Source: Galbitalea sp. SE-J8 (GTDB lineage Bacteria > Actinomycetota > Actinomycetes > Actinomycetales > Microbacteriaceae). Taken from it: a stretch of DNA of 64,000 bases. Location of the stretch: the NCBI RefSeq assembly GCF_030345695.1, contig NZ_JAUASV010000002.1, positions 62,001 through 126,000 of the forward strand, written 5' to 3'. Both the position numbers and the translations under genes were made by a program. Positions 1 to 64,000 of the stretch are shown here, piece after piece. The stretch's first letter is position 1, and each line of letters opens with the position of its first letter. The notes beneath the pieces are model-generated. The model ran no database searches, was not told where the DNA came from, and saw only the letters and a list, made by a program, of their open reading frames with translations.

Positions 1-75
1 CTCGTTCGCGCCCGCCGCCGTGATCGCGACGCGCTTCTCGTTGTTCTTGACCTCGGTCGGTACCCCGATGCGCAT
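1..75 (-). CDS. ald: alanine dehydrogenase, N-terminal part
   Basis: Only the first 25 codons lie in the window; the gene runs off the left edge. Read on the minus strand from the ATG at 75, it begins MRIGVPTEVKNNEKRVAIT, which is the characteristic N-terminus of alanine dehydrogenase (L-alanine to pyruvate and ammonia with NAD). The gene is divergent from an Lrp-type regulator starting at 194, the arrangement known for ald and aldR in actinobacteria, which strengthens the call. The rest of the protein cannot be judged here. Confidence 0.85.
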   Translation of the reverse strand, partial: MRIGVPTEVKNNEKRVAITAAGANE

Positions 76-193
76 GACTCGCTCCTCTCGCCGCATCCTC
101 GGGCTCCAGGTTCGCGGTCGTTCGTTACGGCGGCGTTTCGAGCGCAGGATATTCTGCCGATTTGCAAGAGACACGTCAGATCGGGGAGTGATC

Positions 194-688
194 ATGGCTG
201 CAGCGGGCAATTCGACGAACGATCTTCGTCCGCCCATCGACGCGGTGGACCGCGAGCTGATCCGGCTGCTGCAGCAGGATGCCCGGAGCACGAACGCGAG
301 CCTGGCGGCATCCGTCGGCATCGCGCCGTCCACGTGCCTCACGCGAGTCCGCGCGCTCATCGAGCGGGGCGCGATCACGGGCTTCCACGCGGCGGTCGAC
401 CCGCGCGCCCTCGGGCTCGCCCTCGAGGCGCTCATCAGCATCAACATCAAGGTCGGCGCGCGGCGCGCGGTCGCGACGTTCGCCGACGAGATGCGCGCGC
501 TGCCGGAGGTGACGCAGGTGTTCTTCCTCGGCGGGGCGGAGGACTTCATCGTGCACGTCGCGACGCGCGACAGCGATCACCTGCGCCAGTTCGTCGTCGA
601 CAACCTGTCCGCGCATCCGTCGGTCGCGTCCACTCGCACGAGCCTCGTGTTCGAGCACGACGCACCACGGATGACGGTGCCGGACTGA
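194..688 (+). CDS. Lrp/AsnC family regulator, AldR-like
   Basis: This 164-aa protein has the two-domain Lrp layout. An N-terminal helix-turn-helix sits at about residues 16-75 (DRELIRLLQQDARSTNASLA, then the recognition helix), followed by a RAM/AsnC ligand-binding domain containing FFLGGAEDFIVHV. The reading frame is open further upstream, but the ATG at 194 is preceded by GGGGAGTG and gives the usual family length. It is divergent from alanine dehydrogenase, so I infer that it is the alanine-responsive activator or repressor of ald. The 118-bp gap between the two starts should hold its binding sites; I see no clean palindrome there. Confidence 0.85.
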   Translation: MAAAGNSTNDLRPPIDAVDRELIRLLQQDARSTNASLAASVGIAPSTCLTRVRALIERGAITGFHAAVDPRALGLALEALISINIKVGARRAVATFADEMRALPEVTQVFFLGGAEDFIVHVATRDSDHLRQFVVDNLSAHPSVASTRTSLVFEHDAPRMTVPD

Positions 689-712
689 GCGGACGAGCGC
701 ACGTCGCGGGCG

Positions 713-2221
713 CTACCGGCCCGCCTCGTGGATCTGCTGGCGCGTCCTCGTGTGGGTGATGTCGTCCGCGGTCACCGCGATGAGCCCGAGGGTGACGCGC
801 ATCGCCTCGGCGGGGAGCTCGTGCTCGACCGTCGGAGTGTCCGTGCCGAGCTGCAGCTCGCTGCCGTCGCCCAGCGTCACGGTGCCCGAGTCGAGGTACG
901 CGGCGACGCGCCCCCGGAGCACCATCGTGTCGTCGACCGTCACGAGGCTGACCCCGCCCTGCTCGCCCTTCACGTCGAGGTAGAAGCCGGTGATCGTGAT
1001 GCTCGACGCGGTGAGGCGCAGCGCCGTGGTGGTGCCGCCGTTCGCCAGCCGCAGCTTCACGTAGGCGAGGGTCGGGATGCCGGTGAACGAGATGGAGCTG
1101 CCGCCGAGCTGTGCCGCGGGGAGCGTCACGACCGGCGCGCTCCGGTCGAGCAGCGCGTCGCTCGGGTCGAGCGGCGTCTCGTCGTCGGCGGGCCCGGTGG
1201 ACGACGACCCGGTGGACGACGAACCCGGGCCGGATGTGGTGCCCGGCACGGTCGGCACGGTGCCGCCCGGGTCGATGCCTCCGGGCACGATGGCGCCCGG
1301 GTCGGTGCCGCCGGGCACGGCCGAGCCGGCGTCGACGTCGCCCGCTCCGGCGTCGCCGGTCCCGGGATCGACTGTGCCGGGGTCTCCAGCGCCGGGATCG
1401 CCGGCGCCCGGCGCCCCGGTGGTCGCGGTGGGCGAGGGCGTCGGCGTGGGGTTCGGCGTGCCGCAGCTCATCAGCACGGGGATGCAGAGGTCGGGCTGCG
1501 CGGCGTCCGCCGCGGGCGGGTCGAGCCCCGCGATGCCGGTCGCAGCGAGGGATGCCGCGAGCACGACCGCGAGGCCCGCGCCCGCGCGCGCGGCGCGCCC
1601 GCGCTGCGCGCCCGACGCCCCGTCGGGATCCGGGTCGGGGGGCCCCGTTCGATCGACCGCTCCGACGGTGCGCACGTACTCGGCGTGCGCCGCCCCGGCG
1701 CCGCTCGGATCGGTCGCCGCCGCCGGCGAGGACGGGCCGGAGGCGGGTGCGGACGGGCCCGGCGCCGGCGAGAGCGCGCCGGGCGCCGCGGAACGACGCG
1801 CCCGCGGCATCCGTCGGTCCCGTCCGTGCCGGCGCACCCGTTCGTGCCGCGGCAGCCAGGCGACGACGAGCACGCCGCCGATCGCGCCGAGCAGGAATCC
1901 GGCGACGAAACCGCCGAGGTTCGCGCCGATGAGCGAGTAGACGGCGACCACGAGGATGAGCACGCCGTACAGCAGGCGGTGCGCGGGCGTCGCGACGACG
2001 AGCACGCCGAGCACGATGAGCAGCACCGGGATGATGGTGGCCTGCAGGCCCTCGACGCCCACCTGGAACCGGATGTTCTTGAGGTCGAGCTGGCTCGACA
2101 GGAACATCTCGACGCCCGCGAGCACCGCGAGCAGCCCGCCCGGGAACGGACGGGTGCGGCGGAACTCGCGGAAGCGGATGCGGGCGCCCGGTCGAGCGCC
2201 CGCGGTCGACTGTGCGGTCAC
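713..2221 (-). CDS. DUF6114 domain-containing membrane/surface protein
   Basis: This 502-aa protein starts at a GTG 14 bp after the DUF6230 gene ends, so the two are co-transcribed. The N-terminal third holds a cluster of hydrophobic segments (FPGGLLAVLAGVEMFLS, ATIIPVLLIVLGVLVV, LLYGVLILVVAVYSLIGANLGG), the DUF6114 signature. A basic stretch and another hydrophobic segment follow (about residues 235-260), then a low-complexity Gly/Pro/Thr/Asp linker with repeated PGAGDPG-like units. The C-terminal 160 residues form a beta-rich domain (SSISFTGIPTLAYVKLRL). DUF6230 and DUF6114 proteins occur as neighbours in actinobacteria and their function is unknown; a role at the cell envelope is inference. 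Confidence 0.8.
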   Translation of the reverse strand: MTAQSTAGARPGARIRFREFRRTRPFPGGLLAVLAGVEMFLSSQLDLKNIRFQVGVEGLQATIIPVLLIVLGVLVVATPAHRLLYGVLILVVAVYSLIGANLGGFVAGFLLGAIGGVLVVAWLPRHERVRRHGRDRRMPRARRSAAPGALSPAPGPSAPASGPSSPAAATDPSGAGAAHAEYVRTVGAVDRTGPPDPDPDGASGAQRGRAARAGAGLAVVLAASLAATGIAGLDPPAADAAQPDLCIPVLMSCGTPNPTPTPSPTATTGAPGAGDPGAGDPGTVDPGTGDAGAGDVDAGSAVPGGTDPGAIVPGGIDPGGTVPTVPGTTSGPGSSSTGSSSTGPADDETPLDPSDALLDRSAPVVTLPAAQLGGSSISFTGIPTLAYVKLRLANGGTTTALRLTASSITITGFYLDVKGEQGGVSLVTVDDTMVLRGRVAAYLDSGTVTLGDGSELQLGTDTPTVEHELPAEAMRVTLGLIAVTADDITHTRTRQQIHEAGR

Positions 2222-2235
2222 GGCGCGGCCCCCGC

Positions 2236-2880
2236 TCAGAAGCAGGTCTCTCCGTCGGTCAGCTCGAGGTGCATGCCCGTCAGCGTGAACACGCCGGCCT
2301 GCGTGCTCCACGCGGTCTGCTGCAGGTGGGCGATGGTCAGGGCGTCGGCGTCCTGTGCGAAGTCGCCGGCGTCGCCCTTGGCGCCCGTGTTGACGGTCGA
2401 GGCGTCGACGCCGATGCGGATGTGCGAGAACTCGGCGTCCCCGCTCAGGTCGGTCATGCCGATCTGCAGGTCGGTGGCGCTCGCGGGGGCGTCGCCGCCG
2501 CCCGCCGTGATCTTGACACCGACCTTGCCGAGCGGCGTGTCGGTGACGATCGACTGACAGAGGTTCGCGAGCGTCGCGTGCTTGATGTTCGCGATCGCGA
2601 CGGAGCGCAGCGTGCCCGCGGTGTCTTTCACCGTGCCGGCGTACTGCGAGAAGCCGTCGCCCTTCAGCTGGCTCGCGCTGATCTGGAACTGGCTGCCGGA
2701 GACCGAGAACGAGACCGGCACGGCGCCGCCCGCGACGCCGCCGAGCGTCACGGTGGAGGCGATGGCGACGGGGATCGCGACGAGCACGATGCGTCCCGCG
2801 TGGGATGCCGTCATCCGTCGGAAGCCGCGCGGTCGGTCGGCGGTGGGGTTGCGTCCGTTGTCGGGCGTACGGGGTGTCAT
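2236..2880 (-). CDS. DUF6230 family secreted protein
   Basis: This 214-aa protein begins at the ATG at 2880, which has a strong upstream GAGGAGGA. After about 30 basic and polar residues there is a membrane segment or signal peptide (GRIVLVAIPVAIASTVTLGGVAGGA), then a beta-rich domain with SFSVSGSQFQISASQLKGDGF, typical of DUF6230. The last residues are GETCF, and a second Cys occurs in LANLCQSIV, so one disulfide is possible. It is the first gene of a two-gene unit with the DUF6114 gene and is divergent from a TetR regulator. No enzymatic function can be seen. Confidence 0.85.
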   Translation of the reverse strand: MTPRTPDNGRNPTADRPRGFRRMTASHAGRIVLVAIPVAIASTVTLGGVAGGAVPVSFSVSGSQFQISASQLKGDGFSQYAGTVKDTAGTLRSVAIANIKHATLANLCQSIVTDTPLGKVGVKITAGGGDAPASATDLQIGMTDLSGDAEFSHIRIGVDASTVNTGAKGDAGDFAQDADALTIAHLQQTAWSTQAGVFTLTGMHLELTDGETCF

Positions 2881-2962
2881 CGGTCCTCCTCGACACGACT
2901 CATGCACCCGGGGGCACGGCACCCGGGGGTGGTCGGAAGCCACCTCGGCTGGCGACGGGACG

Positions 2963-2990
2963 AGGCTAACCCCTACTGACTGCGCGTCAA
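2963..2990 (-). promoter_or_regulatory. promoter of the DUF6230-DUF6114 operon
   Basis: On the minus strand TTGACG (2990-2985) and TAGCCT (2968-2963) are separated by 16 bp. This is a good sigma70-type -35/-10 pair about 85 bp upstream of the DUF6230 start. Confidence 0.5.
2977..2989. promoter_or_regulatory. palindrome over the -35 box, candidate TetR operator
   Basis: TGAC-TGCGC-GTCA is a perfect 4+5+4 inverted repeat. It overlaps the -35 box of the DUF6230 operon and lies between that operon and the divergent TetR gene. Assignment as the operator of this TetR protein is inference from position. Confidence 0.35.
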
Positions 2991-3065
2991 TAAGGTTGTC
3001 CACAACACACAGGAATCTCCGCGACACCCGGGATGTGGCGGCGCCGCGCGTGCGGATCCGCGCCG

Positions 3066-3071
3066 TAGGCT
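3066..3071 (+). promoter_or_regulatory. -10 box, leaderless start of TetR gene
   Basis: TAGGCT ends exactly 6 nt before the ATG at 3078 and there is no Shine-Dalgarno sequence. This fits a transcript that begins at the start codon. Confidence 0.5.
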
Positions 3072-3077
3072 CTGGGC

Positions 3078-3689
3078 ATGTCCGCAGAACGCCGCAGGCG
3101 GCTGAACCCGGACGACCGGCGCGCCCAGCTGCTCGCGCTCGGCGTCGCGAGCCTCGCCGAGCAGCCGCTCGACGCGCTGTCGATCGAACAGCTCAGCGCG
3201 AAGGCGGGCGTCTCGCGCAGCCTGCTGTTCTACTACTTCGGCTCGAGGCAGGGTCTGCACCACGCGGTCGTGCTCGCGGCGCGCGACGCACTGCTGCGCG
3301 CGACGACGCCCGCGCTCGAGCTGCCGCCGCTCGATCGGCTGCACGACACCCTGACGCGGCTCGTCGCCTTCGTGCGGGAGCACCGCGGCACGTTCTTCGC
3401 GCTCGTGCGCGGGTCGTCGAGCGCGGACTCCGACGCGAAGGCGCTCATCGACGAGGCGCGGGCCGTGAACGCCGAACGCCTGCTCGCCGCGTTCCTCGAG
3501 CTCGGCACGCCCGACTCGGAGCTGCTGCGCGTCGCCGTGCGGGCCTGGGTGTCGTTCGCCGAGGAGACCCTCGTCGACGGTGCGATCGCGACCGAGCTGC
3601 CGGATGCGGAGCTCGTCGCGTTCCTGCAGCGCAGCGCGACGGCGGTGGTCGCCGCCGTCGCGCCCGCACCCCATCCGGCCGGCGGGTAG
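3078..3689 (+). CDS. TetR/AcrR family transcriptional regulator
   Basis: This 203-aa protein has an N-terminal TetR helix-turn-helix at about residues 12-58 (ALSIEQLSAKAGVSRSLLFYYFGSRQGL) and a helical ligand-binding C-terminal domain. It is divergent from the DUF6230-DUF6114 operon and convergent with the aldo-keto reductase gene. By position it most likely represses the surface-protein operon through the palindrome at 2977. The ligand cannot be deduced. Confidence 0.85.
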   Translation: MSAERRRRLNPDDRRAQLLALGVASLAEQPLDALSIEQLSAKAGVSRSLLFYYFGSRQGLHHAVVLAARDALLRATTPALELPPLDRLHDTLTRLVAFVREHRGTFFALVRGSSSADSDAKALIDEARAVNAERLLAAFLELGTPDSELLRVAVRAWVSFAEETLVDGAIATELPDAELVAFLQRSATAVVAAVAPAPHPAGG

Positions 3690-3695
3690 CCGCCG

Positions 3696-4535
3696 TCAGC
3701 CGTTGAACCGCGCCGGGTGCGGTCCCGTGCGACCGTCGCGGTCGAGGGCGTCGATCGCGGCGAGCTCGTCGTCGCCGAGCGTGACGTCGAACACGTCGAG
3801 GTTCTCGGCGATGCGGCTCGGCGTGACCGACTTCGGGATGACGATGCGACCCTGCTGCAGGTGCCAGCGCAGCACGACCTGGGCCGGCGTCTTGCCGTGC
3901 CGCGCGGCGATCGCGGTGATCACCGGATCGGCGAGCACCGCGCCCTGCGCGAGCGGGCTCCACGCCTCCGTCGCGATGCCGTGCCGCGCGTTCGCGGCGA
4001 TGACGTCGCGGTTCTGCAGGGCGGGGTGCAGCTCGACCTGGTTGACGGCCGGCACGACCGAGCCCGCGTCCACGAGGCGGTCCAGGTGCTCGGGCTCGAA
4101 GTTCGAGACGCCGATCGCCCGCACGCGGCCGTCGGCGTAGAGCCGCTCGAGCGCCCGCCACGTCTCGAGGTACCGGTCGTGAGCCGGCGCCGGCCAGTGG
4201 ATGAGGTAGAGGTCGAGCGCGTCGAGGCCGAGCTTCGCGAGGGTCTCGTCGTACGCACGGAGCGTACTGTCGTAGCCGTGGTCGCTGTTCCACACCTTCG
4301 ACGTGACGAACAGCTCGTCGCGGCGCAGTCCGGACTCGGCGATCGCGCGCCCGACGCCCGCCTCGTTGCCGTAGATCGCCGCAGTGTCGATGCTGCGGTA
4401 GCCCGCTGCCAGGGCGGTGGCGACCGCGGCGGTGGTCTCGGCATCCGGAACCTGGAACACCCCGAAACCGAGCTGGGGCACCTCGATGCCGTTGGTGAGG
4501 GTGATGGTCGGGACGGTGGTGGGTGCGGTGCTCAT
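3696..4535 (-). CDS. aldo/keto reductase (2,5-diketo-D-gluconate reductase-like)
   Basis: This 279-aa NADPH-dependent carbonyl reductase has the AKR barrel. The catalytic tetrad is visible as Asp and Tyr in RSIDTAAIYGNEAGVG, Lys in FVTSKVWN and His in LYLIHWPAP. The cofactor-binding C-terminal motif IPKSVTPSRIAENLDVFD is also present. The ATG at 4535 follows AAAGAGA. It lies 41 bp downstream of the MFS gene on the same strand, so the two are probably one operon under the divergent MarR. The family reduces small aldehydes and ketones; the actual substrate is unknown. Confidence 0.9.
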   Translation of the reverse strand: MSTAPTTVPTITLTNGIEVPQLGFGVFQVPDAETTAAVATALAAGYRSIDTAAIYGNEAGVGRAIAESGLRRDELFVTSKVWNSDHGYDSTLRAYDETLAKLGLDALDLYLIHWPAPAHDRYLETWRALERLYADGRVRAIGVSNFEPEHLDRLVDAGSVVPAVNQVELHPALQNRDVIAANARHGIATEAWSPLAQGAVLADPVITAIAARHGKTPAQVVLRWHLQQGRIVIPKSVTPSRIAENLDVFDVTLGDDELAAIDALDRDGRTGPHPARFNG

Positions 4536-4576
4536 TCGTTCTCTTTCGACGGTGGTCGGGTGCGGGTGGTGGTGGG

Positions 4577-5764
4577 TCAGCCGGCAGTGGCGAGCGTGGC
4601 CACGCGATCGATCGCCGCGGCGTGGCGAGCCCGAGCGGCCGCGATCGCGACGACGACGAGGGCGGCCGCGGTGATGGACGCGCCGATCCAGATCGGGGAG
4701 GTGTAGCCGAGGCCCGCGGCGATGCCGACGCCGCCCGCCCAGGCGCCGAGCGCGTTGCCGACGTTGAACGCGCCGATGTTCGCGCCGGAGGCGAGGGTCG
4801 GCGCGGCGCCCGCGTAGCCCATGACGCGACTCTGCAGTCCGGGCACGGTGCCGAACCCGAAGCCGCCCATGAGGAACAGGGCGATGATCGTCGCGACCCC
4901 GGATCCGGCGAGCAGCGCGAACAGTGCCATGACGACGGCGAGGGCCGCGATGAAGGCGATGAGGGTACCGTCGACCGAGCGGTCGGCGAGGCGGCCGCCG
5001 AGCCAGTTGCCGATGACGAGCCCGACGCCGAACAGCACGAGCAGCCACGGCACGGTGCCGGTCGCGAAGCCGCTCACCTCGGTCAGGGTGTAGGCGATGT
5101 AGGTGAACGCGCCGAACATCCCGCCGTAGGCGAGGATCGTGATGACGAGCGAGAGCCAGACCTGGCCGGAGCGGAAGGCCGCGAGCTCGCGGCGGATGCT
5201 CACCCGCTCCTCGGGCGCGTGCAGCGCGGGCACGAGCACCCCGATGCCGACGAACGCCAGCACGCCGATCGCGGAGATCGCCCAGAACGTCGAGCGCCAG
5301 CCGAGCTGCTGGCCGAGGAAGGTGCCGAACGGCACGCCGAAGACGTTCGCCGCCGTGAGCCCGGTGAACATGATCGCGATCGCGCCGGCCTTCTTCTCGC
5401 CGGCGACGAGGCTCGCCGCGACCACCGAGCCGATGCCGAAGAACGCGCCGTGGCACAGGGCAGCGATGACGCGGCCGAGCATGGCCACCCCGTAGCCGTC
5501 CGCGACCGCGGTGAGCACGTTGCCGACGATGAACAGCACGATCAGGCTGAGGAGCACGGGCTTGCGCGGCAGCCGGGTGGTGGCCGCGGTGAGCACGAGC
5601 GCACCGATGACGACGCTCAGCGCGTAGCCGGAGATCAGCCAGCCCGCCGCTGCCTCGGAGACGGCGAAGTCGGCCGCCACCTCGGGCAGCAGCCCCATGA
5701 TGACGAACTCGGTCAATCCGATCCCGAACGCGCCGAGAGCGAGGGCGATCAGTCCGATGGGCAT
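4577..5764 (-). CDS. MFS transporter, DHA1 family (AraJ/YdhP-like)
   Basis: This 395-aa polytopic membrane protein has about 12 hydrophobic segments. It begins MPIGLIALALGAFGIGLTEFVIMGLLPEVA, which is typical of DHA1 efflux permeases related to AraJ. The ATG at 5764 was chosen because AGGAG precedes it; codons further upstream lie in the operator region. It heads a two-gene unit with the aldo-keto reductase, and a MarR regulator is divergent from it. A likely role is export of a small toxic compound sensed by the MarR protein. Confidence 0.85.
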   Translation of the reverse strand: MPIGLIALALGAFGIGLTEFVIMGLLPEVAADFAVSEAAAGWLISGYALSVVIGALVLTAATTRLPRKPVLLSLIVLFIVGNVLTAVADGYGVAMLGRVIAALCHGAFFGIGSVVAASLVAGEKKAGAIAIMFTGLTAANVFGVPFGTFLGQQLGWRSTFWAISAIGVLAFVGIGVLVPALHAPEERVSIRRELAAFRSGQVWLSLVITILAYGGMFGAFTYIAYTLTEVSGFATGTVPWLLVLFGVGLVIGNWLGGRLADRSVDGTLIAFIAALAVVMALFALLAGSGVATIIALFLMGGFGFGTVPGLQSRVMGYAGAAPTLASGANIGAFNVGNALGAWAGGVGIAAGLGYTSPIWIGASITAAALVVVAIAAARARHAAAIDRVATLATAG

Positions 5765-5810
5765 GAGGGTTCTCCTGTTACGCTGGACAAGTAGTTGCAA
5801 GCGCTGCATG

Positions 5811-5846
5811 TTGCGCAAGCGCAAGACATAGTTGCACACGCAACTA
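5811..5846. promoter_or_regulatory. two palindromes, candidate MarR operators
   Basis: The gap between the divergent MFS and MarR genes holds TTGCGC-AA-GCGCAA (5811-5824) and TAGTTGC-ACAC-GCAACTA (5829-5846), both perfect inverted repeats. A further TAGTTGCAAGCG half-site begins near 5792. MarR proteins bind such sites in their own divergent promoters; the assignment is inference. Confidence 0.5.
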
Positions 5847-5880
5847 GACCGCGCAAGCAAGAGATTTCGGAGGTCGGGTC

Positions 5881-6336
5881 ATGGGCATCGGTGATGACGC
5901 GGTCGAGGTGCGGGCCCAGGGCTGGCGCACGCTCGCGGCTCTGCACGGGCTGATCGAGACGACGCTCGAGCGGGGCCTGGGCGACGCGGTCGAGCTCTCC
6001 GTCGTGGAGTACACCGTGCTCGACGCGCTCGATCGGCAGGACGGCTGGCACATGCGGATGCAGCAGCTGGCCCGCGCGACCGCGCTCAGCCCGAGCGCCA
6101 CGACCCGGCTCGTCACGCGCCTCGAGGACCGCGGGCTGCTCTCCCGCGTGCTGTGCGCCGACGACCGCCGGGGGATCTACACCGAGCTCACCCCCGCGGG
6201 CCGCGACCTGTACGAGCGGGCCCGGCCGATCCACGACGAAGCCCTCGAGCGCGCGCTCGAGGAGGCCGCGACCCGCCCGGAGCTCGCACCCGTCGTCGAC
6301 GCGCTGCACGACCTCGCGCTGCCCGTCGCCGGCTGA
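5881..6336 (+). CDS. MarR family transcriptional regulator
   Basis: This 151-aa protein has a winged-helix MarR domain: MQQLARATALSPSATTRLVTRLEDRGLLSRVLCADDRRGIYTELT shows the recognition helix, the wing and the DDRR motif. A GGAGG lies 7 nt before the ATG at 5881. It is divergent from the MFS/aldo-keto reductase operon, and palindromes lie in between, so I infer that it represses that operon and itself and is released by a small ligand. Confidence 0.88.
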   Translation: MGIGDDAVEVRAQGWRTLAALHGLIETTLERGLGDAVELSVVEYTVLDALDRQDGWHMRMQQLARATALSPSATTRLVTRLEDRGLLSRVLCADDRRGIYTELTPAGRDLYERARPIHDEALERALEEAATRPELAPVVDALHDLALPVAG

Positions 6337-6353
6337 GCGCACGACCGGCACGG

Positions 6354-7952
6354 TCACAGCGCCGGGAAGTAGTGCTCCTCCTGCGGCTCTCCGTCGGTCA
6401 GGGCGATGACCGCGTCGAGCAGCTCGTGGTCGAATCCGGTCCAGCGGCCCGCGATCGAGCGCGTGAACTCCCCCCACGACGGCACCACGAACTCCTCGCG
6501 GTAGTGACGTTCGTGCTCACCGCTGCGGTCGAGGCGCCAGCGCCGGGCTCCGGTGCGGCGACGCGCCATCTCGACGCCGCGCATCGCGGCGACGAACTCG
6601 GCCTCCTGTCCGATCTGCACGACGTACTCGACTGCGACGATGACCGGCCCGTCATCGGCATCCGGCTCGAAGACCAGGGTCGGCGCCGCGGAGGACAACG
6701 CCGAGATCGTGCGGTCGAGCCGGCCGGTGAGCGGGTGCAGCGGAACGAACGGAACGCTTGCGGCGACCACCAGCAGCAGGCCCGCTCCGATCAGGAGGCA
6801 CGCCTGTGATCCGACGTAGCCGGCGACGATGCCCCAGCCGAATGAGGCGATCCCCTGACCACCGAGGAAGACCAGGAGGTAGAACGCCATCCCGCGCGCT
6901 CGCACCCACTCCGCGAGCGTCAGCTGCATCGCCGCGTTGAGCGTCGTGAGGGTCGCGATCCATGCCAGCCCGGTGAGGATGAACGCGATCACGACGACGG
7001 GGAGGGATCCGGTCGCGGGTGCGATCAGGCCGGCCGCGTAGACGATGGCGGAGCCCGCCAGCACCCAGGAGGGCGAGAGCCGACGGCGCAGCGTCGGCAT
7101 CAGAGCGACGCCCAGAACGGCACCCGCGCCCAGCACCCCGAGGAGCAGGCCGTAACCGGACGAGCCGAATCCGAGCTCACTGTCGGCGACCGACGGCAAC
7201 AGCGCCCACAGCACGCACGCGGGGATCACGAAAAGCGCGGACCGCAGCAGGATGCGGCGAACGCCGGGCGCGGCGCGCACGTAGCGGAGACCCGCGGCGG
7301 CGGCGGGACCGAACGCCTCACGGCCGAGGGCCGGTCGTCGGGCGGGACGCTTCCACCAGATCAGCACGCCGGTCACACCGACGAACGACGCGGCGTCGAG
7401 GGCGAATACCAGCGTCGGCCCGTTCAGGCTGACGAGAACGCCGGCCACCGCGGGCCCGATCGCCCGGGCGGCGTTGACCGTGATGCTCGACAGGGATGCC
7501 GCCGCAGCGATCTGCTCGCGGGGGACGAGTTCTGGTTGGATCGCCTGCCACGCTGGGTTCGTGAGCGCGGCGAGCGATCCCAGCACGAACGTCATGACCA
7601 GCAGCGACCACGGGGTCAGTGCGCCGGTGCTGCTGAGCAGCCACAGCACGCCAGCGGCCACCGTGGAGGCGGCGGTCGTGACGATGAGCAGCAGACGACG
7701 GTCGGCGGAGTCGGCGAGCACGCCCGCGACGAGGGACAGTAGGAGCACCGGGAGCAGAGATGCGGTCTGCACCCAGGCCACCAGCGCGGGCGATCGCGTC
7801 GTCTCGAGCAGGAACCACTGCGCTCCCACCGACTGCATCCAGGTGCCGACGTTCGAGCCGAGCTGAGCGGACGAGAGGTTGCGGAAGGTCGCGCGAGCGA
7901 GCGGCGCCCATGCCCCGCTCGACGCCGCGCTCCGAGTCCGCCGGTCAGCCAT
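6354..7952 (-). CDS. MFS transporter of the MFS_3 (transmembrane secretion effector) family
   Basis: This 532-aa protein has an MFS body (residues about 15-410) beginning FRNLSSAQLGSNVGTWMQSVGAQWFLLE, the signature of the PF05977/EntS-like group. It also has a soluble C-terminal tail of about 120 residues (VAVEYVVQIGQEAEFVAAMRG... HYREEFVVPSW), which resembles the antibiotic-biosynthesis-monooxygenase-like tail common in this family. It is the last gene of a hydrolase-DUF5996-MFS unit with gaps of about 30 bp. Substrate unknown. Confidence 0.85.
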   Translation of the reverse strand: MADRRTRSAASSGAWAPLARATFRNLSSAQLGSNVGTWMQSVGAQWFLLETTRSPALVAWVQTASLLPVLLLSLVAGVLADSADRRLLLIVTTAASTVAAGVLWLLSSTGALTPWSLLVMTFVLGSLAALTNPAWQAIQPELVPREQIAAAASLSSITVNAARAIGPAVAGVLVSLNGPTLVFALDAASFVGVTGVLIWWKRPARRPALGREAFGPAAAAGLRYVRAAPGVRRILLRSALFVIPACVLWALLPSVADSELGFGSSGYGLLLGVLGAGAVLGVALMPTLRRRLSPSWVLAGSAIVYAAGLIAPATGSLPVVVIAFILTGLAWIATLTTLNAAMQLTLAEWVRARGMAFYLLVFLGGQGIASFGWGIVAGYVGSQACLLIGAGLLLVVAASVPFVPLHPLTGRLDRTISALSSAAPTLVFEPDADDGPVIVAVEYVVQIGQEAEFVAAMRGVEMARRRTGARRWRLDRSGEHERHYREEFVVPSWGEFTRSIAGRWTGFDHELLDAVIALTDGEPQEEHYFPAL

Positions 7953-7982
7953 GGAGTGACCCGGGTACCCGTCGGGTCGAGG

Positions 7983-8939
7983 TCATGACTGCTCCTCCGG
8001 CGGCTCGAGAGCCGGCCACGAGCCGAGACTCGAGGCCGCCCGATGCGTGGCGTGGAGGAAGTCCGCGACCAGGCCATCGGGGTCGGGCGCGGCTCGCACC
8101 CGCTCGACCGGCAGCAGGAACTCGCCCCACTCCTCACTGAAGAACGCGGCGTCCGGCACCGCTGCATCCGCGTATCCGGGCGGCGACGGGTATGCGTACG
8201 AGTAGAAGGCGCCGTCGGTACCTCCGCCGGGCCAGAATCCGGCGCTGCTGATCTCGTCCGAGTAGCCCTCCACCATGACGCGGTCCGGGCAGTTCACGAT
8301 TCCGCCGGGGTGGCGCGGTGCCGGCCGGCCGGAGAACCTGGTCACCGCGAGGTCCATGGCGCCCCAGAAGAAGTGCACCGGACTCGCCTTCCCGCGGAAC
8401 TCGGACCGGAACACCTGCAGCAGTCGCTGAGCATCGATGAGCTGCCGCCAGAACGCCTGCGCGTGCTCGGGAACGTAGGAGCGGTGCAGGGTGTCAGCGG
8501 CGAACGGGATGGCCACGGGAACCTCGTTCGGATACGCGTGAATGCTGATCGCGAGTCCGAGTTCCCGCAGCGTGGAGAACACCCACCGGTGGAAGCCAGC
8601 CACTGACAGCCCCTCGAGTGCGACGTCTCGACGATCACCCCCACTGGTGCGGATGACGAGCGAGTGATCGATGAAATCGAACTCGATGTCGAGCACGCCC
8701 GCCGCGGTCGGGATGGCCCCCGTGACGAGCCCGCGTGCGGAGAGCCGTAGCGTCGTGTGCCACCAGTGGTTCAGCGGTGGCGACGCGGCCATCTTGATCT
8801 TGCCGACGATCTGCAGCCACATGTGCAGGGTGTCACGAGTGGGCTGCCACTCGGCCACGGGCAGTGCAGGCAGCCCGCCCGCTGGAGTCGACCTCTCGGC
8901 CGGCTCAGGCATCCGCGTCGCCGACGGGCTTCGGTTCAC
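7983..8939 (-). CDS. DUF5996 family protein
   Basis: This 318-aa soluble protein carries the DUF5996 features LPVAEWQPTRDTLHMWLQ, IVGKIKMA, PPLNHWWHTTLRLSARGL and the HFFWGAMDLAVTRFSGR segment. No function is established for the family. A GTG at 8939 gives a 30-bp gap to the upstream hydrolase gene; an ATG at 8912 is an alternative start, because homologous sequence only begins near residue 23. It lies between a hydrolase and an MFS gene on the same strand and is probably co-transcribed with them. Confidence 0.8.
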   Translation of the reverse strand: MNRSPSATRMPEPAERSTPAGGLPALPVAEWQPTRDTLHMWLQIVGKIKMAASPPLNHWWHTTLRLSARGLVTGAIPTAAGVLDIEFDFIDHSLVIRTSGGDRRDVALEGLSVAGFHRWVFSTLRELGLAISIHAYPNEVPVAIPFAADTLHRSYVPEHAQAFWRQLIDAQRLLQVFRSEFRGKASPVHFFWGAMDLAVTRFSGRPAPRHPGGIVNCPDRVMVEGYSDEISSAGFWPGGGTDGAFYSYAYPSPPGYADAAVPDAAFFSEEWGEFLLPVERVRAAPDPDGLVADFLHATHRAASSLGSWPALEPPEEQS

Positions 8940-8969
8940 CGGTCACTGGGGTGGTCCTCTCGTTCACAC

Positions 8970-9680
8970 TCAGCCGAGCTCGTCGATGGCGTCGGTGATG
9001 ACCTTCGCGACCGCGGCCGGGTGGGTCTGCATGACGAGGTGCGGCGCGTCGATCTCTACCACCGAGCGCAGTCCGGCGCGCTGGTAGCCGAAGCGCTCGA
9101 CGTCGGGATTGATGGTGTGGTCCGCGCTCGAGACGATTCCCCAGGCCGGCCTGCTCTGCCACGCTGCAACGGATGCGGCCTCGCCGAACGCGATCGCGGA
9201 GAGCGGTCGCTGCGAGACCGCGAGAACCTCCGCGACGGCCGGCTCGACCCCAGCGGCGAATACGGCCGGGAAGGCGTCGATCTTCACCGACACGTCAGTG
9301 CCGTCGGTGCCGTCGGGGAGCGTGTAGGGCGTGTAGACGAGGTTCGCTGCGAGATCGGAGTCGGGGAAGCCGCCCTGCAGCTCACCGAGGCTCTCACCCT
9401 CCTTGAGCGCGTAACCCGAGACGTAGACGAGTCCGACGACGTTCTCGGCGACGCCGGCAACCGTGATCACCGCGCCCCCGTACGAGTGGCCGGCGAGCAG
9501 CACCGGACCGTCCACCTGCTCGACGTAGCGCCGGATGTACTCCGAGTCGCCCGACAGGGAACGGTTGAAGACGGGCGGGACGAGCACGGTGTAGCCCTGG
9601 TCCAGCAGGGTGCGGGTGACCGGACCCCAGCTGGCGGCATCCGCGAACGCGCCGTGGACGAGGACGATGGTGGGCTTCAT
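8970..9680 (-). CDS. alpha/beta hydrolase
   Basis: This 236-aa cytoplasmic hydrolase has the opening TIVLVHGAFADAASWGPV, nucleophile elbow LLAGHSYGGAVI (Ser) and C-terminal catalytic His in DAPHLVMQTHP. It belongs to the salicylate-esterase-like/EstC group. The ATG at 9680 follows AGGAG. It heads the minus-strand unit with DUF5996 and MFS_3 genes. The GlxA-type regulator at 9912 is divergent and is the likely controller. Substrate unknown. Confidence 0.88.
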   Translation of the reverse strand: MKPTIVLVHGAFADAASWGPVTRTLLDQGYTVLVPPVFNRSLSGDSEYIRRYVEQVDGPVLLAGHSYGGAVITVAGVAENVVGLVYVSGYALKEGESLGELQGGFPDSDLAANLVYTPYTLPDGTDGTDVSVKIDAFPAVFAAGVEPAVAEVLAVSQRPLSAIAFGEAASVAAWQSRPAWGIVSSADHTINPDVERFGYQRAGLRSVVEIDAPHLVMQTHPAAVAKVITDAIDELG

Positions 9681-9911
9681 GGTTGGCTCCTCGAGATCGC
9701 AGCCGCCGGTACCGGTGCGGACTGTGGGTGGATGCGGCCGGCTCCGGTCACACGCCCAGTCTTCTGTCGGCTCGCGCGCGACAGAACAGCGGACTCGGAC
9801 ATCCGCGTCGCACTTTCGGACCCCGCCGGGACGTCGACGCGGTCGTCGATGATCGTGGCGACGGAGGTGGCAGTGGTAGCGCGGCTCCAGTGCGTGCGCC
9901 ACCATGACTCT

Positions 9912-10991
9912 GTGACCGGAGAGATCCCACGAACCTCGCCGCCCCCGATCGAACGCTCCGCGCGTGCATCGTCCGCTCAGCACGACCGGAAGCGGCGGGT
10001 TGGATTCCTGCTTTCCGACGGGGTGAAGCTGCTCGACGTCGTCGGCACCGGCGAGGTATTCATCGAGGCCAACCAGGCTGTGCCCGGCTACGAGGTCGTG
10101 CTGCTCTCTGCCGACGGCTCTGACGTCGTGACGTCGCTCGGCTCCCGCATCGAAGTGCACGCATCCGCGCAGGAGGCGGGGGAGCTCGATGTGCTCCTGG
10201 TGCCCGGCAGTGAGCTCTCGCCCGACGTGTACGTGACGTGCGAACTCGTGGCGGCCGCGACCGCTGCCGCACGCCACGCGCGACGGATCGGGTCCACCTG
10301 CAGCGGGGCGTTCGTGCTGGCAGCGGCCGGGCTGGTGCGCGACCACACCGTCGTGACGCACTGGAAGTTCACCGAGCAGCTCGCGAAGCGATGCCCACGG
10401 CTCACGGTGAAGGATGACGCGCTCTTCACGCGCGATCGCAACGTCTTCACGAGCGCGGGCGCCGCGGCGGGAATGGACCTCGCGTTGGCGCTCGTCGAGG
10501 ACGACTACGGCGCTGCGGTGGCTCGCCGGGTCGCCCGGTATCTGCTCGTCTACATGCAGCGCTCCGGCGGTCAGTCGCAGTTCTCGGTGTTCCTCCGGAC
10601 ACCGGTGCCCGACTCGGGAGCTGTGCGCGCTGCCATCGACTTCATCGAGCAGAACCCCGGGGCTGCGCTCACCGTGGAGAGCCTGGCGCGGAGCGTGTCG
10701 GTCAGCTCTCGTCACCTGGCGCGGCTGTTCCGCGACGAGCTCGACATGTCTCCGGCACAGTTCGTGGCGACCCGACGATTCGAGTGCGCCGTCGGTCTGC
10801 TCGAGTCCGGGGCGACCGTCGCCGAGGCGGTGCGGATGTCGGGCTTCGGGAGCGCAGACGCGATGCGGAGGGCATTCTCGTCACGGCTGGGCATCTCGCC
10901 GTCGTCCTATCAGCGGCGTTTCCTGACCACGGCGCCGATCGTTCCCGACGGCCGGGTGCCCGACGTCGAGCGTCTCGCGGAAGCCGTCTGA
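9912..10991 (+). CDS. GlxA-type regulator (DJ-1/PfpI plus AraC domains)
   Basis: The protein (359 aa from the GTG at 9912) has an N-terminal DJ-1/PfpI-like domain (RRVGFLLSDGVKLLDVVGTGEVF, with a Cys elbow at IGSTCSGAFVLAAAG) and a C-terminal AraC double helix-turn-helix (LTVESLARSVSVSSRHLARLFRDELDMSPAQFV...). In GlxA-type regulators the DJ-1 domain is a sensor. The start is uncertain: an ATG at 9849 extends the same frame by 21 residues, and conserved sequence only begins about 28 residues after the GTG. It is divergent from the hydrolase-DUF5996-MFS unit. Confidence 0.85.
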   Translation: MTGEIPRTSPPPIERSARASSAQHDRKRRVGFLLSDGVKLLDVVGTGEVFIEANQAVPGYEVVLLSADGSDVVTSLGSRIEVHASAQEAGELDVLLVPGSELSPDVYVTCELVAAATAAARHARRIGSTCSGAFVLAAAGLVRDHTVVTHWKFTEQLAKRCPRLTVKDDALFTRDRNVFTSAGAAAGMDLALALVEDDYGAAVARRVARYLLVYMQRSGGQSQFSVFLRTPVPDSGAVRAAIDFIEQNPGAALTVESLARSVSVSSRHLARLFRDELDMSPAQFVATRRFECAVGLLESGATVAEAVRMSGFGSADAMRRAFSSRLGISPSSYQRRFLTTAPIVPDGRVPDVERLAEAV

Positions 10992-11018
10992 CTCCCGGGT
11001 TCCGATCGTCGCGCCCTC

Positions 11019-11441
11019 CTACTCGCGGGCCCAGCGCTGGAGGATCTCGGCAGCCCGCGCGAGGGCCGCGCGATCGGCGTCGTCGAGCTCGTCGAGCTTG
11101 GACTCGAGCCACGCGGTGCGCTCCGCCCGGGCGGCGCCGGCGAGTCGTGCGCCCTCCTCGGTGACGTGGAACATCACGCGGCGGCCGTCGTCCGGGTCGG
11201 GGCGGCGCTCGGCGTAGCCGGCCGACGTCAACCGGTTGACGGTCTGGCTCATGGCCGCCGGCGTCACGCGCTCGCGCTCCGCGAGCGCGCCGAGGGACTG
11301 CGGCCCGGCCCGGTGGAGGTGGGACAGCACCCAGAACGCCGCATCGCCGAGCTCGCCCTCGGGGCGACTGGCGCGGATGCGGCGGTAGATGCGGCCGATG
11401 GCGGTGCGCACGCTCGTGCCGAGCTCGTCCTCGTGGTCCAC
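11019..11441 (-). CDS. MarR family transcriptional regulator
   Basis: This 140-aa winged-helix protein has the pattern SLGALAERERVTPAAMSQTVNRLTSAGYAERRPDPDDGRRV typical of MarR. Its GTG at 11441 lies 4 nt downstream of a TACACT box on the minus strand, so it may be leaderless. It is divergent from an isochorismatase-like/MFS operon, with a near-palindromic AT-rich site at 11461 between them. I infer that it represses that operon. Confidence 0.88.
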   Translation of the reverse strand: MDHEDELGTSVRTAIGRIYRRIRASRPEGELGDAAFWVLSHLHRAGPQSLGALAERERVTPAAMSQTVNRLTSAGYAERRPDPDDGRRVMFHVTEEGARLAGAARAERTAWLESKLDELDDADRAALARAAEILQRWARE

Positions 11442-11460
11442 GCGCCCAGTGTACCGAAGT

Positions 11461-11476
11461 CTTTAGTATACTTAAG
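11461..11476. promoter_or_regulatory. candidate MarR operator with overlapping -10 box
   Basis: CTTTAGTATACTTAAG is a near-palindrome with a perfect AGTATACT core. It contains TATACT (11467-11472), a consensus -10 for the rightward isochorismatase gene. It is conspicuously AT-rich for this genome and lies between the divergent genes. Confidence 0.5.
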
Positions 11477-11502
11477 GAAAGTCCGAACCGACGGGAGTCC
11501 CG

Positions 11503-12063
11503 ATGCCTATCACCACCCTCGACGAGCGCAGTGCGCTCATCGCCATCGACCTGCAGAAGGGCACGCTCGCGGGCGTGGCGCCCGACCGCGGCGCCGAGCT
11601 GCTCGCGACGAGCCGGCGCCTCATCGACGCGTTCCGCGATCGATGTCTGCCGGTCGTGCTCGTCAACGTCACCGGGGGAGCCCCGGGACGCACGGATGCC
11701 GGCCCGGGCGCACCGCGCCCCGAGGGCTGGACCGAGCTGATGCCCGAGCTCGGCGATCACCCCGACGACGTGCTCGTCACGAAGACCGTGTGGAGCGCGT
11801 TCGTCGGCACCGACCTCGACGAGCGGCTGCGCGCGCAGGGCGCCACCCAGGTCGTCGTCATCGGCGTCTCCACGAGCATCGGCGTCGAGTCGACGGCGCG
11901 CGACGCGTACGCGCTCGGCTACCACGTGAGCATCGCGACGGATGCCGTGGCCGACTTCCGCGACGACGTCGCCGCCAACAGCATCGCCAACATCTTCCCG
12001 CGCCTCGCCGAGACGGGAACCGCGGACGACATCATCGCCGCGCTCGACGCCCGCTCGCTGTGA
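11503..12063 (+). CDS. isochorismatase-like hydrolase without the catalytic cysteine
   Basis: This 186-aa protein has the isochorismatase fold: the N-terminal Asp motif SALIAIDLQKGTL, the Lys region VLVTKTVWSAFVGTDLDERL, and the nucleophile region GVSTSIGVESTARDAYALGY. In cysteine hydrolases of this family the residue after STSI is Cys; here it is Gly, as in true isochorismatases, so amidase chemistry is unlikely. It overlaps the start of the MFS gene and is divergent from a MarR gene. The substrate is unknown. The start has a GGGAG upstream. Confidence 0.8.
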   Translation: MPITTLDERSALIAIDLQKGTLAGVAPDRGAELLATSRRLIDAFRDRCLPVVLVNVTGGAPGRTDAGPGAPRPEGWTELMPELGDHPDDVLVTKTVWSAFVGTDLDERLRAQGATQVVVIGVSTSIGVESTARDAYALGYHVSIATDAVADFRDDVAANSIANIFPRLAETGTADDIIAALDARSL

Positions 12064-13454
12064 CCGCCGGGTCGGCGGCCGGGCCGCAGCCCGCATCCGC
12101 GAAGCCGTTCGGCTGGCGCTTCGTCGCGCCGCTCATGGTGGGGTCGAGCCTCAACCCGATCAACACCTCGATGATCGCGACGGCGCTCGTCGGCATCGGC
12201 ACCGACTTCGAGGCGTCGCCCGGCACGACCGCCGCGCTCATCTCGGTGCTCTACCTGTGCAGCGCGGTCGCGCAGCCCACGATGGGCAAGCTCGCCGCGC
12301 TCGTGGGCCCGCGGCGCACGTTCCTCGGCGGCATCGTCGTGCTGCTCGTCGCGGGCGTGATCGGGGCCGCCGCGCCCGCGTTCTGGGTGCTGCTGATCTC
12401 CCGCGGCCTCATCGGCATCGGCACCTCGGCCGCCTACCCGACGGCCATGACGCTCATCCGGCGCCGTGCCGACGACCTCGGCACGGGAACACCGGCGCGC
12501 ACGCTCGGCAGCCTGAGCATCGCCGCGCAGGTGACGGCGACGTTCGGCCTGCCGCTCGGCGGCGTGCTCGTCGGCGCGTTCGGCTGGCGCTCGATCTTCG
12601 CGGTCAACATCCCGGTCGCGCTCGTCTGCCTCGTGCTCACGCTCACGGGCGTGCCCCGGGACGCTCCCGCCGAGCGGCGGGACTCGCGCGGCTTCCTCGT
12701 CGCGCTCGACCTGCCCGGCATCGCGCTGTTCGCGGGCACGATCGTCGCGCTGCTGCTGTTCCTGGCGGGGCTCGCGGCGCCGGACTGGTGGCTGCTCGCG
12801 ATCGCCGTCGTGCTGCTCGCGCTCCTCGTGCTGCGCGAGCTGCGCGCCGCGAATCCGCTGCTCGACGTGCGGATGCTGCGCCGCAACGCCGCCCTCGACC
12901 GCACCTACCTGCGCCTGTTCGTCATCGCGCTCATCAACTACTCGGCACTGCTCGGCGTCAGCCAGTGGCTCGAGCAGGCGCGCGGACTCACCGCGGGACA
13001 GGTCGGGCTCGTCATGCTGCCGCTCACGGCGGTCTCAGCCGTCATCGCGCGAGTGGTCTCGAACCGCGGCTGGGTGCGCTGGCCGCTCATCGCGGCCGGG
13101 CTCGGACAGATCGCGGCCGGGTTGATCTCGCTCGCGATCACGAGCGAGTCGAGCATCCTGCTCGTCATCGGCATGACCATCGTGCTCGGCGCGGTGAACG
13201 GGGCGAGCGGCTTCGGCAACCAGGCGTCGCTCTACCTGCAGGCGCCGCCGGATCAGATCGGAGTCGCCTCGGGACTGCTGCGCACGTTCATGTACGTCGG
13301 CGCGATCTTCTCGTCGAGCCTGCTCGCGATCGCCTACGGCGACCGGGCGACGGACGCCGGCTTCCACGCCCTGTCGCTCGCGCTCGTCGGCGCGGGCGCC
13401 GTGCTCGCACTGCTCGCCGCCCTCGACCGGCGCATCCCGTCGACCGCGCGCTGA
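12060..13454 (+). CDS. MFS transporter
   Basis: This 464-aa protein is a DHA2-like multidrug transporter with about 14 hydrophobic segments, beginning FGWRFVAPLMVGSSLNPINTSMIATAL. The GTG start at 12060 overlaps the stop codon of the isochorismatase-like gene (GTGA), so the two are translationally coupled. The MarR upstream is the probable regulator. An export function for the substrate or product of the neighbouring hydrolase is plausible but unproven. Confidence 0.85.
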   Translation: MTAGSAAGPQPASAKPFGWRFVAPLMVGSSLNPINTSMIATALVGIGTDFEASPGTTAALISVLYLCSAVAQPTMGKLAALVGPRRTFLGGIVVLLVAGVIGAAAPAFWVLLISRGLIGIGTSAAYPTAMTLIRRRADDLGTGTPARTLGSLSIAAQVTATFGLPLGGVLVGAFGWRSIFAVNIPVALVCLVLTLTGVPRDAPAERRDSRGFLVALDLPGIALFAGTIVALLLFLAGLAAPDWWLLAIAVVLLALLVLRELRAANPLLDVRMLRRNAALDRTYLRLFVIALINYSALLGVSQWLEQARGLTAGQVGLVMLPLTAVSAVIARVVSNRGWVRWPLIAAGLGQIAAGLISLAITSESSILLVIGMTIVLGAVNGASGFGNQASLYLQAPPDQIGVASGLLRTFMYVGAIFSSSLLAIAYGDRATDAGFHALSLALVGAGAVLALLAALDRRIPSTAR

Positions 13455-13466
13455 CCGTGACGCGCC

Positions 13467-14114
13467 TCAGGCCGGCCAGCCGTACAGGCCGCCGGCGTCC
13501 ACGATCACGACCGCCCCGAACACGAACGCCGGAGCGGAGAGCACGAGCGTGACGGCGAAGGCGATGAGCGGCCCCGCGCCGCCGCCCGTGCTGCGCCGGG
13601 ACTCGCGCGTGCGCACGGCGAGGTAGGGGAGCGGCGTCGCGAGGGCGAGCAGCGGGGTCGGGCGCGACGCGTACCCGGCCGCGCGCATCCGGGAGGCGTC
13701 GACGACCGCGAGCAGCACGGTCACGGCGTAGAGCGCCGCGAGGTAGGGCAGCGGCGGGATCATGATGCCGAGGCCGAACGCGAGCACGATGTACGCGAGC
13801 GTCGCGAGCAGGGGACTCGCGCCGAGCAGCCAGGTGGTGCCGTCCGTCGGGGGGAGGTGGACGACGCGCGCCACCGGGGCGGGCGGGGCCGCCCCGTCGT
13901 GGCGCCCCATCGGGCGCACGGGCCCGAACGTGTCCCACGGCGGGCGCGGGACCGGCGGCGTGCCCGGGGCCGCCGGCGCGGCGGCCGGCGCGGCGGCCGG
14001 GGGCTCCGGGGCGCCGGTGCGCGTCTCATCCGTCCAGCCGACGCCGCTCCACCAGCGCTCGGGGGCGAGCTTCGCGGGGTCCGGGTACCACCCGGGCGGC
14101 GGGAGCGTCGACAC
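13467..14114 (-). CDS. DUF2510 domain membrane protein
   Basis: This 215-aa protein starts with a DUF2510 module (PPPGWYPDPAKLAPERWWSGVGWTDETR). An Ala/Pro-rich linker follows, then four hydrophobic segments from about residue 95. I placed the start at the GTG at 14114 rather than at 14120, because it gives the usual family N-terminus and sits 6 nt after a TACGAT box. Function unknown; the family is common in actinobacteria and is membrane-associated. Confidence 0.75.
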   Translation of the reverse strand: MSTLPPPGWYPDPAKLAPERWWSGVGWTDETRTGAPEPPAAAPAAAPAAPGTPPVPRPPWDTFGPVRPMGRHDGAAPPAPVARVVHLPPTDGTTWLLGASPLLATLAYIVLAFGLGIMIPPLPYLAALYAVTVLLAVVDASRMRAAGYASRPTPLLALATPLPYLAVRTRESRRSTGGGAGPLIAFAVTLVLSAPAFVFGAVVIVDAGGLYGWPA

Positions 14115-14120
14115 CTGCAC

Positions 14121-14126
14121 ATCGTA
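14121..14126 (-). promoter_or_regulatory. -10 box, leaderless start of DUF2510 gene
   Basis: On the minus strand TACGAT ends 6 nt before the GTG at 14114. No ribosome binding site is visible. Confidence 0.4.
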
Positions 14127-14197
14127 GGCGCGCCCGTCCGGGGCCGTCCCGCTCCCGTGCTCGCTCGGGCCGGGCGCCGCCGGGTCCGGGCGCTCGG

Positions 14198-15394
14198 TCA
14201 GGCCGCGGTCGACGCGCCGCGGGCGCCCGCCTCCGCGGCGCGGGTGCGGCGCACGAGGGTCGCGATGCGGGCGACGGCCTCGCGCAGCACCTCCGGCTCG
14301 GTCGCGAGGTTGATGCGACCGAACCCGGCCGCGCCCGGACCGAAGGTCGCACCGTCGTTGAGCGCGACCCGGGCCTCGTCGAGGATGCGGCGGTACGGCG
14401 ACGGGCCGAGGTCGAGCCCGCGCAGGTCGACCCAGGCGAGATAGCCGGCCTCCGGACGGTGGTAGACCGCCTCGGGCAGCTCACTCGCGAGCAGCTCCGC
14501 GAGGAGCGCGTCGTTCGCGGTCACCTTCGCGACCACCGCGTCGAGCCACTCGACATCCGCGTAGGCCGCGACGTTGGCGTGCAGGCCGAGGATGCTCGTG
14601 CGACAGGCGACCTCGTCGGAGAGCCGGTCGAGCGCGGCGGCGCTGCGCGCGTCGCCCGCGACCATGACCGAGCACTTGAGGCCCGCGAGGTTCCAGCCCT
14701 TGCTCGCGGACGTGACGACGACCGACCGCGCTCCGGCCGCCGCCGCGATCGGCGCGACCGGCGAGAACCGGATGCCGGGGTGCGTGAGCGGGGCGTGCAC
14801 CTCGTCGCTCACGATCGCCGCGTCGTGGCGCGCGGCCAGCTCCGCGAGGGCGCGCAGCTCGGTCGCGTCGTGCACGAACCCGATCGGGTTGTGCGGGTTG
14901 CACAGCAGGATCGCGGTCGCACCGGCCGCGAACGCGCGCTCGATGCCCTCGAGGTCGAGCCGGTGGCCGCCGTCGTCGACGACGAGCGGCACCTCCACGC
15001 GCGTCGCGCCCGCCTCCTCGACGAGCTCGAAGAACGGCGGATAGACGGGCGGAGTGATGACGACGCCGTCGCCGGGGCGCGTCAGCACCCGCAGCGCCTC
15101 GACGATTCCGACGCTGACATCCGTCGCGAGGCGCACGTGGGCGCGCTCGACCCGCCAGTCCCAGCGGTCGGCGGCGAACCGGGCGAACGCCGGGGCGAGC
15201 TCGCCGGGTCCGTCGAGGTAGCCCGTGTCGGAGGCGCGGATGCGCTCGATGAGCGCCGCCGAGATCGAGTCGGCCAGCGCGAAGTCCATCTCCGCGACGA
15301 AGAGCGGCAGCACGTCGGGCGCGAAGCGCGTCCACTTGATGCTCGATCGCTCCGACCGGATCACGTCGAGCGGTTTCGCGGCCGGCACGGACAT
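14198..15394 (-). CDS. MalY/PatB family aminotransferase (cystathionine beta-lyase type)
   Basis: This 398-aa PLP enzyme of fold type I shows the PatB features: substrate region PLFVAEMDF near the N-terminus, CNPHNPIGFVHD, the Asp in AIVSDEVHAPLTHPG, and the Schiff-base lysine in VTSASKGWNLAGLKC. These enzymes cleave C-S bonds in cystathionine or related thioethers and some act as aminotransferases. It stands alone, divergent from a flavin reductase-like gene. The length is normal for the family. Confidence 0.88.
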   Translation of the reverse strand: MSVPAAKPLDVIRSERSSIKWTRFAPDVLPLFVAEMDFALADSISAALIERIRASDTGYLDGPGELAPAFARFAADRWDWRVERAHVRLATDVSVGIVEALRVLTRPGDGVVITPPVYPPFFELVEEAGATRVEVPLVVDDGGHRLDLEGIERAFAAGATAILLCNPHNPIGFVHDATELRALAELAARHDAAIVSDEVHAPLTHPGIRFSPVAPIAAAAGARSVVVTSASKGWNLAGLKCSVMVAGDARSAAALDRLSDEVACRTSILGLHANVAAYADVEWLDAVVAKVTANDALLAELLASELPEAVYHRPEAGYLAWVDLRGLDLGPSPYRRILDEARVALNDGATFGPGAAGFGRINLATEPEVLREAVARIATLVRRTRAAEAGARGASTAA

Positions 15395-15525
15395 GGTCCC
15401 AGCATCTCGCGCCGGCCGCCGCGACCGCGACTCGGAGCTGTCATGCTTCGTCGTATTGCCCCGGATCCGGAATGTCACGGGGCGACACAGGGTTTGCCGA
15501 TACGACGGATGTCGGCGAAGGGTAG

Positions 15526-17957
<2,432 letters not shown>

Positions 17958-18002
17958 GCCGGGCAGATGTGGGGCGCGCGCGCCTTCACTGTTCGCTGCA
18001 GA

Positions 18003-18194
18003 TCAATCCGTTTGCCCCTCGACGTCGAGGAGGGGAAGGTCAGCGGCCTGCAGGGGCCAGACATCCGGCAAGAACAAGCCGCCGACTATCGCGACCGCGA
18101 CGGCGGCGGGAACCCCGGTCACGCGCAAGATCCGCTGTACGCGTGCGACGTGATACGATTGTGACGGGTAGGGTCGGTCTAGAAGGGTTCTTGC
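18003..18194 (-). pseudogene. possible C-terminal gene remnant with one membrane segment
   Basis: A minus-strand frame is open for 63 codons, ends in TGA at 18003 and is closed upstream by TAG at 18195. It has mostly GC-ending codons and encodes a hydrophobic segment VPAAVAVAIVGGLFLPDVW followed by an acidic tail LPLLDVEGQTD. There is no good start codon, so if real it is the end of a truncated membrane-protein gene. I do not recognise the family. Confidence 0.3.
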
Positions 18195-18216
18195 CTACGT
18201 CGTGTGAGGAGATGCC

Positions 18217-19282
18217 GTGCGACGCGGAGTTATCACGTCAAGCGCGATTGCCGTCGTGGTTTCGGTCGTCATGCTCGGCACCGTCGCGGGCGGCGCCTCA
18301 GGAGCGGTGGACGCCGGATGCGATGGCGTCGCGTACAAGGTCGCCGCCGTTGAGCCCATCGCTGGTGGCGGCTATAACTATGTCTTTCACAAACTATGTC
18401 TTTCACACAAGTGACGGAGACTCGTTGATGCCAGTCCCTCCGAAAGGATTTGACCCGATCAGCGCCAACTCCGATGAACTCGCGACCTACGGATACCCGG
18501 AGCGGCCCGTAACAAGTGAGCAAGTCGATTCGGAAAAGGATGCCGATGCGAAGCTCCAAAGCTGGGAACGATCTGTTTCAGTTCCCCGTGCCACGCCGTC
18601 TGTGCTGTGCGAGACGAAAGCTCGTGCGTACGTCTCGAACAACTGGGCCGGCTACGCCAATAAGGCCGGGTCTTCAACTGCTTTTATTGGGGCCGAAGGT
18701 GATTTCACGCTTCCGGCACGGTATGCCTCCTGCACAAATTCGTCACTTGCCGATTGGGTGGGTGTGGGCGGCTTTGACGGCTCGACAAAGCTATATCAGG
18801 CTGGCACTGCCTATCTGCAAAACGCTACCACGCCCGTCGCATGGTACGAATATCTCAATTCAACCGGCGGTATAAGCCTGACAACGACGAGCCTCGCCGT
18901 GCATGCAGGCGACGCTATACATGCGTACGTTGTAATGGCGACGTCCTCGGGGCAAACCACGTTCTACGTTGCCGACAACACGACGGGCCAAGCTTCGTCG
19001 GTTGTCAAGACAATATCGGCCGCCTCCTATTACGACGGCAGCACGGTCGAGTGGGTTGACGAGCGCCTCACTTACAGCGGCTCGCTGACGCCGCTAGCGA
19101 CATTCACTTCGGTCGGATGGCACGATGCCTGGTCGGAACACTCTGATGCGTCGTTCCACAGTATTGCCGCGGGCACCGATCACGAAATCGGGATGTACAA
19201 CGGCTCGACCAAGCTTGCGCAGCCGGACGGTGGCCGGACGTCTAGCACTTCGTTCACGGATAACTATCATGCATGCTCTTAA
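18217..19282 (+). pseudogene. G1-type (eqolisin-like) secreted glutamic peptidase, frameshifted
   Basis: A GTG at 18217 behind GAGGAG opens a signal peptide (VITSSAIAVVVSVVMLGTV, then AGGASGA) and about 50 further residues up to NYVFHK. A 16-bp tandem duplication at 18376-18407 then shifts the frame. One copy removed, the frame continues without a break into a 290-residue domain with NNWAGYA, DFTLPARYASC, WVGVGGFDGSTKLYQAGTA and VAWYEYLN. This is the G1/A4 glutamic peptidase pattern, with the catalytic Gln in YQAG and Glu in WYEYL. As it stands the product is cut to 65 aa. GC content is lower than in the neighbours, which suggests transfer. Confidence 0.75.
18376..18407 (+). repeat. 16-bp perfect tandem duplication inside the peptidase gene
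   Basis: AACTATGTCTTTCACA occurs twice in direct succession (18376-18391 and 18392-18407). Sixteen is not a multiple of three, so the second copy frameshifts the gene. Deletion of one copy restores the full reading frame. Confidence 0.95.
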
Positions 19283-19610
19283 TCGATGGACACGTGCATC
19301 CGTGTTTCGTTTTCTTGGTGTCGCAGGCGTGGTAACACTTGGCCTCACGGCATGCGCGCACGTCTCGGAATCCCAGGCTTCGACCCGCTCGACCGTCGTC
19401 ACCGCGCCCGCCGTCCCGACATCCGCGCCCACGTCGAGTCCCGTTCCGTACGAGACGCCCGACTCGCTGGACGGAACCGTTGTGACCTATTCGACAAATG
19501 GTCTCTCGACAACCTGCACCGTGGACACGAAGCACGCCCGCTATTGCGGGCTGACCCAGAAGCCCGGCGTAAGGGCGAGCGGCTCCGAGCAACAACCCGC
19601 AGGTCGCTGA
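19269..19610 (+). CDS. small putative lipoprotein
   Basis: This 113-aa protein begins with positively charged residues, a hydrophobic segment (FRFLGVAGVVTLGL) and a lipobox LTAC, so Cys would be lipidated and the protein anchored outside the membrane. A Ser/Thr/Pro-rich stretch follows, then a short domain with two further Cys (STTCTVDTKHARYCGLT). The ATG at 19269 overlaps the end of the peptidase pseudogene by 14 bp, suggesting that the two were expressed together. I do not recognise the family; a role as partner or inhibitor of the peptidase is speculation. Confidence 0.6.
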   Translation: MHALNRWTRASVFRFLGVAGVVTLGLTACAHVSESQASTRSTVVTAPAVPTSAPTSSPVPYETPDSLDGTVVTYSTNGLSTTCTVDTKHARYCGLTQKPGVRASGSEQQPAGR

Positions 19611-19622
19611 GTCTCGCGTCGC

Positions 19623-19690
19623 GGGTCACCTGCGCGATGCTTGCCTGGGTCGCAGCCGAGCACGCCGTCGCGCAGCTGCGCTCGGCCTGA
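19623..19690 (+). pseudogene. diverged copy of the sufU 3' end
   Basis: This stretch encodes RVTCAMLAWVAAEHAVAQLRSA followed by a stop, matching the SufU C-terminus RVKCAMLAWVAAEHALAQVR. Over 55 aligned bases I count 9 mismatches. No start or other part of sufU is nearby. It marks the right end of the lower-GC islet and looks like a displaced or duplicated gene end. Confidence 0.8.
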
Positions 19691-19790
19691 CGAGGCCAGC
19701 ACACGCGCGTTCCGCGTGGGGGAGTGTTGCGCCGTCTTGCGCTCTGTTGCCGTCTGTTGCGGGCGTCGTGACGGCGGGGTCGCCGGACCC

Positions 19791-19796
19791 TACGGT
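19791..19796 (+). promoter_or_regulatory. -10 box, leaderless start of LLM oxidoreductase gene
   Basis: TACGGT ends 6 nt before the ATG at 19803, with no ribosome binding site. Confidence 0.5.
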
Positions 19797-19802
19797 CGAG
19801 CC

Positions 19803-21182
19803 ATGACGCCCCGCCCGCTGCTCCTCGGCCTCACCGTGCGCACCCTCGGCGCGTGGCCGTACGGCTGGCGGGCGCCCGGTGCGCACCGCGACCCGAGGGA
19901 CGACCCGCGCGTGCTGCGCGAGCTCGCCGTGGCCGCGGACCGGGCCGGGATCGACCTGCTGCACTTCGGCGACTGGCTCGCGACATCCGTCGACTTCGAG
20001 CGCGGCGACGCGTACCTGCTGGCGCGCGTCGAGCCGCTCGCCGCGGTCGCGCACCTCGCGGCGATCACCGAGCGCATCGGCTTCGTCGTGACGGTCAACG
20101 CGGGCTACGTCGACGCGTACAGCCTCGCGCGCTCGACGGCCGCCATCGACCTGCTGAGCGCGGGCCGCCTCGGTCTCGCGATCACGACGTCGACGGATGC
20201 CGCGACCGCCCGCAACTTCGGCGGCCGGTCGATCGACTCCGATTTCGAGCGCGCGACCGCGGCCGCGGAGCTCATCGAGGCACTGCACGCGCTCTGGGAC
20301 AGCTGGGAGCACGACGCGTTCGTCGCGGACGTCGCCGAGGCGCGCCTCGTCGAGCCGGCGCGCCTGCACGCGGGCGGGTTCCTCGGGCGGCACCACTCGT
20401 CCGTGGGGCCGCTGAACGCGGTGCGCCCTCCGCAGGGCCACCTGCCGCTGCTGCTGCCGGCGACGACGCTGCGCGCGCGCGAGCTCGCGGCGCGGTACGC
20501 GGATGCCGTGCTCGCGACCGCCACGACCGTCGAGGACGCGCTGCGCCTGCGCGACGACGTGCGGCGGGCGGCGTCGGCACCGGAGCGCGCCGAGCCCGCC
20601 GTGCTCGTTCCCGTGCTGCCGATCGTGGGGGCGGACGACGACGAGGCCTGGGCGGCGTACGACGACCTGGTCGGGCTCGTGCCGGTCGCCGACGCCGCGA
20701 CGGCGGACGCCGACGCCGTGCCGGCCGAGCGCAGCATCCGCGGTCTCGGCCGCCTGCTCGACGTGTCGCTGTCGGGCGTGCTGCTCGACGAGCCGGTGCC
20801 GCGGCGGCTCGCCGAGCGGTTCGCGCCCGTCGGCCGCCTGCTCGTGAAGACCGCGGGGGAGCGCTCGGGGCGGCGCATCGGCGCCGAACGGCCGATCACC
20901 TGGCGACAGCTCCTCGTGGCGAACCTGGTGCGGTCGAACGTCGTGGTCGGGTCCGCCGCCCGCGTCGCCGACGAGCTGGAGCGCTGGAGCGCCGGCCGCG
21001 CGGCGGACGGCTTCACCGTGCTCTCGGCGACCCTCGCGCACGGGCACCGGTTCGTGGACGACGTCGTGCCCGAGCTGCGCCGGCGCGGCCGCCTGCACGA
21101 GAACACGCCCGGTACGCTTCGGGAGCGGCTCGGGCTGGAGCCCGCGCCGAACGGATACGTCCGGCGCCTCGCACTGCACTGA
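19803..21182 (+). CDS. LLM class flavin-dependent oxidoreductase (NtaA/DmoA-like monooxygenase)
   Basis: This 459-aa protein has the luciferase-like monooxygenase barrel with the features of the NtaA/SnaA/DmoA group: TLGAWPYGWRAPGA near the N-terminus, DWLATSVDF, VTVNAGYVDAYSLARSTAAIDLLSAGRLGLAITTS and the late VVVGSAARVADELERW. These enzymes use reduced FMN and oxygen to oxidise chelators, sulfides or similar. The FMN reductase at 21222 follows 39 bp downstream, so the pair forms a two-component monooxygenase. The long form (over 430 aa) is usual for this group. Confidence 0.85.
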   Translation: MTPRPLLLGLTVRTLGAWPYGWRAPGAHRDPRDDPRVLRELAVAADRAGIDLLHFGDWLATSVDFERGDAYLLARVEPLAAVAHLAAITERIGFVVTVNAGYVDAYSLARSTAAIDLLSAGRLGLAITTSTDAATARNFGGRSIDSDFERATAAAELIEALHALWDSWEHDAFVADVAEARLVEPARLHAGGFLGRHHSSVGPLNAVRPPQGHLPLLLPATTLRARELAARYADAVLATATTVEDALRLRDDVRRAASAPERAEPAVLVPVLPIVGADDDEAWAAYDDLVGLVPVADAATADADAVPAERSIRGLGRLLDVSLSGVLLDEPVPRRLAERFAPVGRLLVKTAGERSGRRIGAERPITWRQLLVANLVRSNVVVGSAARVADELERWSAGRAADGFTVLSATLAHGHRFVDDVVPELRRRGRLHENTPGTLRERLGLEPAPNGYVRRLALH

Positions 21183-21221
21183 CGCCGGCGACCCCCGACC
21201 GTCGAACCACCGAGGAAGACC

Positions 21222-21740
21222 ATGCCCCTCTCCGTCGTCACCGTCTCCGGCAGCCTGCACGCGCCCTCGAAGACGTCCCGGCTGCTCGAGCGCATCACCG
21301 GCGCGCTCGCCGCGCGCCGCGACGTCTCCGTCGACGCGATCGAGGTCACGGGGATCGGGGGCCTGGGTGCCGCGCTCGGCCGCGGACCGCTGCCCGGTCC
21401 CGTCGCGGATGCCGTGGCCCGCATCCAGGGCGCCGACCTGCTCGTGGTCGCCACGCCCGTCTACCGCGGCTCGTACACCGGACTGTTCAAGCACCTCGTC
21501 GACCTGCTGCCGCAGACCGCGCTCGCGGGCACGCCCGTGCTGCTCGCGGCGGTCGGCGGCGACGACCGGCACTCGCTCGTCATCGAGCACGAGCTGCGCC
21601 CGCTTCTCGCGTTCTTCGGCGCGCTGACCCTGCCGCTCGGCGTCTACGCGCGCGACGCGGATGTCGCCGACGACCCCGACGGACGCCTCACCGCCGCGAT
21701 CGCGGCGGCACTCGACGCCGCGGAGCCCGTGCTGCCCTGA
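21222..21740 (+). CDS. NAD(P)H-dependent FMN reductase (SsuE/MsuE-like)
   Basis: This 172-aa flavodoxin-like reductase has VVTVSGSLHAPSKTSRLLE (FMN phosphate loop), VVATPVYRGSYTGLFKHLVDLLP and AVGGDDRHSLVIEHELRPLLAFFGA, the pattern of SsuE/MsuE reductases. It would deliver FMNH2 to the monooxygenase encoded just upstream. The ATG at 21222 follows GAGGAAGACC. Confidence 0.88.
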   Translation: MPLSVVTVSGSLHAPSKTSRLLERITGALAARRDVSVDAIEVTGIGGLGAALGRGPLPGPVADAVARIQGADLLVVATPVYRGSYTGLFKHLVDLLPQTALAGTPVLLAAVGGDDRHSLVIEHELRPLLAFFGALTLPLGVYARDADVADDPDGRLTAAIAAALDAAEPVLP

Positions 21741-21881
21741 CCCAGCGCTTGTGAGCGCGCAGCCCGCGCGACCTCGAGACGCCGGCGCGGCGGCCCAGGA
21801 GTCATGGAGGTCGCCCTCCGCGCGCTCGCTCCCGGGGAATCCCACGACCCCGGCGCCCTCTTCCGCGCCCCGGCGCGCGCT

Positions 21882-21903
21882 GTTCACCATCCGTTCACCG
21901 TCG
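21882..21903 (+). promoter_or_regulatory. PHO box upstream of the pst operon
   Basis: GTTCACC occurs twice with 11-bp spacing (21882-21888 and 21893-21899), matching the direct-repeat units bound by PhoP in actinobacteria. It lies about 105 bp before the pstC start chosen here. It implies induction by phosphate starvation. Confidence 0.75.
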
Positions 21904-22006
21904 CGAGGGCCGCTCGACACCGACCGATGCCACCGTGAGCCGTTCCCGTCGGGGACCGCACCCCCCCAACGCGCTGTGCCAGCTGTACTCACCCGAGGAC
22001 GACCGC

Positions 22007-22990
22007 TTGACCGTCGATGCTCCCCGTCGCCTGACGATCCTGCGCGACGCGCCCGACATCCGCTTCCGGGCGATCGCCCGCGCGGGCGGCGTCGCCGTGC
22101 TCGCGATCATGCTGCTCGTCGGCGCGTTCCTCGCGATCCGCGCCTCCCAGGCGCTCGGTGTCGCGGGCCTCTCGTTCCTCACCACGCAGGCGTGGGAGCC
22201 GGATGCCGGCGCCGGTCGGTTCGGCATCGCGGCGGTGCTCGTCGGCACGATCCTCATCGCGCTCGTCGCCATCCTGATCGCGGTGCCGCTGTCGACCGGA
22301 ACCGCGCTGTACATCACCGAGTACGCGCCGCTGCGCCTGCGCAGCGCGCTCGTCGGCCTGGTCGACCTCATGGCCGCGATCCCGAGCGTCGTCTACGGCC
22401 TGTGGGGCTTCTTCTTCCTCCAGCAGTCGATCACGCCGGTCTCGAAGTGGATCTCGCAGACCTTCGGCTGGATCCCGATCTTCGCGGTCGACGGCGTCGA
22501 CCCCGACGACCCGCTCGCGAGCCCGACCGTCTACACCTCGTCGACGTTCATCGCGGGCATCGTCGTCGCGCTCATGATCACGCCGATCATCACCTCGATC
22601 ATGCGCGAGGTGTTCAGCCAGGCACCGCTCGGCGAGCGGGAGGGCGCGCTCGCGCTCGGGTCGACGCGCTGGGGCATGATCCGCAGCGTCGTGCTGCCGT
22701 ACGGTCGCGGCGGCATGATCGGCGGCACCATGCTCGGCCTCGGGCGCGCGCTCGGCGAGACCATCGCGGTCTACATGATCATCTCGCCGATCTTCGTGAT
22801 CCAGCCGCACATCCTGCAGGCCGGTGCGAGCTCGGTCTCGTCGCTCATCGCGCTGCGGTACGGCGAGGCGACGCCGTTCGCGATGAGCGCCCTCATGGCC
22901 GCGGGGCTCGCGCTCTTCCTCATGACGCTCGTGATCAACTTCGCGGCGTCGTCGATCGTCGCGCGCTCGCGGTCGGGGCAGACCTCGTGA
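22007..22990 (+). CDS. pstC: phosphate ABC transporter permease PstC
   Basis: This inner-membrane permease of the high-affinity phosphate importer has about six membrane segments and the EAA-type loop REGALALGSTRWGMIRSVVLPYGRGGMIGG. ALYITEYAPLRLRSALVGLVDLMAAIPSVVYGLWGFFFL is typical PstC sequence. I chose the TTG at 22007 (327 aa), 8 nt after GAGGA. A GTG at 21935 in the same frame would add 24 residues, without a good ribosome binding site. It is followed by pstA after 13 bp. Confidence 0.88.
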   Translation: MTVDAPRRLTILRDAPDIRFRAIARAGGVAVLAIMLLVGAFLAIRASQALGVAGLSFLTTQAWEPDAGAGRFGIAAVLVGTILIALVAILIAVPLSTGTALYITEYAPLRLRSALVGLVDLMAAIPSVVYGLWGFFFLQQSITPVSKWISQTFGWIPIFAVDGVDPDDPLASPTVYTSSTFIAGIVVALMITPIITSIMREVFSQAPLGEREGALALGSTRWGMIRSVVLPYGRGGMIGGTMLGLGRALGETIAVYMIISPIFVIQPHILQAGASSVSSLIALRYGEATPFAMSALMAAGLALFLMTLVINFAASSIVARSRSGQTS

Positions 22991-23003
22991 CGGAGCAGGG
23001 CTC

Positions 23004-24392
23004 GTGAGCCCGACGATCATCGAAGCGCCGTTCGGCGAGATCCTCGACCCGACCGACCCGCCCGTCGAGCCGCGCACCTCCCTGCCGGAGCGCTCCGACG
23101 ACGAGCCGCGCGGTCCCGAGACGCGCCGGGGGCGGGGCGTGCGGATCAGCGACGTGCTCGCGGTCACCGGTGCGGCGGTCTCGTCGCTGTGCGTCACGGC
23201 GCTGCTGTTCACGACCCTCGCGCCGCTGAGCGGCCTGCTGCCCTTCGTCGTCACCGCCTACCTGCTGTTCCTCGTGTTCTACGCGCTGCTGGTGTCGACG
23301 GATGAGGCGGCGCCCGTCGTGCGGGACCGGGTCGCCCTCGTCGCCGTGCACTCCCTCGCTGTCGTGGTGTTCGCGACGCTCGTCTTCGTCGTCGCGTTCA
23401 GCCTCATCCGTGGCGCCGACGCGCTGCCGCACCTGAACTTCTACACGCAGGACATGTCGCTCGCGGGCCCGCTCGACCCGCTGTCGGCGGGCGGCGTGCT
23501 GCACGCGATCGCCGGCTCGCTCATCCAGATCGCCATCGCTCTCGCGATCACGATCCCGCTCGGGCTGACGACCGCGCTGTTCCTCACCGAGGTGCCCGGG
23601 CCGTTCGCGCGCTTCGTGCGCACGATCGTCGAGGCGATGACGGCGCTGCCGTCGATCGTCGCGGGCCTGTTCATCTACGCGAGCGCGATCCTCGTGCTCG
23701 GGCTCGACAAGTCCGGCTTCGCGGCGGCTCTCGCGATCAGCGTGATGATGCTGCCGATCATGATCCGGTCGGCGGATGTCGTGCTGCGCCTCGTGCCGGC
23801 GACGCTCAAGGAGGCCTCGATCGGCCTCGGCGCCGGCCAGTGGCAGACCGTGTGGCGCGTCATCCTGCCGACGTCGCGCTCGGGCCTCGTCACGGCGATC
23901 ATCCTCGCGACCGCGCGCGGCATCGGCGAGACGAGCCCGGTGCTGCTCACGTCGGGTTTCACCGCCGGCCTCAACGTCGACCCGCTGCACGGTCCCATGG
24001 TGTCGCTGCCGCTCGCGATCTTCGAGTTCGTGAAGAGCCCCGAGCCGACCATGATCGCGCGCGGCTTCGGCACCGCCGCCGTGCTCATGTTCCTCGTGCT
24101 GCTGCTGTTCGCGATCGCCCGCCTGATCGGCGGCCAGTCGATCGCGAAGCGCGAGCGCCGCCGCGAGCGGCTCGAGCGCGCGGGCTCCGTCGTGCACCGC
24201 GGACTCGCCGCCCTCCGCATCCGCGCCCTGGCCGCGAGGCTCCGCGCCCTGATCACGGAAATGCAGGAGCGGAGCGTCGCCCGCCGCCCGCGCGACGGCG
24301 TGTCGGCGCGTCGGGGGCGCTCGGCTCCTGCATTTCCTGACCCCGCGGTCGCCGAGGCGGCGCCGCGCCCCACCCCGGAGGACCCCCGATGA
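23004..24392 (+). CDS. pstA: phosphate ABC transporter permease PstA
   Basis: This second permease subunit (462 aa) has LKEASIGLGAGQWQTVWRVILPTSRSGLVTAIILATARGIGETSPVLLTSGF, the PstA EAA loop region. It is much longer than typical PstA (about 280-300 aa). It has a 45-residue hydrophilic N-terminus plus extra membrane segments, and a basic C-terminal extension of about 75 residues. Inside that extension a long-loop inverted repeat (24257-24337) is translated in frame. The GTG start is 13 bp after pstC, and the stop overlaps the pstS start. Confidence 0.88.
   Translation: MSPTIIEAPFGEILDPTDPPVEPRTSLPERSDDEPRGPETRRGRGVRISDVLAVTGAAVSSLCVTALLFTTLAPLSGLLPFVVTAYLLFLVFYALLVSTDEAAPVVRDRVALVAVHSLAVVVFATLVFVVAFSLIRGADALPHLNFYTQDMSLAGPLDPLSAGGVLHAIAGSLIQIAIALAITIPLGLTTALFLTEVPGPFARFVRTIVEAMTALPSIVAGLFIYASAILVLGLDKSGFAAALAISVMMLPIMIRSADVVLRLVPATLKEASIGLGAGQWQTVWRVILPTSRSGLVTAIILATARGIGETSPVLLTSGFTAGLNVDPLHGPMVSLPLAIFEFVKSPEPTMIARGFGTAAVLMFLVLLLFAIARLIGGQSIAKRERRRERLERAGSVVHRGLAALRIRALAARLRALITEMQERSVARRPRDGVSARRGRSAPAFPDPAVAEAAPRPTPEDPR
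24257..24337. repeat. long-loop inverted repeat inside the pstA 3' end
   Basis: GGAAATGCAGGAGC (24257-24270) is repeated as its exact reverse complement at 24324-24337, with a 53-bp GC-rich loop. It encodes residues of about 418-445 of PstA, in the C-terminal extension. Similar architecture is seen at 45892, 46492 and 63765. Confidence 0.9.
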
Positions 24393-26197
24393 ACGCTCGT
24401 CCCCGCGTCCGGTTCCGCGAGCTCGGGCGCTCGCGCGGGATCGCGCTCGGCCTCATCGCGGCGGTCGTCGCGCTCGTCGTCGCGCCCGCGGCATCCGCGA
24501 GCGCCGAGAGCTACGTGCCCGTCTCGGGCGCCGGCTCGTCGTGGAGCTCGAACGCCATCGACCAGTGGCGGCGCAACGTGCAGCAGTTCGGCATGCGCAT
24601 CAACTACGCGTCGACGGGCTCCTCGGACGGCCGCAACCAGTTCAAGGCCGGCACGGTCGACTTCGCGGTGTCGGAGATCCCGTACAGCCTCACCGACGGC
24701 GGCGTGTTCGACTCGCCGCCCACGGTCGGTTACGCGTACATGCCCATCGTCGCCGGCGGCACGGCCTTCATGTACAACCTCGAGGTCGGCGGCAAGCGGG
24801 TCACCAACCTGCGCCTCTCGGGCGAGGTCATCACGAAGATCTTCACGGGCGTCATCACGAGCTGGGACGACCCGGCGATCGCGAAGGACAACCCCGGCCT
24901 GACGCTGCCGAAGCGGCAGATCGTGCCCGTCGTGCGCTCCGACGGCTCCGGGTCGACGGCGCAGTTCACCACCTGGATGGGCAAGAAGTACGGCTCGCTG
25001 TGGGACGCCTACTGCGCACAGGCCGGGCGCTCGACGCCGTGCGGCGTGACGTCGAACTACCCGACGATCCCCGGCAAGGGCTTCATCGCGCAGCCGAACT
25101 CGCAGGGCGTCTCGGGGTACGTCGCGCAGAAGGCGAACGTCGGAACGATCACCTACGTCGAGTACTCCTACGCGCTGAAGACCGGCTTCCCGGTCGCGAA
25201 GGTGCTCAACGCGGCGGGCTACTACGTCGAGCCGACCGCGTCGAACGTCGCGGTCGGCCTGCTGGCCGCGAAGATCAACACCGACCAGAGCTCGCCGCAG
25301 TACCTCACGCAGATCCTCGACGGCGTGTACGACAACAAGGACGCGCGCACCTACCCGCTGTCGTCGTACTCGTACATGATCCTGCCGACCTCGACGGCCA
25401 CGAACTTCACGAACGACAAGGGCAAGACGCTCGGCGCGTTCGCGTACTACTTCCTCTGCGAGGGCCAGCAGCAGGCCGAGGTGCTCGGCTACTCGCCGCT
25501 GCCGATCAACCTGGTGAAGGCGGGGCTCGAGCAGGTCGCGCGCATCCCCGGCGTCGACACGCAGTCGATCGACATCGCGAAGTGCAACAACCCGACCTTC
25601 TCCAAGGACGGCACGAACACGCTCGCGACGAGCGCGAAGCAGCCTCAGGCGTGCGACGAGCAGGGCACGGCCCAGTGCCCCGACGGCACGGGCGGCGCGG
25701 CCGGGATCCCGACCGAGGTGAAGGGCGGCGCGTCGGCGCCCGCGACCAGCGCTCCGACGCAGGCGCCCGGTTCGGGCGGCGCGACGGGCGGGTCGACGGG
25801 CGGCGGCTCCGGCGGCGGCTCCGGCTCTCCGGGCGACGGCGGGTCCCCGGGCTCCGCGGGGGGCGGAACGACCGACGGCGGCACGACGACCGAGCCCGGC
25901 ACGTCGCCGGACACGGGAACGGATGCCGGCGCCGCGCCCGTCGATCCCGGCACGACGGTCGGCGGTGCGGCATCCGGAACCGGCAACGTCAACGGCGTCG
26001 CGGGCGGTCCGGTGCAGTGCGAGGCCGACACGGGCACGTGCGTGAGCGTCGCCTCGCTGCCGGTCGAGGTCGCCTCGTCGACCGACTGGTCTCCCGCGCA
26101 GTCGCTCATGCTCGGCGCGGTCGTCGCGCTGCTCGCGCTCGTCGTCGTCCCGCCGCTCATCGGACTGGGCCTCTCGCGGCGGAAGGGAAGCCGATGA
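24389..26197 (+). CDS. pstS: phosphate-binding protein PstS with C-terminal membrane anchor
   Basis: The protein has 602 aa. A signal peptide (LGLIAAVVALVVAPAASASA) is followed by a PstS-type binding domain: YVPVSGAGSSWSSNAIDQWR, NYASTGSSDGRNQFKAGTVDFAVSEIP, and VVRSDGSGSTAQFTTWM, whose SGST loop contacts phosphate. After about residue 440 comes a Gly/Ser/Thr/Pro-rich stalk of about 120 residues, then one membrane helix (LMLGAVVALLALVVVPPLIGLGL) and a basic tail. Unlike most PstS proteins it has no lipobox; it is tethered by its C-terminus. It overlaps pstA by 4 bp (ATGA) and the next gene by 4 bp. Confidence 0.9.
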   Translation: MNARPRVRFRELGRSRGIALGLIAAVVALVVAPAASASAESYVPVSGAGSSWSSNAIDQWRRNVQQFGMRINYASTGSSDGRNQFKAGTVDFAVSEIPYSLTDGGVFDSPPTVGYAYMPIVAGGTAFMYNLEVGGKRVTNLRLSGEVITKIFTGVITSWDDPAIAKDNPGLTLPKRQIVPVVRSDGSGSTAQFTTWMGKKYGSLWDAYCAQAGRSTPCGVTSNYPTIPGKGFIAQPNSQGVSGYVAQKANVGTITYVEYSYALKTGFPVAKVLNAAGYYVEPTASNVAVGLLAAKINTDQSSPQYLTQILDGVYDNKDARTYPLSSYSYMILPTSTATNFTNDKGKTLGAFAYYFLCEGQQQAEVLGYSPLPINLVKAGLEQVARIPGVDTQSIDIAKCNNPTFSKDGTNTLATSAKQPQACDEQGTAQCPDGTGGAAGIPTEVKGGASAPATSAPTQAPGSGGATGGSTGGGSGGGSGSPGDGGSPGSAGGGTTDGGTTTEPGTSPDTGTDAGAAPVDPGTTVGGAASGTGNVNGVAGGPVQCEADTGTCVSVASLPVEVASSTDWSPAQSLMLGAVVALLALVVVPPLIGLGLSRRKGSR

Positions 26198-28986
26198 AGA
26201 CCCGCACGCTCGTGCGCGTCGGGAACGGCGCGCTGGCGCTCGGCCTCGCGCTCACGACGATCTCGGGTGCGCTGCTGCTCGTCGGGATGCCCGTCAACGC
26301 GGCCGCGACACCGACCGGATCGGCGGTCACGGTGCGCTGGCTCGATCAGCACCCGGACCGCGTGCCGCCCGCTCCGTCGAGCCCGACGGCGACACCGACG
26401 GACTCGTCCACCCCGGCGGATCCGCCGACGCCGTCGGATTCGCCGACGCCGTCTGATTCCCCGACCCCGACGGACTCCCCGACGCCGTCGGACTCTCCGA
26501 CGCCGTCGGACTCCCCGACCCCGTCGGATTCCCCGACGCCGACGGATTCCCCGACGCCGTCGGACTCCCCGACCCCGTCGGACTCCCCGACGCCGTCGGA
26601 CTCCCCGACCCCGACCGACACCCCGACCCCGACCGACACCCCGTCGGACTCGCCGACCCCGACCCCGACGCCGACGGCGCCGCCCGAGGACGACTACTCG
26701 GTGTTCAAGGACCTGTCGGTCACGGTCGGCCAGACCCGGAATCTCGTCAACCAGGGCGTGGTCGTCACCTGGCAGGGCGCGCGCACCACCTCGCCGGGGG
26801 AGTACGCGACCGACTACCTGCAGATCATGCAGTGCTGGGGATCGGAGGCCGACGGCCCGTCGCCCGAGACCTGCCAGTTCGGGAGCGCCAACTCATCCGT
26901 CTCGGGTCTGATGGGCGTGAACACCGGCAGCCGGGACCTCGTGCGCGGCGACGATCCGGCGCAGGATCCCGCCCTGGCGACGGATCCGGACCTCCGCCTG
27001 CCCGCGCCGCTCGAGAACCCGAACCTCCGGGCGTACCGGATGCCGTTCCGCAGCGTCGACGGCACCCTGTCGAAGACGACGACCGACCTCCAGAAGGTGT
27101 TCAGCCCCACGACGACGAACGAGGTCAGCGCGGCGCGCACGGCCGACAACGGCACCGGCCAGGTGACGTTCGAGACGCAGACGAGCCTCGAGGCGCCCCA
27201 GCTCGGCTGCGGCGCGACCGCCGAGCCCTGCTGGCTCGTCATCGTGCCGCGCGGCGAGACGAACCTCGACGGGTCATCGCACTCGGCGATCACCTCCGGT
27301 CGGCTGAGCGGATCGCCGCTGTCGGCGAGCGCGTGGGCGAACCGCATCGTCGTGCGCCTGGACTTCCAGTCCGTGTCGCAGTCCTGCCCGATCGGCAACC
27401 ACGAGGAGCGACTGGTCGGCGCCGACGTCTCCACGGCCGCGGTGACCTCGTGGCAGCCGGCGCTCTGCGGCTCGGGCACGACGTACGGCTTCTCCCTCAT
27501 CGGCGACGCCGAGGCGCGGCGCCAGATCGTGAGCGACACGGAGGGCGCGAGCCGGCTCGCACTCGTCGACAACCCGCTGACGACGGATGAGGCCGGCGAC
27601 GCGACGATCGCGTACTCGCCGATCGCGCAATCGGCCCTCGTCATCGCGTTCACGATCGACTACAGCCTCTATCCCGATGCGCCCGCGATCGCGCAGAACG
27701 GGCTGCAGGCGCAGGATCTGACCCTCGACGCGCGCCTCGTGGCGAAGCTCCTGACCCAGACCTATCGCATCGACATTCCGGGTCGTGGCAGCGGCACGCC
27801 GATGGAGACGAACCCGTTCAGCATCGTCACCGACCCGGAGTTCCTCGCCCTCAATCCGAGCTTCGTCGGCTTCCAGATCGACGCGACGCCCGGCGGGCTC
27901 GTCACGGCTCTCGGCAGCAGTGACACCAACGCCGAGCTCTGGGCCTGGTTGCGCGCGGACCCGCTCGCGGCGGCCTTCCTCGCCGGAGCGCCCGACGACT
28001 ACGGCACGGTGATCAACCCGGCCTACCGGTCGCTCGATCTCGCGGACGACACGACCGTGGACTACTTCCCGAAGGCCGACCTCACGATGGTGAAGGACAC
28101 GAGCGACGAGACCGGCTACGGCACGCTCGATCTGCGGCCGTACGCGAACGACTACCTCGACGCCGCCTACCACGCGCTGCGTGCCGACAGCGGTGCCAAG
28201 ACCTCGTGGGACCCGTTCAAGCAGCCCGCGGGGTACGGCGCGAGCGGTACGCAGGTGCCCGGGCATCGCTTCATCCTGTCGCTGACGGATGCCGCATCCG
28301 CTGCGCGCTACGGGCTCCCGGTCGCGAAGATCGTCAACGCCGCCGGACAGGCGATCGCGCCCTCGGCGGACTCGATCGCGAAGGGGGTCGGCGCCTTCGT
28401 CGACTCCGACGTGCCGGACGTGCGGGTGTTCGACCCGACCAGGCGGGTCGCCGGGGCCTACGCGCTCCCGACGCTCACGTACGCCGCCGTGAACGTCTGC
28501 GCGTCGACGCCCGTCGAGCGCAAGGCCTACGCCCGGTTCCTCTCGTTCGTCGCGGGCAAGGGCCAGGTCAGCGGTGAGGGCCTCGGGCAGCTGCCGGACG
28601 GCTACGTGCCGCTCTCCGCGGCGGACGCCGGCGCGACGAACGCTCTCGCGAAGAGCCTGACGTCGAAGAAGTACGTCGGCGCGCACTGCGGCTCGGACGA
28701 GCCGACCTCGACGCCCACTCCGGGGCCGGCCCAGTCGAGCGCGACCGCCCCGACGCAGCCCGTGGTCCCCCCGACCGTCGTTCAGGAGCAGCCGACCGGT
28801 CAGGCCACGCAGCCGGCGGTCGTGACGGGCCCGGATGCGCCCGACGAGCTCACCGTGGACGGCGGGATCGGAGCGTCGCGCGTCGCGCTCGTCGGCTCGC
28901 TCGCCGCGGGCGTGCCGCTGCTCGTCGTCGGGCCGTTCCTGTCGGCGCGCGGCCGCCGCCTCGCGCGCCTGATGGCGGCCTCATGA
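26194..28986 (+). CDS. large PstS-like cell-surface protein with PTPSDS repeats
   Basis: The protein has 930 aa. A signal peptide (NGALALGLALTTISGALLLVG) is followed by about 100 residues of PTPSDS/PTPTDS repeats (residues 64-165). An unrecognised domain comes next (VTWQGARTTSPGEYATDYLQIMQCWG), and the C-terminal half recalls PstS-like binding proteins (YALPTLTYAAVNVC, YARFLSFVAGKGQ, LPDGYVPLS). It ends with one membrane helix (VALVGSLAAGVPLLVVGPFL) and a basic tail. The start overlaps the pstS stop. It is probably displayed on the wall side of the membrane, spaced by the Pro-rich stalk. A phosphate-related role is inferred from the operon. Confidence 0.75.
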   Translation: MKTRTLVRVGNGALALGLALTTISGALLLVGMPVNAAATPTGSAVTVRWLDQHPDRVPPAPSSPTATPTDSSTPADPPTPSDSPTPSDSPTPTDSPTPSDSPTPSDSPTPSDSPTPTDSPTPSDSPTPSDSPTPSDSPTPTDTPTPTDTPSDSPTPTPTPTAPPEDDYSVFKDLSVTVGQTRNLVNQGVVVTWQGARTTSPGEYATDYLQIMQCWGSEADGPSPETCQFGSANSSVSGLMGVNTGSRDLVRGDDPAQDPALATDPDLRLPAPLENPNLRAYRMPFRSVDGTLSKTTTDLQKVFSPTTTNEVSAARTADNGTGQVTFETQTSLEAPQLGCGATAEPCWLVIVPRGETNLDGSSHSAITSGRLSGSPLSASAWANRIVVRLDFQSVSQSCPIGNHEERLVGADVSTAAVTSWQPALCGSGTTYGFSLIGDAEARRQIVSDTEGASRLALVDNPLTTDEAGDATIAYSPIAQSALVIAFTIDYSLYPDAPAIAQNGLQAQDLTLDARLVAKLLTQTYRIDIPGRGSGTPMETNPFSIVTDPEFLALNPSFVGFQIDATPGGLVTALGSSDTNAELWAWLRADPLAAAFLAGAPDDYGTVINPAYRSLDLADDTTVDYFPKADLTMVKDTSDETGYGTLDLRPYANDYLDAAYHALRADSGAKTSWDPFKQPAGYGASGTQVPGHRFILSLTDAASAARYGLPVAKIVNAAGQAIAPSADSIAKGVGAFVDSDVPDVRVFDPTRRVAGAYALPTLTYAAVNVCASTPVERKAYARFLSFVAGKGQVSGEGLGQLPDGYVPLSAADAGATNALAKSLTSKKYVGAHCGSDEPTSTPTPGPAQSSATAPTQPVVPPTVVQEQPTGQATQPAVVTGPDAPDELTVDGGIGASRVALVGSLAAGVPLLVVGPFLSARGRRLARLMAAS
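26385..26682 (+). repeat. tandem PTPSDS-coding repeat
   Basis: An 18-bp unit coding for P-T-P-S/T-D-S is repeated more than a dozen times with mainly synonymous changes, then passes into PTPT. It forms a Pro-rich stalk in the surface protein and is prone to length change by slippage or recombination. Confidence 0.85.
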
Positions 28987-29027
28987 TCCGCGATCGACGC
29001 CGATCCGTTGCCGATCGGACGTCTGCT

Positions 29028-29038
29028 GTTCACCCGGC
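29028..29038 (+). promoter_or_regulatory. PHO-box-like unit upstream of the Ig-domain binding protein
   Basis: GTTCACCCGGC is a single 11-bp unit close to the actinobacterial PHO consensus, 104 bp before the start at 29142. A second clear unit is missing, so it may give a weak internal promoter in the pst locus. Confidence 0.4.
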
Positions 29039-29141
29039 GGACGCGGGGCGTTGGTCGGTGCTCCCTAGCTTTCGAATGCCCGGCCGAGAGTACACCTCAG
29101 CAACTCGGGACGGCGCATCCATCCAGGAAGGAATCCCATCC

Positions 29142-31178
29142 ATGAAGGCAACCACCTTCGGCCGGATCGGCGCGACGCTCGGGGCTGCGGCCCTGATCGG
29201 CTGCGCCGTGACGGTCCCGGCGTTCGCCGATACCCCGACGTCCGGCACGGCTCTCGTGGGCCTCGGCTCGGACACCACGCAGGACGTCATCGGCGCCATC
29301 GCCGCCGCGAGCAACGGCGCGATCGCGTCGTTCGACGCGGTCGGCTCGACGACGGTCGTCACCCGGCCCGGCGGCGCGGCCATCCCGCGACTGAGCGGTT
29401 CGGGAGCGGGGCGCGACGCGCTCCTCGTCGCGATCGGTCAGGCCGCCACCAAGTCGGGCGTCGCGGTCGCGCAGGGCGGCAACTCCGCGAACCCCGCATC
29501 GGTCACGATCACCTCGTCGATCGCGGGCAACATCGACTTCGCGCGCAGCTCGGGCGGCCCGGCTGCCACGGACACGCGTGCGGACGGTGTCGTCGCGTAC
29601 GTGCCGTTCGCGCGGGACGCGGTCGACGTCGCGGTCTCGGGCAGCCTCGCGGCGAGCATCCCGTTCACCCTCGGTGACGCCACGTCCGGCCAGACGACGC
29701 CGTCGCTCTACCAGATCTACCGGGGCGCGGTCAGCTACGTGTACTTCGACGGCACCACGTACGTGGGGGCCGGCGCGACCGCGGAGGCGGCGCCGGCGGG
29801 CTCCACGGCCTACAAGCTGCAGCCGATCCTGCCGAAGTTCGGCTCGGGCACGCGCAAGGACTTCCTCGCGAAGCTCGGCAACCTGGCGGACGCGGCGAAC
29901 TTCACGGCCACCTCGCCGTTCATCACCGACAAGTTCGGCGGCGCGGACATCGAGGAGCACGACGGCACGGCGATCGCGGGTCTCACGACCGGCAACACCA
30001 TCGCGGTCGGCCCGTTCTCGGTCGGCCAGTGGGTCGCGCAGGGCAACGGAAAGGTCGCGGACCGTCGCCACGGCGTGACGCTCGCCGCGCTCAACGGCCA
30101 GACCCCGGTCAACGGCGCGGAGGGCTCGTACACGACGAGCACCGGCTACTCGGCCTTCGTGCGCGACGTCTACAACATCGTGCCGTCGAAGTACATCGAC
30201 GACACGTCGAGCGCGTACTACAAGGCGTTCGGCCCCGGCGGCACGGTCTGCTCGGCCACGAGCACGATCCTCGCCTACGGCATGCTGACCGGCCCGACCA
30301 ACGGATGCGGCTTCGACGGCCTGCGCGCGTACCAGGCCTCGGCCAGCACGACGACCCTCACCGCTCCGGCGAGCGTCCTCGCGGGCGGCACGGTCGACGC
30401 GACCGTGAAGGTCGTGTCGAACGGCAACGGCGGCGGCAGCGTCATCATCGCCGACGGCGCCACCGCCATCGCGACCGGCTCGATCGCGAACGGCTCCGAC
30501 ACGGCGACCGTCGCGATCCCGGCCTCGGCGGTCGGCTCGCTCTCGCTCAAGGCCACCTTCGTCCCGAACCTCGCGGGTGTCGCGGCCAGCACGAGCGACG
30601 CCGCGGCCGTCTCGGTCGCGGGTGCCGCATCCGGCGTCGCCGTATCCTCGGGCAAGGCGACGGTCGGCAAGGCGGCGACGGCCACGGTCACGATCAGCGG
30701 CCCGGACGCCGCGGGCGGCACCGTGAGCCTCACGTCGGGCGCGACGACCCTCGCGACCGCCTCGGTCGCCGGCGGCGCGACCTCGGTCGCCGTGAAGTAC
30801 ACCGCACCGTCCGCGAAGTACTCGCTGACGGCGGTCTACACGCCGAAGTCGGGCAACGTGCTCGGCAGCACCTCGGCCGCGGTCGCGGTCAAGGCGGCGA
30901 AGGGCACCCCGAAGATCACCGTCTCGAAGATCAAGACGGTGAAGTCGGGCAAGAAGTCCAAGGTCGTCATCACCGTCAAGTCGGGCGTGACCGTCACGGG
31001 CACCGTGTCGATCGCGGACGGCAAGAAGGTCGTCGTCAAGAAGGCGACCCTCAAGAAGGGCAAGGTGACCGTGAACGTGAAGCTCAAGAAGGGCTCGCAC
31101 AAGCTCACGGTGACCTACAAGGCCAGCACCTCCTTCAAGTCCGTCAAGAAGACGGGCGTGAAGGCCAAGGTCAGCTGA
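29142..31178 (+). CDS. secreted binding-protein-like protein with Ig-like and Lys-rich C-terminus
   Basis: The protein has 678 aa. After a signal peptide ending AFA, residues 30-410 form a periplasmic-binding-protein-like domain (LVGLGSDTTQDVIGAIA, SARSSGG region, VVAYVPFARDAVDVAV, YQIYRGAVSYVYFDG). Two Ig-like repeats follow (TTLTAPASVLAGGTVDATVKV...; GVAVSSGKATVGKAATATVTI...). The last 90 residues are a Lys-rich Ig-like module (KITVSKIKTVKSGKKSKVVITVKSGV). There is no membrane helix or lipobox, so it is probably held by charge to the wall. AGGAAGGA precedes the ATG. It sits within the pst locus and is followed by a strong hairpin. Confidence 0.75.
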   Translation: MKATTFGRIGATLGAAALIGCAVTVPAFADTPTSGTALVGLGSDTTQDVIGAIAAASNGAIASFDAVGSTTVVTRPGGAAIPRLSGSGAGRDALLVAIGQAATKSGVAVAQGGNSANPASVTITSSIAGNIDFARSSGGPAATDTRADGVVAYVPFARDAVDVAVSGSLAASIPFTLGDATSGQTTPSLYQIYRGAVSYVYFDGTTYVGAGATAEAAPAGSTAYKLQPILPKFGSGTRKDFLAKLGNLADAANFTATSPFITDKFGGADIEEHDGTAIAGLTTGNTIAVGPFSVGQWVAQGNGKVADRRHGVTLAALNGQTPVNGAEGSYTTSTGYSAFVRDVYNIVPSKYIDDTSSAYYKAFGPGGTVCSATSTILAYGMLTGPTNGCGFDGLRAYQASASTTTLTAPASVLAGGTVDATVKVVSNGNGGGSVIIADGATAIATGSIANGSDTATVAIPASAVGSLSLKATFVPNLAGVAASTSDAAAVSVAGAASGVAVSSGKATVGKAATATVTISGPDAAGGTVSLTSGATTLATASVAGGATSVAVKYTAPSAKYSLTAVYTPKSGNVLGSTSAAVAVKAAKGTPKITVSKIKTVKSGKKSKVVITVKSGVTVTGTVSIADGKKVVVKKATLKKGKVTVNVKLKKGSHKLTVTYKASTSFKSVKKTGVKAKVS

Positions 31179-31196
31179 CCCGACCACCGCAGGGCG

Positions 31197-31233
31197 GGCG
31201 CCGGTCCGGGGGGAACCACCCCGGACCGGCGCC
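31197..31233 (+). terminator. strong 15-bp hairpin inside the pst locus
   Basis: GGCGCCGGTCCGGGG and its exact complement flank a 7-nt loop, 19 bp after the Ig-domain gene and 27 bp before the sortase-like gene. It may terminate or attenuate transcription before pstB, or stabilise the upstream mRNA end. Confidence 0.75.
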
Positions 31234-31259
31234 AACCCGTACCACGAGGACCACGAGAC

Positions 31260-32273
31260 ATGACGATTGCCCAGCGTGCCGCCGCACCGTGGGGCCGGCT
31301 GCGTGCGGCGCTGGCCACCGGGCTGCGCCGCTTCGCTCCGGCGCGCGCGTCGGCGTCGCGCCCGGTCGCCGCCACCGTCGGGATCGACCCGCGGCCGGCA
31401 TCCGGTGCCGTTCCCTCGCTCAGCGAGCCCGACCGGCTGCGGTTCTCGGGCGCGGCCCTCGTCGTCGTCGGTGCGGTGCTGCTCGGCTTCGCCGGCTACC
31501 TCGGCGGCATCTCCCAGCTCTCGGCGCTGCGCGACCAGCAGCTCGCGCTGCAGTCCATCCGCTACGACCTCGCCAACGGCACGGCGCCGGTCGGCCAGGT
31601 CGGCGCTGACGGCCGCCTGCTCGCCGCGGGCACCCCGGTGGCGGTGCTCGCGATCCCCGAGCTCGGCGTTCGGCAGGTCGTGCTCGAGGGCACGGATGCC
31701 GGCACGACCATGTCGGGTCCCGGTCACCGCCGCGACACCGTGCTCCCCGGTCAGGCCGGGTCGAGCGTGATCTACGGACGCCAGGCGGCGTACGGCGCGC
31801 CATTCGCCCGCATCGCCGACCTCGCGGTGGGCGACGAGCTCACCGCGACCACCGGCCAGGGCGAGGCGACCTACCGCGTCAGCGGCATCCGGTTCACCGG
31901 CGATCTGGTGCCCGCCCCGCTGGCGGCCGGAGCCGGGCGCCTGACCCTCGTGAGCGGCGTCGGGCTGCCGTTCGCGCCCAGCTCGGTCGTGCGGGTCGAC
32001 GCCGACCTCGTCTCGGCGCCGCAGCCGGCGCCCGATCGCGTGCTCGACTACGCCGCGCTCGCGCCGTCGGAGCTCACCATGGCCGGCGACTCCTCGGCGT
32101 GGCCGCTCCTCACTCTCGCACTCGTGCTCCTCGCCCTCGCGCTCGTCGTGCTCGCCCTGAGCCGACGGCTGTGGGGACGCTGGCAGACCTGGATCGTCGC
32201 CGTCCCCGTGCTCGCGGCGATCGGCGTGCTCGCCGCGCAGCGGGCAGCGGCGCTGCTCCCCAACCTGATCTGA
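31260..32273 (+). CDS. sortase-fold membrane protein lacking catalytic His and Cys
   Basis: This 337-aa protein has a cytoplasmic basic N-terminus, a membrane helix (residues 63-82), an extracellular sortase domain (about residues 125-250) and two further membrane helices. The sortase pattern GPGHRRDTVLPGQAGSSVIYGRQAAYGAPFARI is clear, but the catalytic His (normally GHR after VIA) is Arg174. The catalytic Cys (normally LTLVTC) is Gly233 in LTLVSG. The Arg in SSVVRVDADL (residue 245) remains. It cannot be an active transpeptidase by the known mechanism. A binding or scaffolding role for the pst surface proteins is inference. Confidence 0.8.
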   Translation: MTIAQRAAAPWGRLRAALATGLRRFAPARASASRPVAATVGIDPRPASGAVPSLSEPDRLRFSGAALVVVGAVLLGFAGYLGGISQLSALRDQQLALQSIRYDLANGTAPVGQVGADGRLLAAGTPVAVLAIPELGVRQVVLEGTDAGTTMSGPGHRRDTVLPGQAGSSVIYGRQAAYGAPFARIADLAVGDELTATTGQGEATYRVSGIRFTGDLVPAPLAAGAGRLTLVSGVGLPFAPSSVVRVDADLVSAPQPAPDRVLDYAALAPSELTMAGDSSAWPLLTLALVLLALALVVLALSRRLWGRWQTWIVAVPVLAAIGVLAAQRAAALLPNLI

Positions 32274-32292
32274 ACCGCCGGAAGAAGGACCC

Positions 32293-33135
32293 ATGACCAT
32301 CGCGACCTCCGAGCTCGAGCATCTCGTGGACGACACCGAGGCGCTCCCGGCGCTCGGCGCGCTCGCGAGCCTCGAGGCCGACAGCATCTCGGCCTGGTTC
32401 GGCGACCACAAGGTGCTCGACCGCGTCTCGCTCACCATGCCCGCCGGCAAGGTCACCGCCCTCATCGGACCGAGCGGATGCGGCAAGAGCACCTTCCTGC
32501 GCATCCTGAACCGCATGCACGAGCTCGTGCCGGGCGCGTCGCTCGCGGGGGAGGTGCGCGTCGACGGCCACGACATCTACGACGCGCGCATGCGCATCAC
32601 CGACGCGCGCCGCCAGATCGGGATGGTGTTCCAGAAGCCGAACCCGTTCCCGGCGATGAGCATCCAGGACAACGTGCTCGCGGGTCTCGCGCTCACGGGC
32701 GTCAAGCTGGCCAAGAGCGCGAAGAGCGAGCTCGTCGAGGAGACGCTGGCCAAGGCGGGCCTGTGGAACGAGGTCAAGGACCGCCTCCGGCAGCCCGGCG
32801 GCGGCCTGTCCGGCGGTCAGCAGCAGCGCCTGTGCATCGCCCGCTCGCTCGCGGTGCGGCCGCGCATCCTGCTCATGGACGAGCCGTGCTCCGCGCTCGA
32901 CCCGACCTCGACGCGTCGCATCGAGCAGACCATCACCGAGCTCGCGGACGACGTGACGATCGTCATCGTGACGCACAACATGCAGCAGGCGCAGCGCGTG
33001 AGCGACCAGTGCGCCTTCTTCCTGGCCGAGCAGGGCACCCCCGGCGTGATCGTCGAGCACGGACCGACGGATGCCATGTTCGAGTCCCCGCAGGACAGCC
33101 GGACCTTCGACTACGTGAACGGTCGGTTCGGCTAG
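32293..33135 (+). CDS. pstB: phosphate ABC transporter ATPase PstB
   Basis: This 280-aa cytoplasmic ATPase powers phosphate import. Walker A is GPSGCGKST, the PstB-specific stretch MVFQKPNPFPAMSIQDNV follows, the signature is LSGGQQQRLCIARSLA, and Walker B is ILLMDEPCSALDP. It lies 19 bp after the sortase-like gene and ends the locus at a hairpin. It is separated from pstCAS by three large genes, which is unlike the compact pstSCAB order of most bacteria. Confidence 0.93.
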   Translation: MTIATSELEHLVDDTEALPALGALASLEADSISAWFGDHKVLDRVSLTMPAGKVTALIGPSGCGKSTFLRILNRMHELVPGASLAGEVRVDGHDIYDARMRITDARRQIGMVFQKPNPFPAMSIQDNVLAGLALTGVKLAKSAKSELVEETLAKAGLWNEVKDRLRQPGGGLSGGQQQRLCIARSLAVRPRILLMDEPCSALDPTSTRRIEQTITELADDVTIVIVTHNMQQAQRVSDQCAFFLAEQGTPGVIVEHGPTDAMFESPQDSRTFDYVNGRFG

Positions 33136-33136
33136 A

Positions 33137-33173
33137 GGTCCGGGGCGCCGCCGGTGCTGGCGCGCCCCGGACC
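33137..33173 (+). terminator. terminator hairpin after pstB
   Basis: GGTCCGGGGCGC (33137-33148) pairs exactly with GCGCCCCGGACC (33162-33173) across a 13-nt loop, directly after the pstB stop codon. Confidence 0.75.
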
Positions 33174-33180
33174 GTTCATC

Positions 33181-33254
33181 GGTGCTCCGCTGGTCGGGCC
33201 GCCTCCCGCTGGCTCCCGCTGGTCGGGGCCGCTCCGCAGCGACCGGTGAGCACC
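33181..33254. repeat. REP-like imperfect inverted repeat with GCTGGTCG cores
   Basis: GGTGCTCCGCTGGTCG at the left pairs imperfectly with CGACCGGTGAGCACC at 33240-33254. In between, CCGCTGGTCGGG occurs again. The core CGCTGGTCG is shared with the repeats in the EamA gene at 43930, so both may belong to one REP family. Confidence 0.5.
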
Positions 33255-33280
33255 CGCGCGACGATGTCGTCGGTGCCGGA

Positions 33281-33286
33281 TAGCGT
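33281..33286 (+). promoter_or_regulatory. -10 box, leaderless start of hydrolase gene
   Basis: TAGCGT ends 6 nt before the ATG at 33293, with no ribosome binding site. Confidence 0.5.
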
Positions 33287-33292
33287 CGCCGC

Positions 33293-33994
33293 ATGACCAC
33301 CGTGCTGCTCATCCCGGGCTTCTGGCTCGACGCATCCTCCTGGGACGGTGTCGCGTCAGCGCTCCGCTCCGCGGGCCACGACGTGCGCGCGCTCACGCTT
33401 CCCGGTCTCGCGTCGCGCGACGCCGACCGCGCGGACATCGGGTTCGCCGACCACGTGGCCGCGGTGCTCGACGCGATCGACGCGACCGAGGGCCCGGTCG
33501 TGCTCGTCGGCCACTCCGGCGGCGGTGCGATCGCCTCCGTCGCGGCGGACGCGCGGGTCGACCGGATCGCCCGCGTCGTCTACGTCGACGCGGGACCGAT
33601 CGGCGACGGCGGCAGCATCAACCCCACGCTGCCGGTCGTCGACGGCGAGATCCCGTTCCCCGGCGTCGACTCGGACGAGTTCGCCCCCGAGGAGGTCGCC
33701 GACCTGACGCCCGAGCACGTCGCCCTGCTCACCGACGGGCCGGCCGAGCCGCGGGGCGTCGCGTACGACGAGGCGCGCCTGTCCGACGAGCGCCGGTACG
33801 GCATCCCGCAGACGATGATCGCGTCGACCATGACCGCGGACGTGATCGAGCAGCTGATCGCCGACGGCCACCCGTACACGGCCGAGTTCGCGCGGATGAC
33901 GGATCGCGAGATCGTCGAGCTGCCGGCCGGGCACTGGCCGCAGCTCACGCGCCCGGCCGAGCTGGCATCCGCGATCGCCGGGGCGATCGGCTGA
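33293..33994 (+). CDS. alpha/beta hydrolase
   Basis: This 233-aa hydrolase starts TTVLLIPGFWLDASSWDGVASALRSAGHDV, has the nucleophile elbow VVLVGHSGGGAIAS (Ser), an acidic residue after strand six, and a C-terminal His in LPAGHWPQLTRP. It resembles the salicylate-esterase-like group. It is a single-gene unit with its own leaderless promoter, downstream of the pst terminator. Substrate unknown. Confidence 0.85.
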   Translation: MTTVLLIPGFWLDASSWDGVASALRSAGHDVRALTLPGLASRDADRADIGFADHVAAVLDAIDATEGPVVLVGHSGGGAIASVAADARVDRIARVVYVDAGPIGDGGSINPTLPVVDGEIPFPGVDSDEFAPEEVADLTPEHVALLTDGPAEPRGVAYDEARLSDERRYGIPQTMIASTMTADVIEQLIADGHPYTAEFARMTDREIVELPAGHWPQLTRPAELASAIAGAIG

Positions 33995-34046
33995 CGGGCA
34001 CGCGCCCGGCCGGCCCGCCGGTGCGCCCGCCGGGTCGCCCGGACCC

Positions 34047-34260
34047 TCAGCGGATGCGGAGCGCCGCCTTCCGCGAGCTCGCGGCCACCCAGGCGTTGCC
34101 CGCGTATCGCCCGACGAGCGGGTAGCGGCCCGCCGTGAGCCGGGGCAGGCGGACCGTGGCCGGTTCTTCGCCGACACGGTCGCCTGCAGGGTCCGCACGG
34201 TGCTGGCACCCCTCTTCACGGTCACGAGCACCCGGCGTGCAGGCGCTGCCGGCGAGCGCG
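34047..34260 (-). pseudogene. remnant of a secreted Ig-like domain protein
   Basis: Two minus-strand reading frames together encode an Ig-like fold end: RRVLVTVKRGASTVRTLQA in one frame and, after a one-base shift near 34180, VGEEPATVRLPRLTAGRYPLVGRYAGNAWVAASSRKAALRIR up to the stop at 34047. No start or upstream part is present. It is a decayed 3' end of a surface-protein gene in the gap between two plus-strand genes. Confidence 0.5.
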
Positions 34261-34316
34261 TCCCGGGCGCGGGCCGCATCCGGCGCTGCACCCGCCGTGC
34301 AGCGTTGAATGGGTCC

Positions 34317-35168
34317 ATGAGCTCTTCGCTGCCGACCCTCGCCGTGACCGGAGCGACCGGAGGCGTCGGCGGACGCGTCGCCGCCGACCTCGCCCGCCGC
34401 GGCATCCCGCAGCGTCTCGTCGTGCGCGACGCCGCCCGCGCGCCGGAGCTGCCCCGGGCATCCGTCGTCACGGCGGCCTACGGCGACCGGGCGGCGGCGC
34501 GCGCCGCGCTCGAGGGCGTCGAGGTGCTGCTGTTCGTGTCGGCGGCCGAGAAGGCCGACCGGCTCGCCGAGCATCGCGCCTTCGTGGCCGCGGCGACGGA
34601 TGCCGGGGTGCGGCACGTGGTGTACACGTCGTTCGTCGGCGCCTCGGCCGAGAGCACGTTCACGCTCGGCCGGGATCACGGCGCAACGGAGGACGCCATC
34701 CGCGCCTCGGGAATGGCCTTCACGATCCTGCGCGACAACCTCTACAGCGACTTCCTCGTGCACCTGGTCGGCGACGACGGCGTGCTGCGCGGGCCGGCCG
34801 GCGACGGCCGCGGCGCGTTCGTCGCGCGCGCGGACGTGGCGGATGTCGCGGCGCTCGTGCTGCGCGAGCCGTCGCGGCACGAGGGCGCCGGCTACGACCT
34901 CACCGGGCCCGCGGCGCTCAGCCTCACGCAGGTGGCGTCGGCGCTCGCCGCGACGCTCGGCCGCGAGATCCGGTACCACGACGAGACGCTCGAGGAGGCG
35001 TACGCCTCCCGCGCCCGCTACGGTGCGCCCGGCTGGCAGCTGGACGCGTGGGTGAGCACCTACACGGCGATCCGCGCCGGGGAGCTGGCCGCGGTCTCGA
35101 GCGACGTGCAGCGCCTGCTGCGGCGCCCGGCGCGCTCCCTCGGCGACGTGCTCTCCGGCGGCCGCTGA
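34317..35168 (+). CDS. NmrA-like NAD(P)-binding protein (atypical SDR)
   Basis: This 283-aa Rossmann-fold protein has the dinucleotide motif LAVTGATGGVGGRVAADL, then VRHVVYTSFVGASAESTFTLGRDHGATEDAIRASGMAFTILRDNLY. This is the pattern of QorB/NmrA-type proteins that reduce quinones or act as redox sensors. The ATG at 34317 begins the conserved sequence; the frame is open upstream over the pseudogene region. A TTGAAT sequence lies 6 nt before it, so it may be leaderless. It is convergent with the SH3-like gene. Confidence 0.85.
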   Translation: MSSSLPTLAVTGATGGVGGRVAADLARRGIPQRLVVRDAARAPELPRASVVTAAYGDRAAARAALEGVEVLLFVSAAEKADRLAEHRAFVAAATDAGVRHVVYTSFVGASAESTFTLGRDHGATEDAIRASGMAFTILRDNLYSDFLVHLVGDDGVLRGPAGDGRGAFVARADVADVAALVLREPSRHEGAGYDLTGPAALSLTQVASALAATLGREIRYHDETLEEAYASRARYGAPGWQLDAWVSTYTAIRAGELAAVSSDVQRLLRRPARSLGDVLSGGR

Positions 35169-35183
35169 CCGGGTGCACCCGCC

Positions 35184-35423
35184 TCAGCGGGCGGGAACCC
35201 GGCGCGGCGGCGGGGGCGGCACCTCGCGCGCCGCGACGACCGTGTCGAATGCGATCGTGACGAGACCGCGCACGGTCGCGACCACGCACGCCGAGTCGGA
35301 CGCCCCGCTCAGGTAGCCCACGGCATCCGTCGCCGAGCCGTCCGGCAGCAGCCGGCGCACCGAGACGCGCGTGCCGTCGGGCGCCGCACGAAGCAGCGCG
35401 ACCGCATCCGCCGCGAGCGCCAC
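35184..35423 (-). CDS. small SH3-like protein related to the N-terminus of Rv0428c-type acetyltransferases
   Basis: This 79-aa protein has ADAVALLRAAPDGTRVSVRRLLPDGSATDAVGYLSG and VVATVRGLVTIAFDTVVAAREVPPPPPRR. This resembles the SH3-like domain that precedes the GNAT domain in actinobacterial Rv0428c-type proteins, here without any GNAT domain. The GTG start is 3 bp after the ferritin-like gene, so it is the last gene of the ether-lipid-like minus operon. Its role there is unknown. Confidence 0.6.
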   Translation of the reverse strand: MALAADAVALLRAAPDGTRVSVRRLLPDGSATDAVGYLSGASDSACVVATVRGLVTIAFDTVVAAREVPPPPPRRVPAR

Positions 35424-35426
35424 GGG

Positions 35427-36242
35427 TCAGGCCACGAGGGCCTCGTCGCCCATGTCGATGCCGTACTTGAGCATCGCGTTCTCGACGATCGTGAGGCCCG
35501 CGAGGCCGGGCATGCCGGAGATCTTCTCGTCGAGCTTGCGCACCTCGGTCAGTCCCGCGGCGCCCGAGAACAGGTGGCCGAAGACGTGCGTGATCTCCTC
35601 GCTCGTCGAGATCGTCGAGCCGACCGGGCCCCACGCCTTGGTGAGCGCGAACCGCGTGATGACCTGCGCCTTCTTGGAGCGCTCGAGCCGCATCCGCGCC
35701 TGCGTCGTGTAGAACGCGACGTGCCGGGTCTCCTGCTGCGCGATGCGCTTGAGCAGCACCGCGAGCACCGGATGCTGTTCCAGCTCCGCCATGCGCCGGT
35801 ACGCGGCGACCGCGCTCAGCTCGTTCGCGGCGCCCCAGGTCATGTGCGTGGCGATGAAGTCCTTGCCGACGAGGTTGCCGAGCAGGCTCTGCTTGACCGG
35901 GTCGAGGCGGTCCTTCCAGCCGAGCTTGAGGCGCGTGGCCTTGAGCTCGTCGAAGTCGACCGTGATGCCGTGCGCGCCGAGCACCGCGGCGAGGGCCTCG
36001 CCGTGCCAGAACTCCTCGCGGTTCCACATCGTCATGAACGCGCTGACGTCCTCGTCCTCGTGGGACGGCGTGACGAGCATGTCGCGCAGGTAGCAGACCG
36101 TGTGGTACTCGACGTCGCACATGTAGCGCAGCGCGCGCAGCGAGTCCTCCGGCAGCGGGGTGCGCTCGAACTCGGAGAAGTCGAGGTCGGTCCACGTCAC
36201 CGGGACCGAGGTCTCGGAGAACCTGTCGATGTCGAATGCCAT
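35427..36242 (-). CDS. ferritin-like diiron protein, acyl-ACP-desaturase-like
   Basis: This 271-aa all-helical protein carries a complete set of likely diiron ligands: Glu45 in DVEYHT, Glu77 and His80 in EEFWH, Glu141 in ANELSA, and Glu171 and His174 in ETRH. The spacing matches the soluble acyl-ACP desaturase/AurF class, which uses oxygen to desaturate or hydroxylate acyl chains. It lies 14 bp downstream of the fatty acyl reductase fusion, in an operon with a degenerate paralogue (38554). A role as a desaturase of an ether or acyl lipid is inferred. Confidence 0.8.
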   Translation of the reverse strand: MAFDIDRFSETSVPVTWTDLDFSEFERTPLPEDSLRALRYMCDVEYHTVCYLRDMLVTPSHEDEDVSAFMTMWNREEFWHGEALAAVLGAHGITVDFDELKATRLKLGWKDRLDPVKQSLLGNLVGKDFIATHMTWGAANELSAVAAYRRMAELEQHPVLAVLLKRIAQQETRHVAFYTTQARMRLERSKKAQVITRFALTKAWGPVGSTISTSEEITHVFGHLFSGAAGLTEVRKLDEKISGMPGLAGLTIVENAMLKYGIDMGDEALVA

Positions 36243-36256
36243 GCGCGTCCCGGACC

Positions 36257-38557
36257 TCAGCTCGCGGCGGAGGTGCCGGCTCCTTCCGTGTGCGTCGCGG
36301 GTGCGATCGAGGGCGGCGGGGTCGCGGCTGCGCCGCGCTTCCAGTCCAGCACCGTCCAGCGCTTCTCGCTCGCATAGCGGTAGAGCTGGGCGTCGGGATT
36401 GACCGCGTTCGGGTTGCCCGTGAGCTGCAGCCACGGGATGTCGGCGTGGCTGTCGCCGTAGCCGTACGAGCGCGCCAGGTCGAATCCGTTGCGCTCGGCG
36501 TAGCTGCGCAGCCACGCGGCGCGCGCCTCGTCGACGAGAGGCGGATCGGCGAGGTAGCCGGTGAGCACGCCGTCGCGGGAGTGCATCCGGCCGGCCACGA
36601 CCTCGTCGAAGAACGGCGCGAGCGGGGCCACCATGAGGTCGACGCTGCCCGTCACGAGGATCGTGCGGTGCCCGGCGTCGCGGTGCGCCTGCACCTGCGC
36701 GAGCGCGTCGGGCAGCGCCCGGCGCAGCATCGCGCGCTTGAAGCTGCCGCGAGCGAGGCGCTCGATCTCCGCGACCTTGAAGCCCCGGTAGCGGCGCATG
36801 AAGGTGCGGATGAAGTCACCCCGGTCCTTGCGCTCGGCCCGGTAGTAGCGGGGGAGGGAGAGCGCGAAGTCGCCGAGGTCGTGCGCCCAGCGGCTGCGCG
36901 GCACGCTGCCGGCCCACAGCAGCAGGTACTGCTCGACGAGGTTCGACTCGAGCACGGTGCCCTCGAGGTCGAAGACGGCCACGACATCCGACCGCACCGG
37001 CAGGGCCCGCGCGGCGCGGGCCTTGGCGGCGGGCCGCGCCGCGAAGGCCCGGGTGAGCGCCGTGATCGCCGGGAAGTGGATGCGCTGGAAGTAGTCCCGC
37101 CAGTCGATCTCGTTCACGTCGAAACCGAGCTCGGCGCGCTGCTCGGCCGGGATCGTCGCGGCGAGGCTCTTCGTCTCGACGTCGTCGAAGATGATCTCGG
37201 TCTGCACGTAGGCGCGGTACAGGTCGGTGAACTGGCGCAGGGTGCCGAGGTCGTGCTCGGCCTTCTTGACCCGGTCGAGCCAGCCGCGGGTGCGCGGCGT
37301 CATCGGCACGCGGCTGAGCGCGCGCGCCGCGGTCGCGACCGTCTTCTCGCGGCGCACGAGCGCCCGCTCGACCTTCGCGCCGCCCGGGAAGCGCCACAGC
37401 GGCACCTCGATGGGCTCGTCGTCCTTGGGGATCGGGTTCGCCGTGAAGTACTCGTTGACGTTCTCGTACATCGCGTGGAACGGGAGCGGGTTCGAGGCGC
37501 CCGAGCTCACGTGGTAGTAGTGCACGTCCGCCGGCTCCGGCCGGGTCGCGGCCGCAGCGAGGATCGCGTTGACGACGAAGTCGACCGGGATGACGTCGAG
37601 CACGCTGTCGGGGAGCCCCGGGAAGTCGGGCAGCAGGCCGCGGCCGTAGGCGATGATGAGCGGGTCCGCGACCTTGTAGCCGTCGATCCAGCCGGGGAAC
37701 GGATGGTGCAGCGCGCTCTCGATGATCGAGGGACGCACCACGGAGAGCCGGTGCCCGGCCTGGGCCCAGAGCTCCTCGGCCGCGCGCTCCGCGAACGCCT
37801 TCGTGAGCGTATAGACATCGGTCCAGCCGAGGCTCTCGGCGCGGGTGCGGCCGAAGTCGACGAGACGCTTCGACACCCACTCGGCGCGCGCGGCCTCCGC
37901 GGCCTGGGCGACGGCCTGCGGGCCGGCCTTGCCGTTGACGGTCTTCGCGTCGCGCAGGAACTCACGCAGCAGCTCGGGCTGGCGCGACTCGAGCTCGACG
38001 CGCTCGCGGGCGCTGAACGCGGCATCCGCTTCGGCGCGCCAGTCGACGGTGTGGCCGAGCGAGCGCTCGGGGTGGATGCCCTTGCGGATGCCGCCGACGT
38101 ACGCCGTCGACACGTGCACGACGTGCGGGTCGGCGCCCGACTCGAGCAGCGCGCCGTAGATGCCGCGCGCGCCGGAGACGTTCGTCGCGAACGCCTCGTC
38201 GATGGGCGGGTCGAACGACACGGTCGACGCGGAGTGGATGACGACGTCGAGGTCGGCGGGCAGGGCCGGCACGCTCGTGAGCGAGCCGTCGAGCACCGTG
38301 ACGCGCGCCTCGACGATGCGCTTGGCCTCGTCGACGCCGCCGACCGACTCGATCCACTTCGCGAACACCGGCTTGCGCAGCAGCTGCGTCAGCCGGCTCT
38401 CGCCGCCCGTCGAGCCCTTCTGCCGCACGAGCAGCGAGATGCGGGTGCCGGGATAGCTCGAGAGCAGCCGCTCGAGGATGGCCTGACCGACGAAGCCCGT
38501 CGCGCCGGTGAGGAAGACGTGCTCGTTCGTGAGCCCCGCGCGCTCCGGGGCGGTCAC
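36257..38557 (-). CDS. fatty acyl reductase-HAD phosphatase fusion
   Basis: This 766-aa protein has two enzymes in one chain. Residues 10 to about 490 are a fatty acyl-CoA/ACP reductase of the male-sterility/NAD-binding_4 family, with VFLTGATGFVGQ and the active-site YTLTK at about 248-252. Residues about 522-745 are a HAD-IB phosphatase-like domain with VFDLEGTVL, LVTGSVDLMVAPLAPFFDEV and YGYGDSHADIPWL. The second acid of the usual DxD motif is Glu here. The reductase would make a fatty aldehyde or alcohol. The GTG start overlaps the stop of the paralogous ferritin-like gene. I infer that it supplies fatty alcohol to the alkyl-DHAP synthase encoded divergently. Confidence 0.85.
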   Translation of the reverse strand: MTAPERAGLTNEHVFLTGATGFVGQAILERLLSSYPGTRISLLVRQKGSTGGESRLTQLLRKPVFAKWIESVGGVDEAKRIVEARVTVLDGSLTSVPALPADLDVVIHSASTVSFDPPIDEAFATNVSGARGIYGALLESGADPHVVHVSTAYVGGIRKGIHPERSLGHTVDWRAEADAAFSARERVELESRQPELLREFLRDAKTVNGKAGPQAVAQAAEAARAEWVSKRLVDFGRTRAESLGWTDVYTLTKAFAERAAEELWAQAGHRLSVVRPSIIESALHHPFPGWIDGYKVADPLIIAYGRGLLPDFPGLPDSVLDVIPVDFVVNAILAAAATRPEPADVHYYHVSSGASNPLPFHAMYENVNEYFTANPIPKDDEPIEVPLWRFPGGAKVERALVRREKTVATAARALSRVPMTPRTRGWLDRVKKAEHDLGTLRQFTDLYRAYVQTEIIFDDVETKSLAATIPAEQRAELGFDVNEIDWRDYFQRIHFPAITALTRAFAARPAAKARAARALPVRSDVVAVFDLEGTVLESNLVEQYLLLWAGSVPRSRWAHDLGDFALSLPRYYRAERKDRGDFIRTFMRRYRGFKVAEIERLARGSFKRAMLRRALPDALAQVQAHRDAGHRTILVTGSVDLMVAPLAPFFDEVVAGRMHSRDGVLTGYLADPPLVDEARAAWLRSYAERNGFDLARSYGYGDSHADIPWLQLTGNPNAVNPDAQLYRYASEKRWTVLDWKRGAAATPPPSIAPATHTEGAGTSAAS

Positions 38558-39390
38558 GCGGTCGCCTCGTATCGCGAGCGCACGAGGGTCAGTCCGTCGA
38601 GCCCGGGCAGCGCCTGGATGCGCGCGTCGACCTCGTCGAGCAGCTGCTGGGCGCCGTCGAAGAGCTGCGAGAAGAAATACGACACCTCGCTGCGCGGCTG
38701 GTAGTCGCTGCCGACCGGCAGTGCGGCGCGCGCCATCCGCTTGCGGGTCAGCGCGCGCGCCCCCGCCGACTCGCCGAGGCGGAACTCGGCCTGGGCGGCG
38801 AAGAACTGGAGGTGGCGGTCCTTGACCTCGCGGATGCGCTCGAGCACGCGGGTGAGCTCCGGATGCGGCTCCGTCGCCTCGACGCGCGAGTACGCCGTCT
38901 GCGACAGCCAGGTGTCGACCGCACCCGTCGTCATGTGCACGGCGATGACGTCGTCGCCGATCGCGTTCGCGACGAGCGCCTCGCGGATCGGGGAGAACCG
39001 GTCGATCACGGCGCGCACGCCGCCGCCGATGCGGTGCCGCAGCGACTGCGCGCCGACGACGACCGACGGATGCTTCGCGAGCACGGCGGACAGCGCATCC
39101 GCGATCCAGAACTTCTCGTACGCCCACGTGGTGAGGAACGCCGTGACGCGGGCGTCCTTGTGGCTCGGCGTGACGAGCACGTCGCGCAGGTGGTTCATCG
39201 TGGCGTGCTCGACGCTGCGCAGGAAGGCCAGCACGCGCACCGTCTCGCCGCTCAGCGGCTCGGCGTCGAACGCGTCGAGATCGATCTCGGCGCGATGGCT
39301 CCCGACCGCGGTGCGGGCGAACTCTCGCACGTCGAAATCCGGCGCGGGCGCGCTCAGGTCGGGCACGGGCGGGGAGAGCTCTTGCGTCAT
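38554..39390 (-). CDS. degenerate ferritin-like paralogue without diiron ligands
   Basis: This 278-aa protein aligns along its whole length with the ferritin-like protein at 35427 (for example LRDVLVTPSHKDARVTAFLTTW against LRDMLVTPSHEDEDVSAFMTMW). Most metal ligands are replaced: Glu77/His80 become Lys93/Ile96, Glu141 becomes Thr160 and Glu171 becomes Lys190. Only Glu61 and His193 remain. It is the first gene of the minus operon and overlaps the reductase start by GTGA. A structural or regulatory subunit of the active paralogue is the simplest reading. Confidence 0.75.
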   Translation of the reverse strand: MTQELSPPVPDLSAPAPDFDVREFARTAVGSHRAEIDLDAFDAEPLSGETVRVLAFLRSVEHATMNHLRDVLVTPSHKDARVTAFLTTWAYEKFWIADALSAVLAKHPSVVVGAQSLRHRIGGGVRAVIDRFSPIREALVANAIGDDVIAVHMTTGAVDTWLSQTAYSRVEATEPHPELTRVLERIREVKDRHLQFFAAQAEFRLGESAGARALTRKRMARAALPVGSDYQPRSEVSYFFSQLFDGAQQLLDEVDARIQALPGLDGLTLVRSRYEATA

Positions 39391-39477
39391 GAGCCGCTTT
39401 CGTCGATGGGTGCCCGAGCGAGGCCGGGCGGTGCGGTAGCCCGAGTCTACCCGGCGGGCGCTACGCGGCCCGTAGCG

Positions 39478-39483
39478 TAGGCT
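39478..39483 (+). promoter_or_regulatory. -10 box, leaderless start of the SDR-PlsC-AGPS operon
   Basis: TAGGCT ends 7 nt before the ATG at 39491, without a ribosome binding site. The 100 bp between 39390 and 39491 must hold both divergent promoters of the locus. Confidence 0.5.
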
Positions 39484-39490
39484 GGCATCC

Positions 39491-40285
39491 ATGGCCACGG
39501 CTCTCGTCACCGGCGGGACCTCCGGCATCGGTGCCGAGTTCGCCCGGTCGCTGGCCGCCCGCGGATACGACCTCGTCCTCGTCGCGCGCGACCAGGAACG
39601 GCTGGCCGGGATGGCATCCGAGCTGTCGGCGGTTCACGTCGAACTGCTCCCCGCCGACCTCGCGGACCGCGCGGATGTCGCCCGCGTCGTCGCCCGGCTC
39701 GAGGACGCCGCGCGCCCCGTCGACGTGCTCGTCAACAACGCCGGCTTCGGCATCCACACCTCGCTCGTCGACCCCGACCTGGAGCGCATCGACCTCGGCT
39801 GGGAGGTCATGCAGCGCGCCGTGCTCGTGCTGAGCGCCGCCGCGGCCCGCGGGATGCGGGAGCGCGGTCACGGGCGGATCATCCAGGTCTCGTCGACCGC
39901 CGGCTTCATCACCCTCGGCGCGTACTCGGCCGCGAAGGCATGGCTCACGTCGATCAGCGAGGCGCTCTCGAACGAGCTCGTCGGCACCGGGGTCACGGTG
40001 ACGGCGCTGTGCCCGGGATGGGTGCACACCGAGTTCCACGCGCGCGCCGGCATCCGCAAGTCGTCGATCCCCGACTTCCTCTGGCTGCAGCCGGGGCCGC
40101 TCGTCGAGAAGTCGCTCCGCGACGCCGAGAAGGGGCGGGTCATCTCGATCCCCTCCGTGCGCTACGGCGTGCTGATCTGGTTCGCGCGGCACCTGCCGAA
40201 GGGCGTCATCCGTCGCATCTCGCGCTCGATCTCATCCGCGCGGTCGGCGGCGGCCGCCGCCCCCGCCACGGGCGGTCGCGCTTGA
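39491..40285 (+). CDS. short-chain dehydrogenase/reductase
   Basis: This 264-aa classical SDR has the cofactor motif TGGTSGIGAEFA, the NNAGFG motif, the catalytic Ser in VSSTAG, and Tyr/Lys in YSAAKAW. The C-terminal 40 residues after PSVRYGVLIWFARHLPKGVIRR are basic and may touch the membrane. It leads an operon with a PlsC-type acyltransferase and an alkyl-DHAP synthase homologue. Reduction of acyl- or alkyl-DHAP to the glycerol-3-phosphate derivative is the obvious candidate reaction; this is inference. Confidence 0.85.
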   Translation: MATALVTGGTSGIGAEFARSLAARGYDLVLVARDQERLAGMASELSAVHVELLPADLADRADVARVVARLEDAARPVDVLVNNAGFGIHTSLVDPDLERIDLGWEVMQRAVLVLSAAAARGMRERGHGRIIQVSSTAGFITLGAYSAAKAWLTSISEALSNELVGTGVTVTALCPGWVHTEFHARAGIRKSSIPDFLWLQPGPLVEKSLRDAEKGRVISIPSVRYGVLIWFARHLPKGVIRRISRSISSARSAAAAAPATGGRA

Positions 40286-40304
40286 CGCGGATCGGGGCGC
40301 GCTG

Positions 40305-41000
40305 ATGGCGCGCCGGGATCAGTTCGACTCGCGCGCGCTCGCGTCGGTGCGATTCGTCGCGCAGCGCGGCCTGCTCAAGAGCGTCGTCTGGTCGTGGACG
40401 GACGTCGACATCGTCGGGCGCTCGCGCGTGCGCGGGCTGTCCGGCGCGTTCATCGTCGTGGCCAACCACTCGAGCCACCTCGACGCGCCGCTCATCATGG
40501 GCGCCCTGCCGCGACCGCTCGCGCGCTACCTGGCCTCGGGGGCCGCGGCGGACTACTTCTTCGACGTGAAGTGGCGCACCTGGCTCACGGCCCTGTTCTT
40601 CAACGCGTTCCCCGTCGACCGCGGCCTCGGCCAGCGCTCGCGGCCCGGAATGTCGAAGGGGCTGCTCGAGCGCGGCGTGCCGCTGCTCATCTTCCCGGAG
40701 GGCAGCCGCTCGCGCACGGGCGAGATGGGCGCGTTCAAGCCCGGCGCCGCCGCGCTCGCGATCGCGTGCGAGGTGCCGGTCGTGCCGATCGCCCTCACCG
40801 GTGCGAACGTCGCGATGCCGCGCGGCCGGAGCTGGCCGGTGGCCGGCCGCAAGCCCGTGCGCGTCGAGATCGGCGCCCCGCTGCGGGCGAAGCCGGGCGA
40901 GTCGCCCGAGGAGTTCTCCACTCGGCTGCACGCCGAGATCAGCCGCATGCGCGCCGATGGTGGCGCGTCCGCATCCGTAATCGGAAAGGGCCGACGATGA
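40305..41000 (+). CDS. PlsC-type lysophospholipid/DHAP acyltransferase
   Basis: This 231-aa acyltransferase has the catalytic NHSSHLD (HX4D), the substrate motif FPEGSRSRTGEMGAFKPGA and VPVVPIALTGA. It transfers an acyl chain to a glycerophosphate or DHAP backbone at the membrane. It starts 19 bp after the SDR gene and overlaps the alkyl-DHAP synthase gene by 4 bp (ATGA). In the ether-lipid reading it either makes acyl-DHAP, the substrate of the synthase, or acylates position 2 afterwards. Confidence 0.87.
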   Translation: MARRDQFDSRALASVRFVAQRGLLKSVVWSWTDVDIVGRSRVRGLSGAFIVVANHSSHLDAPLIMGALPRPLARYLASGAAADYFFDVKWRTWLTALFFNAFPVDRGLGQRSRPGMSKGLLERGVPLLIFPEGSRSRTGEMGAFKPGAAALAIACEVPVVPIALTGANVAMPRGRSWPVAGRKPVRVEIGAPLRAKPGESPEEFSTRLHAEISRMRADGGASASVIGKGRR

Positions 41001-42673
41001 CCGACGGCGATCACACGAACGTCAAGCACATGAAGTGGTGGGGGTGGGGCGTCGAGGGCGTCGGCTTCCACCACGAGGACAAGCCCGGCTTCGCGCCCTT
41101 CGTCAAGAACGCCGTCGGGCTCGACCTGTGGGAGGCCGAGCGCTCCGGGCAGGTGCCGTTCGAGAGCATCAGCGTGCCGAAGTCGAAGGCGACCGCGGCG
41201 AAGGTCGCGGCGCTCGCCGCCATCGTGGGCGCCGAGCACGCCTCGACGGATGACGAGCTGCGCGTCGTGCACACCTACGGCAAGTCGATCCGCGACCTCA
41301 TCCGCATCCGTACCTCGCGCATCGCGCGCGCCGTCGACGTCGTGGCCTACCCGGGTGACGAGGCCGAGGTGCAGCAGGTCGTGGACTGGGCCGTCGCGAA
41401 CGACGTCGTCGTGATCCCGTTCGGCGGCGGATCGAACATCGCGGGCAGCCTCGAGCCGATCGCGGGGGAGAAGCGCGTCGTGCTCTCCCTCGACCTCGGC
41501 CGGCTGTCGAAGGTCGTCGAGATCGACGAGGGCTCGGGCCTCGCGGTCATCCAGGCCGGCGCGCAGGGCCCCGACATCGAGGAGCAGCTGAACGCCCGGG
41601 GCTGGACGATGGGCCACTTCCCCGACTCGTTCACCCACTCCACGGTCGGCGGCTGGGTCGCGACCCGGTCGTCGGGCATGCAGTCGGACGTCTACGGCGA
41701 CATCGCCGACATCGCGCGCGGAATGCGCCTCGTGCGCCCGGGCGGCGTCGCCGTCATCCGCGCGCTGCCGTCGACCTCCACCGGACCGAGCGTGCGCGAG
41801 ATGATCCTCGGCTCGGAGGGGCGCCTCGGCGTCATCACCGAGGTGACGGTCAACGTGCACCGGCTGCCCGAGGTGCGCGAGATCATCGGCTACCTGTTCC
41901 CGTCCTGGGAGGCCGGGATCGCCGCGATGCACGAGATCGCGGAGTCGGATGCGCAGCCCACCGTGACGCGCGTCTCCGACGCCCGCGAGGCGGGCTTCTC
42001 GTTCGCGACCTCGAAGGCCGTCACGGGCATCGACGCGCAGAAGATCCTGCAGAAGTACCTCGCGGCGCGCGGCTGGGACCTGACGAACATCAACCTGTCG
42101 TTCATCGGCTACGAGGGCAGCGCGTCGCACGTGGCGTACGAGAAGAAGCTCGTCGGCCGCATCGTGCGCAAGCACGGCGGCATGAGCGTGGGCAAGGGCC
42201 CGGGCGTGCTGTACGACCAGAAGAAGTTCGACACCCCGTATCTGCGCGACTTCCTGCTCGACTACGGCGCAGCGGGCGACGTGTCGGAGACGGCGGCCCC
42301 CTGGTCGCGGCTCAACGAGATCCACGACGCCGTGTACGCGGCGGCGGACGCGGCCTACGAGTCGATCGGCATCACGGGCTGGATCATGTCGCACCTGTCG
42401 CACTCGTACCACTCGGGCGCGTGCCTGTACTTCACGTTCGCGTTCGTCGCGAAGAACGACATGCTCGCCGACTACGACGTGGTCAAGAAGGCGATCCAGC
42501 AGGCGTTCATCGACCACGGCGGCACGCTCTCGCACCATCACGGCGTCGGTGTCGAGCACTCCCCGTGGATGGGGCAGGACATCTCCGAGGGCGGCGTCGC
42601 GATCATGCGCGGCCTGTTCGAGGCGAACGACCCCGGCAACAACCTCAACCCGGGCAAGATCCTCCCGGCCTGA
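40997..42673 (+). CDS. alkyldihydroxyacetonephosphate synthase (AGPS) homologue
   Basis: This 558-aa FAD enzyme has the VAO-type FAD domain with PFGGGSNIAGSLEP and a cap domain. The AGPS-specific C-terminus shows SGACLYFTFAF (the conserved Tyr near residue 478 matches the essential Tyr of mammalian AGPS), the His-rich loop LSHHHGVG at about 511-518, and DPGNNLNPGKIL. The N-terminal MKWWGWG is also typical. AGPS exchanges the acyl chain of acyl-DHAP for a fatty alcohol, creating the ether bond. It is translationally coupled to the acyltransferase. Other FAD-linked oxidases are less likely because of the HHHG and ACLYF motifs. Confidence 0.87.
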   Translation: MTDGDHTNVKHMKWWGWGVEGVGFHHEDKPGFAPFVKNAVGLDLWEAERSGQVPFESISVPKSKATAAKVAALAAIVGAEHASTDDELRVVHTYGKSIRDLIRIRTSRIARAVDVVAYPGDEAEVQQVVDWAVANDVVVIPFGGGSNIAGSLEPIAGEKRVVLSLDLGRLSKVVEIDEGSGLAVIQAGAQGPDIEEQLNARGWTMGHFPDSFTHSTVGGWVATRSSGMQSDVYGDIADIARGMRLVRPGGVAVIRALPSTSTGPSVREMILGSEGRLGVITEVTVNVHRLPEVREIIGYLFPSWEAGIAAMHEIAESDAQPTVTRVSDAREAGFSFATSKAVTGIDAQKILQKYLAARGWDLTNINLSFIGYEGSASHVAYEKKLVGRIVRKHGGMSVGKGPGVLYDQKKFDTPYLRDFLLDYGAAGDVSETAAPWSRLNEIHDAVYAAADAAYESIGITGWIMSHLSHSYHSGACLYFTFAFVAKNDMLADYDVVKKAIQQAFIDHGGTLSHHHGVGVEHSPWMGQDISEGGVAIMRGLFEANDPGNNLNPGKILPA

Positions 42674-42680
42674 CGGCGGC

Positions 42681-43316
42681 TCACCCCTGCGCGGCCCCAG
42701 GTGGCGGGGGAAGCCGCCCGCTGGGCGGGGAGGAGCCGCTGGGCGGGGAGGGCGGCGCCAGCGACGGCCAGAGCGCGTCGAGCACCTCGTCGGCCCACGC
42801 GGCATCCGTCGTGCGCCCGCGGATCGACTCGGCGACGAAGGTGCCGAGCAGGATGCTGATGACGAGCTCGACGTCGAGGTCGCGGCGCAGCTCGCCCGCA
42901 TTGCAGCGCGCCGCGAGGTCGACGCGCAGCGGCCGCGAGCGCGTGCGCACCATGTCGAGCAGGAGCGCCGTGAAGCGGTGGTCCTCGTCGACGAGGATCG
43001 CCGCGACCGCGCCCCGGCCGACGATGTACTCGATCGTGTCGCGGGCCTCGCCGAGGTACCAGTGCAGGACGTCGCGCGCCGTGCGCCCCAGCGGGACCTC
43101 GACGACGCGCGTCGCCGCGCTGACCACGTGCGCGAGCAGCGCGTCGCGGTTGTCGAAGCGGCGGTAGATCGTCGTCTTCGCGATGCCCGACTCGGCGGCG
43201 ACGGCCTCGATCGTCACGGCGAGCGGCCCCCGCCCGCGCAACAGCTCGAGCGCGGCGGCCTCGATACGCGCGTCGACGTCGGCCGAGCGTCCGCTCGCCG
43301 CGCCCGCGGTCGTCAT
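42681..43316 (-). CDS. TetR/AcrR family transcriptional regulator
   Basis: This 211-aa protein has the N-terminal DNA-binding domain LAVTIEAVAAESGIAKTTIYRRFDNRDALLAHVV and a helical ligand domain similar to the TetR_C_16/AcrR type. It ends in a Pro-rich tail (PSPPSGSSPPSGRLPPPP). It is convergent with the AGPS gene and divergent, by only 40 bp, from the EamA transporter. It may control the transporter; control of the ether-lipid locus is possible but not indicated. Confidence 0.85.
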   Translation of the reverse strand: MTTAGAASGRSADVDARIEAAALELLRGRGPLAVTIEAVAAESGIAKTTIYRRFDNRDALLAHVVSAATRVVEVPLGRTARDVLHWYLGEARDTIEYIVGRGAVAAILVDEDHRFTALLLDMVRTRSRPLRVDLAARCNAGELRRDLDVELVISILLGTFVAESIRGRTTDAAWADEVLDALWPSLAPPSPPSGSSPPSGRLPPPPGAAQG

Positions 43317-43343
43317 GCGCCCACCCTACGGGAACGCTCGGCC

Positions 43344-43349
43344 TAGGAT
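43344..43349 (+). promoter_or_regulatory. -10 box, leaderless start of EamA gene
   Basis: TAGGAT ends 7 nt before the ATG at 43357. A second in-frame ATG at 43348 overlaps the box itself, so 43357 is the better start. Confidence 0.5.
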
Positions 43350-43356
43350 GACCGGG

Positions 43357-44358
43357 ATGCCCGTGCTGCTCGCCCTCCTCGGCGCCGTGGCATACGGCAT
43401 CTCCGACTTCCTCGCGGCGCTCGGCGCCCGCCGCCTCGGCGTCGTCGCGGCCACGGTGCTCGGCTACGGGGCCGGGCTCGTCGCGATCGTCGCGCTCTGG
43501 CCGCTCGCGCCCGGCGCATGGTCGGCCGGGGCGGCGCTCGCGGGTGCCGCGGCCGGGGTGCTCGCGGCGGTCGGATTCCTCGGGTTCTACGCCGCGCTCG
43601 CGATCGGCCCGATGAGCGTGCTGTCGCCGCTCATGGCCGTGGTCGGCTCGCTCGTGCCCGTCGCGATCGCCCTCGTCGGCGGAGAACGGATGTCGCCCCT
43701 TGCGGTCGCCGCCGTCGTCGCCGCGATCACGGCGGGCGCCCTCGTGTCCGCGAACCGGGAGCCCGCGAACCGGGTGACAGCGCGAGCACTGCTGCTCGCG
43801 CTCGTGGGCGGCGTGGGGCTCGGCTCCTCGATCGCGGCCATCGACTCGGCACCCGAGGGCTCGGGCCTCATCCCGGGGGTGCTCGAGCTCGCGGTCGGGC
43901 TCGTCGTGCTCGGGATCATCGCGGCCTCACGCTGGTCGAGGAGCGCGCGACGCAGTCGCTCGCGTCTCGAGACCACCAGGGGTCGTGCTCGCTGGTCGAG
44001 GAGCGCGCGACGCAGTCGCTCGCGTCTCGAGACCACCAGGGGTCGGATCGAGCCGGCGGTGGTCTCGGGACGCGGCGTCGCTGCGCCCGGGCGCTCCTCG
44101 ACCGACCCGGCGAAGCCGGGTCGCGCGGGCTACGCGCAGGCTCTCGGCGGGGGCTCGCTGCTCGGTCTCGCGAACGGCCTGCTCGTGCTCGCGCTCGTCG
44201 CGGGCGGCGGTCTCGCGGTCGTCGCCGTGCTCATCAACCTCTACCCGGTCGTGACGGTGATCCTCGCGACCGTCATCACGCGCGAGCGGATCGCACCCGT
44301 GCAGATCGCGGGCGTGGCGCTCGCGTTGGCGGCATCCGTCGTGCTCACCTTCGCGTGA
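43357..44358 (+). CDS. EamA/DMT family transporter with REP-derived insert
   Basis: This 333-aa protein has ten predicted hydrophobic segments in two halves, as in EamA/RhaT transporters (LLALLGAVAYGISDFLAALGARR at the start, LINLYPVVTVILATVITRERIAPVQIAGVALALAA at the end). Between the halves, residues of about 192-250 are an Arg/Ser-rich hydrophilic insert (RWSRSARRSRSRLETTRGR, twice). This insert is the translation of REP-like repeats at 43930-44106. The insert keeps the frame, so the gene is probably still functional. Substrate unknown; it is divergent from a TetR gene. Confidence 0.82.
   Translation: MPVLLALLGAVAYGISDFLAALGARRLGVVAATVLGYGAGLVAIVALWPLAPGAWSAGAALAGAAAGVLAAVGFLGFYAALAIGPMSVLSPLMAVVGSLVPVAIALVGGERMSPLAVAAVVAAITAGALVSANREPANRVTARALLLALVGGVGLGSSIAAIDSAPEGSGLIPGVLELAVGLVVLGIIAASRWSRSARRSRSRLETTRGRARWSRSARRSRSRLETTRGRIEPAVVSGRGVAAPGRSSTDPAKPGRAGYAQALGGGSLLGLANGLLVLALVAGGGLAVVAVLINLYPVVTVILATVITRERIAPVQIAGVALALAASVVLTFA
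43930..44106. repeat. tandem plus inverted REP-like elements inside the EamA gene
   Basis: A 60-bp unit beginning CGCTGGTCGAGGAGCGCGCG and ending near GAGACCACCAGGGGTCG is repeated without mismatch with a 60-bp period (43930-43989 and 43990-44045). A third, diverged copy lies in inverse orientation at 44058-44106 (GGTGGTCTCGGGACG ... CTCCTCGACCGAC). Two direct copies facing one inverted copy recall REP/REPIN elements. Confidence 0.9.
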
Positions 44359-44374
44359 CGGGCGACCGCATCCG

Positions 44375-45856
44375 TCACCACTGGGAGGGCGCGTAGTCCT
44401 TCAGGAAGACGCCGAACAGGTCGTCGCCGGCCTCGCCGCGCACGATCGGGTCGTACACGCGCGCGGCGCCGTCGACGAGGTCGAGCGGCGCGTGGAAGCC
44501 CTCCGAGGCCAGGCGCACCTTCGTGAAGTGCGGGCGCTCGTCGGTGATCCAGCCGGTGTCGACGGCCGTCATGAGGATGCGGTCGCTCTCGAACAGCTCG
44601 CGCGCCGCGGTGCGCGTGAGCATGTTGAGCGCCGCCTTCGACATGTTCGTGTGCGGATGCCCCGGCCCCTTGTAGCCGCGTCCGAAGACGCCCTCCATGG
44701 CGCTCACGTTGACGACGTAGGCGCGGCGCGCGCCGGCCGCGACGGCATCCGTCATGGCGGCGCGCAGCCGCGAGATCAGGATGAACGGCGCGGTCTGGTT
44801 CGCGAGCTGCACCTCGAGCAGCTCGAGCGGGTCGACCTGGTCGACGACCTGCGTCCAGGAGTTGACATGCAACTCGTCGGGGATGAGGCCGCCCGCGTCG
44901 ATCGCCGTGCCCGCGAGATGGCGCTCGAGGCTCGCGTTGCCGGCGCCCATCGACTCGCGCGTGAGCCGCTCCGCGGTCGCGGCGGCGGCCGCGAGGATCG
45001 GGTGCGACGTCACGCTCTCCGCGAGCGCGAGCGGATGCGCGTCGTTCGTGTGTCCGAACGTCTCGAGCTCCGGCAGCGGGCCGTCGGGCAGCGGTGCGAG
45101 CTCGGCGTCGACGAGCTTCGAGTACGCGCCGGGAGAGCGGCGCACGGTCTGCGCCGCGTTGTTGATGATGATGTCGAGCGGGCCGGCCGCGGCGACGGAG
45201 TCGGCGAGCGAGATCACCTGCGCGGGGTCGCGCAGGTCGATGCCGACGACGCGCAACCGGTGGAGCCATTCGCCGGAATCGGGCAGCGAGGTGAAGCGGC
45301 GCACGGCATCCCGTGGGAACCGCGTCGTGATCGTCGTGTGGGCACCGTCGCGCAGCAGCCGCAGCGCGATGTGCATGCCGATCTTCGCGCGGCCGCCGGT
45401 GAGCAGGGCGCGCTTGCCGGTGAGGTCGGTGCGGGCGTCGCGCTTGGCGTGGTTGAGCAGCGCGCACTCCGGGCAGAGCTGGTGGTAGAACGCGTCCACG
45501 AGGGTGTACGGCTTCTTGCAGATGTAGCAGCCGCGCGGCTTGAGGAGCTCGCCCGCGATCGGCGCCTCGACCCGGGTCGCGAGCGGGATGCCGCGGGTCT
45601 CGTCGTCGATGCGGTCCGGGGCGCCAGTCGCGGTCGACTCGACGACGGCGCGGTCGGCGGCGGCCACGGCATCCCGGATCTCGCGGCGCCGCACGCGCTT
45701 GACCGCCTTGAACATCCGCGCGGTCGCCTGACGCACGGCCACGAAGTCGGGGTGCTGCTCGTCGAGCGCGTCCATGCCGGCCAGGACCCGGAGCGTGGTC
45801 GCGAGATCAGCGGGGTCGATGCCGGCCGGCACAGTGGCGGGGTCGTCGGAGGGCAC
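44375..45856 (-). CDS. SDR family protein with N-terminal CxxC zinc-finger-like module
   Basis: This 493-aa protein has an N-terminal helical region, then GCYICKKPYTLVDAFYHQLCPECALLNH, a four-Cys zinc-binding-like knuckle at about residues 105-135. A Rossmann SDR domain follows (RALLTGGRAKIGMHIALRLLRDGA, INNAAQTVRR). In the active-site region VSAMEGVFGRGYKGPGHPHTNMSKAALN the Lys is present, but the residue four before it is Thr instead of Tyr. The GTG at 45856 lies 5 nt after TACAAT. Function unknown; classical SDR catalysis is doubtful. Confidence 0.75.
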   Translation of the reverse strand: MPSDDPATVPAGIDPADLATTLRVLAGMDALDEQHPDFVAVRQATARMFKAVKRVRRREIRDAVAAADRAVVESTATGAPDRIDDETRGIPLATRVEAPIAGELLKPRGCYICKKPYTLVDAFYHQLCPECALLNHAKRDARTDLTGKRALLTGGRAKIGMHIALRLLRDGAHTTITTRFPRDAVRRFTSLPDSGEWLHRLRVVGIDLRDPAQVISLADSVAAAGPLDIIINNAAQTVRRSPGAYSKLVDAELAPLPDGPLPELETFGHTNDAHPLALAESVTSHPILAAAAATAERLTRESMGAGNASLERHLAGTAIDAGGLIPDELHVNSWTQVVDQVDPLELLEVQLANQTAPFILISRLRAAMTDAVAAGARRAYVVNVSAMEGVFGRGYKGPGHPHTNMSKAALNMLTRTAARELFESDRILMTAVDTGWITDERPHFTKVRLASEGFHAPLDLVDGAARVYDPIVRGEAGDDLFGVFLKDYAPSQW

Positions 45857-45891
45857 AGGAAATTGTAGGCGGGCGCGATGCACCGCCGCGC

Positions 45892-45981
45892 ACAACGGAT
45901 TTCACGGATCGCAGGCACTCGGACCGCCCGGATCCCGCTATGCGTGGGGAGAGAGGGCCGCTCGTCCGTGAAATCCGTTGT
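45892..45981. repeat. long-loop inverted repeat, 17-bp arms
   Basis: ACAACGGATTTCACGGA (45892-45908) is matched exactly in reverse complement at 45965-45981, with a 56-bp loop. It lies in the gap between the SDR gene and the small membrane-protein gene. Confidence 0.9.
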
Positions 45982-46025
45982 CGGGGCGGACGGGGCGGAC
46001 GGGGCGGGGAGGGGGCGGGGCGGGG

Positions 46026-46466
46026 TCAGTGCCAGGCGTAGAGCGTCGTGCCGTCGAGCACCGCGCGCCAGCCGTCGCAGTCCGACACCGCCGCGGTCGA
46101 GAGGTCGGGCCAGCCCTTGCCGGCGTCCCACGGCTTCGAGTACGGCGTCGGCTCGCACGCGGCCGGCAGTGCCGTGCCCGCAGGCACGGTCGCGGAGAGC
46201 TTGAGCTGCGCGTCCCGGGCGAGCGGCCAGCCGTCGGTGCGGATCCCGGATGCCGCGGCCGGCAGCCAGGACGGGCGCGCGCCCGCCGGCACGGCGTTCG
46301 TGCTCGCGTACTCGTGCGTCTCGGTCGCCCCGACGAGGCCGAGCAGCGACTGCTCGAGCGTGTAGCCCTTGGTGACGTGGATCGCGAGGATCAGGCCGAG
46401 CGCGGCCGCGATGCCGATGAGGGCGAGGCCGACGATCATCAGGTAGCGCTTGAGCGACTCGGACAC
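46026..46466 (-). CDS. small single-pass membrane protein of unknown function
   Basis: This 146-aa protein has one membrane helix (YLMIVGLALIGIAAALGLILAI) near the N-terminus and an extracytoplasmic part with two Cys (LPAACEPTPYSKPW and VSDCDGWRAVL). The GTG at 46466 sits 8 nt after TACTGT; a TTG at 46475 would overlap that box. Long-loop inverted repeats flank it on both sides (45892 and 46492). I do not recognise the family. Confidence 0.6.
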   Translation of the reverse strand: MSESLKRYLMIVGLALIGIAAALGLILAIHVTKGYTLEQSLLGLVGATETHEYASTNAVPAGARPSWLPAAASGIRTDGWPLARDAQLKLSATVPAGTALPAACEPTPYSKPWDAGKGWPDLSTAAVSDCDGWRAVLDGTTLYAWH

Positions 46467-46491
46467 GAGGGTCAACAGTACGGCGTGCTCC

Positions 46492-46577
46492 GTTCAGAAC
46501 TCCTGATCGATCGAGGCGAACGCGCGGCCGCGCCCGTCTCAGCCGCCGCGACGCGTGAACGATCAGGAGTTCTGAAC
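46492..46577. repeat. long-loop inverted repeat, 18-bp arms
   Basis: GTTCAGAACTCCTGATCG (46492-46509) is matched exactly in reverse complement at 46560-46577, with a 50-bp GC-rich loop. It lies between the small membrane-protein gene and the helicase gene. Confidence 0.9.
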
Positions 46578-46592
46578 TGGGAGGATCGTCGG

Positions 46593-49232
46593 GTGGACCT
46601 CCTCGACGCCGTGCCGACGCCGTGGGACCCGGATGCCGCCTTCGACGCGTTCGGCGCGTTCTGGGCCGGCCGCGGGCTGAGCCTGTATCCCGCGCAGGAG
46701 GAGGCGCTGCTCGAGATCGTGAGCGGGTCGAACCTCGTGCTCAGCACGCCGACCGGCACGGGCAAGTCGCTCGTCGCGATCGGCGCGCACTTCGCCGCGC
46801 TCGCCCAGGGTCTCCGCTCGTACTACACGGCGCCGATCAAGGCGCTCGTGAGCGAGAAGTTCTTCGCCCTCGTCGCGATCTTCGGCGCCGAGAACGTCGG
46901 CATGGTCACGGGCGACAGCGCCGTCAACGCCGACGCGCCGATCATCTGCTGCACGGCCGAGATCCTCGCGAACCAGGCGCTGCGCGGCGGCGAGCACACC
47001 GCGGTCGACGTCGTGGTCATGGACGAGTTCCACTTCTACGGCGACCCGGAGCGCGGCTGGGCGTGGCAGGTGCCGCTGCTCTCGCTGCCGCACGTGCAGT
47101 TCGTGCTCATGTCGGCGACGCTCGGCGACGTGACGCGCCTCGCCGACGACCTCAGCATCCGCACCGGGCGCGACACCGCGACCGTGACCGGCGTCGAGCG
47201 CCCGGTGCCGCTCGACTACCGCTACGCGCTCACGCCCGTGCACGAGACGGTCGAGGAGATCCTGGATGCCGGCGGCGCGCCGGTCTACGTCGTGCACTTC
47301 TCGCAGAAGGAGGCGCTCGAACGCGCCCAGGCGCTGTCGGGCGCGCGCATCGCGAGCCGGGAGCAGCGGGATGAGATCGCGGCGGCGATCGGCGACTTCC
47401 GCTTCACGACCCGGTTCGGGCAGACCCTCTCGCGCCTGATCCGGGCGGGCATCGGCGTGCACCACGCGGGCATGCTGCCGAAGTACCGCCGCCTCGTCGA
47501 GCAGCTCGCGCAGCAGGGGCTGCTGCGCGTGATCTGCGGCACCGACACGCTCGGCGTCGGCATCAACGTGCCGATCCGCACGGTGCTGCTCACGGCGCTC
47601 ACGAAGTTCGACGGGCAGCGGATGCGGCAGCTGAGCGCGCGGGAGTTCCACCAGATCGCCGGTCGCGCCGGTCGCGCGGGATTCGACACCGCGGGAAGCG
47701 TCGTGTGCCAGGCGCCGGAGCACGACGCGGAGAACGCGAAGGCGCTCGCGAGGGCCGGCGACGACCCGAGGAAGCTCAAGAAGGTCGTGCGCAAGCGGGC
47801 GCCGGAGGGGTTCGTGTCGTGGGGAGAGCCGAGCTTCCAGCGGCTGATCGCGGCGGAGCCGGAGACGCTGCGCTCGCACCTGAAGGTGAGCAGCGCGATG
47901 CTCCTGAACGTCATCGCGCGGGGGCAGCAGCATCCGGATTCCGACGCGTTCGAGGCGATGCGCGACCTCATCTTCGGCAGCGCGGAGCCGTGGAAGCGGC
48001 AGCTGGCCCTCGCGCGGCAGGCGCTCGGCATCGCGAAGACGCTGCGCGCTGCGGGGGTCATCGAGAAGGCCGGTGCCGGCTATCGGGTCACCGTCGACCT
48101 GCAGGAGAACTTCGCGCTCAACCAGCCGCTGTCGCCGTTCGCGCTCGCGGTCATCGAGCTGCTCGACCCCTCGACGGGCTCGGGGGCCGCGGGCGTGACC
48201 GGCACCGCCACCGGCACCGGGACCGGGACGGGCTCGGGCACCGGCGACGCGACCTACGCGCTCGATGTCGTGAGCGTCATCGAGGCGACGCTCGACGATC
48301 CGCGGCCGGTGCTCAGCCAGCAGCAGTTCCGCGCGCGCGGCGAGGCTGTCGCCGCGATGAAGGCCGAGGGTATCGAGTACGAGGAGCGCATGGAGCTGCT
48401 CGAGCAGGTCACCTGGCCGAAGCCGCTCGAGGAGCTGCTGACCGCGACGTTCGAGCAGTATGTGACGACTCAGCCGTGGGTCGCCGAGTTCGAGGTCAGG
48501 CCGAAGTCCGTGGTGCGCGACCTGTTCGAGCGCGCGATGACGTTCGCCGACTACACCGGGTTCTACGACCTGGCCCGCAGCGAGGGCCTCATCCTGCGCT
48601 ACTTCTCCGACGCGTACCGTGCGATCCGGCAGACCGTGCCGGACGACGCGAAGGACGAGGCGCTGCTCGACATCATCGAGTGGCTCGGCGAGCTCGTGCG
48701 CCAGGTCGACTCGAGCCTGCTCGACGAGTGGGAGCAGCTCGCGCATCCGGCGTTGCTCGCGCCGGAGGCCGGCGCCTCGCTCGCCGGCCCGCTCGGCGCC
48801 GGGGTCGCCGGATCGCTGACGCGATCCTCTGAGCCCCACCGTGCGCCTCAGCCCCCGAGCGTGATCGCGAACCCGCGGGCGTTCCGCGTGCTCGTGCGCA
48901 ACGCGCTGTGGCGCCGCGTGCAGCTGTTCGCGCTGCAGGCCGACGACGAGCTCGCGGTCCTCGGCGACGACGTCGACTGGAGCGCGGCGCTCGACGGCTA
49001 CTTCGACGAGTACGACGCGGTGGGCACGGATGCCGACGCCCGCTCCGCCGCGTTCCTCACGATCGACGAGGGGCCCGGTGCGGGCGGCGGCGAGTGGCGC
49101 GTCACCCAGGTGCTCGCGGATCCGGCGCACGACGGCGACTGGCGCATCGAGGCCGTGGTCCCGCTCCAGGCATCGGCGGAGGCGGGCGAGCCCGTCGTCC
49201 GGGTGACGCGCGTCGGCCCCGTCGCCGTCTGA
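46593..49232 (+). CDS. Ski2-like DEAD/DEAH helicase with DUF3516
   Basis: This 879-aa superfamily 2 helicase has Walker A STPTGTGKS, the Walker B box MDEFHFYGDPERG (DEFH), motif III LMSATLG, and motif VI QIAGRAGRAGFD. The long C-terminal region, containing FALNQPLSPFALAVIELLD and the final AFRVLVRNALWRRVQLFALQ, is the DUF3516 domain of actinobacterial Ski2/Mtr4-like helicases, which probably act on RNA. A Gly/Thr repeat (TGTATGTGTGTGSGTG) interrupts it at about residue 530. GGGAGGA precedes the GTG start. Confidence 0.9.
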   Translation: MDLLDAVPTPWDPDAAFDAFGAFWAGRGLSLYPAQEEALLEIVSGSNLVLSTPTGTGKSLVAIGAHFAALAQGLRSYYTAPIKALVSEKFFALVAIFGAENVGMVTGDSAVNADAPIICCTAEILANQALRGGEHTAVDVVVMDEFHFYGDPERGWAWQVPLLSLPHVQFVLMSATLGDVTRLADDLSIRTGRDTATVTGVERPVPLDYRYALTPVHETVEEILDAGGAPVYVVHFSQKEALERAQALSGARIASREQRDEIAAAIGDFRFTTRFGQTLSRLIRAGIGVHHAGMLPKYRRLVEQLAQQGLLRVICGTDTLGVGINVPIRTVLLTALTKFDGQRMRQLSAREFHQIAGRAGRAGFDTAGSVVCQAPEHDAENAKALARAGDDPRKLKKVVRKRAPEGFVSWGEPSFQRLIAAEPETLRSHLKVSSAMLLNVIARGQQHPDSDAFEAMRDLIFGSAEPWKRQLALARQALGIAKTLRAAGVIEKAGAGYRVTVDLQENFALNQPLSPFALAVIELLDPSTGSGAAGVTGTATGTGTGTGSGTGDATYALDVVSVIEATLDDPRPVLSQQQFRARGEAVAAMKAEGIEYEERMELLEQVTWPKPLEELLTATFEQYVTTQPWVAEFEVRPKSVVRDLFERAMTFADYTGFYDLARSEGLILRYFSDAYRAIRQTVPDDAKDEALLDIIEWLGELVRQVDSSLLDEWEQLAHPALLAPEAGASLAGPLGAGVAGSLTRSSEPHRAPQPPSVIANPRAFRVLVRNALWRRVQLFALQADDELAVLGDDVDWSAALDGYFDEYDAVGTDADARSAAFLTIDEGPGAGGGEWRVTQVLADPAHDGDWRIEAVVPLQASAEAGEPVVRVTRVGPVAV

Positions 49233-49241
49233 TCGGCGCAC

Positions 49242-49247
49242 TACGGT
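49242..49247 (+). promoter_or_regulatory. -10 box, leaderless start of DUF72 gene
   Basis: TACGGT ends 6 nt before the ATG at 49254. The run of G between box and ATG could also act as a weak ribosome binding site for a longer transcript. Confidence 0.4.
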
Positions 49248-49253
49248 CGGGGG

Positions 49254-50069
49254 ATGCGGGGGCGGAGTCACATCGGGATCTCCGGCTGGCGGTACCCGCG
49301 CTGGCGCGGCGACTTCTACCCGGCCGGGCTCGTCCAGCGGCGCGAGCTCGCCTACGCGGCGGAGCGGGTCGACGCGATCGAGCTCAACGGCAGCTTCTAC
49401 GCGCTGCAGCGGGCGTCGAGCTTCCGGGCCTGGCGGGCGGAGGTCCCGGCCGGCACGGTCTTCGCCGTCAAGGGCTCGCGCTACATCACGCACCTGCTCC
49501 GGCTCGGCGAGGTCGACGTCGCGCTCGCGAACTTCTTCGCGCAGGGCGTGCTCGCGCTCGGGCCCGCCCTCGGCCCGATCCTGTGGCAGCTGCCGGCCCG
49601 GCAGGCGTTCGACGCCGAGCTGCTCGACCGCTTCCTCGCGCGGCTGCCGCGCACGACGACGGATGCCGCGAGGCTCGCCCGGGGGCACGACGCGCGCGTG
49701 CGCGACCCGTGGCCCCGGAGCGAGACGGATGCCGGCATCCGCTACGCGCTGGAGGTGCGGCACGCGAGCTTCGACACCGACTCGGCCGCGGCGCTGCTCG
49801 CGCGGCACGGCGTCGCGCTCGCGATCGCGGACACGGCCGGGCGCTTCCCCGACATCCGCCGCGAGACGGGGGACTTCGACTACGTGCGGCTGCACGGCGA
49901 CACCGAGCTCTACGCGAGCGGGTACTCCGGCGCCGCCCTCGACGCGTGGGCAGCCGAGCTGCGCGGGCGCCTCGACCGGGGCCGCGACGCGTACGTCTTC
50001 TTCGACAACGACGCGCGCGGGCGAGCGCCCTGGGACGCCGTCGGTCTGCGCGAGCGGCTGCGAGACTGA
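49254..50069 (+). CDS. DUF72 domain protein
   Basis: This 271-aa TIM-barrel-like protein has the DUF72 signature: HIGISGWRYPRWRGDFYPAGLVQRRELAYAAERVDAIELNGSFYALQ, FAVKGSRYITH, ILWQLP, ALEVRHASF, and VRLHGDTELYASGYS. The biochemical function of the family is not established. It is followed after 4 bp by an alpha/beta hydrolase fragment and seems to lead a small operon. Confidence 0.88.
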   Translation: MRGRSHIGISGWRYPRWRGDFYPAGLVQRRELAYAAERVDAIELNGSFYALQRASSFRAWRAEVPAGTVFAVKGSRYITHLLRLGEVDVALANFFAQGVLALGPALGPILWQLPARQAFDAELLDRFLARLPRTTTDAARLARGHDARVRDPWPRSETDAGIRYALEVRHASFDTDSAAALLARHGVALAIADTAGRFPDIRRETGDFDYVRLHGDTELYASGYSGAALDAWAAELRGRLDRGRDAYVFFDNDARGRAPWDAVGLRERLRD

Positions 50070-50073
50070 GCCG

Positions 50074-50355
50074 ATGACCCGCCCGCGCCGCACGCTGAAC
50101 TGGCGGCGCCGCGTCCGCGACGAGTCGAGCCACCGCCCGCGCGCGCCGCACGGCGCGGAGTTCTTCCGCGGCCGCCGCGTCGTCGACGGCGTCGGCGTGT
50201 TCGTCACGCGCTTCCCGGGATCGGGCGGCGCCGAGACGTTCGTGCGCGTGCACGGGATCGGCGTGTCGAGCCGCTGCCTCCGCCCGCACGTCGTGATGCA
50301 GACCGCCCCCGCCGAGTCGGCGGCCGCGATCGTGTCGGGGGGCGCGGCGCGATGA
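50074..50355 (+). pseudogene. truncated alpha/beta hydrolase, N-terminal piece
   Basis: The 93-aa frame begins like an actinobacterial alpha/beta hydrolase (GAEFFRGRRVVDGVGVFVTRFPGSGGAETFVRVHGIGVSSRCLRP), including the oxyanion HG motif. After this it runs into an unrelated 22-residue tail and stops, with no nucleophile elbow or His. An internal deletion seems to have removed the rest. It overlaps the next gene by 4 bp, so translational coupling may be its remaining role. Confidence 0.6.
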
Positions 50356-51059
50356 ACCGGCTGCTCGCGAACTGGCGCGTGGTGGTGCGCGACGTGGCGG
50401 TGGCCGCCGGCATCCGCGCGCGCAGCCCGTGGCGGCGCCTCGATCCGCGGCCGTGGCTCGTCGGCGAGCGCGAGCCGGTCGTGCTGATCCCGGGCGTGTA
50501 CGAGAACTGGCAGTTCATGCTGCCGCTCGCGCGCCGGCTGACGGATGCGGGGCATCCGGTGCACCTGCTCGCCGAGCTGCGCTGGAACACGCGCCCGATC
50601 CCCGAGCAGGCCGCGATCGTCGGACGCCACCTCGCCAGCCGCGAGCTGCGCGACGCGGTGCTCGTCGGGCACAGCAAGGGCGGGCTCATCGGCAAGCACG
50701 TGCTGCTGCACGACGATCCCGGGCGTCGCGTCGCGCGGCTCGTCGCGGTGGCGAGCCCGTTCGCCGGGTCGAGCTACTCGCGCTGGATGCCGAGCCGGGC
50801 GCTGCGCGAGTTCCAGCCGACGGCCCCGACCGTGGCCGCGCTCGCGGCCGAGGCTCGCGCGAACGCCCGCATCACCTCGGTCTACCCGGAGTGGGACGCG
50901 CACATCCCCGAGGGCAGCCGCCTCGACGGCGCGACGAACGTCGAGGTGCCGGTGCGCGGGCACTTCCGGGTGCTCGTGGAGCCCGTCGCGCTCGACGCCG
51001 TGCTCGCCGCGGTCGACGGCGCCGATCCGGCGGCGGGGCCCGCGCGCGCGGCAGACTGA
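50352..51059 (+). CDS. alpha/beta hydrolase (lipase-like)
   Basis: This 235-aa protein has VVLIPGVYENWQFMLPLARRLTDAGHPVHLL, the nucleophile elbow LVGHSKGGLIGKH (Ser), and a C-terminal His in VPVRGHFRVL. It resembles PGAP1/lipase-type hydrolases of actinobacteria. The ATG overlaps the preceding frame's stop. The MFS gene follows after 4 bp, so the DUF72 to MFS genes look like one operon. Substrate unknown. Confidence 0.82.
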   Translation: MNRLLANWRVVVRDVAVAAGIRARSPWRRLDPRPWLVGEREPVVLIPGVYENWQFMLPLARRLTDAGHPVHLLAELRWNTRPIPEQAAIVGRHLASRELRDAVLVGHSKGGLIGKHVLLHDDPGRRVARLVAVASPFAGSSYSRWMPSRALREFQPTAPTVAALAAEARANARITSVYPEWDAHIPEGSRLDGATNVEVPVRGHFRVLVEPVALDAVLAAVDGADPAAGPARAAD

Positions 51060-51063
51060 CCGC

Positions 51064-52539
51064 ATGGCCGCGGAACGGATGTCGCGCGAGCAGCGCCTCG
51101 TGCTCTCGATCGCGGTGCTCGCGAGCTTCGTGACCTTCCTCGACGGCTCGGTGGTGAACGTCGCGGTCGCGCCCATCTCCGCGGAGCTCGGCGGCGGCAT
51201 CGCGACGCAGCAGTGGGTCGTCGACGCCTACCTCGTCTCGCTCGGCACGCTCATCCTGCTCGCGGGCTCGCTGAGCGACGTGTTCGGCCGGCAGCGCATC
51301 CTCGTCATCGGACTCGTCGGCTTCGGGGTCGCGAGCGTCGCGATCGCGCTCGCCCCGACGGCGCTCGCGCTCATCCTGTTCCGCGGGGTGCAGGGCATCG
51401 CGGGCGCGCTGCTCGTGCCGAGCTCGCTCGCGCTCATCATCTCGACGTTCTCCGGGGCCGCGCAGGCCCGCGCGATCGGGATGTGGACCGGGCTCACGAG
51501 CGCGTCGTTCCTCGCCGGGCCCGTGCTCGGCGGCCTGTTCATCGACTACCTCAGCTGGCGGCTGGTGTTCGCGATCAACATCCTGCCGATCGCGGTGACG
51601 CTCGCGCTCATCGCCGTGCTGCACGAGCCCGACGAGCACCCCGCGGACCGCGGCATCGACTGGCTCGGCGCGGGCCTCGGGATCGTCGGCCTCGGCGGGC
51701 CGGTCTGGGCGCTCATCGAGCAGGAGCGCTACGGGTGGGGGAGTCCGGCCGTGCTCGTGCCGCTCGCCGCCGGGGGAGTGGCGCTCGTCGCGTTCGTGCT
51801 GCGCCAGCGCACGGCCGCGCATCCGATGGTGCCGCTCGCGCTGTTCGCCGCGCGCAACTTCTCCGTCGGCAACGTCGCGACCGCGTTCGTGTATGCCGCG
51901 CTCTCGCTCGGCGGCTTCGTGCTCGTCGTCTACCTGCAGGTCGTGGCCGGCTACCCGGCGACGCTCGCGGGGCTCGCGTCGCTGCCGGTCTCGCTCGGCA
52001 ACGTGCTGCTGTCGTCGGTGTTCGGCCGCCTCGCCGGCCGCCTCGGCCCGCGACTGTTCATGGGTCTCGGGCCGATCGTCGGCGCGATCGGCTACCTGCT
52101 CATGCTGTCGACGGGCGAGCGGGTGGACTACTGGACGCAGGTCCTGCCCGGCATCCTCGTGTTCACGGTCGGGCTGTCGGCGACGGTGGCGCCGCTCACG
52201 GCCGCGATCCTCGGCGCGGTGCCGCCCGAGCGCAGCGGCATCGGCTCGGCGATCAACAACGCGGTCGCGCGCATCGCGGGCCTCGTCGCGACGGCGTTCG
52301 TGGGGGTCATCGTCGGATCCCGGTACACCGTCGAGGGCTTCCACCGCGCGCTCGTCGTCGTCGCGGGACTGCTTGCGCTCGGCGGCGTCGTGTCGCTCAT
52401 CGGCATCACGAACCGGCGGGCGCCCGGTGCGGCGGAACCCGATGCCGCGGAACCGGGCGCCGCGGAACCGGGCGCCGCGGGCGCCGCGCCGGCGGCATCC
52501 GGCTCCGACCCGTCAGCGGACGAGCGCGCCGCCGGATAG
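51064..52539 (+). CDS. MFS drug transporter, DHA2 family (EmrB/QacA-like)
   Basis: This 491-aa protein has 14 predicted membrane segments, with the DHA2 motifs FLDGSVVNVAVAPISAEL, TQQWVVDAYLVSLGTLIL, and GSLSDVFGRQRIL (motif A). The C-terminal tail contains a short AEPGA repeat (AAEPDAAEPGAAEPGAAGA). It probably exports toxic or amphipathic compounds with proton motive force. Its 3' end overlaps the 3' end of the UbiA gene by 27 bp on the opposite strand. Confidence 0.88.
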   Translation: MAAERMSREQRLVLSIAVLASFVTFLDGSVVNVAVAPISAELGGGIATQQWVVDAYLVSLGTLILLAGSLSDVFGRQRILVIGLVGFGVASVAIALAPTALALILFRGVQGIAGALLVPSSLALIISTFSGAAQARAIGMWTGLTSASFLAGPVLGGLFIDYLSWRLVFAINILPIAVTLALIAVLHEPDEHPADRGIDWLGAGLGIVGLGGPVWALIEQERYGWGSPAVLVPLAAGGVALVAFVLRQRTAAHPMVPLALFAARNFSVGNVATAFVYAALSLGGFVLVVYLQVVAGYPATLAGLASLPVSLGNVLLSSVFGRLAGRLGPRLFMGLGPIVGAIGYLLMLSTGERVDYWTQVLPGILVFTVGLSATVAPLTAAILGAVPPERSGIGSAINNAVARIAGLVATAFVGVIVGSRYTVEGFHRALVVVAGLLALGGVVSLIGITNRRAPGAAEPDAAEPGAAEPGAAGAAPAASGSDPSADERAAG

Positions 52540-53334
52540 CACGAGCAGCGAGACGTCGACGATCGCGGCGGCGATGACGAGGCGGAACAGCGCCCGGGTG
52601 GGCGGCCGGCGCAGTCCGAGCACGAGGATCGCGACGCCGATGAGCGCCGCGGGACCGCCGAGCACGAGGGCCGGCCCGCGCGCGCCGAGCGCCACGGCCG
52701 CGGCTCCCGCGATCGTGGCGACCGCGATGACGACGATCGAGGTGCGGCGCCCGATCCGGTGGGGCATCCCGCGCACGCCCGTCGCGGCATCCGCGGCGAG
52801 GTCGGGCAGCACGTTCGCGACGTGCGCCGCGATCCCGAGGGAGGCGCCGGCGACGAACGCCCAGGCCGGCGCGAGCTGCGGCGGCGTGAGGGCCGTCGTC
52901 GCGAGGCTCGGCAGCAGCCCGAAGCTCACGACGAACGGCAGCACCGAGGCGGGCGTGCGCTTGAGCCCGAGGTCGTAGCCCCACGCGGAGAGGAGCACGA
53001 TCGCGTGCACGGCGACGAACGCCGCACCGAGCGGCACCGACAGCAGGACGGATGCCGCGGCCGTGCCGAACGCCCAGCCCGCGGCGAGCCGGCGGGAGAC
53101 CTCGCCGCGCGCGACCGGCTTGTCGGTGCGGCCGACCGCGGCATCGCGGGGCGCGTCGATCCAGTCGTTGGCGAGCCCGACCGACACCTGGTCGAGCAGC
53201 ATCACGGCGCCGACGAGCGCGACCCGGCCGCCCGTGGCGCCGACGCCGGCCGCGAGCAGCACGGCGACCACGGTGACGGCGATCGCGGGACCCGGGTGCG
53301 ACGACCGGGCGAGAGCGATCGCGGTGCGCACCAT
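52513..53334 (-). CDS. UbiA family prenyltransferase
   Basis: This 273-aa membrane protein has about eight hydrophobic segments and the two Asp-rich prenyl-diphosphate motifs: NDWIDAPRDAAVGRTDKP in the first half and the weaker DLAADAATG after VANVLP in the second. It attaches a prenyl chain to an aromatic or other acceptor. The lack of companions leaves the acceptor open; it resembles the SCO-type UbiA proteins rather than MenA. It is probably leaderless (TACCAT box at 53341). Confidence 0.85.
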   Translation of the reverse strand: MVRTAIALARSSHPGPAIAVTVVAVLLAAGVGATGGRVALVGAVMLLDQVSVGLANDWIDAPRDAAVGRTDKPVARGEVSRRLAAGWAFGTAAASVLLSVPLGAAFVAVHAIVLLSAWGYDLGLKRTPASVLPFVVSFGLLPSLATTALTPPQLAPAWAFVAGASLGIAAHVANVLPDLAADAATGVRGMPHRIGRRTSIVVIAVATIAGAAAVALGARGPALVLGGPAALIGVAILVLGLRRPPTRALFRLVIAAAIVDVSLLVLSGGALVR

Positions 53335-53340
53335 GGCCCG

Positions 53341-53346
53341 ATGGTA
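53341..53346 (-). promoter_or_regulatory. -10 box, leaderless start of UbiA gene
   Basis: On the minus strand TACCAT ends 6 nt before the ATG at 53334. Confidence 0.45.
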
Positions 53347-53379
53347 GGGCGCGCTCAGTCCGCTCGAAGCTGCGCCGGG

Positions 53380-53385
53380 TAGCGT
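53380..53385 (+). promoter_or_regulatory. -10 box, leaderless start of the gene at 53393
   Basis: TAGCGT ends 7 nt before the ATG at 53393, with no ribosome binding site. It lies back to back with the UbiA promoter. Confidence 0.5.
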
Positions 53386-53392
53386 CTCCGCG

Positions 53393-53920
53393 ATGCGCAA
53401 CGCCCTGTCCGACCGTGCTATGGCGGAGCTCATCGTCGGCAGCTGGCGCATCGCGGGCACCAACCTCCCGCTGTGGTCGAGCGGGCGGCGGCTGCAGCCG
53501 CGCATCCGGTACGAGCCGGCGGGGGAGCATCCGCTGCAGCTCCACGAGACCGTGAGCTTCCTCGACGCCGACGGCGCGGACCACGAGATCGACGGCACCG
53601 ACCGGTATCGCGACGGCGTGTTCACGCGGCGCGGCTGCGGACTGCTGCGGCTCGCGCGCTCGATCTGGTGGATGACGAACGCCGATTCGAGCGGGTCGGT
53701 TCTCGTGATCCGCCGCGCCGGCGAACGGCGCACCGCGGCCCCGACGCCGCCAGGGGGTCGCCCGCGGCGCGGCCGGGGCGCGGGCATCGACGTGCTGGAG
53801 CGCGCGGATGCCGCGGTCGACGCGCGCGCGGTCGTCGCCGCGAACGCGAGCGCCTTCGACCTCGGCCCCGAGGAGTTCGCGACCCTCGACTGGCTCGCGG
53901 AGGGCCCGTCCGCCTCCTGA
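53393..53920 (+). CDS. conserved-type cytoplasmic protein of unknown function
   Basis: The 175-aa product is soluble, with ELIVGSWRIAGTNLPLWSSGRR, RYEPAGEHPLQLHETVSFLDADGADHEIDGTDRYRDGVFTRRGCGLLRLARSIWWM. This suggests a small lipocalin- or calycin-like barrel (GxW near the N-terminus), followed by a basic, Pro-rich stretch and an acidic end. I do not recognise the family with confidence. It is divergent from the UbiA gene and convergent with the FUSC-type gene. Confidence 0.55.
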   Translation: MRNALSDRAMAELIVGSWRIAGTNLPLWSSGRRLQPRIRYEPAGEHPLQLHETVSFLDADGADHEIDGTDRYRDGVFTRRGCGLLRLARSIWWMTNADSSGSVLVIRRAGERRTAAPTPPGGRPRRGRGAGIDVLERADAAVDARAVVAANASAFDLGPEEFATLDWLAEGPSAS

Positions 53921-53945
53921 TCGCGGCGACCGCACCGCGCGGCGC

Positions 53946-54974
53946 TCACTCCTCGCCGATGATCTCCTCGCGCACGCGGCGCAGGTCCTCGAGCAGGGAC
54001 CCGATGAGCACCCAGTCGCCGCGGTCGGGGGTGCCGACCACGAGCGGCGCCGTGAGCGCCGGGAGCTCGGCCGTGGTCGGGGCGCGATCGGGCACCTGCT
54101 CGCGCACGACGAGCCGCAGGTCGTGCGCGGCGCGGCCGAGGTCGCCCGCGATCGCGCGCACGACGGCCTCGTCGAGCAGTCCGGGATGCCAGCGGTCGTT
54201 CACCGTGCGGGTCATGCCGATGACCCGGGTGACGAGGGACGAGAGCCGGTCGAACAGCGCCTCGTCCTCGTCGAGGAGGCGCCGCATCCGTGCGCTGCGA
54301 GGGTTGAAGGTGAGGCTCTCGCGCGCGGCGGCGATCGCGGTCGTGCCCGCACCCTGCAGGCCGCGCAGCTCCCGCGCGCTCTCGAGGTGCTCGTGCAGCG
54401 ATCCGGGCGTCTGGGGCGTCGTGAGCAGGCTCGCGATGTCGTCGATGCGGGCCGCGAGGTCGCGGCCGAGCCGCAGCACGGCGGCGTGCGCGGGGGCGAC
54501 GAGCACGGGCGGCACGATCGCGACGTTGACCACGAGGCCGGCGGCGGCGCCGATGATCGTCTCGATGATCCGCTCCACGGCGTACGCGGGGGTGAGCGCC
54601 CCGATCGACAGCACGAGCATCGCGCTGATCGGGATCTGGTTCGCCGACCCGGGGCCGAGACGGAACACCCAGGACAGCAGCAGCGCGAGCACCACGGCGG
54701 ACAGCACGACCCAGCTCTCGTCGCCGACGAGGTAGCCCAGGCCGAACGCGAGCACGACGCCGAGGATGACGCCCACGCTGCGCTCGAGGCCGCGGACGAC
54801 CGTCTGGTTGACGCTCGGCTGCACGACGAGCAGCGCCGCGATGGCGGCGAAGATCGGCGGCTGGTCGAACACCAGGTCGCACACCACCCACGCCACGACG
54901 ACCGCGACCGAGGTCTTGACGACCTGCAGGAGCGGACCGCGGGCCCGCTGCCGCAGGGACGGGAGCATCGTCAT
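53946..54974 (-). CDS. FUSC/aromatic-acid-exporter-like membrane protein
   Basis: This 342-aa protein has an N-terminal half with about five membrane segments (VVKTSVAVVVAWVVCDLVFDQPPIFAAIAALLVVQPSVNQTVVRGLERSVGVILGVVLAF), the FUSC/ArAE pattern. The C-terminal half is helical and cytoplasmic (LGRDLAARIDDIASLLT... EIIGEE). It overlaps the winged-helix gene start-to-stop (ATGA), so both are co-translated. It may export aromatic or amphipathic compounds. Confidence 0.8.
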   Translation of the reverse strand: MTMLPSLRQRARGPLLQVVKTSVAVVVAWVVCDLVFDQPPIFAAIAALLVVQPSVNQTVVRGLERSVGVILGVVLAFGLGYLVGDESWVVLSAVVLALLLSWVFRLGPGSANQIPISAMLVLSIGALTPAYAVERIIETIIGAAAGLVVNVAIVPPVLVAPAHAAVLRLGRDLAARIDDIASLLTTPQTPGSLHEHLESARELRGLQGAGTTAIAAARESLTFNPRSARMRRLLDEDEALFDRLSSLVTRVIGMTRTVNDRWHPGLLDEAVVRAIAGDLGRAAHDLRLVVREQVPDRAPTTAELPALTAPLVVGTPDRGDWVLIGSLLEDLRRVREEIIGEE

Positions 54975-56068
54975 GCCGGCACCCGCTCGACGACGGTCGC
55001 GGCGCTGCCGACGAACTCGCCGTAGGCCCGCACCGCCCGCGCGATCCGCGGGCCCGCGGACCGGGGGATCGACGCGAACGGGGTCAGCGCGACGCGGATG
55101 CCGCGCGCGCCCGTCGTGCGCTTCCAGGTGCCGAGCACCTCGCCGTCGACGACGATCGTCGGCAGGAACATCCCGTTGCCGCCCGGCACGACCCGGTCGG
55201 CGTGGTCGAGGTGCAGCGCCGCGGAGCGGTCCTGGTAGCCGAGCAGGTACTCGTCGAATCCGGGCAGGGCGACGACGGATGCGGGCGCCGCCTCGAGTCC
55301 CGGACGCTGCCAGTACCCGACGCCCCTGACCTCGACGCGCTCGAGGGCGTCGCCCGCCGCGGCGAGGCCCGCCCGGGCATCCGTGAGCGTGATGCCGGCC
55401 CACCAGGCGAGGTCGCGGTCGGTGGCGGGGCCGTGCCCGAGCGCGTACCGGAGGGCGATCGCCGCGAGCGCCTCCTCGCGGCCGACCGGATGCGGTGCGG
55501 GCGCCCACGCGTCGACGAGCGCGAACGCCTGGCCGGTGCCGTCCGTGGGTCCCAGCACGATCACGCGGGACTGCGCGAGGTGCACGATGAGGTGCGCGCC
55601 GCGCTGCGCCGCGGTCGACTGCCCGCCCGCCTGCCACGCCGCGAGCAGGTCGGCGCGCGGGCGCGGTCCGTCGGCGAGCGTCGCCTCGGCGATGCGCCGC
55701 GCCGCCGCCAGGTCGTCGTCGTCGATGCCGAGGTCGCGCCGCCGTTTCGCGGATGCCGCCATGCCGCGCTCGGCGGTCACCGAGAGCAGCAGGTGCAGGT
55801 CGGCGGGCGTCGTCAGGTGCAGCGTGCCGCGCATCGGCCAGGACCGCACGACGAGTCCCGTGTCGAGCGCGCTGCGCACGTCGGCGACCCGGGCGTCGCG
55901 CGTGCGGAGGCCGATCGACCAGAGCGCGCCGGCGAGATCCTGCGCCTGCGCGGCGAGCAGGTGCCGGACGGCGGCCGCGGGCGACCCGGCGTCGCGTGCG
56001 ACGATGCGCTGCGCCGCGAGCCGCAGCCCGGTGAGGCGGCGGCGGTCGGGGGTGAAAGCGCGCGTCAC
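54971..56068 (-). CDS. winged-helix DNA-binding protein, HTH_42/AlkZ-like
   Basis: This 365-aa protein has the HTH_42 family layout: RRLTGLRLAAQRI, LLAAQAQDLAGALWSIGLRT, VVRSWPMRGTLHLT, GPATDRDLAWWAGITLTDARAGLA, and LPGFDEYLLGYQDRSAAL. Members related to AlkZ are DNA glycosylases that remove alkylated or cross-linked bases; most others are uncharacterised. The GTG at 56068 overlaps the stop of the upstream gene and sits 6 nt after CATACT. The next gene (FUSC-type) overlaps its end. Confidence 0.8.
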   Translation of the reverse strand: MTRAFTPDRRRLTGLRLAAQRIVARDAGSPAAAVRHLLAAQAQDLAGALWSIGLRTRDARVADVRSALDTGLVVRSWPMRGTLHLTTPADLHLLLSVTAERGMAASAKRRRDLGIDDDDLAAARRIAEATLADGPRPRADLLAAWQAGGQSTAAQRGAHLIVHLAQSRVIVLGPTDGTGQAFALVDAWAPAPHPVGREEALAAIALRYALGHGPATDRDLAWWAGITLTDARAGLAAAGDALERVEVRGVGYWQRPGLEAAPASVVALPGFDEYLLGYQDRSAALHLDHADRVVPGGNGMFLPTIVVDGEVLGTWKRTTGARGIRVALTPFASIPRSAGPRIARAVRAYGEFVGSAATVVERVPA

Positions 56069-56406
56069 TCTCCCAGTATGACGACGGCCCAGTAGCCCAC
56101 CGCGGGTCGAGCTCGCCGAGACCGCCCGTCGCCGGGTCCCGGCAACGAGACCGCCGCGGGAGAGGCGTCGGGAGCGAGCGAGGTCGTCGTGATCGTGCCC
56201 GCCGAGCGCGGTCTCGCGCGCGTCGCACCGCGCTCGGCCTCGAACCGCGCCTCGAGCTCGAGGTACTCCTGCAGGGTGGCCGCCTCCCACTGATGGGCGA
56301 ACTGCTCGCGCAGCCGGCTGATGCGTTCGGCGAACTGGGACGCGATCGTGAGGGCGACGCGCAGCGCGTCGTCGAGGGTCTCGTTCACACCGGTGGTGTC
56401 GGTCAT
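56065..56406 (-). CDS. small helical protein, possibly a truncated mobilisation-type protein
   Basis: This 113-aa protein begins MTDTTGVNETLDDALRVALT, and residues 10-65 form a continuous amphipathic helix (SQFAERISRLREQFAHQWEAATLQEYLELEARFEAERG). This pattern recalls small accessory proteins beside relaxase genes in actinobacterial mobile elements. After that the sequence becomes low-complexity and unrelated, as if truncated. A GGGAGGA precedes the ATG. It overlaps the winged-helix gene by 4 bp. The mobile-element link is from memory of the family and is uncertain. Confidence 0.45.
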   Translation of the reverse strand: MTDTTGVNETLDDALRVALTIASQFAERISRLREQFAHQWEAATLQEYLELEARFEAERGATRARPRSAGTITTTSLAPDASPAAVSLPGPGDGRSRRARPAVGYWAVVILGE

Positions 56407-56529
56407 GGTGTCCTCCCCTATGTCTTTCCACGGCGTCGCACTCTTCGGGCGTGACGGGTGTGATCTGCTTGCACGGTTGGGCTCGACCAGCGAGAAGACC
56501 CGACCTCGCACGGCGCGGCGCGAGCGCGC

Positions 56530-58305
56530 TCAGGAGCGCGCGCGGGCCGCGCCGATCGCCTCCGCCGCGCGGACGAGAGCGAGGTGCGAGAGCGCCTGCG
56601 GGGTGTTGCCCGCGTGCCGACCCGTGCGCGGCTCGATCTGCTCGCTGAGCATGCCGACGTCGTTGGCGAGCGCGACGAGGCGGTCCATGAGCGCGACGGC
56701 GTCATCCAGACGACCGGATACCGCGTACTGCTCGACGAGCCAGAACGAGCAGGCCAGGAACGGGTTCTCGCCCGCGGGCAGGCCGTCGACGCCCGTCTCG
56801 GTGCGGTAGCGGTACACCAGGCCGCCGACCATGAGATCGGACTCGATCGCGGCGACCGTCGCGAGCATCCGCGGGTCGTCCGGCGCGACGAAGCCGATCG
56901 CGCTGAGGGTGAGCAGCGACGCGTCCACCTCGCTCGATCCGTAGTGCTGCACGAAGCAGCCACGGCCGGGCTCGACGCCGTGCGCCTCGATCTCGGCGCG
57001 CACCTCGTCGCGCAGCGCCTCCCAGCGCTCGACCGGTCCGTCGAGCCCGTGCCGGCGCACGGCGCGCACCGCCGAGTCGAACGCCGCCCAGATCATCGCC
57101 CGGGACTGCACGAAGTGCTGCGGCTCGCCGCGGATCTCCCAGATGCCCTGGTCGGGCCGCCGCCAGTTCTGCTCGACGTAGGTCATCAGGGCGCGCTGCA
57201 GGGGCCAGGAGAACTCGGACTCCTCGGCGCCCGCCTCGCGAGCGCGCTGCAGCGCGAGCATGACCTCGCCGAACACGTCGCCCTGGTACTGCCGGTAGGC
57301 GGCGTTGCCGACGCGCACCGGCGAGGCGCCGTCGTAGCCCGGGAACGCCGGCAGCTCGCGCTCCTCGAGCCGTCGCTCCCCGGCGATGCCGTACATGATC
57401 TGCACGTCCCCGGGGTCGCCCGCGATCGCCCGCAGCAGCCAGCCGCGCCAGCGCGCCGCCTCGTCGCGAAACCCGCGCGAGATCAGGGCGTCGAGGGTGA
57501 GCGACGCGTCGCGGAGCCAGACGTAGCGGTAGTCCCAGTTGCGCGGCCCGCCGAACTCCTCCGGCAGGCTCGTGGTGGCCGCCGCGACGATCCCGCCGGT
57601 GTCCTCGTGGGTGAGGGCGCGCAGCAGCAGGAGCGAGCGGCGCACCGCGTCGCGGTACCGCCCGCCCGCATCCGCGTCGCCGATCCAGTCCCGCCACCAG
57701 CGGGTGGTCTCCTCGATGCGCACGTCGTCGTCCATCGGCGCCGGGGCGTCGCGGTGCGATGGATACCAGGTGAGCACGAGGTCGCGCGTCTCGCCCGCCG
57801 CGACGTCGAACTCGCCGGCGTGCGCGTGGTCGATGGCCTCGAGGTGCGCGCCGCGCACGACGACGGCATCCGGGCCCGCGATCGCGACGACCCCGTCGCC
57901 GTCATCGAGCTGGCGCATCCAGGGCAGCGCGTCGGCGTAGCCGAAGCGCACCCGCAGGTCCTGCCGCATCCGCACCGTGCCACGGATGCCACGCACGCGA
58001 CGGATGAGGTCGGCGCGACGGTCGCCGACCGGCATGACGTCGACGACCTCGACCTCACCGCCGGCCGTCGTCCAGCGCGTGCGGAGCACGAGGGTGTCGG
58101 CGTCGTAGGCGCGCTCGCTCGTCGCGTCGGCGTCGCTCGGCGCGAGCAGCCAGCGGCCGTGGTCCTCGGTGCCGAGCAGCGCGCCGAACATGCTCGGCGA
58201 GTCGAACCGGGGCAGGCACAGCCAGTCGATGCTGCCGTTCGAGCCGACCAGGGCGGCGGTGTGGCAGTCGCCGACGACGGCGTACTGCTCGATGGGCAGG
58301 GGCAT
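56530..58305 (-). CDS. GH15 family glycoside hydrolase (glucoamylase/trehalase)
   Basis: This 591-aa cytoplasmic enzyme has an N-terminal beta-sandwich (IEQYAVVGDCHTAALVGSNGSIDWLCLPRFDSPSMFGALLG) and an (alpha/alpha)6 barrel with GPRNWDYRYVWLRDASLTLDALI and YGSSEVDASLLTLSAIGFV, which carries the catalytic Glu. GENPFLACSFWLVEQYA is also typical. Actinobacterial GH15 proteins of this length are trehalases or glucoamylases. It lies downstream of the App1-type gene on the same strand (62 bp gap). Confidence 0.9.
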   Translation of the reverse strand: MPLPIEQYAVVGDCHTAALVGSNGSIDWLCLPRFDSPSMFGALLGTEDHGRWLLAPSDADATSERAYDADTLVLRTRWTTAGGEVEVVDVMPVGDRRADLIRRVRGIRGTVRMRQDLRVRFGYADALPWMRQLDDGDGVVAIAGPDAVVVRGAHLEAIDHAHAGEFDVAAGETRDLVLTWYPSHRDAPAPMDDDVRIEETTRWWRDWIGDADAGGRYRDAVRRSLLLLRALTHEDTGGIVAAATTSLPEEFGGPRNWDYRYVWLRDASLTLDALISRGFRDEAARWRGWLLRAIAGDPGDVQIMYGIAGERRLEERELPAFPGYDGASPVRVGNAAYRQYQGDVFGEVMLALQRAREAGAEESEFSWPLQRALMTYVEQNWRRPDQGIWEIRGEPQHFVQSRAMIWAAFDSAVRAVRRHGLDGPVERWEALRDEVRAEIEAHGVEPGRGCFVQHYGSSEVDASLLTLSAIGFVAPDDPRMLATVAAIESDLMVGGLVYRYRTETGVDGLPAGENPFLACSFWLVEQYAVSGRLDDAVALMDRLVALANDVGMLSEQIEPRTGRHAGNTPQALSHLALVRAAEAIGAARARS

Positions 58306-58367
58306 GGCGGTTCGGGTCTCCTCGGGGTCGGGGTCGGTCGGGGGGTCGGTCTCGGTCGGCGTCGGTC

Positions 58368-59420
58368 TCACTCGGGCCGGGGGCGCTGGGTCGAGCCGGA
58401 GCCGGCGACGAGCCCGCGATCGGCGAGCTGCTCGGCGAGGCCCGCGCCGTCGGGCGAGTTGACCCACGGCGTCGCGCCGTCCGGCTCGGGCTCCCGGCTG
58501 CGGCCGCCCGCGAGCACCGCCTCGCCCGCGGTCAGCTGACGGATGGCGACCGCCGACACGTTCCGCGGGTGCGCGAGCGCGAAGGCGCTGTAGAGCTCCT
58601 CGTCGTGCTGGCCGTCGTCGCCGACGAGCAGCCACTCGAGCTCGGGGAACTCGCCGGAGAGCCGCTCCAGGCTCGAGCGCTTGTGCTCGCGTCCGCTGCG
58701 GAACCAGCGGTCGACGCTCGGTCCCCAGTCGGTGAGCAGCAGGGCGCCCGCCGGGTAGAGGTGGCGCTGCAGGAACCGGGTCAGGGTCGGCGCGACGTTC
58801 CAGGAGCCGGTGGAGAGGTAGATGACGGGCGAGCCGGGGTGGTCGCGCACGAAGCGCTCGTAGAGCACGGCCATGCCGGGCACCGGCCGGCGCGCGTGCT
58901 CGTTGAGCACGAACGTGTTCCACGCCGCGAGGAACGGGCGGGGCAGCGCCGTGACCATCACGGTGTCGTCGATGTCGGACAGCAGCCCGGTGCGCACCGC
59001 CGGATCGACCACGAACACGGATGCCGTGACCGGCTCGACCCCGTCGGCCCAGATCGACGCCTCGTGCCAGCCGGGGGCGAGCGCGACCTCGACGCGCACG
59101 TCGATGACCCCACCGCGCGACGGCGGCACCGCGACCTCGGCGTCGCCGACCCGCATCCGCACCGCGACGTCGCCGAGCGGCACGCTCAGGAAGCTGCGCC
59201 AGCCGCGCACGCTCTCCGGCCGATCGTGCCGCGGCGCGCGGGAGAGCACGACCCGGCCGAGCACGCGCACCCACCGGGTCGAGCCGTATCCGGTGTACGG
59301 GACGATGGTCGTGCGCAGTCCGCGCGCACGACCGAGGCGGGCACGGATGCGGTGCACGGCATCCTCGATGCGCGCTGCGCGGTGCAGGAGAACGCCGTCA
59401 GCGGCGCGGGAGCGTGCCAT
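58368..59420 (-). CDS. App1 family phosphatase (DUF2183)
   Basis: This 350-aa protein has the App1 catalytic domain: LLSDIDDTVMVTALPRP (DxDxT of the HAD fold), VIYLSTGSWNVAPTLTRFL, LLLTDWGPSVDRWFRSGREHK, and WLLVGDDGQHDEELYSAFA. App1 in yeast is a phosphatidate phosphatase; in bacteria the substrate is not settled. The ATG at 59420 is preferred; a GTG at 59453 in frame would add 11 residues. It is the first gene of a pair with the GH15 gene and is divergent from a TetR gene. Confidence 0.85.
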   Translation of the reverse strand: MARSRAADGVLLHRAARIEDAVHRIRARLGRARGLRTTIVPYTGYGSTRWVRVLGRVVLSRAPRHDRPESVRGWRSFLSVPLGDVAVRMRVGDAEVAVPPSRGGVIDVRVEVALAPGWHEASIWADGVEPVTASVFVVDPAVRTGLLSDIDDTVMVTALPRPFLAAWNTFVLNEHARRPVPGMAVLYERFVRDHPGSPVIYLSTGSWNVAPTLTRFLQRHLYPAGALLLTDWGPSVDRWFRSGREHKRSSLERLSGEFPELEWLLVGDDGQHDEELYSAFALAHPRNVSAVAIRQLTAGEAVLAGGRSREPEPDGATPWVNSPDGAGLAEQLADRGLVAGSGSTQRPRPE

Positions 59421-59463
59421 CGGCGACAGTCTGTCACGCGGGCCGCGCGACACTCCGACCCGC

Positions 59464-59485
59464 GTGTCCTCCGAAATGAGGACAC
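59464..59485. promoter_or_regulatory. inverted repeat, candidate TetR operator
   Basis: GTGTCCTC-CGAAAT-GAGGACAC is a perfect 8+6+8 palindrome between the App1-GH15 unit and the divergent TetR gene. It is followed by an unusually AT-rich stretch (59490-59530) with TAGATT at 59521, a likely promoter of the TetR gene. Confidence 0.5.
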
Positions 59486-59635
59486 TCAGGGATTATTTAG
59501 ATATGCTCGTCATGCTCGACTAGATTCGTTCGGGTGGCACTCGAAAGGGTGACCCCGACCGGAGAGTCCTCCCCCCGATCGCTCGATCGAGGGGTATATT
59601 CGCGTGACACGCGACAGAAGATCAAGGAGATCACC

Positions 59636-60289
59636 ATGAGTGGAGCAGCACTCGCGGAGGACACCGCACTCGGCAGCCTCGCGCTGCGCAACGAGCCCGT
59701 GCAGGCTCGAAGCACCGCGCGCCTCGCCGGACTCATCGACGCGGCCGCCGCCGTGATCGACGAGGTCGGCTACGAACGCCTCACGACCGCCATGGTCGCC
59801 GAGCGCGCGGGCGCGTCGATCGGCACCGTCTACCGCTACTTCCCCGACCGCATCGCCGTCCTCCAGGCGCTCGGCGCCCGCAACCTCGACCGCGTGCTCT
59901 CGCGTGTGTCGGCGGCCGTGGCCGACCAGAAGTACACCGACTGGGCGTCCGCGCTCACCGCCGCGTTCGACGTGCTCGTCGCCGCTTTCCGCGACGAGCC
60001 GGGCTTCCGCTCGCTGCGCGTCGGCGACGTCATCGACCTGCGCCCGGCGCCGGTCGAGCGCACCTACAACTCGGTCGTCGCCGAGACGATCCTCGACGGC
60101 CTCGCCACGCGCTTCGACCTCACGGTCGACGACGACACGCGCTTCGCGTTCGAGGCGGCCATCGAGATCTCCGACGCGCTCGCGGCACGCGCGTTCGCCC
60201 GCGACACCGAGGACGCGCACTTCCTGCAGGCGGCGAAGGATGCGGTCTACGCCCTCCTCGCGCCGCGGTTCGGCGCGCCCGCGCGCTGA
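59636..60289 (+). CDS. TetR/AcrR family transcriptional regulator
   Basis: This 217-aa protein has the helix-turn-helix YERLTTAMVAERAGASIGTVYRYFPDRIAVLQAL and a C-terminal TetR_C-type helical domain. AAGGAGA lies before the ATG. It is divergent from the App1-GH15 pair and upstream of the betaine-type ABC operon in the same direction, from which a hairpin at 60311 separates it. The palindrome at 59464 suggests autoregulation and control of the App1-GH15 genes. Confidence 0.85.
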   Translation: MSGAALAEDTALGSLALRNEPVQARSTARLAGLIDAAAAVIDEVGYERLTTAMVAERAGASIGTVYRYFPDRIAVLQALGARNLDRVLSRVSAAVADQKYTDWASALTAAFDVLVAAFRDEPGFRSLRVGDVIDLRPAPVERTYNSVVAETILDGLATRFDLTVDDDTRFAFEAAIEISDALAARAFARDTEDAHFLQAAKDAVYALLAPRFGAPAR

Positions 60290-60310
60290 GGCATCCGCTC
60301 CGGCAACGAA

Positions 60311-60337
60311 CGGGGGTCGCCCATCGGGCGGCCCCCG
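60311..60337 (+). terminator. terminator hairpin after the TetR gene
   Basis: CGGGGGTCGCCC (60311-60322) pairs with GGGCGGCCCCCG (60326-60337) with one mismatch and a 3-nt loop, 21 bp after the stop codon. Confidence 0.65.
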
Positions 60338-60464
60338 TCCGGCGTTCCTGGGCGGTTCGGCCCGCTACACATTCGGTAACGCGGCGTGCCCGTGTCGGCG
60401 GGAGATGTTTGACTGAACGGGCGCCAGGGCGACGGCGTGACCCCGGCCGGCGAGGAGCATCCGC

Positions 60465-61328
60465 GTGATCGAGTTCCGCGACGTCAGCAAGCAGTACCCC
60501 GACGGCACGACGGCCGTCGACCGCTTCGACATCGTGATCCCGTCCCGGAAGACGACCGTGCTCGTCGGGTCCTCGGGCAGCGGCAAGACCACCCTGCTGC
60601 GCATGATCAACCGCATGGTCGACCCGACCGCGGGCGCCGTGCTCATCGACGACGAGGACGTCGCCGGCATCGAGCCGGTGCGCCTGCGCCGGCGCATCGG
60701 CTACGTCATGCAGAACTCGGGCCTGCTGCCGCACCGCTCCGTCGTCGACAACATCGCGACCGTGCCCCGGCTGACCGGTGCGAGCCGCGCGCAGGCGCGC
60801 GCCCGGGCGCTCGAGCTGATGGACACCGTCGGACTCGACCGCGCGCTCGCGAAGCGCTACCCGAGTCAGCTCTCCGGCGGCCAGCAGCAGCGCGTCGGGG
60901 TCGCGCGGGGCCTCGCGGTCGACCCCAACATCCTGCTCATGGACGAGCCGTTCAGCGCCGTCGACCCGATCGTGCGCACCGACCTGCAGCAGGAGGTGCT
61001 GCGGCTGCAGCGCGAGCTGCACAAGACCATCGTGTTCGTCACGCACGACATCGACGAGGCGTTCCTGCTCGGCGACCAGGTCGTCATCCTCGCGACCGGC
61101 GCGCGCGTCGCCCAGGTCGGCTCGCCCGCCGAGATCCTCGCCGCCCCGGCCGACGACTTCGTCGCGGACTTCATCGGCGCCAAGAAGGGCAAGCGCCGCC
61201 TCGAGGTCGCCTCCCGCCGTGACGACGACCTCGTGCTGGCCGATTCGGCCGGGTTCCCGGTCGGGCTGCTCGCGCGCTCGCAGGCCTACAGCGTCTCCGA
61301 CAAGACCGCCCAGGCGGGGGACGCCTGA
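60465..61328 (+). CDS. opuCA: glycine betaine/choline-type ABC transporter ATPase
   Basis: This 287-aa ATPase of a quaternary-amine/osmoprotectant importer has Walker A GSSGSGKTT, then the Q-loop stretch IGYVMQNSGLLPHRSV, the signature LSGGQQQRVGVARGLA and Walker B ILLMDEPFSAVDP. The C-terminal part after residue 235 is short and does not contain clear CBS pairs, unlike Bacillus OpuCA. The GTG at 60465 follows GAGGAG. The stop overlaps the next start (TGATG). The four genes form one operon. Confidence 0.88.
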   Translation: MIEFRDVSKQYPDGTTAVDRFDIVIPSRKTTVLVGSSGSGKTTLLRMINRMVDPTAGAVLIDDEDVAGIEPVRLRRRIGYVMQNSGLLPHRSVVDNIATVPRLTGASRAQARARALELMDTVGLDRALAKRYPSQLSGGQQQRVGVARGLAVDPNILLMDEPFSAVDPIVRTDLQQEVLRLQRELHKTIVFVTHDIDEAFLLGDQVVILATGARVAQVGSPAEILAAPADDFVADFIGAKKGKRRLEVASRRDDDLVLADSAGFPVGLLARSQAYSVSDKTAQAGDA

Positions 61329-62020
61329 TGGGGTGGCTGGGGGAGAACCTCGGACTCGTCGTCGATCTGACGCTCCAGCACGCGCGGCTGAGCGTCATCC
61401 CGATCGTGGTCTCCCTCGTGGCCGCCCTCCCGCTCGGCTGGGTCATCAGCCGCAGCCGCCTCGGCATCGTGCTGCTCGGGGTCGGCAACGTGATCTACAC
61501 CATCCCGTCGCTCGCGCTGTTCGTGAGCCTTCCGGCGATCCTCGGCACGCGCATCCTCGACGAGACGAACGTCGTCGTCGCGCTGTCGCTCTACGGCGTG
61601 ACGCTCATGATGCGCGGCGTCGCGGATGCCTTCGGCTCCGTCTCGGACGACGTGCGCCAGTCGGCGCGCGCGATCGGGTACTCGGCGGCCGGGCGCTTCG
61701 CCTCGGTCGAGCTGCCGCTCGCGGCCCCGGTGATCATCGCGAACCTCCGGGTCGTCTCGGTCTCCACGATCAGCCTGCTCAGCGTCGCCGCGATCATCGG
61801 CCAGGGCGGCCTCGGCTACCTGTTCACCGACGGCTACAGCCGTGACTTCCCGGCCGAGGTGCTCATCGGCATCGTCGCGACGCTGGTCATCGCGGTCGTG
61901 TTCGACCTCGTGATCGTCGCCGCCGGCCGCATCCTGCTGCCCTGGCAGCGGCCCGCTCGCCGCGGGCGGGCGCGCGCGTCGCTCGCGCTCAGCCCGGACG
62001 CGGCCGGTGGTGCGTCGTGA
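61328..62020 (+). CDS. opuCB: glycine betaine/choline-type ABC permease
   Basis: This 230-aa inner-membrane permease has SVIPIVVSLVAALPLGWVISRSRLG, GNVIYTIPSLALFVSLPAILG and the EAA loop QSARAIGYSAAGRFASVELPLAAPVIIANLR. It has about six membrane segments and a basic C-terminal tail. It overlaps the ATPase gene by one base and the next permease gene by 4 bp (GTGA), so all are coupled. Confidence 0.88.
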   Translation: MGWLGENLGLVVDLTLQHARLSVIPIVVSLVAALPLGWVISRSRLGIVLLGVGNVIYTIPSLALFVSLPAILGTRILDETNVVVALSLYGVTLMMRGVADAFGSVSDDVRQSARAIGYSAAGRFASVELPLAAPVIIANLRVVSVSTISLLSVAAIIGQGGLGYLFTDGYSRDFPAEVLIGIVATLVIAVVFDLVIVAAGRILLPWQRPARRGRARASLALSPDAAGGAS

Positions 62021-62754
62021 ACTATTTCGCCGGTGCGATCGCGTTCATCCTCGACGGCGCGAACTGGGGCGGCGAGAACAGCATCGGCAGCCGGCTCGTC
62101 GACCACCTGGTCTACACGGGCATCAGCGTCGGCATCGCGGTGCTCATCGCCGTGCCGGTCGGTCTGCTCATCGGCCACACCGGGCGCGGTCGCACGATCA
62201 TCGTCGCGATCACGGGCTCGGTGCGCGCCATCCCCACGCTCGGCCTGCTGCTGTTCGTCGTGCTGTTCACCGGCCTCGGACTCTGGCCCCTCGTGCTCGT
62301 GCTCGTCGTGCTCGCCATCCCGCCGCTGCTCGCGGGCGCGTACTCCGGGCTCGACGCGATCGATCGGCAGACGATCGACGCGGCGCGCGCCATCGGCATG
62401 ACCGAGTGGCAGATCCTGACCCGGGTGGAGATCCCGCTCGGCATCGGGCTGATCGTCGGCGGCCTGCGCTCGGCGGCGTTGCAGGTCGTGGCGACCGCGA
62501 CCGTCGCCGGCTACGTCGGCCTGACCGGGCTCGGGCGCTTCCTCATCGAGGGGCTCGCCCTGCACCGCTACGAGCTCGCGATCGTCGGGGCGATCCTCGT
62601 CGCCGCGCTCGCGATCGTCGTCGACCTCGTGCTGGTCGGCGTCCAACGTCTCGTCGTTCCGCGTGGGGTGCCGCGCGGAACGAGTCGTCCACGCGCCAGA
62701 GGCGGTCGGCCATCCGGGCCGTCCGGGGCGCCGGCACCCGTTACGGAAGGATAA
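62017..62754 (+). CDS. opuCD: glycine betaine/choline-type ABC permease
   Basis: This 245-aa second permease has VYTGISVGIAVLIAVPVGLLIGHTGRGRTIIVAITGSVRAIPTLGLLLFVVLF and the EAA loop DAARAIGMTEWQILTRVEIPLGIGLIVGGLRSAALQ. The GTG start overlaps the previous stop. The C-terminal 30 residues are basic and Pro/Gly-rich. It pairs with the permease before it to form the transmembrane channel. Confidence 0.88.
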   Translation: MNYFAGAIAFILDGANWGGENSIGSRLVDHLVYTGISVGIAVLIAVPVGLLIGHTGRGRTIIVAITGSVRAIPTLGLLLFVVLFTGLGLWPLVLVLVVLAIPPLLAGAYSGLDAIDRQTIDAARAIGMTEWQILTRVEIPLGIGLIVGGLRSAALQVVATATVAGYVGLTGLGRFLIEGLALHRYELAIVGAILVAALAIVVDLVLVGVQRLVVPRGVPRGTSRPRARGGRPSGPSGAPAPVTEG

Positions 62755-62762
62755 GCACCCCC

Positions 62763-63719
62763 ATGTTCACAGCATCACGAAAGACCGTCGCGGTCGGCAT
62801 CGTGGCTCTCGGCCTCGCCGCGGGCCTGTCCGCCTGCAGCTCCTCCGATCCGCTGTCGTCGGGCCCGAGCACCGACCCGGGCTCGAGCGCCTCGGCCGCC
62901 CCGAAGGAGATCACGATCGGCGCCCAGTTCGCCGGCGAGGGCGAGATCCTCGCGCAGATCTACGGCCAGGTGCTCGCCGCGAACGGCTACACGGTCGACT
63001 ACCCGACGGCCCCGATCGGTTCGCGCGAGACGTTCATCCCCGCGCTCAAGGACGGCTCGATCGACCTGATCCCGGACTACTCGGGCAATCTGCTCTACGC
63101 CGAGGACCCGGGCGCAACGGCGACCTCCGCCGACGATGTCGCGGCGGCCCTGCCGGCCGCGGTCGAGAAGGACGGGCTCGCCGTGCTCGACACCGCGCCC
63201 GCCGAGGACGCCGACTCGCTCGTCGTCACGCCGGAGTTCTCCGAGAAGAACGGCGTGACCTCGATCGGCGACCTCGCAAAGCTCGACGGCGACTTCACCA
63301 TCGGCGCCAACACCGAGTTCGAGTCCCGCCCGTACGGTCGCGACGGGCTCGAGAGCGTGTACGGCGTGACCGGCTGGACGTTCAAGGCGATCGACGACTA
63401 CGGCGGCCCCGGCACGCTCAAGGACCTGCTCGACGACAACATCCAGGTGGCCGACATCTACACGACCACCCCGTCGGTGAAGGCGAACAACCTCGTCACG
63501 CTCGCGGATCCCGAGCACCTCATCGCGGCGCAGAACATCGTGCCGCTGCTGTCGAAGGCGTTCGCCACGCCCGAGATCGCGGACCTGCTCAACCCGGTCT
63601 CGGCGAAGCTCACGACCGACGGGCTGCTCGACCTCAACGCGGCGTACGCCGGTGACGACAAGCCGTCGGCGGCGTCGCTCGCGACGACGTGGCTCACGGA
63701 CAACGGCTTCCTGAGCTGA
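62763..63719 (+). CDS. opuCC: glycine betaine/choline-type substrate-binding lipoprotein
   Basis: This 318-aa lipoprotein has the lipobox LSAC after a signal peptide (VAVGIVALGLAAG). The OpuAC/ProX-type binding domain follows: ITIGAQFAGEGEILAQIYGQVLAANGYTVDY, PIGSRETFIPALKDGSIDLIPDYSGNLLY, and ADIYTTTPSVKANNLVTLADPEHL. It captures the osmoprotectant outside the membrane and delivers it to the permeases. It is the last gene of the operon and is followed by a hairpin. Confidence 0.9.
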   Translation: MFTASRKTVAVGIVALGLAAGLSACSSSDPLSSGPSTDPGSSASAAPKEITIGAQFAGEGEILAQIYGQVLAANGYTVDYPTAPIGSRETFIPALKDGSIDLIPDYSGNLLYAEDPGATATSADDVAAALPAAVEKDGLAVLDTAPAEDADSLVVTPEFSEKNGVTSIGDLAKLDGDFTIGANTEFESRPYGRDGLESVYGVTGWTFKAIDDYGGPGTLKDLLDDNIQVADIYTTTPSVKANNLVTLADPEHLIAAQNIVPLLSKAFATPEIADLLNPVSAKLTTDGLLDLNAAYAGDDKPSAASLATTWLTDNGFLS

Positions 63720-63728
63720 GCCGACCGG

Positions 63729-63747
63729 CCGCACCCTGCGGGTGCGG
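63729..63747 (+). terminator. terminator hairpin of the osmoprotectant operon
   Basis: CCGCACCC-TGC-GGGTGCGG is a perfect 8-bp stem 10 bp after the last stop codon of the operon. Confidence 0.7.
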
Positions 63748-63764
63748 GCGGGCGGCACATCCCT

Positions 63765-63838
63765 CCCGTGTGAGGACGTTCTGCGCGTGTGAGGACGGTT
63801 CGGGACGTCCTCACACGCGCATCCCGTCCTCACACGGG
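63765..63838. repeat. nested inverted repeats built on GTGTGAGGACG
   Basis: CCCGTGTGAGGACG (63765-63778) pairs with its exact complement at 63825-63838. Inside this, GCGCGTGTGAGGACG (63783-63797) pairs with 63806-63820 around an 8-nt loop. Thus the same core occurs twice in each orientation. Confidence 0.92.
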
Positions 63839-63911
63839 GTTGGGGTGCACCCGTCCGAGTCCGTGCGGGCGGCTTTCCGCGCGTCCGCCCCGAGCGGCGC
63901 TCACGAGTCCC

Positions 63912-63917
63912 TAGGCT
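63912..63917 (+). promoter_or_regulatory. -10 box, leaderless start of the last gene
   Basis: TAGGCT ends 7 nt before the ATG at 63925. Confidence 0.45.
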
Positions 63918-63924
63918 GGGGTGC

Positions 63925-64000
63925 ATGCCGCGTCGCGCCCCGTTCCGCAGGCCGGGCTGGCGCCGGGTCCTCGCCGTGCTCGCGGTGCTGCTCGCGCTCG
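63925..64000 (+). CDS. start of a membrane or secreted protein (partial)
   Basis: The first 25 codons read MPRRAPFRRPGWRRV followed by LAVLAVLLAL. This is a strongly basic N-terminus and the start of a hydrophobic segment, as in a signal peptide or first membrane helix. The gene leaves the window at its right edge, so the product cannot be named. The start is supported by the TAGGCT box 7 nt upstream. Confidence 0.55.
   Translation, partial: MPRRAPFRRPGWRRVLAVLAVLLAL

Follow-up and report, generated by a model that had tools for sequence, protein, structure and literature searches.

A conserved six-gene cassette in Galbitalea sp. SE-J8 with a candidate aerobic ether-lipid pathway and a soluble diiron protein as putative vinyl-ether desaturase

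Locus Organization

The window analyzed here is a 64,000-nucleotide stretch of the Galbitalea sp. SE-J8 genome (contig NZ_JAUASV010000002.1, positions 62,001 to 126,000). It harbors a compact divergent locus of two tight operons, in which all genes listed in the initial annotation were found at the positions given there. The features are as follows, in window coordinates:

35184–35423, minus strand: SH3-like gene (Pfam SH3_Rv0428c, 9.3e-8)
35427–36242, minus strand: DIA, a soluble ferritin-like diiron protein (ligand set, predicted fold, co-occurrence with AGPS)
36257–38557, minus strand: FAR-HAD, a fatty acyl-CoA reductase fused to an HAD-IB domain (Pfam, PDB match)
38554–39390, minus strand: DIB, a ligand-less paralogue of DIA (alignment, predicted fold)
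39391–39490, no strand: divergent intergenic region of 100 bp, presumed shared promoter region
39491–40285, plus strand: SDR, candidate (acyl/alkyl)-DHAP reductase (Pfam, intact motifs, conserved cassette position)
40305–41000, plus strand: PlsC-type acyltransferase (Pfam, motifs HSSHLD and FPEG)
40997–42673, plus strand: AGPS, putative alkyl-dihydroxyacetone-phosphate synthase (PDB matches, catalytic residues, tree)

Six of these genes, spanning 35427–42673, form a conserved cassette. Gene spacings are 3, 14, and −4 bp in the minus operon and 19 and −4 bp in the plus operon, the latter value being the 4-bp overlap between the PlsC-type gene and AGPS. The 100-bp gap separating the two operons is presumed to be a shared promoter region, and no match to the sigma-70 consensus was found within it. 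The SH3-like gene, initially counted with the pathway set, and a TetR gene downstream of AGPS were both considered as cassette members and rejected, as they are missing from most loci and from a Streptomyces copy of the cassette.

The Reductases and the Acyltransferase

FAR-HAD matches NAD_binding_4 (9.7e-45), Sterile (weakly), and HAD (1.5e-32) in Pfam, and its PDB match is the fatty acyl-CoA reductase 7eoz (7.1e-45 over residues 12–498). By these similarities, it is classed as an alcohol-forming fatty acyl-CoA reductase. Motif I of its HAD-IB domain reads DxE rather than DxD. The SDR (adh_short, 3.7e-43) has intact TGGTSGIG, NNAG, and S/YxxxK motifs, and the PlsC-type protein (Acyltransferase, 3e-21) likewise retains HSSHLD and FPEG. 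Both belong to the right families for an alkyl-DHAP reductase and a DHAP acyltransferase, respectively; their sequences do not tell the substrate. The SDR is thus a candidate (acyl/alkyl)-DHAP reductase, and the PlsC-type protein a candidate DHAP acyltransferase or sn-2 acyltransferase.

Alkyl-DHAP Synthase

AGPS harbors the Pfam domains FAD_binding_4 and FAD-oxidase_C. Its best PDB matches are the AGPS enzymes of Dictyostelium (3e-117) and guinea pig (6.5e-81), followed by the next oxidoreductase at 7.6e-21. The homology covers both FAD domains, and among VAO-family oxidases AGPS is the closest. Residues R325, R417, Y478, and H513–H515 align with R419, R515, Y578, and H615–617 of the guinea pig enzyme, which we take to be the two active-site arginines, the catalytic tyrosine, and the HHH loop. 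In the tree, the window protein joins the Dictyostelium and guinea pig AGPS with a support of 99/99, apart from FAD oxidases and from other actinobacterial AGPS-like proteins. A grouping with GlcD or D-lactate dehydrogenases was found neither in the PDB search nor in the tree, and identity as a GlcD-type oxidase is ruled out by the E-values and the phylogeny. The AGPS hallmarks noted initially are therefore borne out, and the protein is assigned, from its sequence, as a true alkyl-DHAP synthase with all catalytic residues kept.

The DIA–DIB Pair

In Pfam, DIA gives a borderline FA_desaturase_2 score of 22.2 bits, below the gathering cut-off of 22.7, and a similarly borderline Rubrerythrin match. 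Its diiron ligands, E45, E77xxH80, E141, and E171xxH174, are invariant in 28 homologues. The best solved matches to its predicted structure are acyl-ACP desaturases (4v0j, Z 18.9, 238 aligned residues, 3.1 Å), with R2lox next (Z 15.8); Foldseek also returned 7t63 (E 3.6e-4). DIA is thus predicted to have the helix-bundle fold of the soluble acyl-ACP desaturases.

DIB is a paralogue of DIA (38% identity, E 2e-60) for which no family match was found in Pfam or NCBIfam. Its predicted structure (pLDDT 90.5) is also acyl-ACP-desaturase-like. In all 23 sequences compared, E77 is replaced by K or A, H80 by I, M, L, V, or F, and E171 by K, Q, R, D, or I. DIB is probably a structural or regulatory partner of DIA.

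Conservation and Distribution

Among the 80 named DIA loci listed (of 254 matches), 60 contain all six genes, in several gene orders. The identical six-gene architecture recurs in Microbacteriaceae. The genes form a single co-directional operon in Ruania and are partly rearranged in Phytoactinopolyspora. A Streptomyces megaplasmid, the sole DIA match among 72,556 plasmids, carries exactly these six genes flanked by transposase genes. Since the six genes stay linked in dozens of genomes from different genera, families, and orders, their grouping is far beyond chance. The suggestion that the proteins be searched as a set across actinobacterial genomes has thus revealed a conserved unit.

About one in four of the sampled Microbacteriaceae carries the cassette, with bearers in Salinibacterium and Herbiconiux, and it is also present in Ruania, Jiangellaceae, and on the Streptomyces plasmid. 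Across 200 Microbacteriaceae genomes, AGPS and DIA are both present in 53, AGPS alone in 1, DIA alone in 7, and neither in 139, such that DIA accompanies this AGPS in 53 of 54 genomes. The presence of the two covaries within eight of ten variable genera. In genome g17, in Naasia, and in all seven Jiangella genomes, both are present yet unlinked.

DIB–DIA pairs also occur outside the pathway. Six sampled genomes keep the pair without FAR or a close AGPS, as do, among named genomes, Agromyces (A. allii, for one), Leifsonia flava, Leifsonia sp. Leaf264, and Glaciibacter flavus. This persistence implies that the pair has a useful function even where this ether pathway is missing. In the tree, the DIB–DIA-only genomes make up a single derived clade that lies within the full-cassette lineages, and their gene neighborhoods are varied (an epoxide hydrolase, the ispG/nusA region, and others) and uninformative. 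More distant DIA relatives (36–47% identity) in other Actinomycetota are unlinked to cassette genes; 12 of 19 genomes holding them have no AGPS-like match, and comparison of their neighborhoods revealed no common lipid partner.

Relation to Dimethylacetals

As noted in the initial annotation, dimethylacetals (DMAs) are reported in some Microbacteriaceae, and values for Subtercola are published. In Subtercola vilae DB165, i-16:0 DMA (17.0%), a-15:0 DMA (3.2%), and a-17:0 DMA (1.9%) bring the DMA total to 22% of fatty acids, and values summed here from the published table give 21–29% for four Subtercola species (PMC5945732). The whole cassette is found in S. vilae DB165 itself, in S. lobariae, and, at the species level, in S. 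boreus, all of which have published DMAs. This comparison, suggested at the outset, came out in favor of the ether-lipid assignment. Agreia, with a reported DMA content of at most 4% (PMC5945732), also carries the cassette. An a-15:0 aldehyde or DMA is reported for Frigoribacterium faeni and strain D8, but not for F. endophyticum and F. salinisoli, and Frondihabitans is described as lacking DMAs. Most cassette species are without any DMA report, and a search of the open-access literature found no paper that connects plasmalogens with genes of Subtercola, Agreia, Jiangella, or Herbiconiux.

Markers of other vinyl-ether enzymes were searched in 48 cassette genomes. The PlsA marker PF09989 was found in none, six Subtercola included, and matched 4 of 14 controls. 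The CarF/PEDS1 family PF10520 was likewise found in none, and the control genomes gave no match either. In the DMA-positive S. vilae DB165, PlsA is absent and CarF/PEDS1 was not detected. Membrane desaturases of family PF00487 occur in 183 of 200 genomes, including most cassette genomes, and are uninformative because they are too widespread. Their distribution does not track the cassette, and no PF00487 protein occurs in the cassette genomes G040 and G129.

Proposed Pathway and Alternatives

The cassette very probably serves ether-lipid synthesis, and the full oxygen-dependent pathway first suggested for the locus is supported by the AGPS phylogeny and residues together with the presence of the cassette in DMA-positive Subtercola. 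Taken together, the six genes would be a self-sufficient, mobile unit that makes ether lipids aerobically, and the products would most likely be plasmalogens carrying iso- and anteiso-branched chains. FAR would reduce a branched acyl-CoA to the fatty alcohol, while DHAP would be acylated by the PlsC-type protein or a house-keeping acyltransferase. AGPS would then swap the acyl group for the alcohol to form alkyl-DHAP, which the SDR would reduce to alkyl-G3P prior to normal phospholipid assembly. Using O2 and two electrons, DIA would finally introduce the 1′–2′ double bond, with DIB probably in complex with DIA, positioning the substrate or the membrane contact. From these data we infer the individual reactions and their order, which substrate DIA uses, and what DIB and the HAD domain do.

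An aerobic plasmalogen pathway with DIA as the vinyl-ether desaturase is the best reading and a fairly probable one; assignment of DIA as the Δ1′ desaturase is itself moderately probable. The proposal that DIA is a vinyl-ether desaturase unrelated to CarF/PEDS1 has gained the fold and the co-occurrence with AGPS in its favor and still stands as a proposal. Counting against it are the distant DIA relatives unlinked to cassette genes, the low DMA content of Agreia, and the PF00487 proteins of most cassette genomes, any of which could be the desaturase. The main evidence against it is the derived DIB–DIA-only clade, which also fits a different, rather unlikely role: in a cassette that makes ether lipids, DIA–DIB may desaturate or hydroxylate an acyl or alkyl chain away from C1′ (e.g., on acyl-ACP or a fatty alcohol), the vinyl ether arising from another enzyme, such as a PF00487 protein. 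The acyl-ACP-desaturase-like fold and the near-universal PF00487 proteins of Microbacteriaceae are compatible with this, as is the 2-OH C14:0 reported in Subtercola and Frigoribacterium, although the latter may be a misnamed DMA. However, PF00487 neither follows the cassette nor occurs in all genomes that have it, AGPS is almost never without DIA, and the Streptomyces plasmid carries DIA together with the four ether genes.

It is considerably less likely that only saturated alkyl ethers are made, with DIA–DIB serving in redox or oxygen protection or aldehyde handling and the Subtercola DMAs stemming from fatty aldehydes, whether free or bound, or from some unknown pathway. FARs can release aldehydes, but DMAs at the levels found in the four Subtercola species exceed expected free aldehyde pools, and the ligands and fold of DIA are of the oxygen-dependent desaturase type. 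Least probable is a locus not concerned with ether lipids, in which the AGPS-like protein would be some other FAD oxidase and the product, for example, a wax or specialized lipid. FAR and the acyltransferase would fit wax-type products too, and the nearest NCBIfam family to the FAD protein is GlcD, with a score far below cut-off. Against this stand the AGPS phylogeny and catalytic residues, and PDB E-values that favor AGPS by nearly 100 orders of magnitude.

The evidence tilts modestly toward the broader proposal that aerobic actinobacteria possess a second, independently evolved O2-dependent Δ1′ desaturase, namely DIA, which would work with its catalytically dead paralogue DIB. Both would belong to a complete six-gene plasmalogen cassette that spreads by horizontal transfer. 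Species descriptions of Subtercola and of some further Microbacteriaceae have recorded DMAs for a long time while no enzyme accounted for them, and the cassette supplies genes. Should DIA be the desaturase, it would mark a third origin of the vinyl-ether bond besides those represented by PlsA and CarF/PEDS1, and the enzyme, being soluble, should purify more easily than the membrane protein of animals. In addition, a laboratory actinobacterium could be given ether lipids with a single cassette and then used to probe plasmalogen function.

Comparison with Known Systems

Plasmalogens are generally described as missing from aerobic bacteria, the myxobacteria excepted (PMC9131029). The Myxococcus xanthus system (the elb operon, MXAN_1676-1674, and CarF) likewise comprises AGPS, FAR1-like, HAD-family (ElbB), SDR/epimerase-type, and acyltransferase functions, and is likewise aerobic, with iso-branched chains and vinyl ethers (PMC9131029). 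However, its main route employs the multidomain ElbD, whereas the cassette has a standard AGPS, and its last desaturation step falls to CarF, a membrane protein whose gene lies elsewhere (PMC9131029); in place of CarF, the cassette has DIA–DIB. The anaerobic PlsA/PlsR route of Clostridium and others, including some Actinobacteria, also yields bacterial vinyl-ether lipids, but by direct reduction of the diacyl lipid without DHAP, alcohol, or O2 (PMC9702350).

The animal peroxisomal pathway (FAR1, GNPAT, AGPS, PexRAP, and PEDS1/TMEM189) parallels the proposed route in its chemistry, proceeding through DHAP and a fatty alcohol. Both have a FAR with a Sterile-type domain, an AGPS with the full catalytic residue set, a reductase of the SDR type, and a PlsC-type acyltransferase. 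In contrast to the animal pathway, the bacterial genes lie in one 7-kb cassette, an HAD domain is fused to FAR, and a soluble diiron protein is paired with a pseudo-enzyme paralogue; no PEDS1 relative was detected in the PF10520 search, in which controls were also unmatched.

DIA itself shares its predicted fold and the order of its diiron ligands with R2lox and the soluble acyl-ACP desaturases, such as the castor Δ9 desaturase and Mycobacterium tuberculosis DesA2. It differs from them in its low identity (13–20%), its shorter length, and an FA_desaturase_2 score just under the cut-off, and, unlike them, it is encoded with a ligand-less paralogue in an ether-lipid gene context.

Organization of the Cassette

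Judged from sequence, six genes in the window almost certainly form an ether-lipid cassette. They encode DIA, a ferritin-like soluble diiron protein; its paralogue DIB; FAR-HAD, a fatty acyl-CoA reductase fused to a HAD domain; SDR, a candidate (acyl/alkyl)-DHAP reductase; a PlsC-type acyltransferase; and AGPS, an alkyl-dihydroxyacetone-phosphate synthase. ORF analysis bears out the initial annotation's two tight gene sets diverging across a 100-bp gap. The host genome (G000, contig 12) is 3.33 Mb.

35184-35423, minus: SH3-like gene, 3 bp from DIA
35427-36242, minus: DIA, 14 bp from FAR-HAD
36257-38557, minus: FAR-HAD, overlapping DIB by 4 bp
38554-39390, minus: DIB
39491-40285, plus: SDR
40305-41000, plus: PlsC
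40997-42673, plus: AGPS, overlapping PlsC by 4 bp
42681-43316, after AGPS and opposite in direction: TetR gene

The SH3-like protein (79 aa) is a stand-alone SH3_Rv0428c domain, a type usually fused to an acetyltransferase; relatives in Salinibacterium and its kin are encoded no more than a few kb from the cassette, on the AGPS side. The ORF at 43183-44358, which resembles an EamA-type transporter, contains an exact 60-bp tandem duplication (window 43930-44045). With 117 matches dispersed through the genome, many clustered or in inverted pairs, the 60-bp unit is like a REP/REPIN-type dispersed repeat.

Predicted Enzymes of Ether-Lipid Synthesis

The closest solved relatives of the window AGPS are the Dictyostelium (3e-117) and guinea-pig (6.5e-81) AGPSs, followed by the next solved protein at 7.6e-21. 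Residues R325, R417, Y478, and H513-515 correspond to guinea-pig R419, R515, Y578, and H615-617. In a maximum-likelihood tree, cassette AGPSs form a single clade (support 100/100) joined to the eukaryotic AGPSs at 99/99, within which group the eukaryotic branches are long and the branching order is untrustworthy; outside it fall two FAD oxidases from the genome that bears the window, along with more distant AGPS-like sequences from other actinobacteria. The homologue thus clearly does not group with glycolate/lactate oxidases, the placement the initial annotation had named as counting against its reading. A second, distant AGPS-like group (~36% identity, HHH loop retained; L091, L092, L093, L094, L249) occurs in other Microbacteriaceae and Actinomycetota, and the four Microbacteriaceae that carry it have no FAR of the cassette type.

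FAR residues 12-498 match fatty acyl-CoA reductase across the NAD-binding and Sterile-type parts. HAD phosphatases usually carry DxD in motif I; all 25 cassette FARs examined have DxE instead (DLEGT, near residue 530 of FAR-HAD), making phosphatase activity doubtful. Catalytic motifs are intact in SDR and PlsC, which, as inferred from gene context, would act as analogues of PexRAP and of GNPAT or AGPAT, respectively. Two further genes lie between FAR and DIA in Subtercola, in Labedella, and in a Jiangellales-like MAG; they encode a LarA-like protein (Lar_N, PF09861) and a second PlsC-type acyltransferase (Subtercola L149:7669-9102 and 9102-9836; similar in L146-L154 and L192); this pair is missing in the window and in most genera.

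Conservation and Mobility

The order DIA-FAR-DIB <-> SDR-PlsC-AGPS is constant over many Microbacteriaceae genera, while SH3-like and TetR genes are sporadic nearby (tblastn maps of the loci). Among the matches listed (80 of 254), 60 of 80 named DIA loci hold all six genes, in Subtercola, Labedella, Herbiconiux, Salinibacterium, Rhodoglobus, Lacisediminihabitans, Agreia, Glaciihabitans, Galbitalea, Amnibacterium, Arenivirga, Pseudolysinimonas, Homoserinibacter, and others. In Ruania the genes make up a single co-directional operon, DIA-DIB-FAR-SDR-PlsC-AGPS, and in Phytoactinopolyspora alkaliphila they are rearranged. Exactly the six cassette genes, with transposase genes on either side, lie on the 2.35-Mb plasmid of Streptomyces sp. 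NBC_01450 (L255:8751-16739), the sole DIA record in 72,556 plasmids. This is direct evidence that the cassette is passed on and moved as one set.

Across 200 Microbacteriaceae, cassette-type AGPS is found in 54, DIA in 60, and both in 53 (Fisher p 1.9e-39, a figure that ignores kinship). DIA follows AGPS in 8 of the 10 genera variable for the latter (g9, g17, g33, g37, g52, g68, g76, g82; sign test 0.055), the exceptions being g79 and g22 (completeness of the AGPS-bearing g22 genome, 85%). The two also co-occur where unlinked: g17 and Naasia have DIB-DIA apart from the other cassette genes, and seven Jiangella genomes carry DIA by itself at one site and a FAR-SDR-PlsC-AGPS operon at another (six with full flanks, one with a shorter flank).

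Dimethylacetals and Probable Plasmalogens

Vinyl ethers yield dimethylacetals (DMAs) on acid methanolysis. The whole cassette is present in Subtercola vilae DB165 (L149) and in S. lobariae CGMCC 1.12976 (L152), a type-strain deposit. DMA sums, added here from a published table, are 22.1% in S. vilae DB165, 26.5 in S. frigoramans, 28.6 in S. boreus, and 20.7 in S. lobariae; Agreia has less DMA than Subtercola, and Frondihabitans none (PMC5945732). Anteiso-15:0 aldehyde/DMA is reported for Frigoribacterium D8 and F. faeni, not for two congeners (PMC12823222). Judged from Subtercola, the cassette's products likely include plasmalogens. No open-access text was found tying cassette genes to DMAs.

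Standard MIDI profiles of the same four Subtercola species name no DMA and list "2-OH C14:0" at 15.6, 9.9, 10.4, and 3.9% (PMC9287328), which tracks their iso-16:0 DMA of 17.0, 13.3, 11.9, and 6.9 (PMC5945732; r 0.98, n = 4 species, different cultures). These four points, a lead only, suggest that routine profiling may misname DMAs and hide plasmalogens in Microbacteriaceae; DMA silence in other cassette species is therefore weak evidence.

The Candidate Vinyl-Ether Desaturase

DIA and DIB are paralogues (38%). E45, E77xxH80, E141, and E171xxH174 are invariant in DIA. Three or more of these six diiron ligands are missing from DIB, so that no diiron site is expected in it. The predicted DIA model (pLDDT 85.7) best matches soluble acyl-ACP desaturases, with Z reaching 18.9, and after them R2lox and R2; the DIB model (pLDDT 90.5) has the same fold (Z 17.4). 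The fold places DIA among O2-activating desaturase-type diiron proteins and not with membrane CarF/PEDS1, a common fold being no proof of function.

The best single hypothesis, which we moderately favor, is that DIA makes the vinyl ether, because no other product of the cassette has desaturase-type features, because it accompanies AGPS even where the two are unlinked, and because the known vinyl-ether enzymes were not found. Searches of cassette genomes, Subtercola included, found neither PF09989 (the anaerobic PlsA marker; controls matched) nor PF10520 (CarF family; 0 matches, with no positive control matching).

The strongest argument that DIA may act on something other than an alkyl ether made by the cell itself comes from lineages with DIB-DIA and no close AGPS: sampled genomes G025, G056, G078, G101, G161, and G141 and, among those with names, Agromyces, Leifsonia flava, L. 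sp. Leaf264, and Glaciibacter flavus. FAR is also absent from these where searched. In the DIA tree they come out as one clade, with support 93, that sits inside full-cassette lineages; thus, the four ether genes were lost and the pair kept, most simply once. Remoter DIA homologues across Actinomycetota are stand-alone in mixed gene contexts, and 7 of 19 genomes with them have some AGPS-like gene.

The cassette would work like the aerobic pathway of animals and myxobacteria, except that the known desaturase of the last step appears to be replaced.
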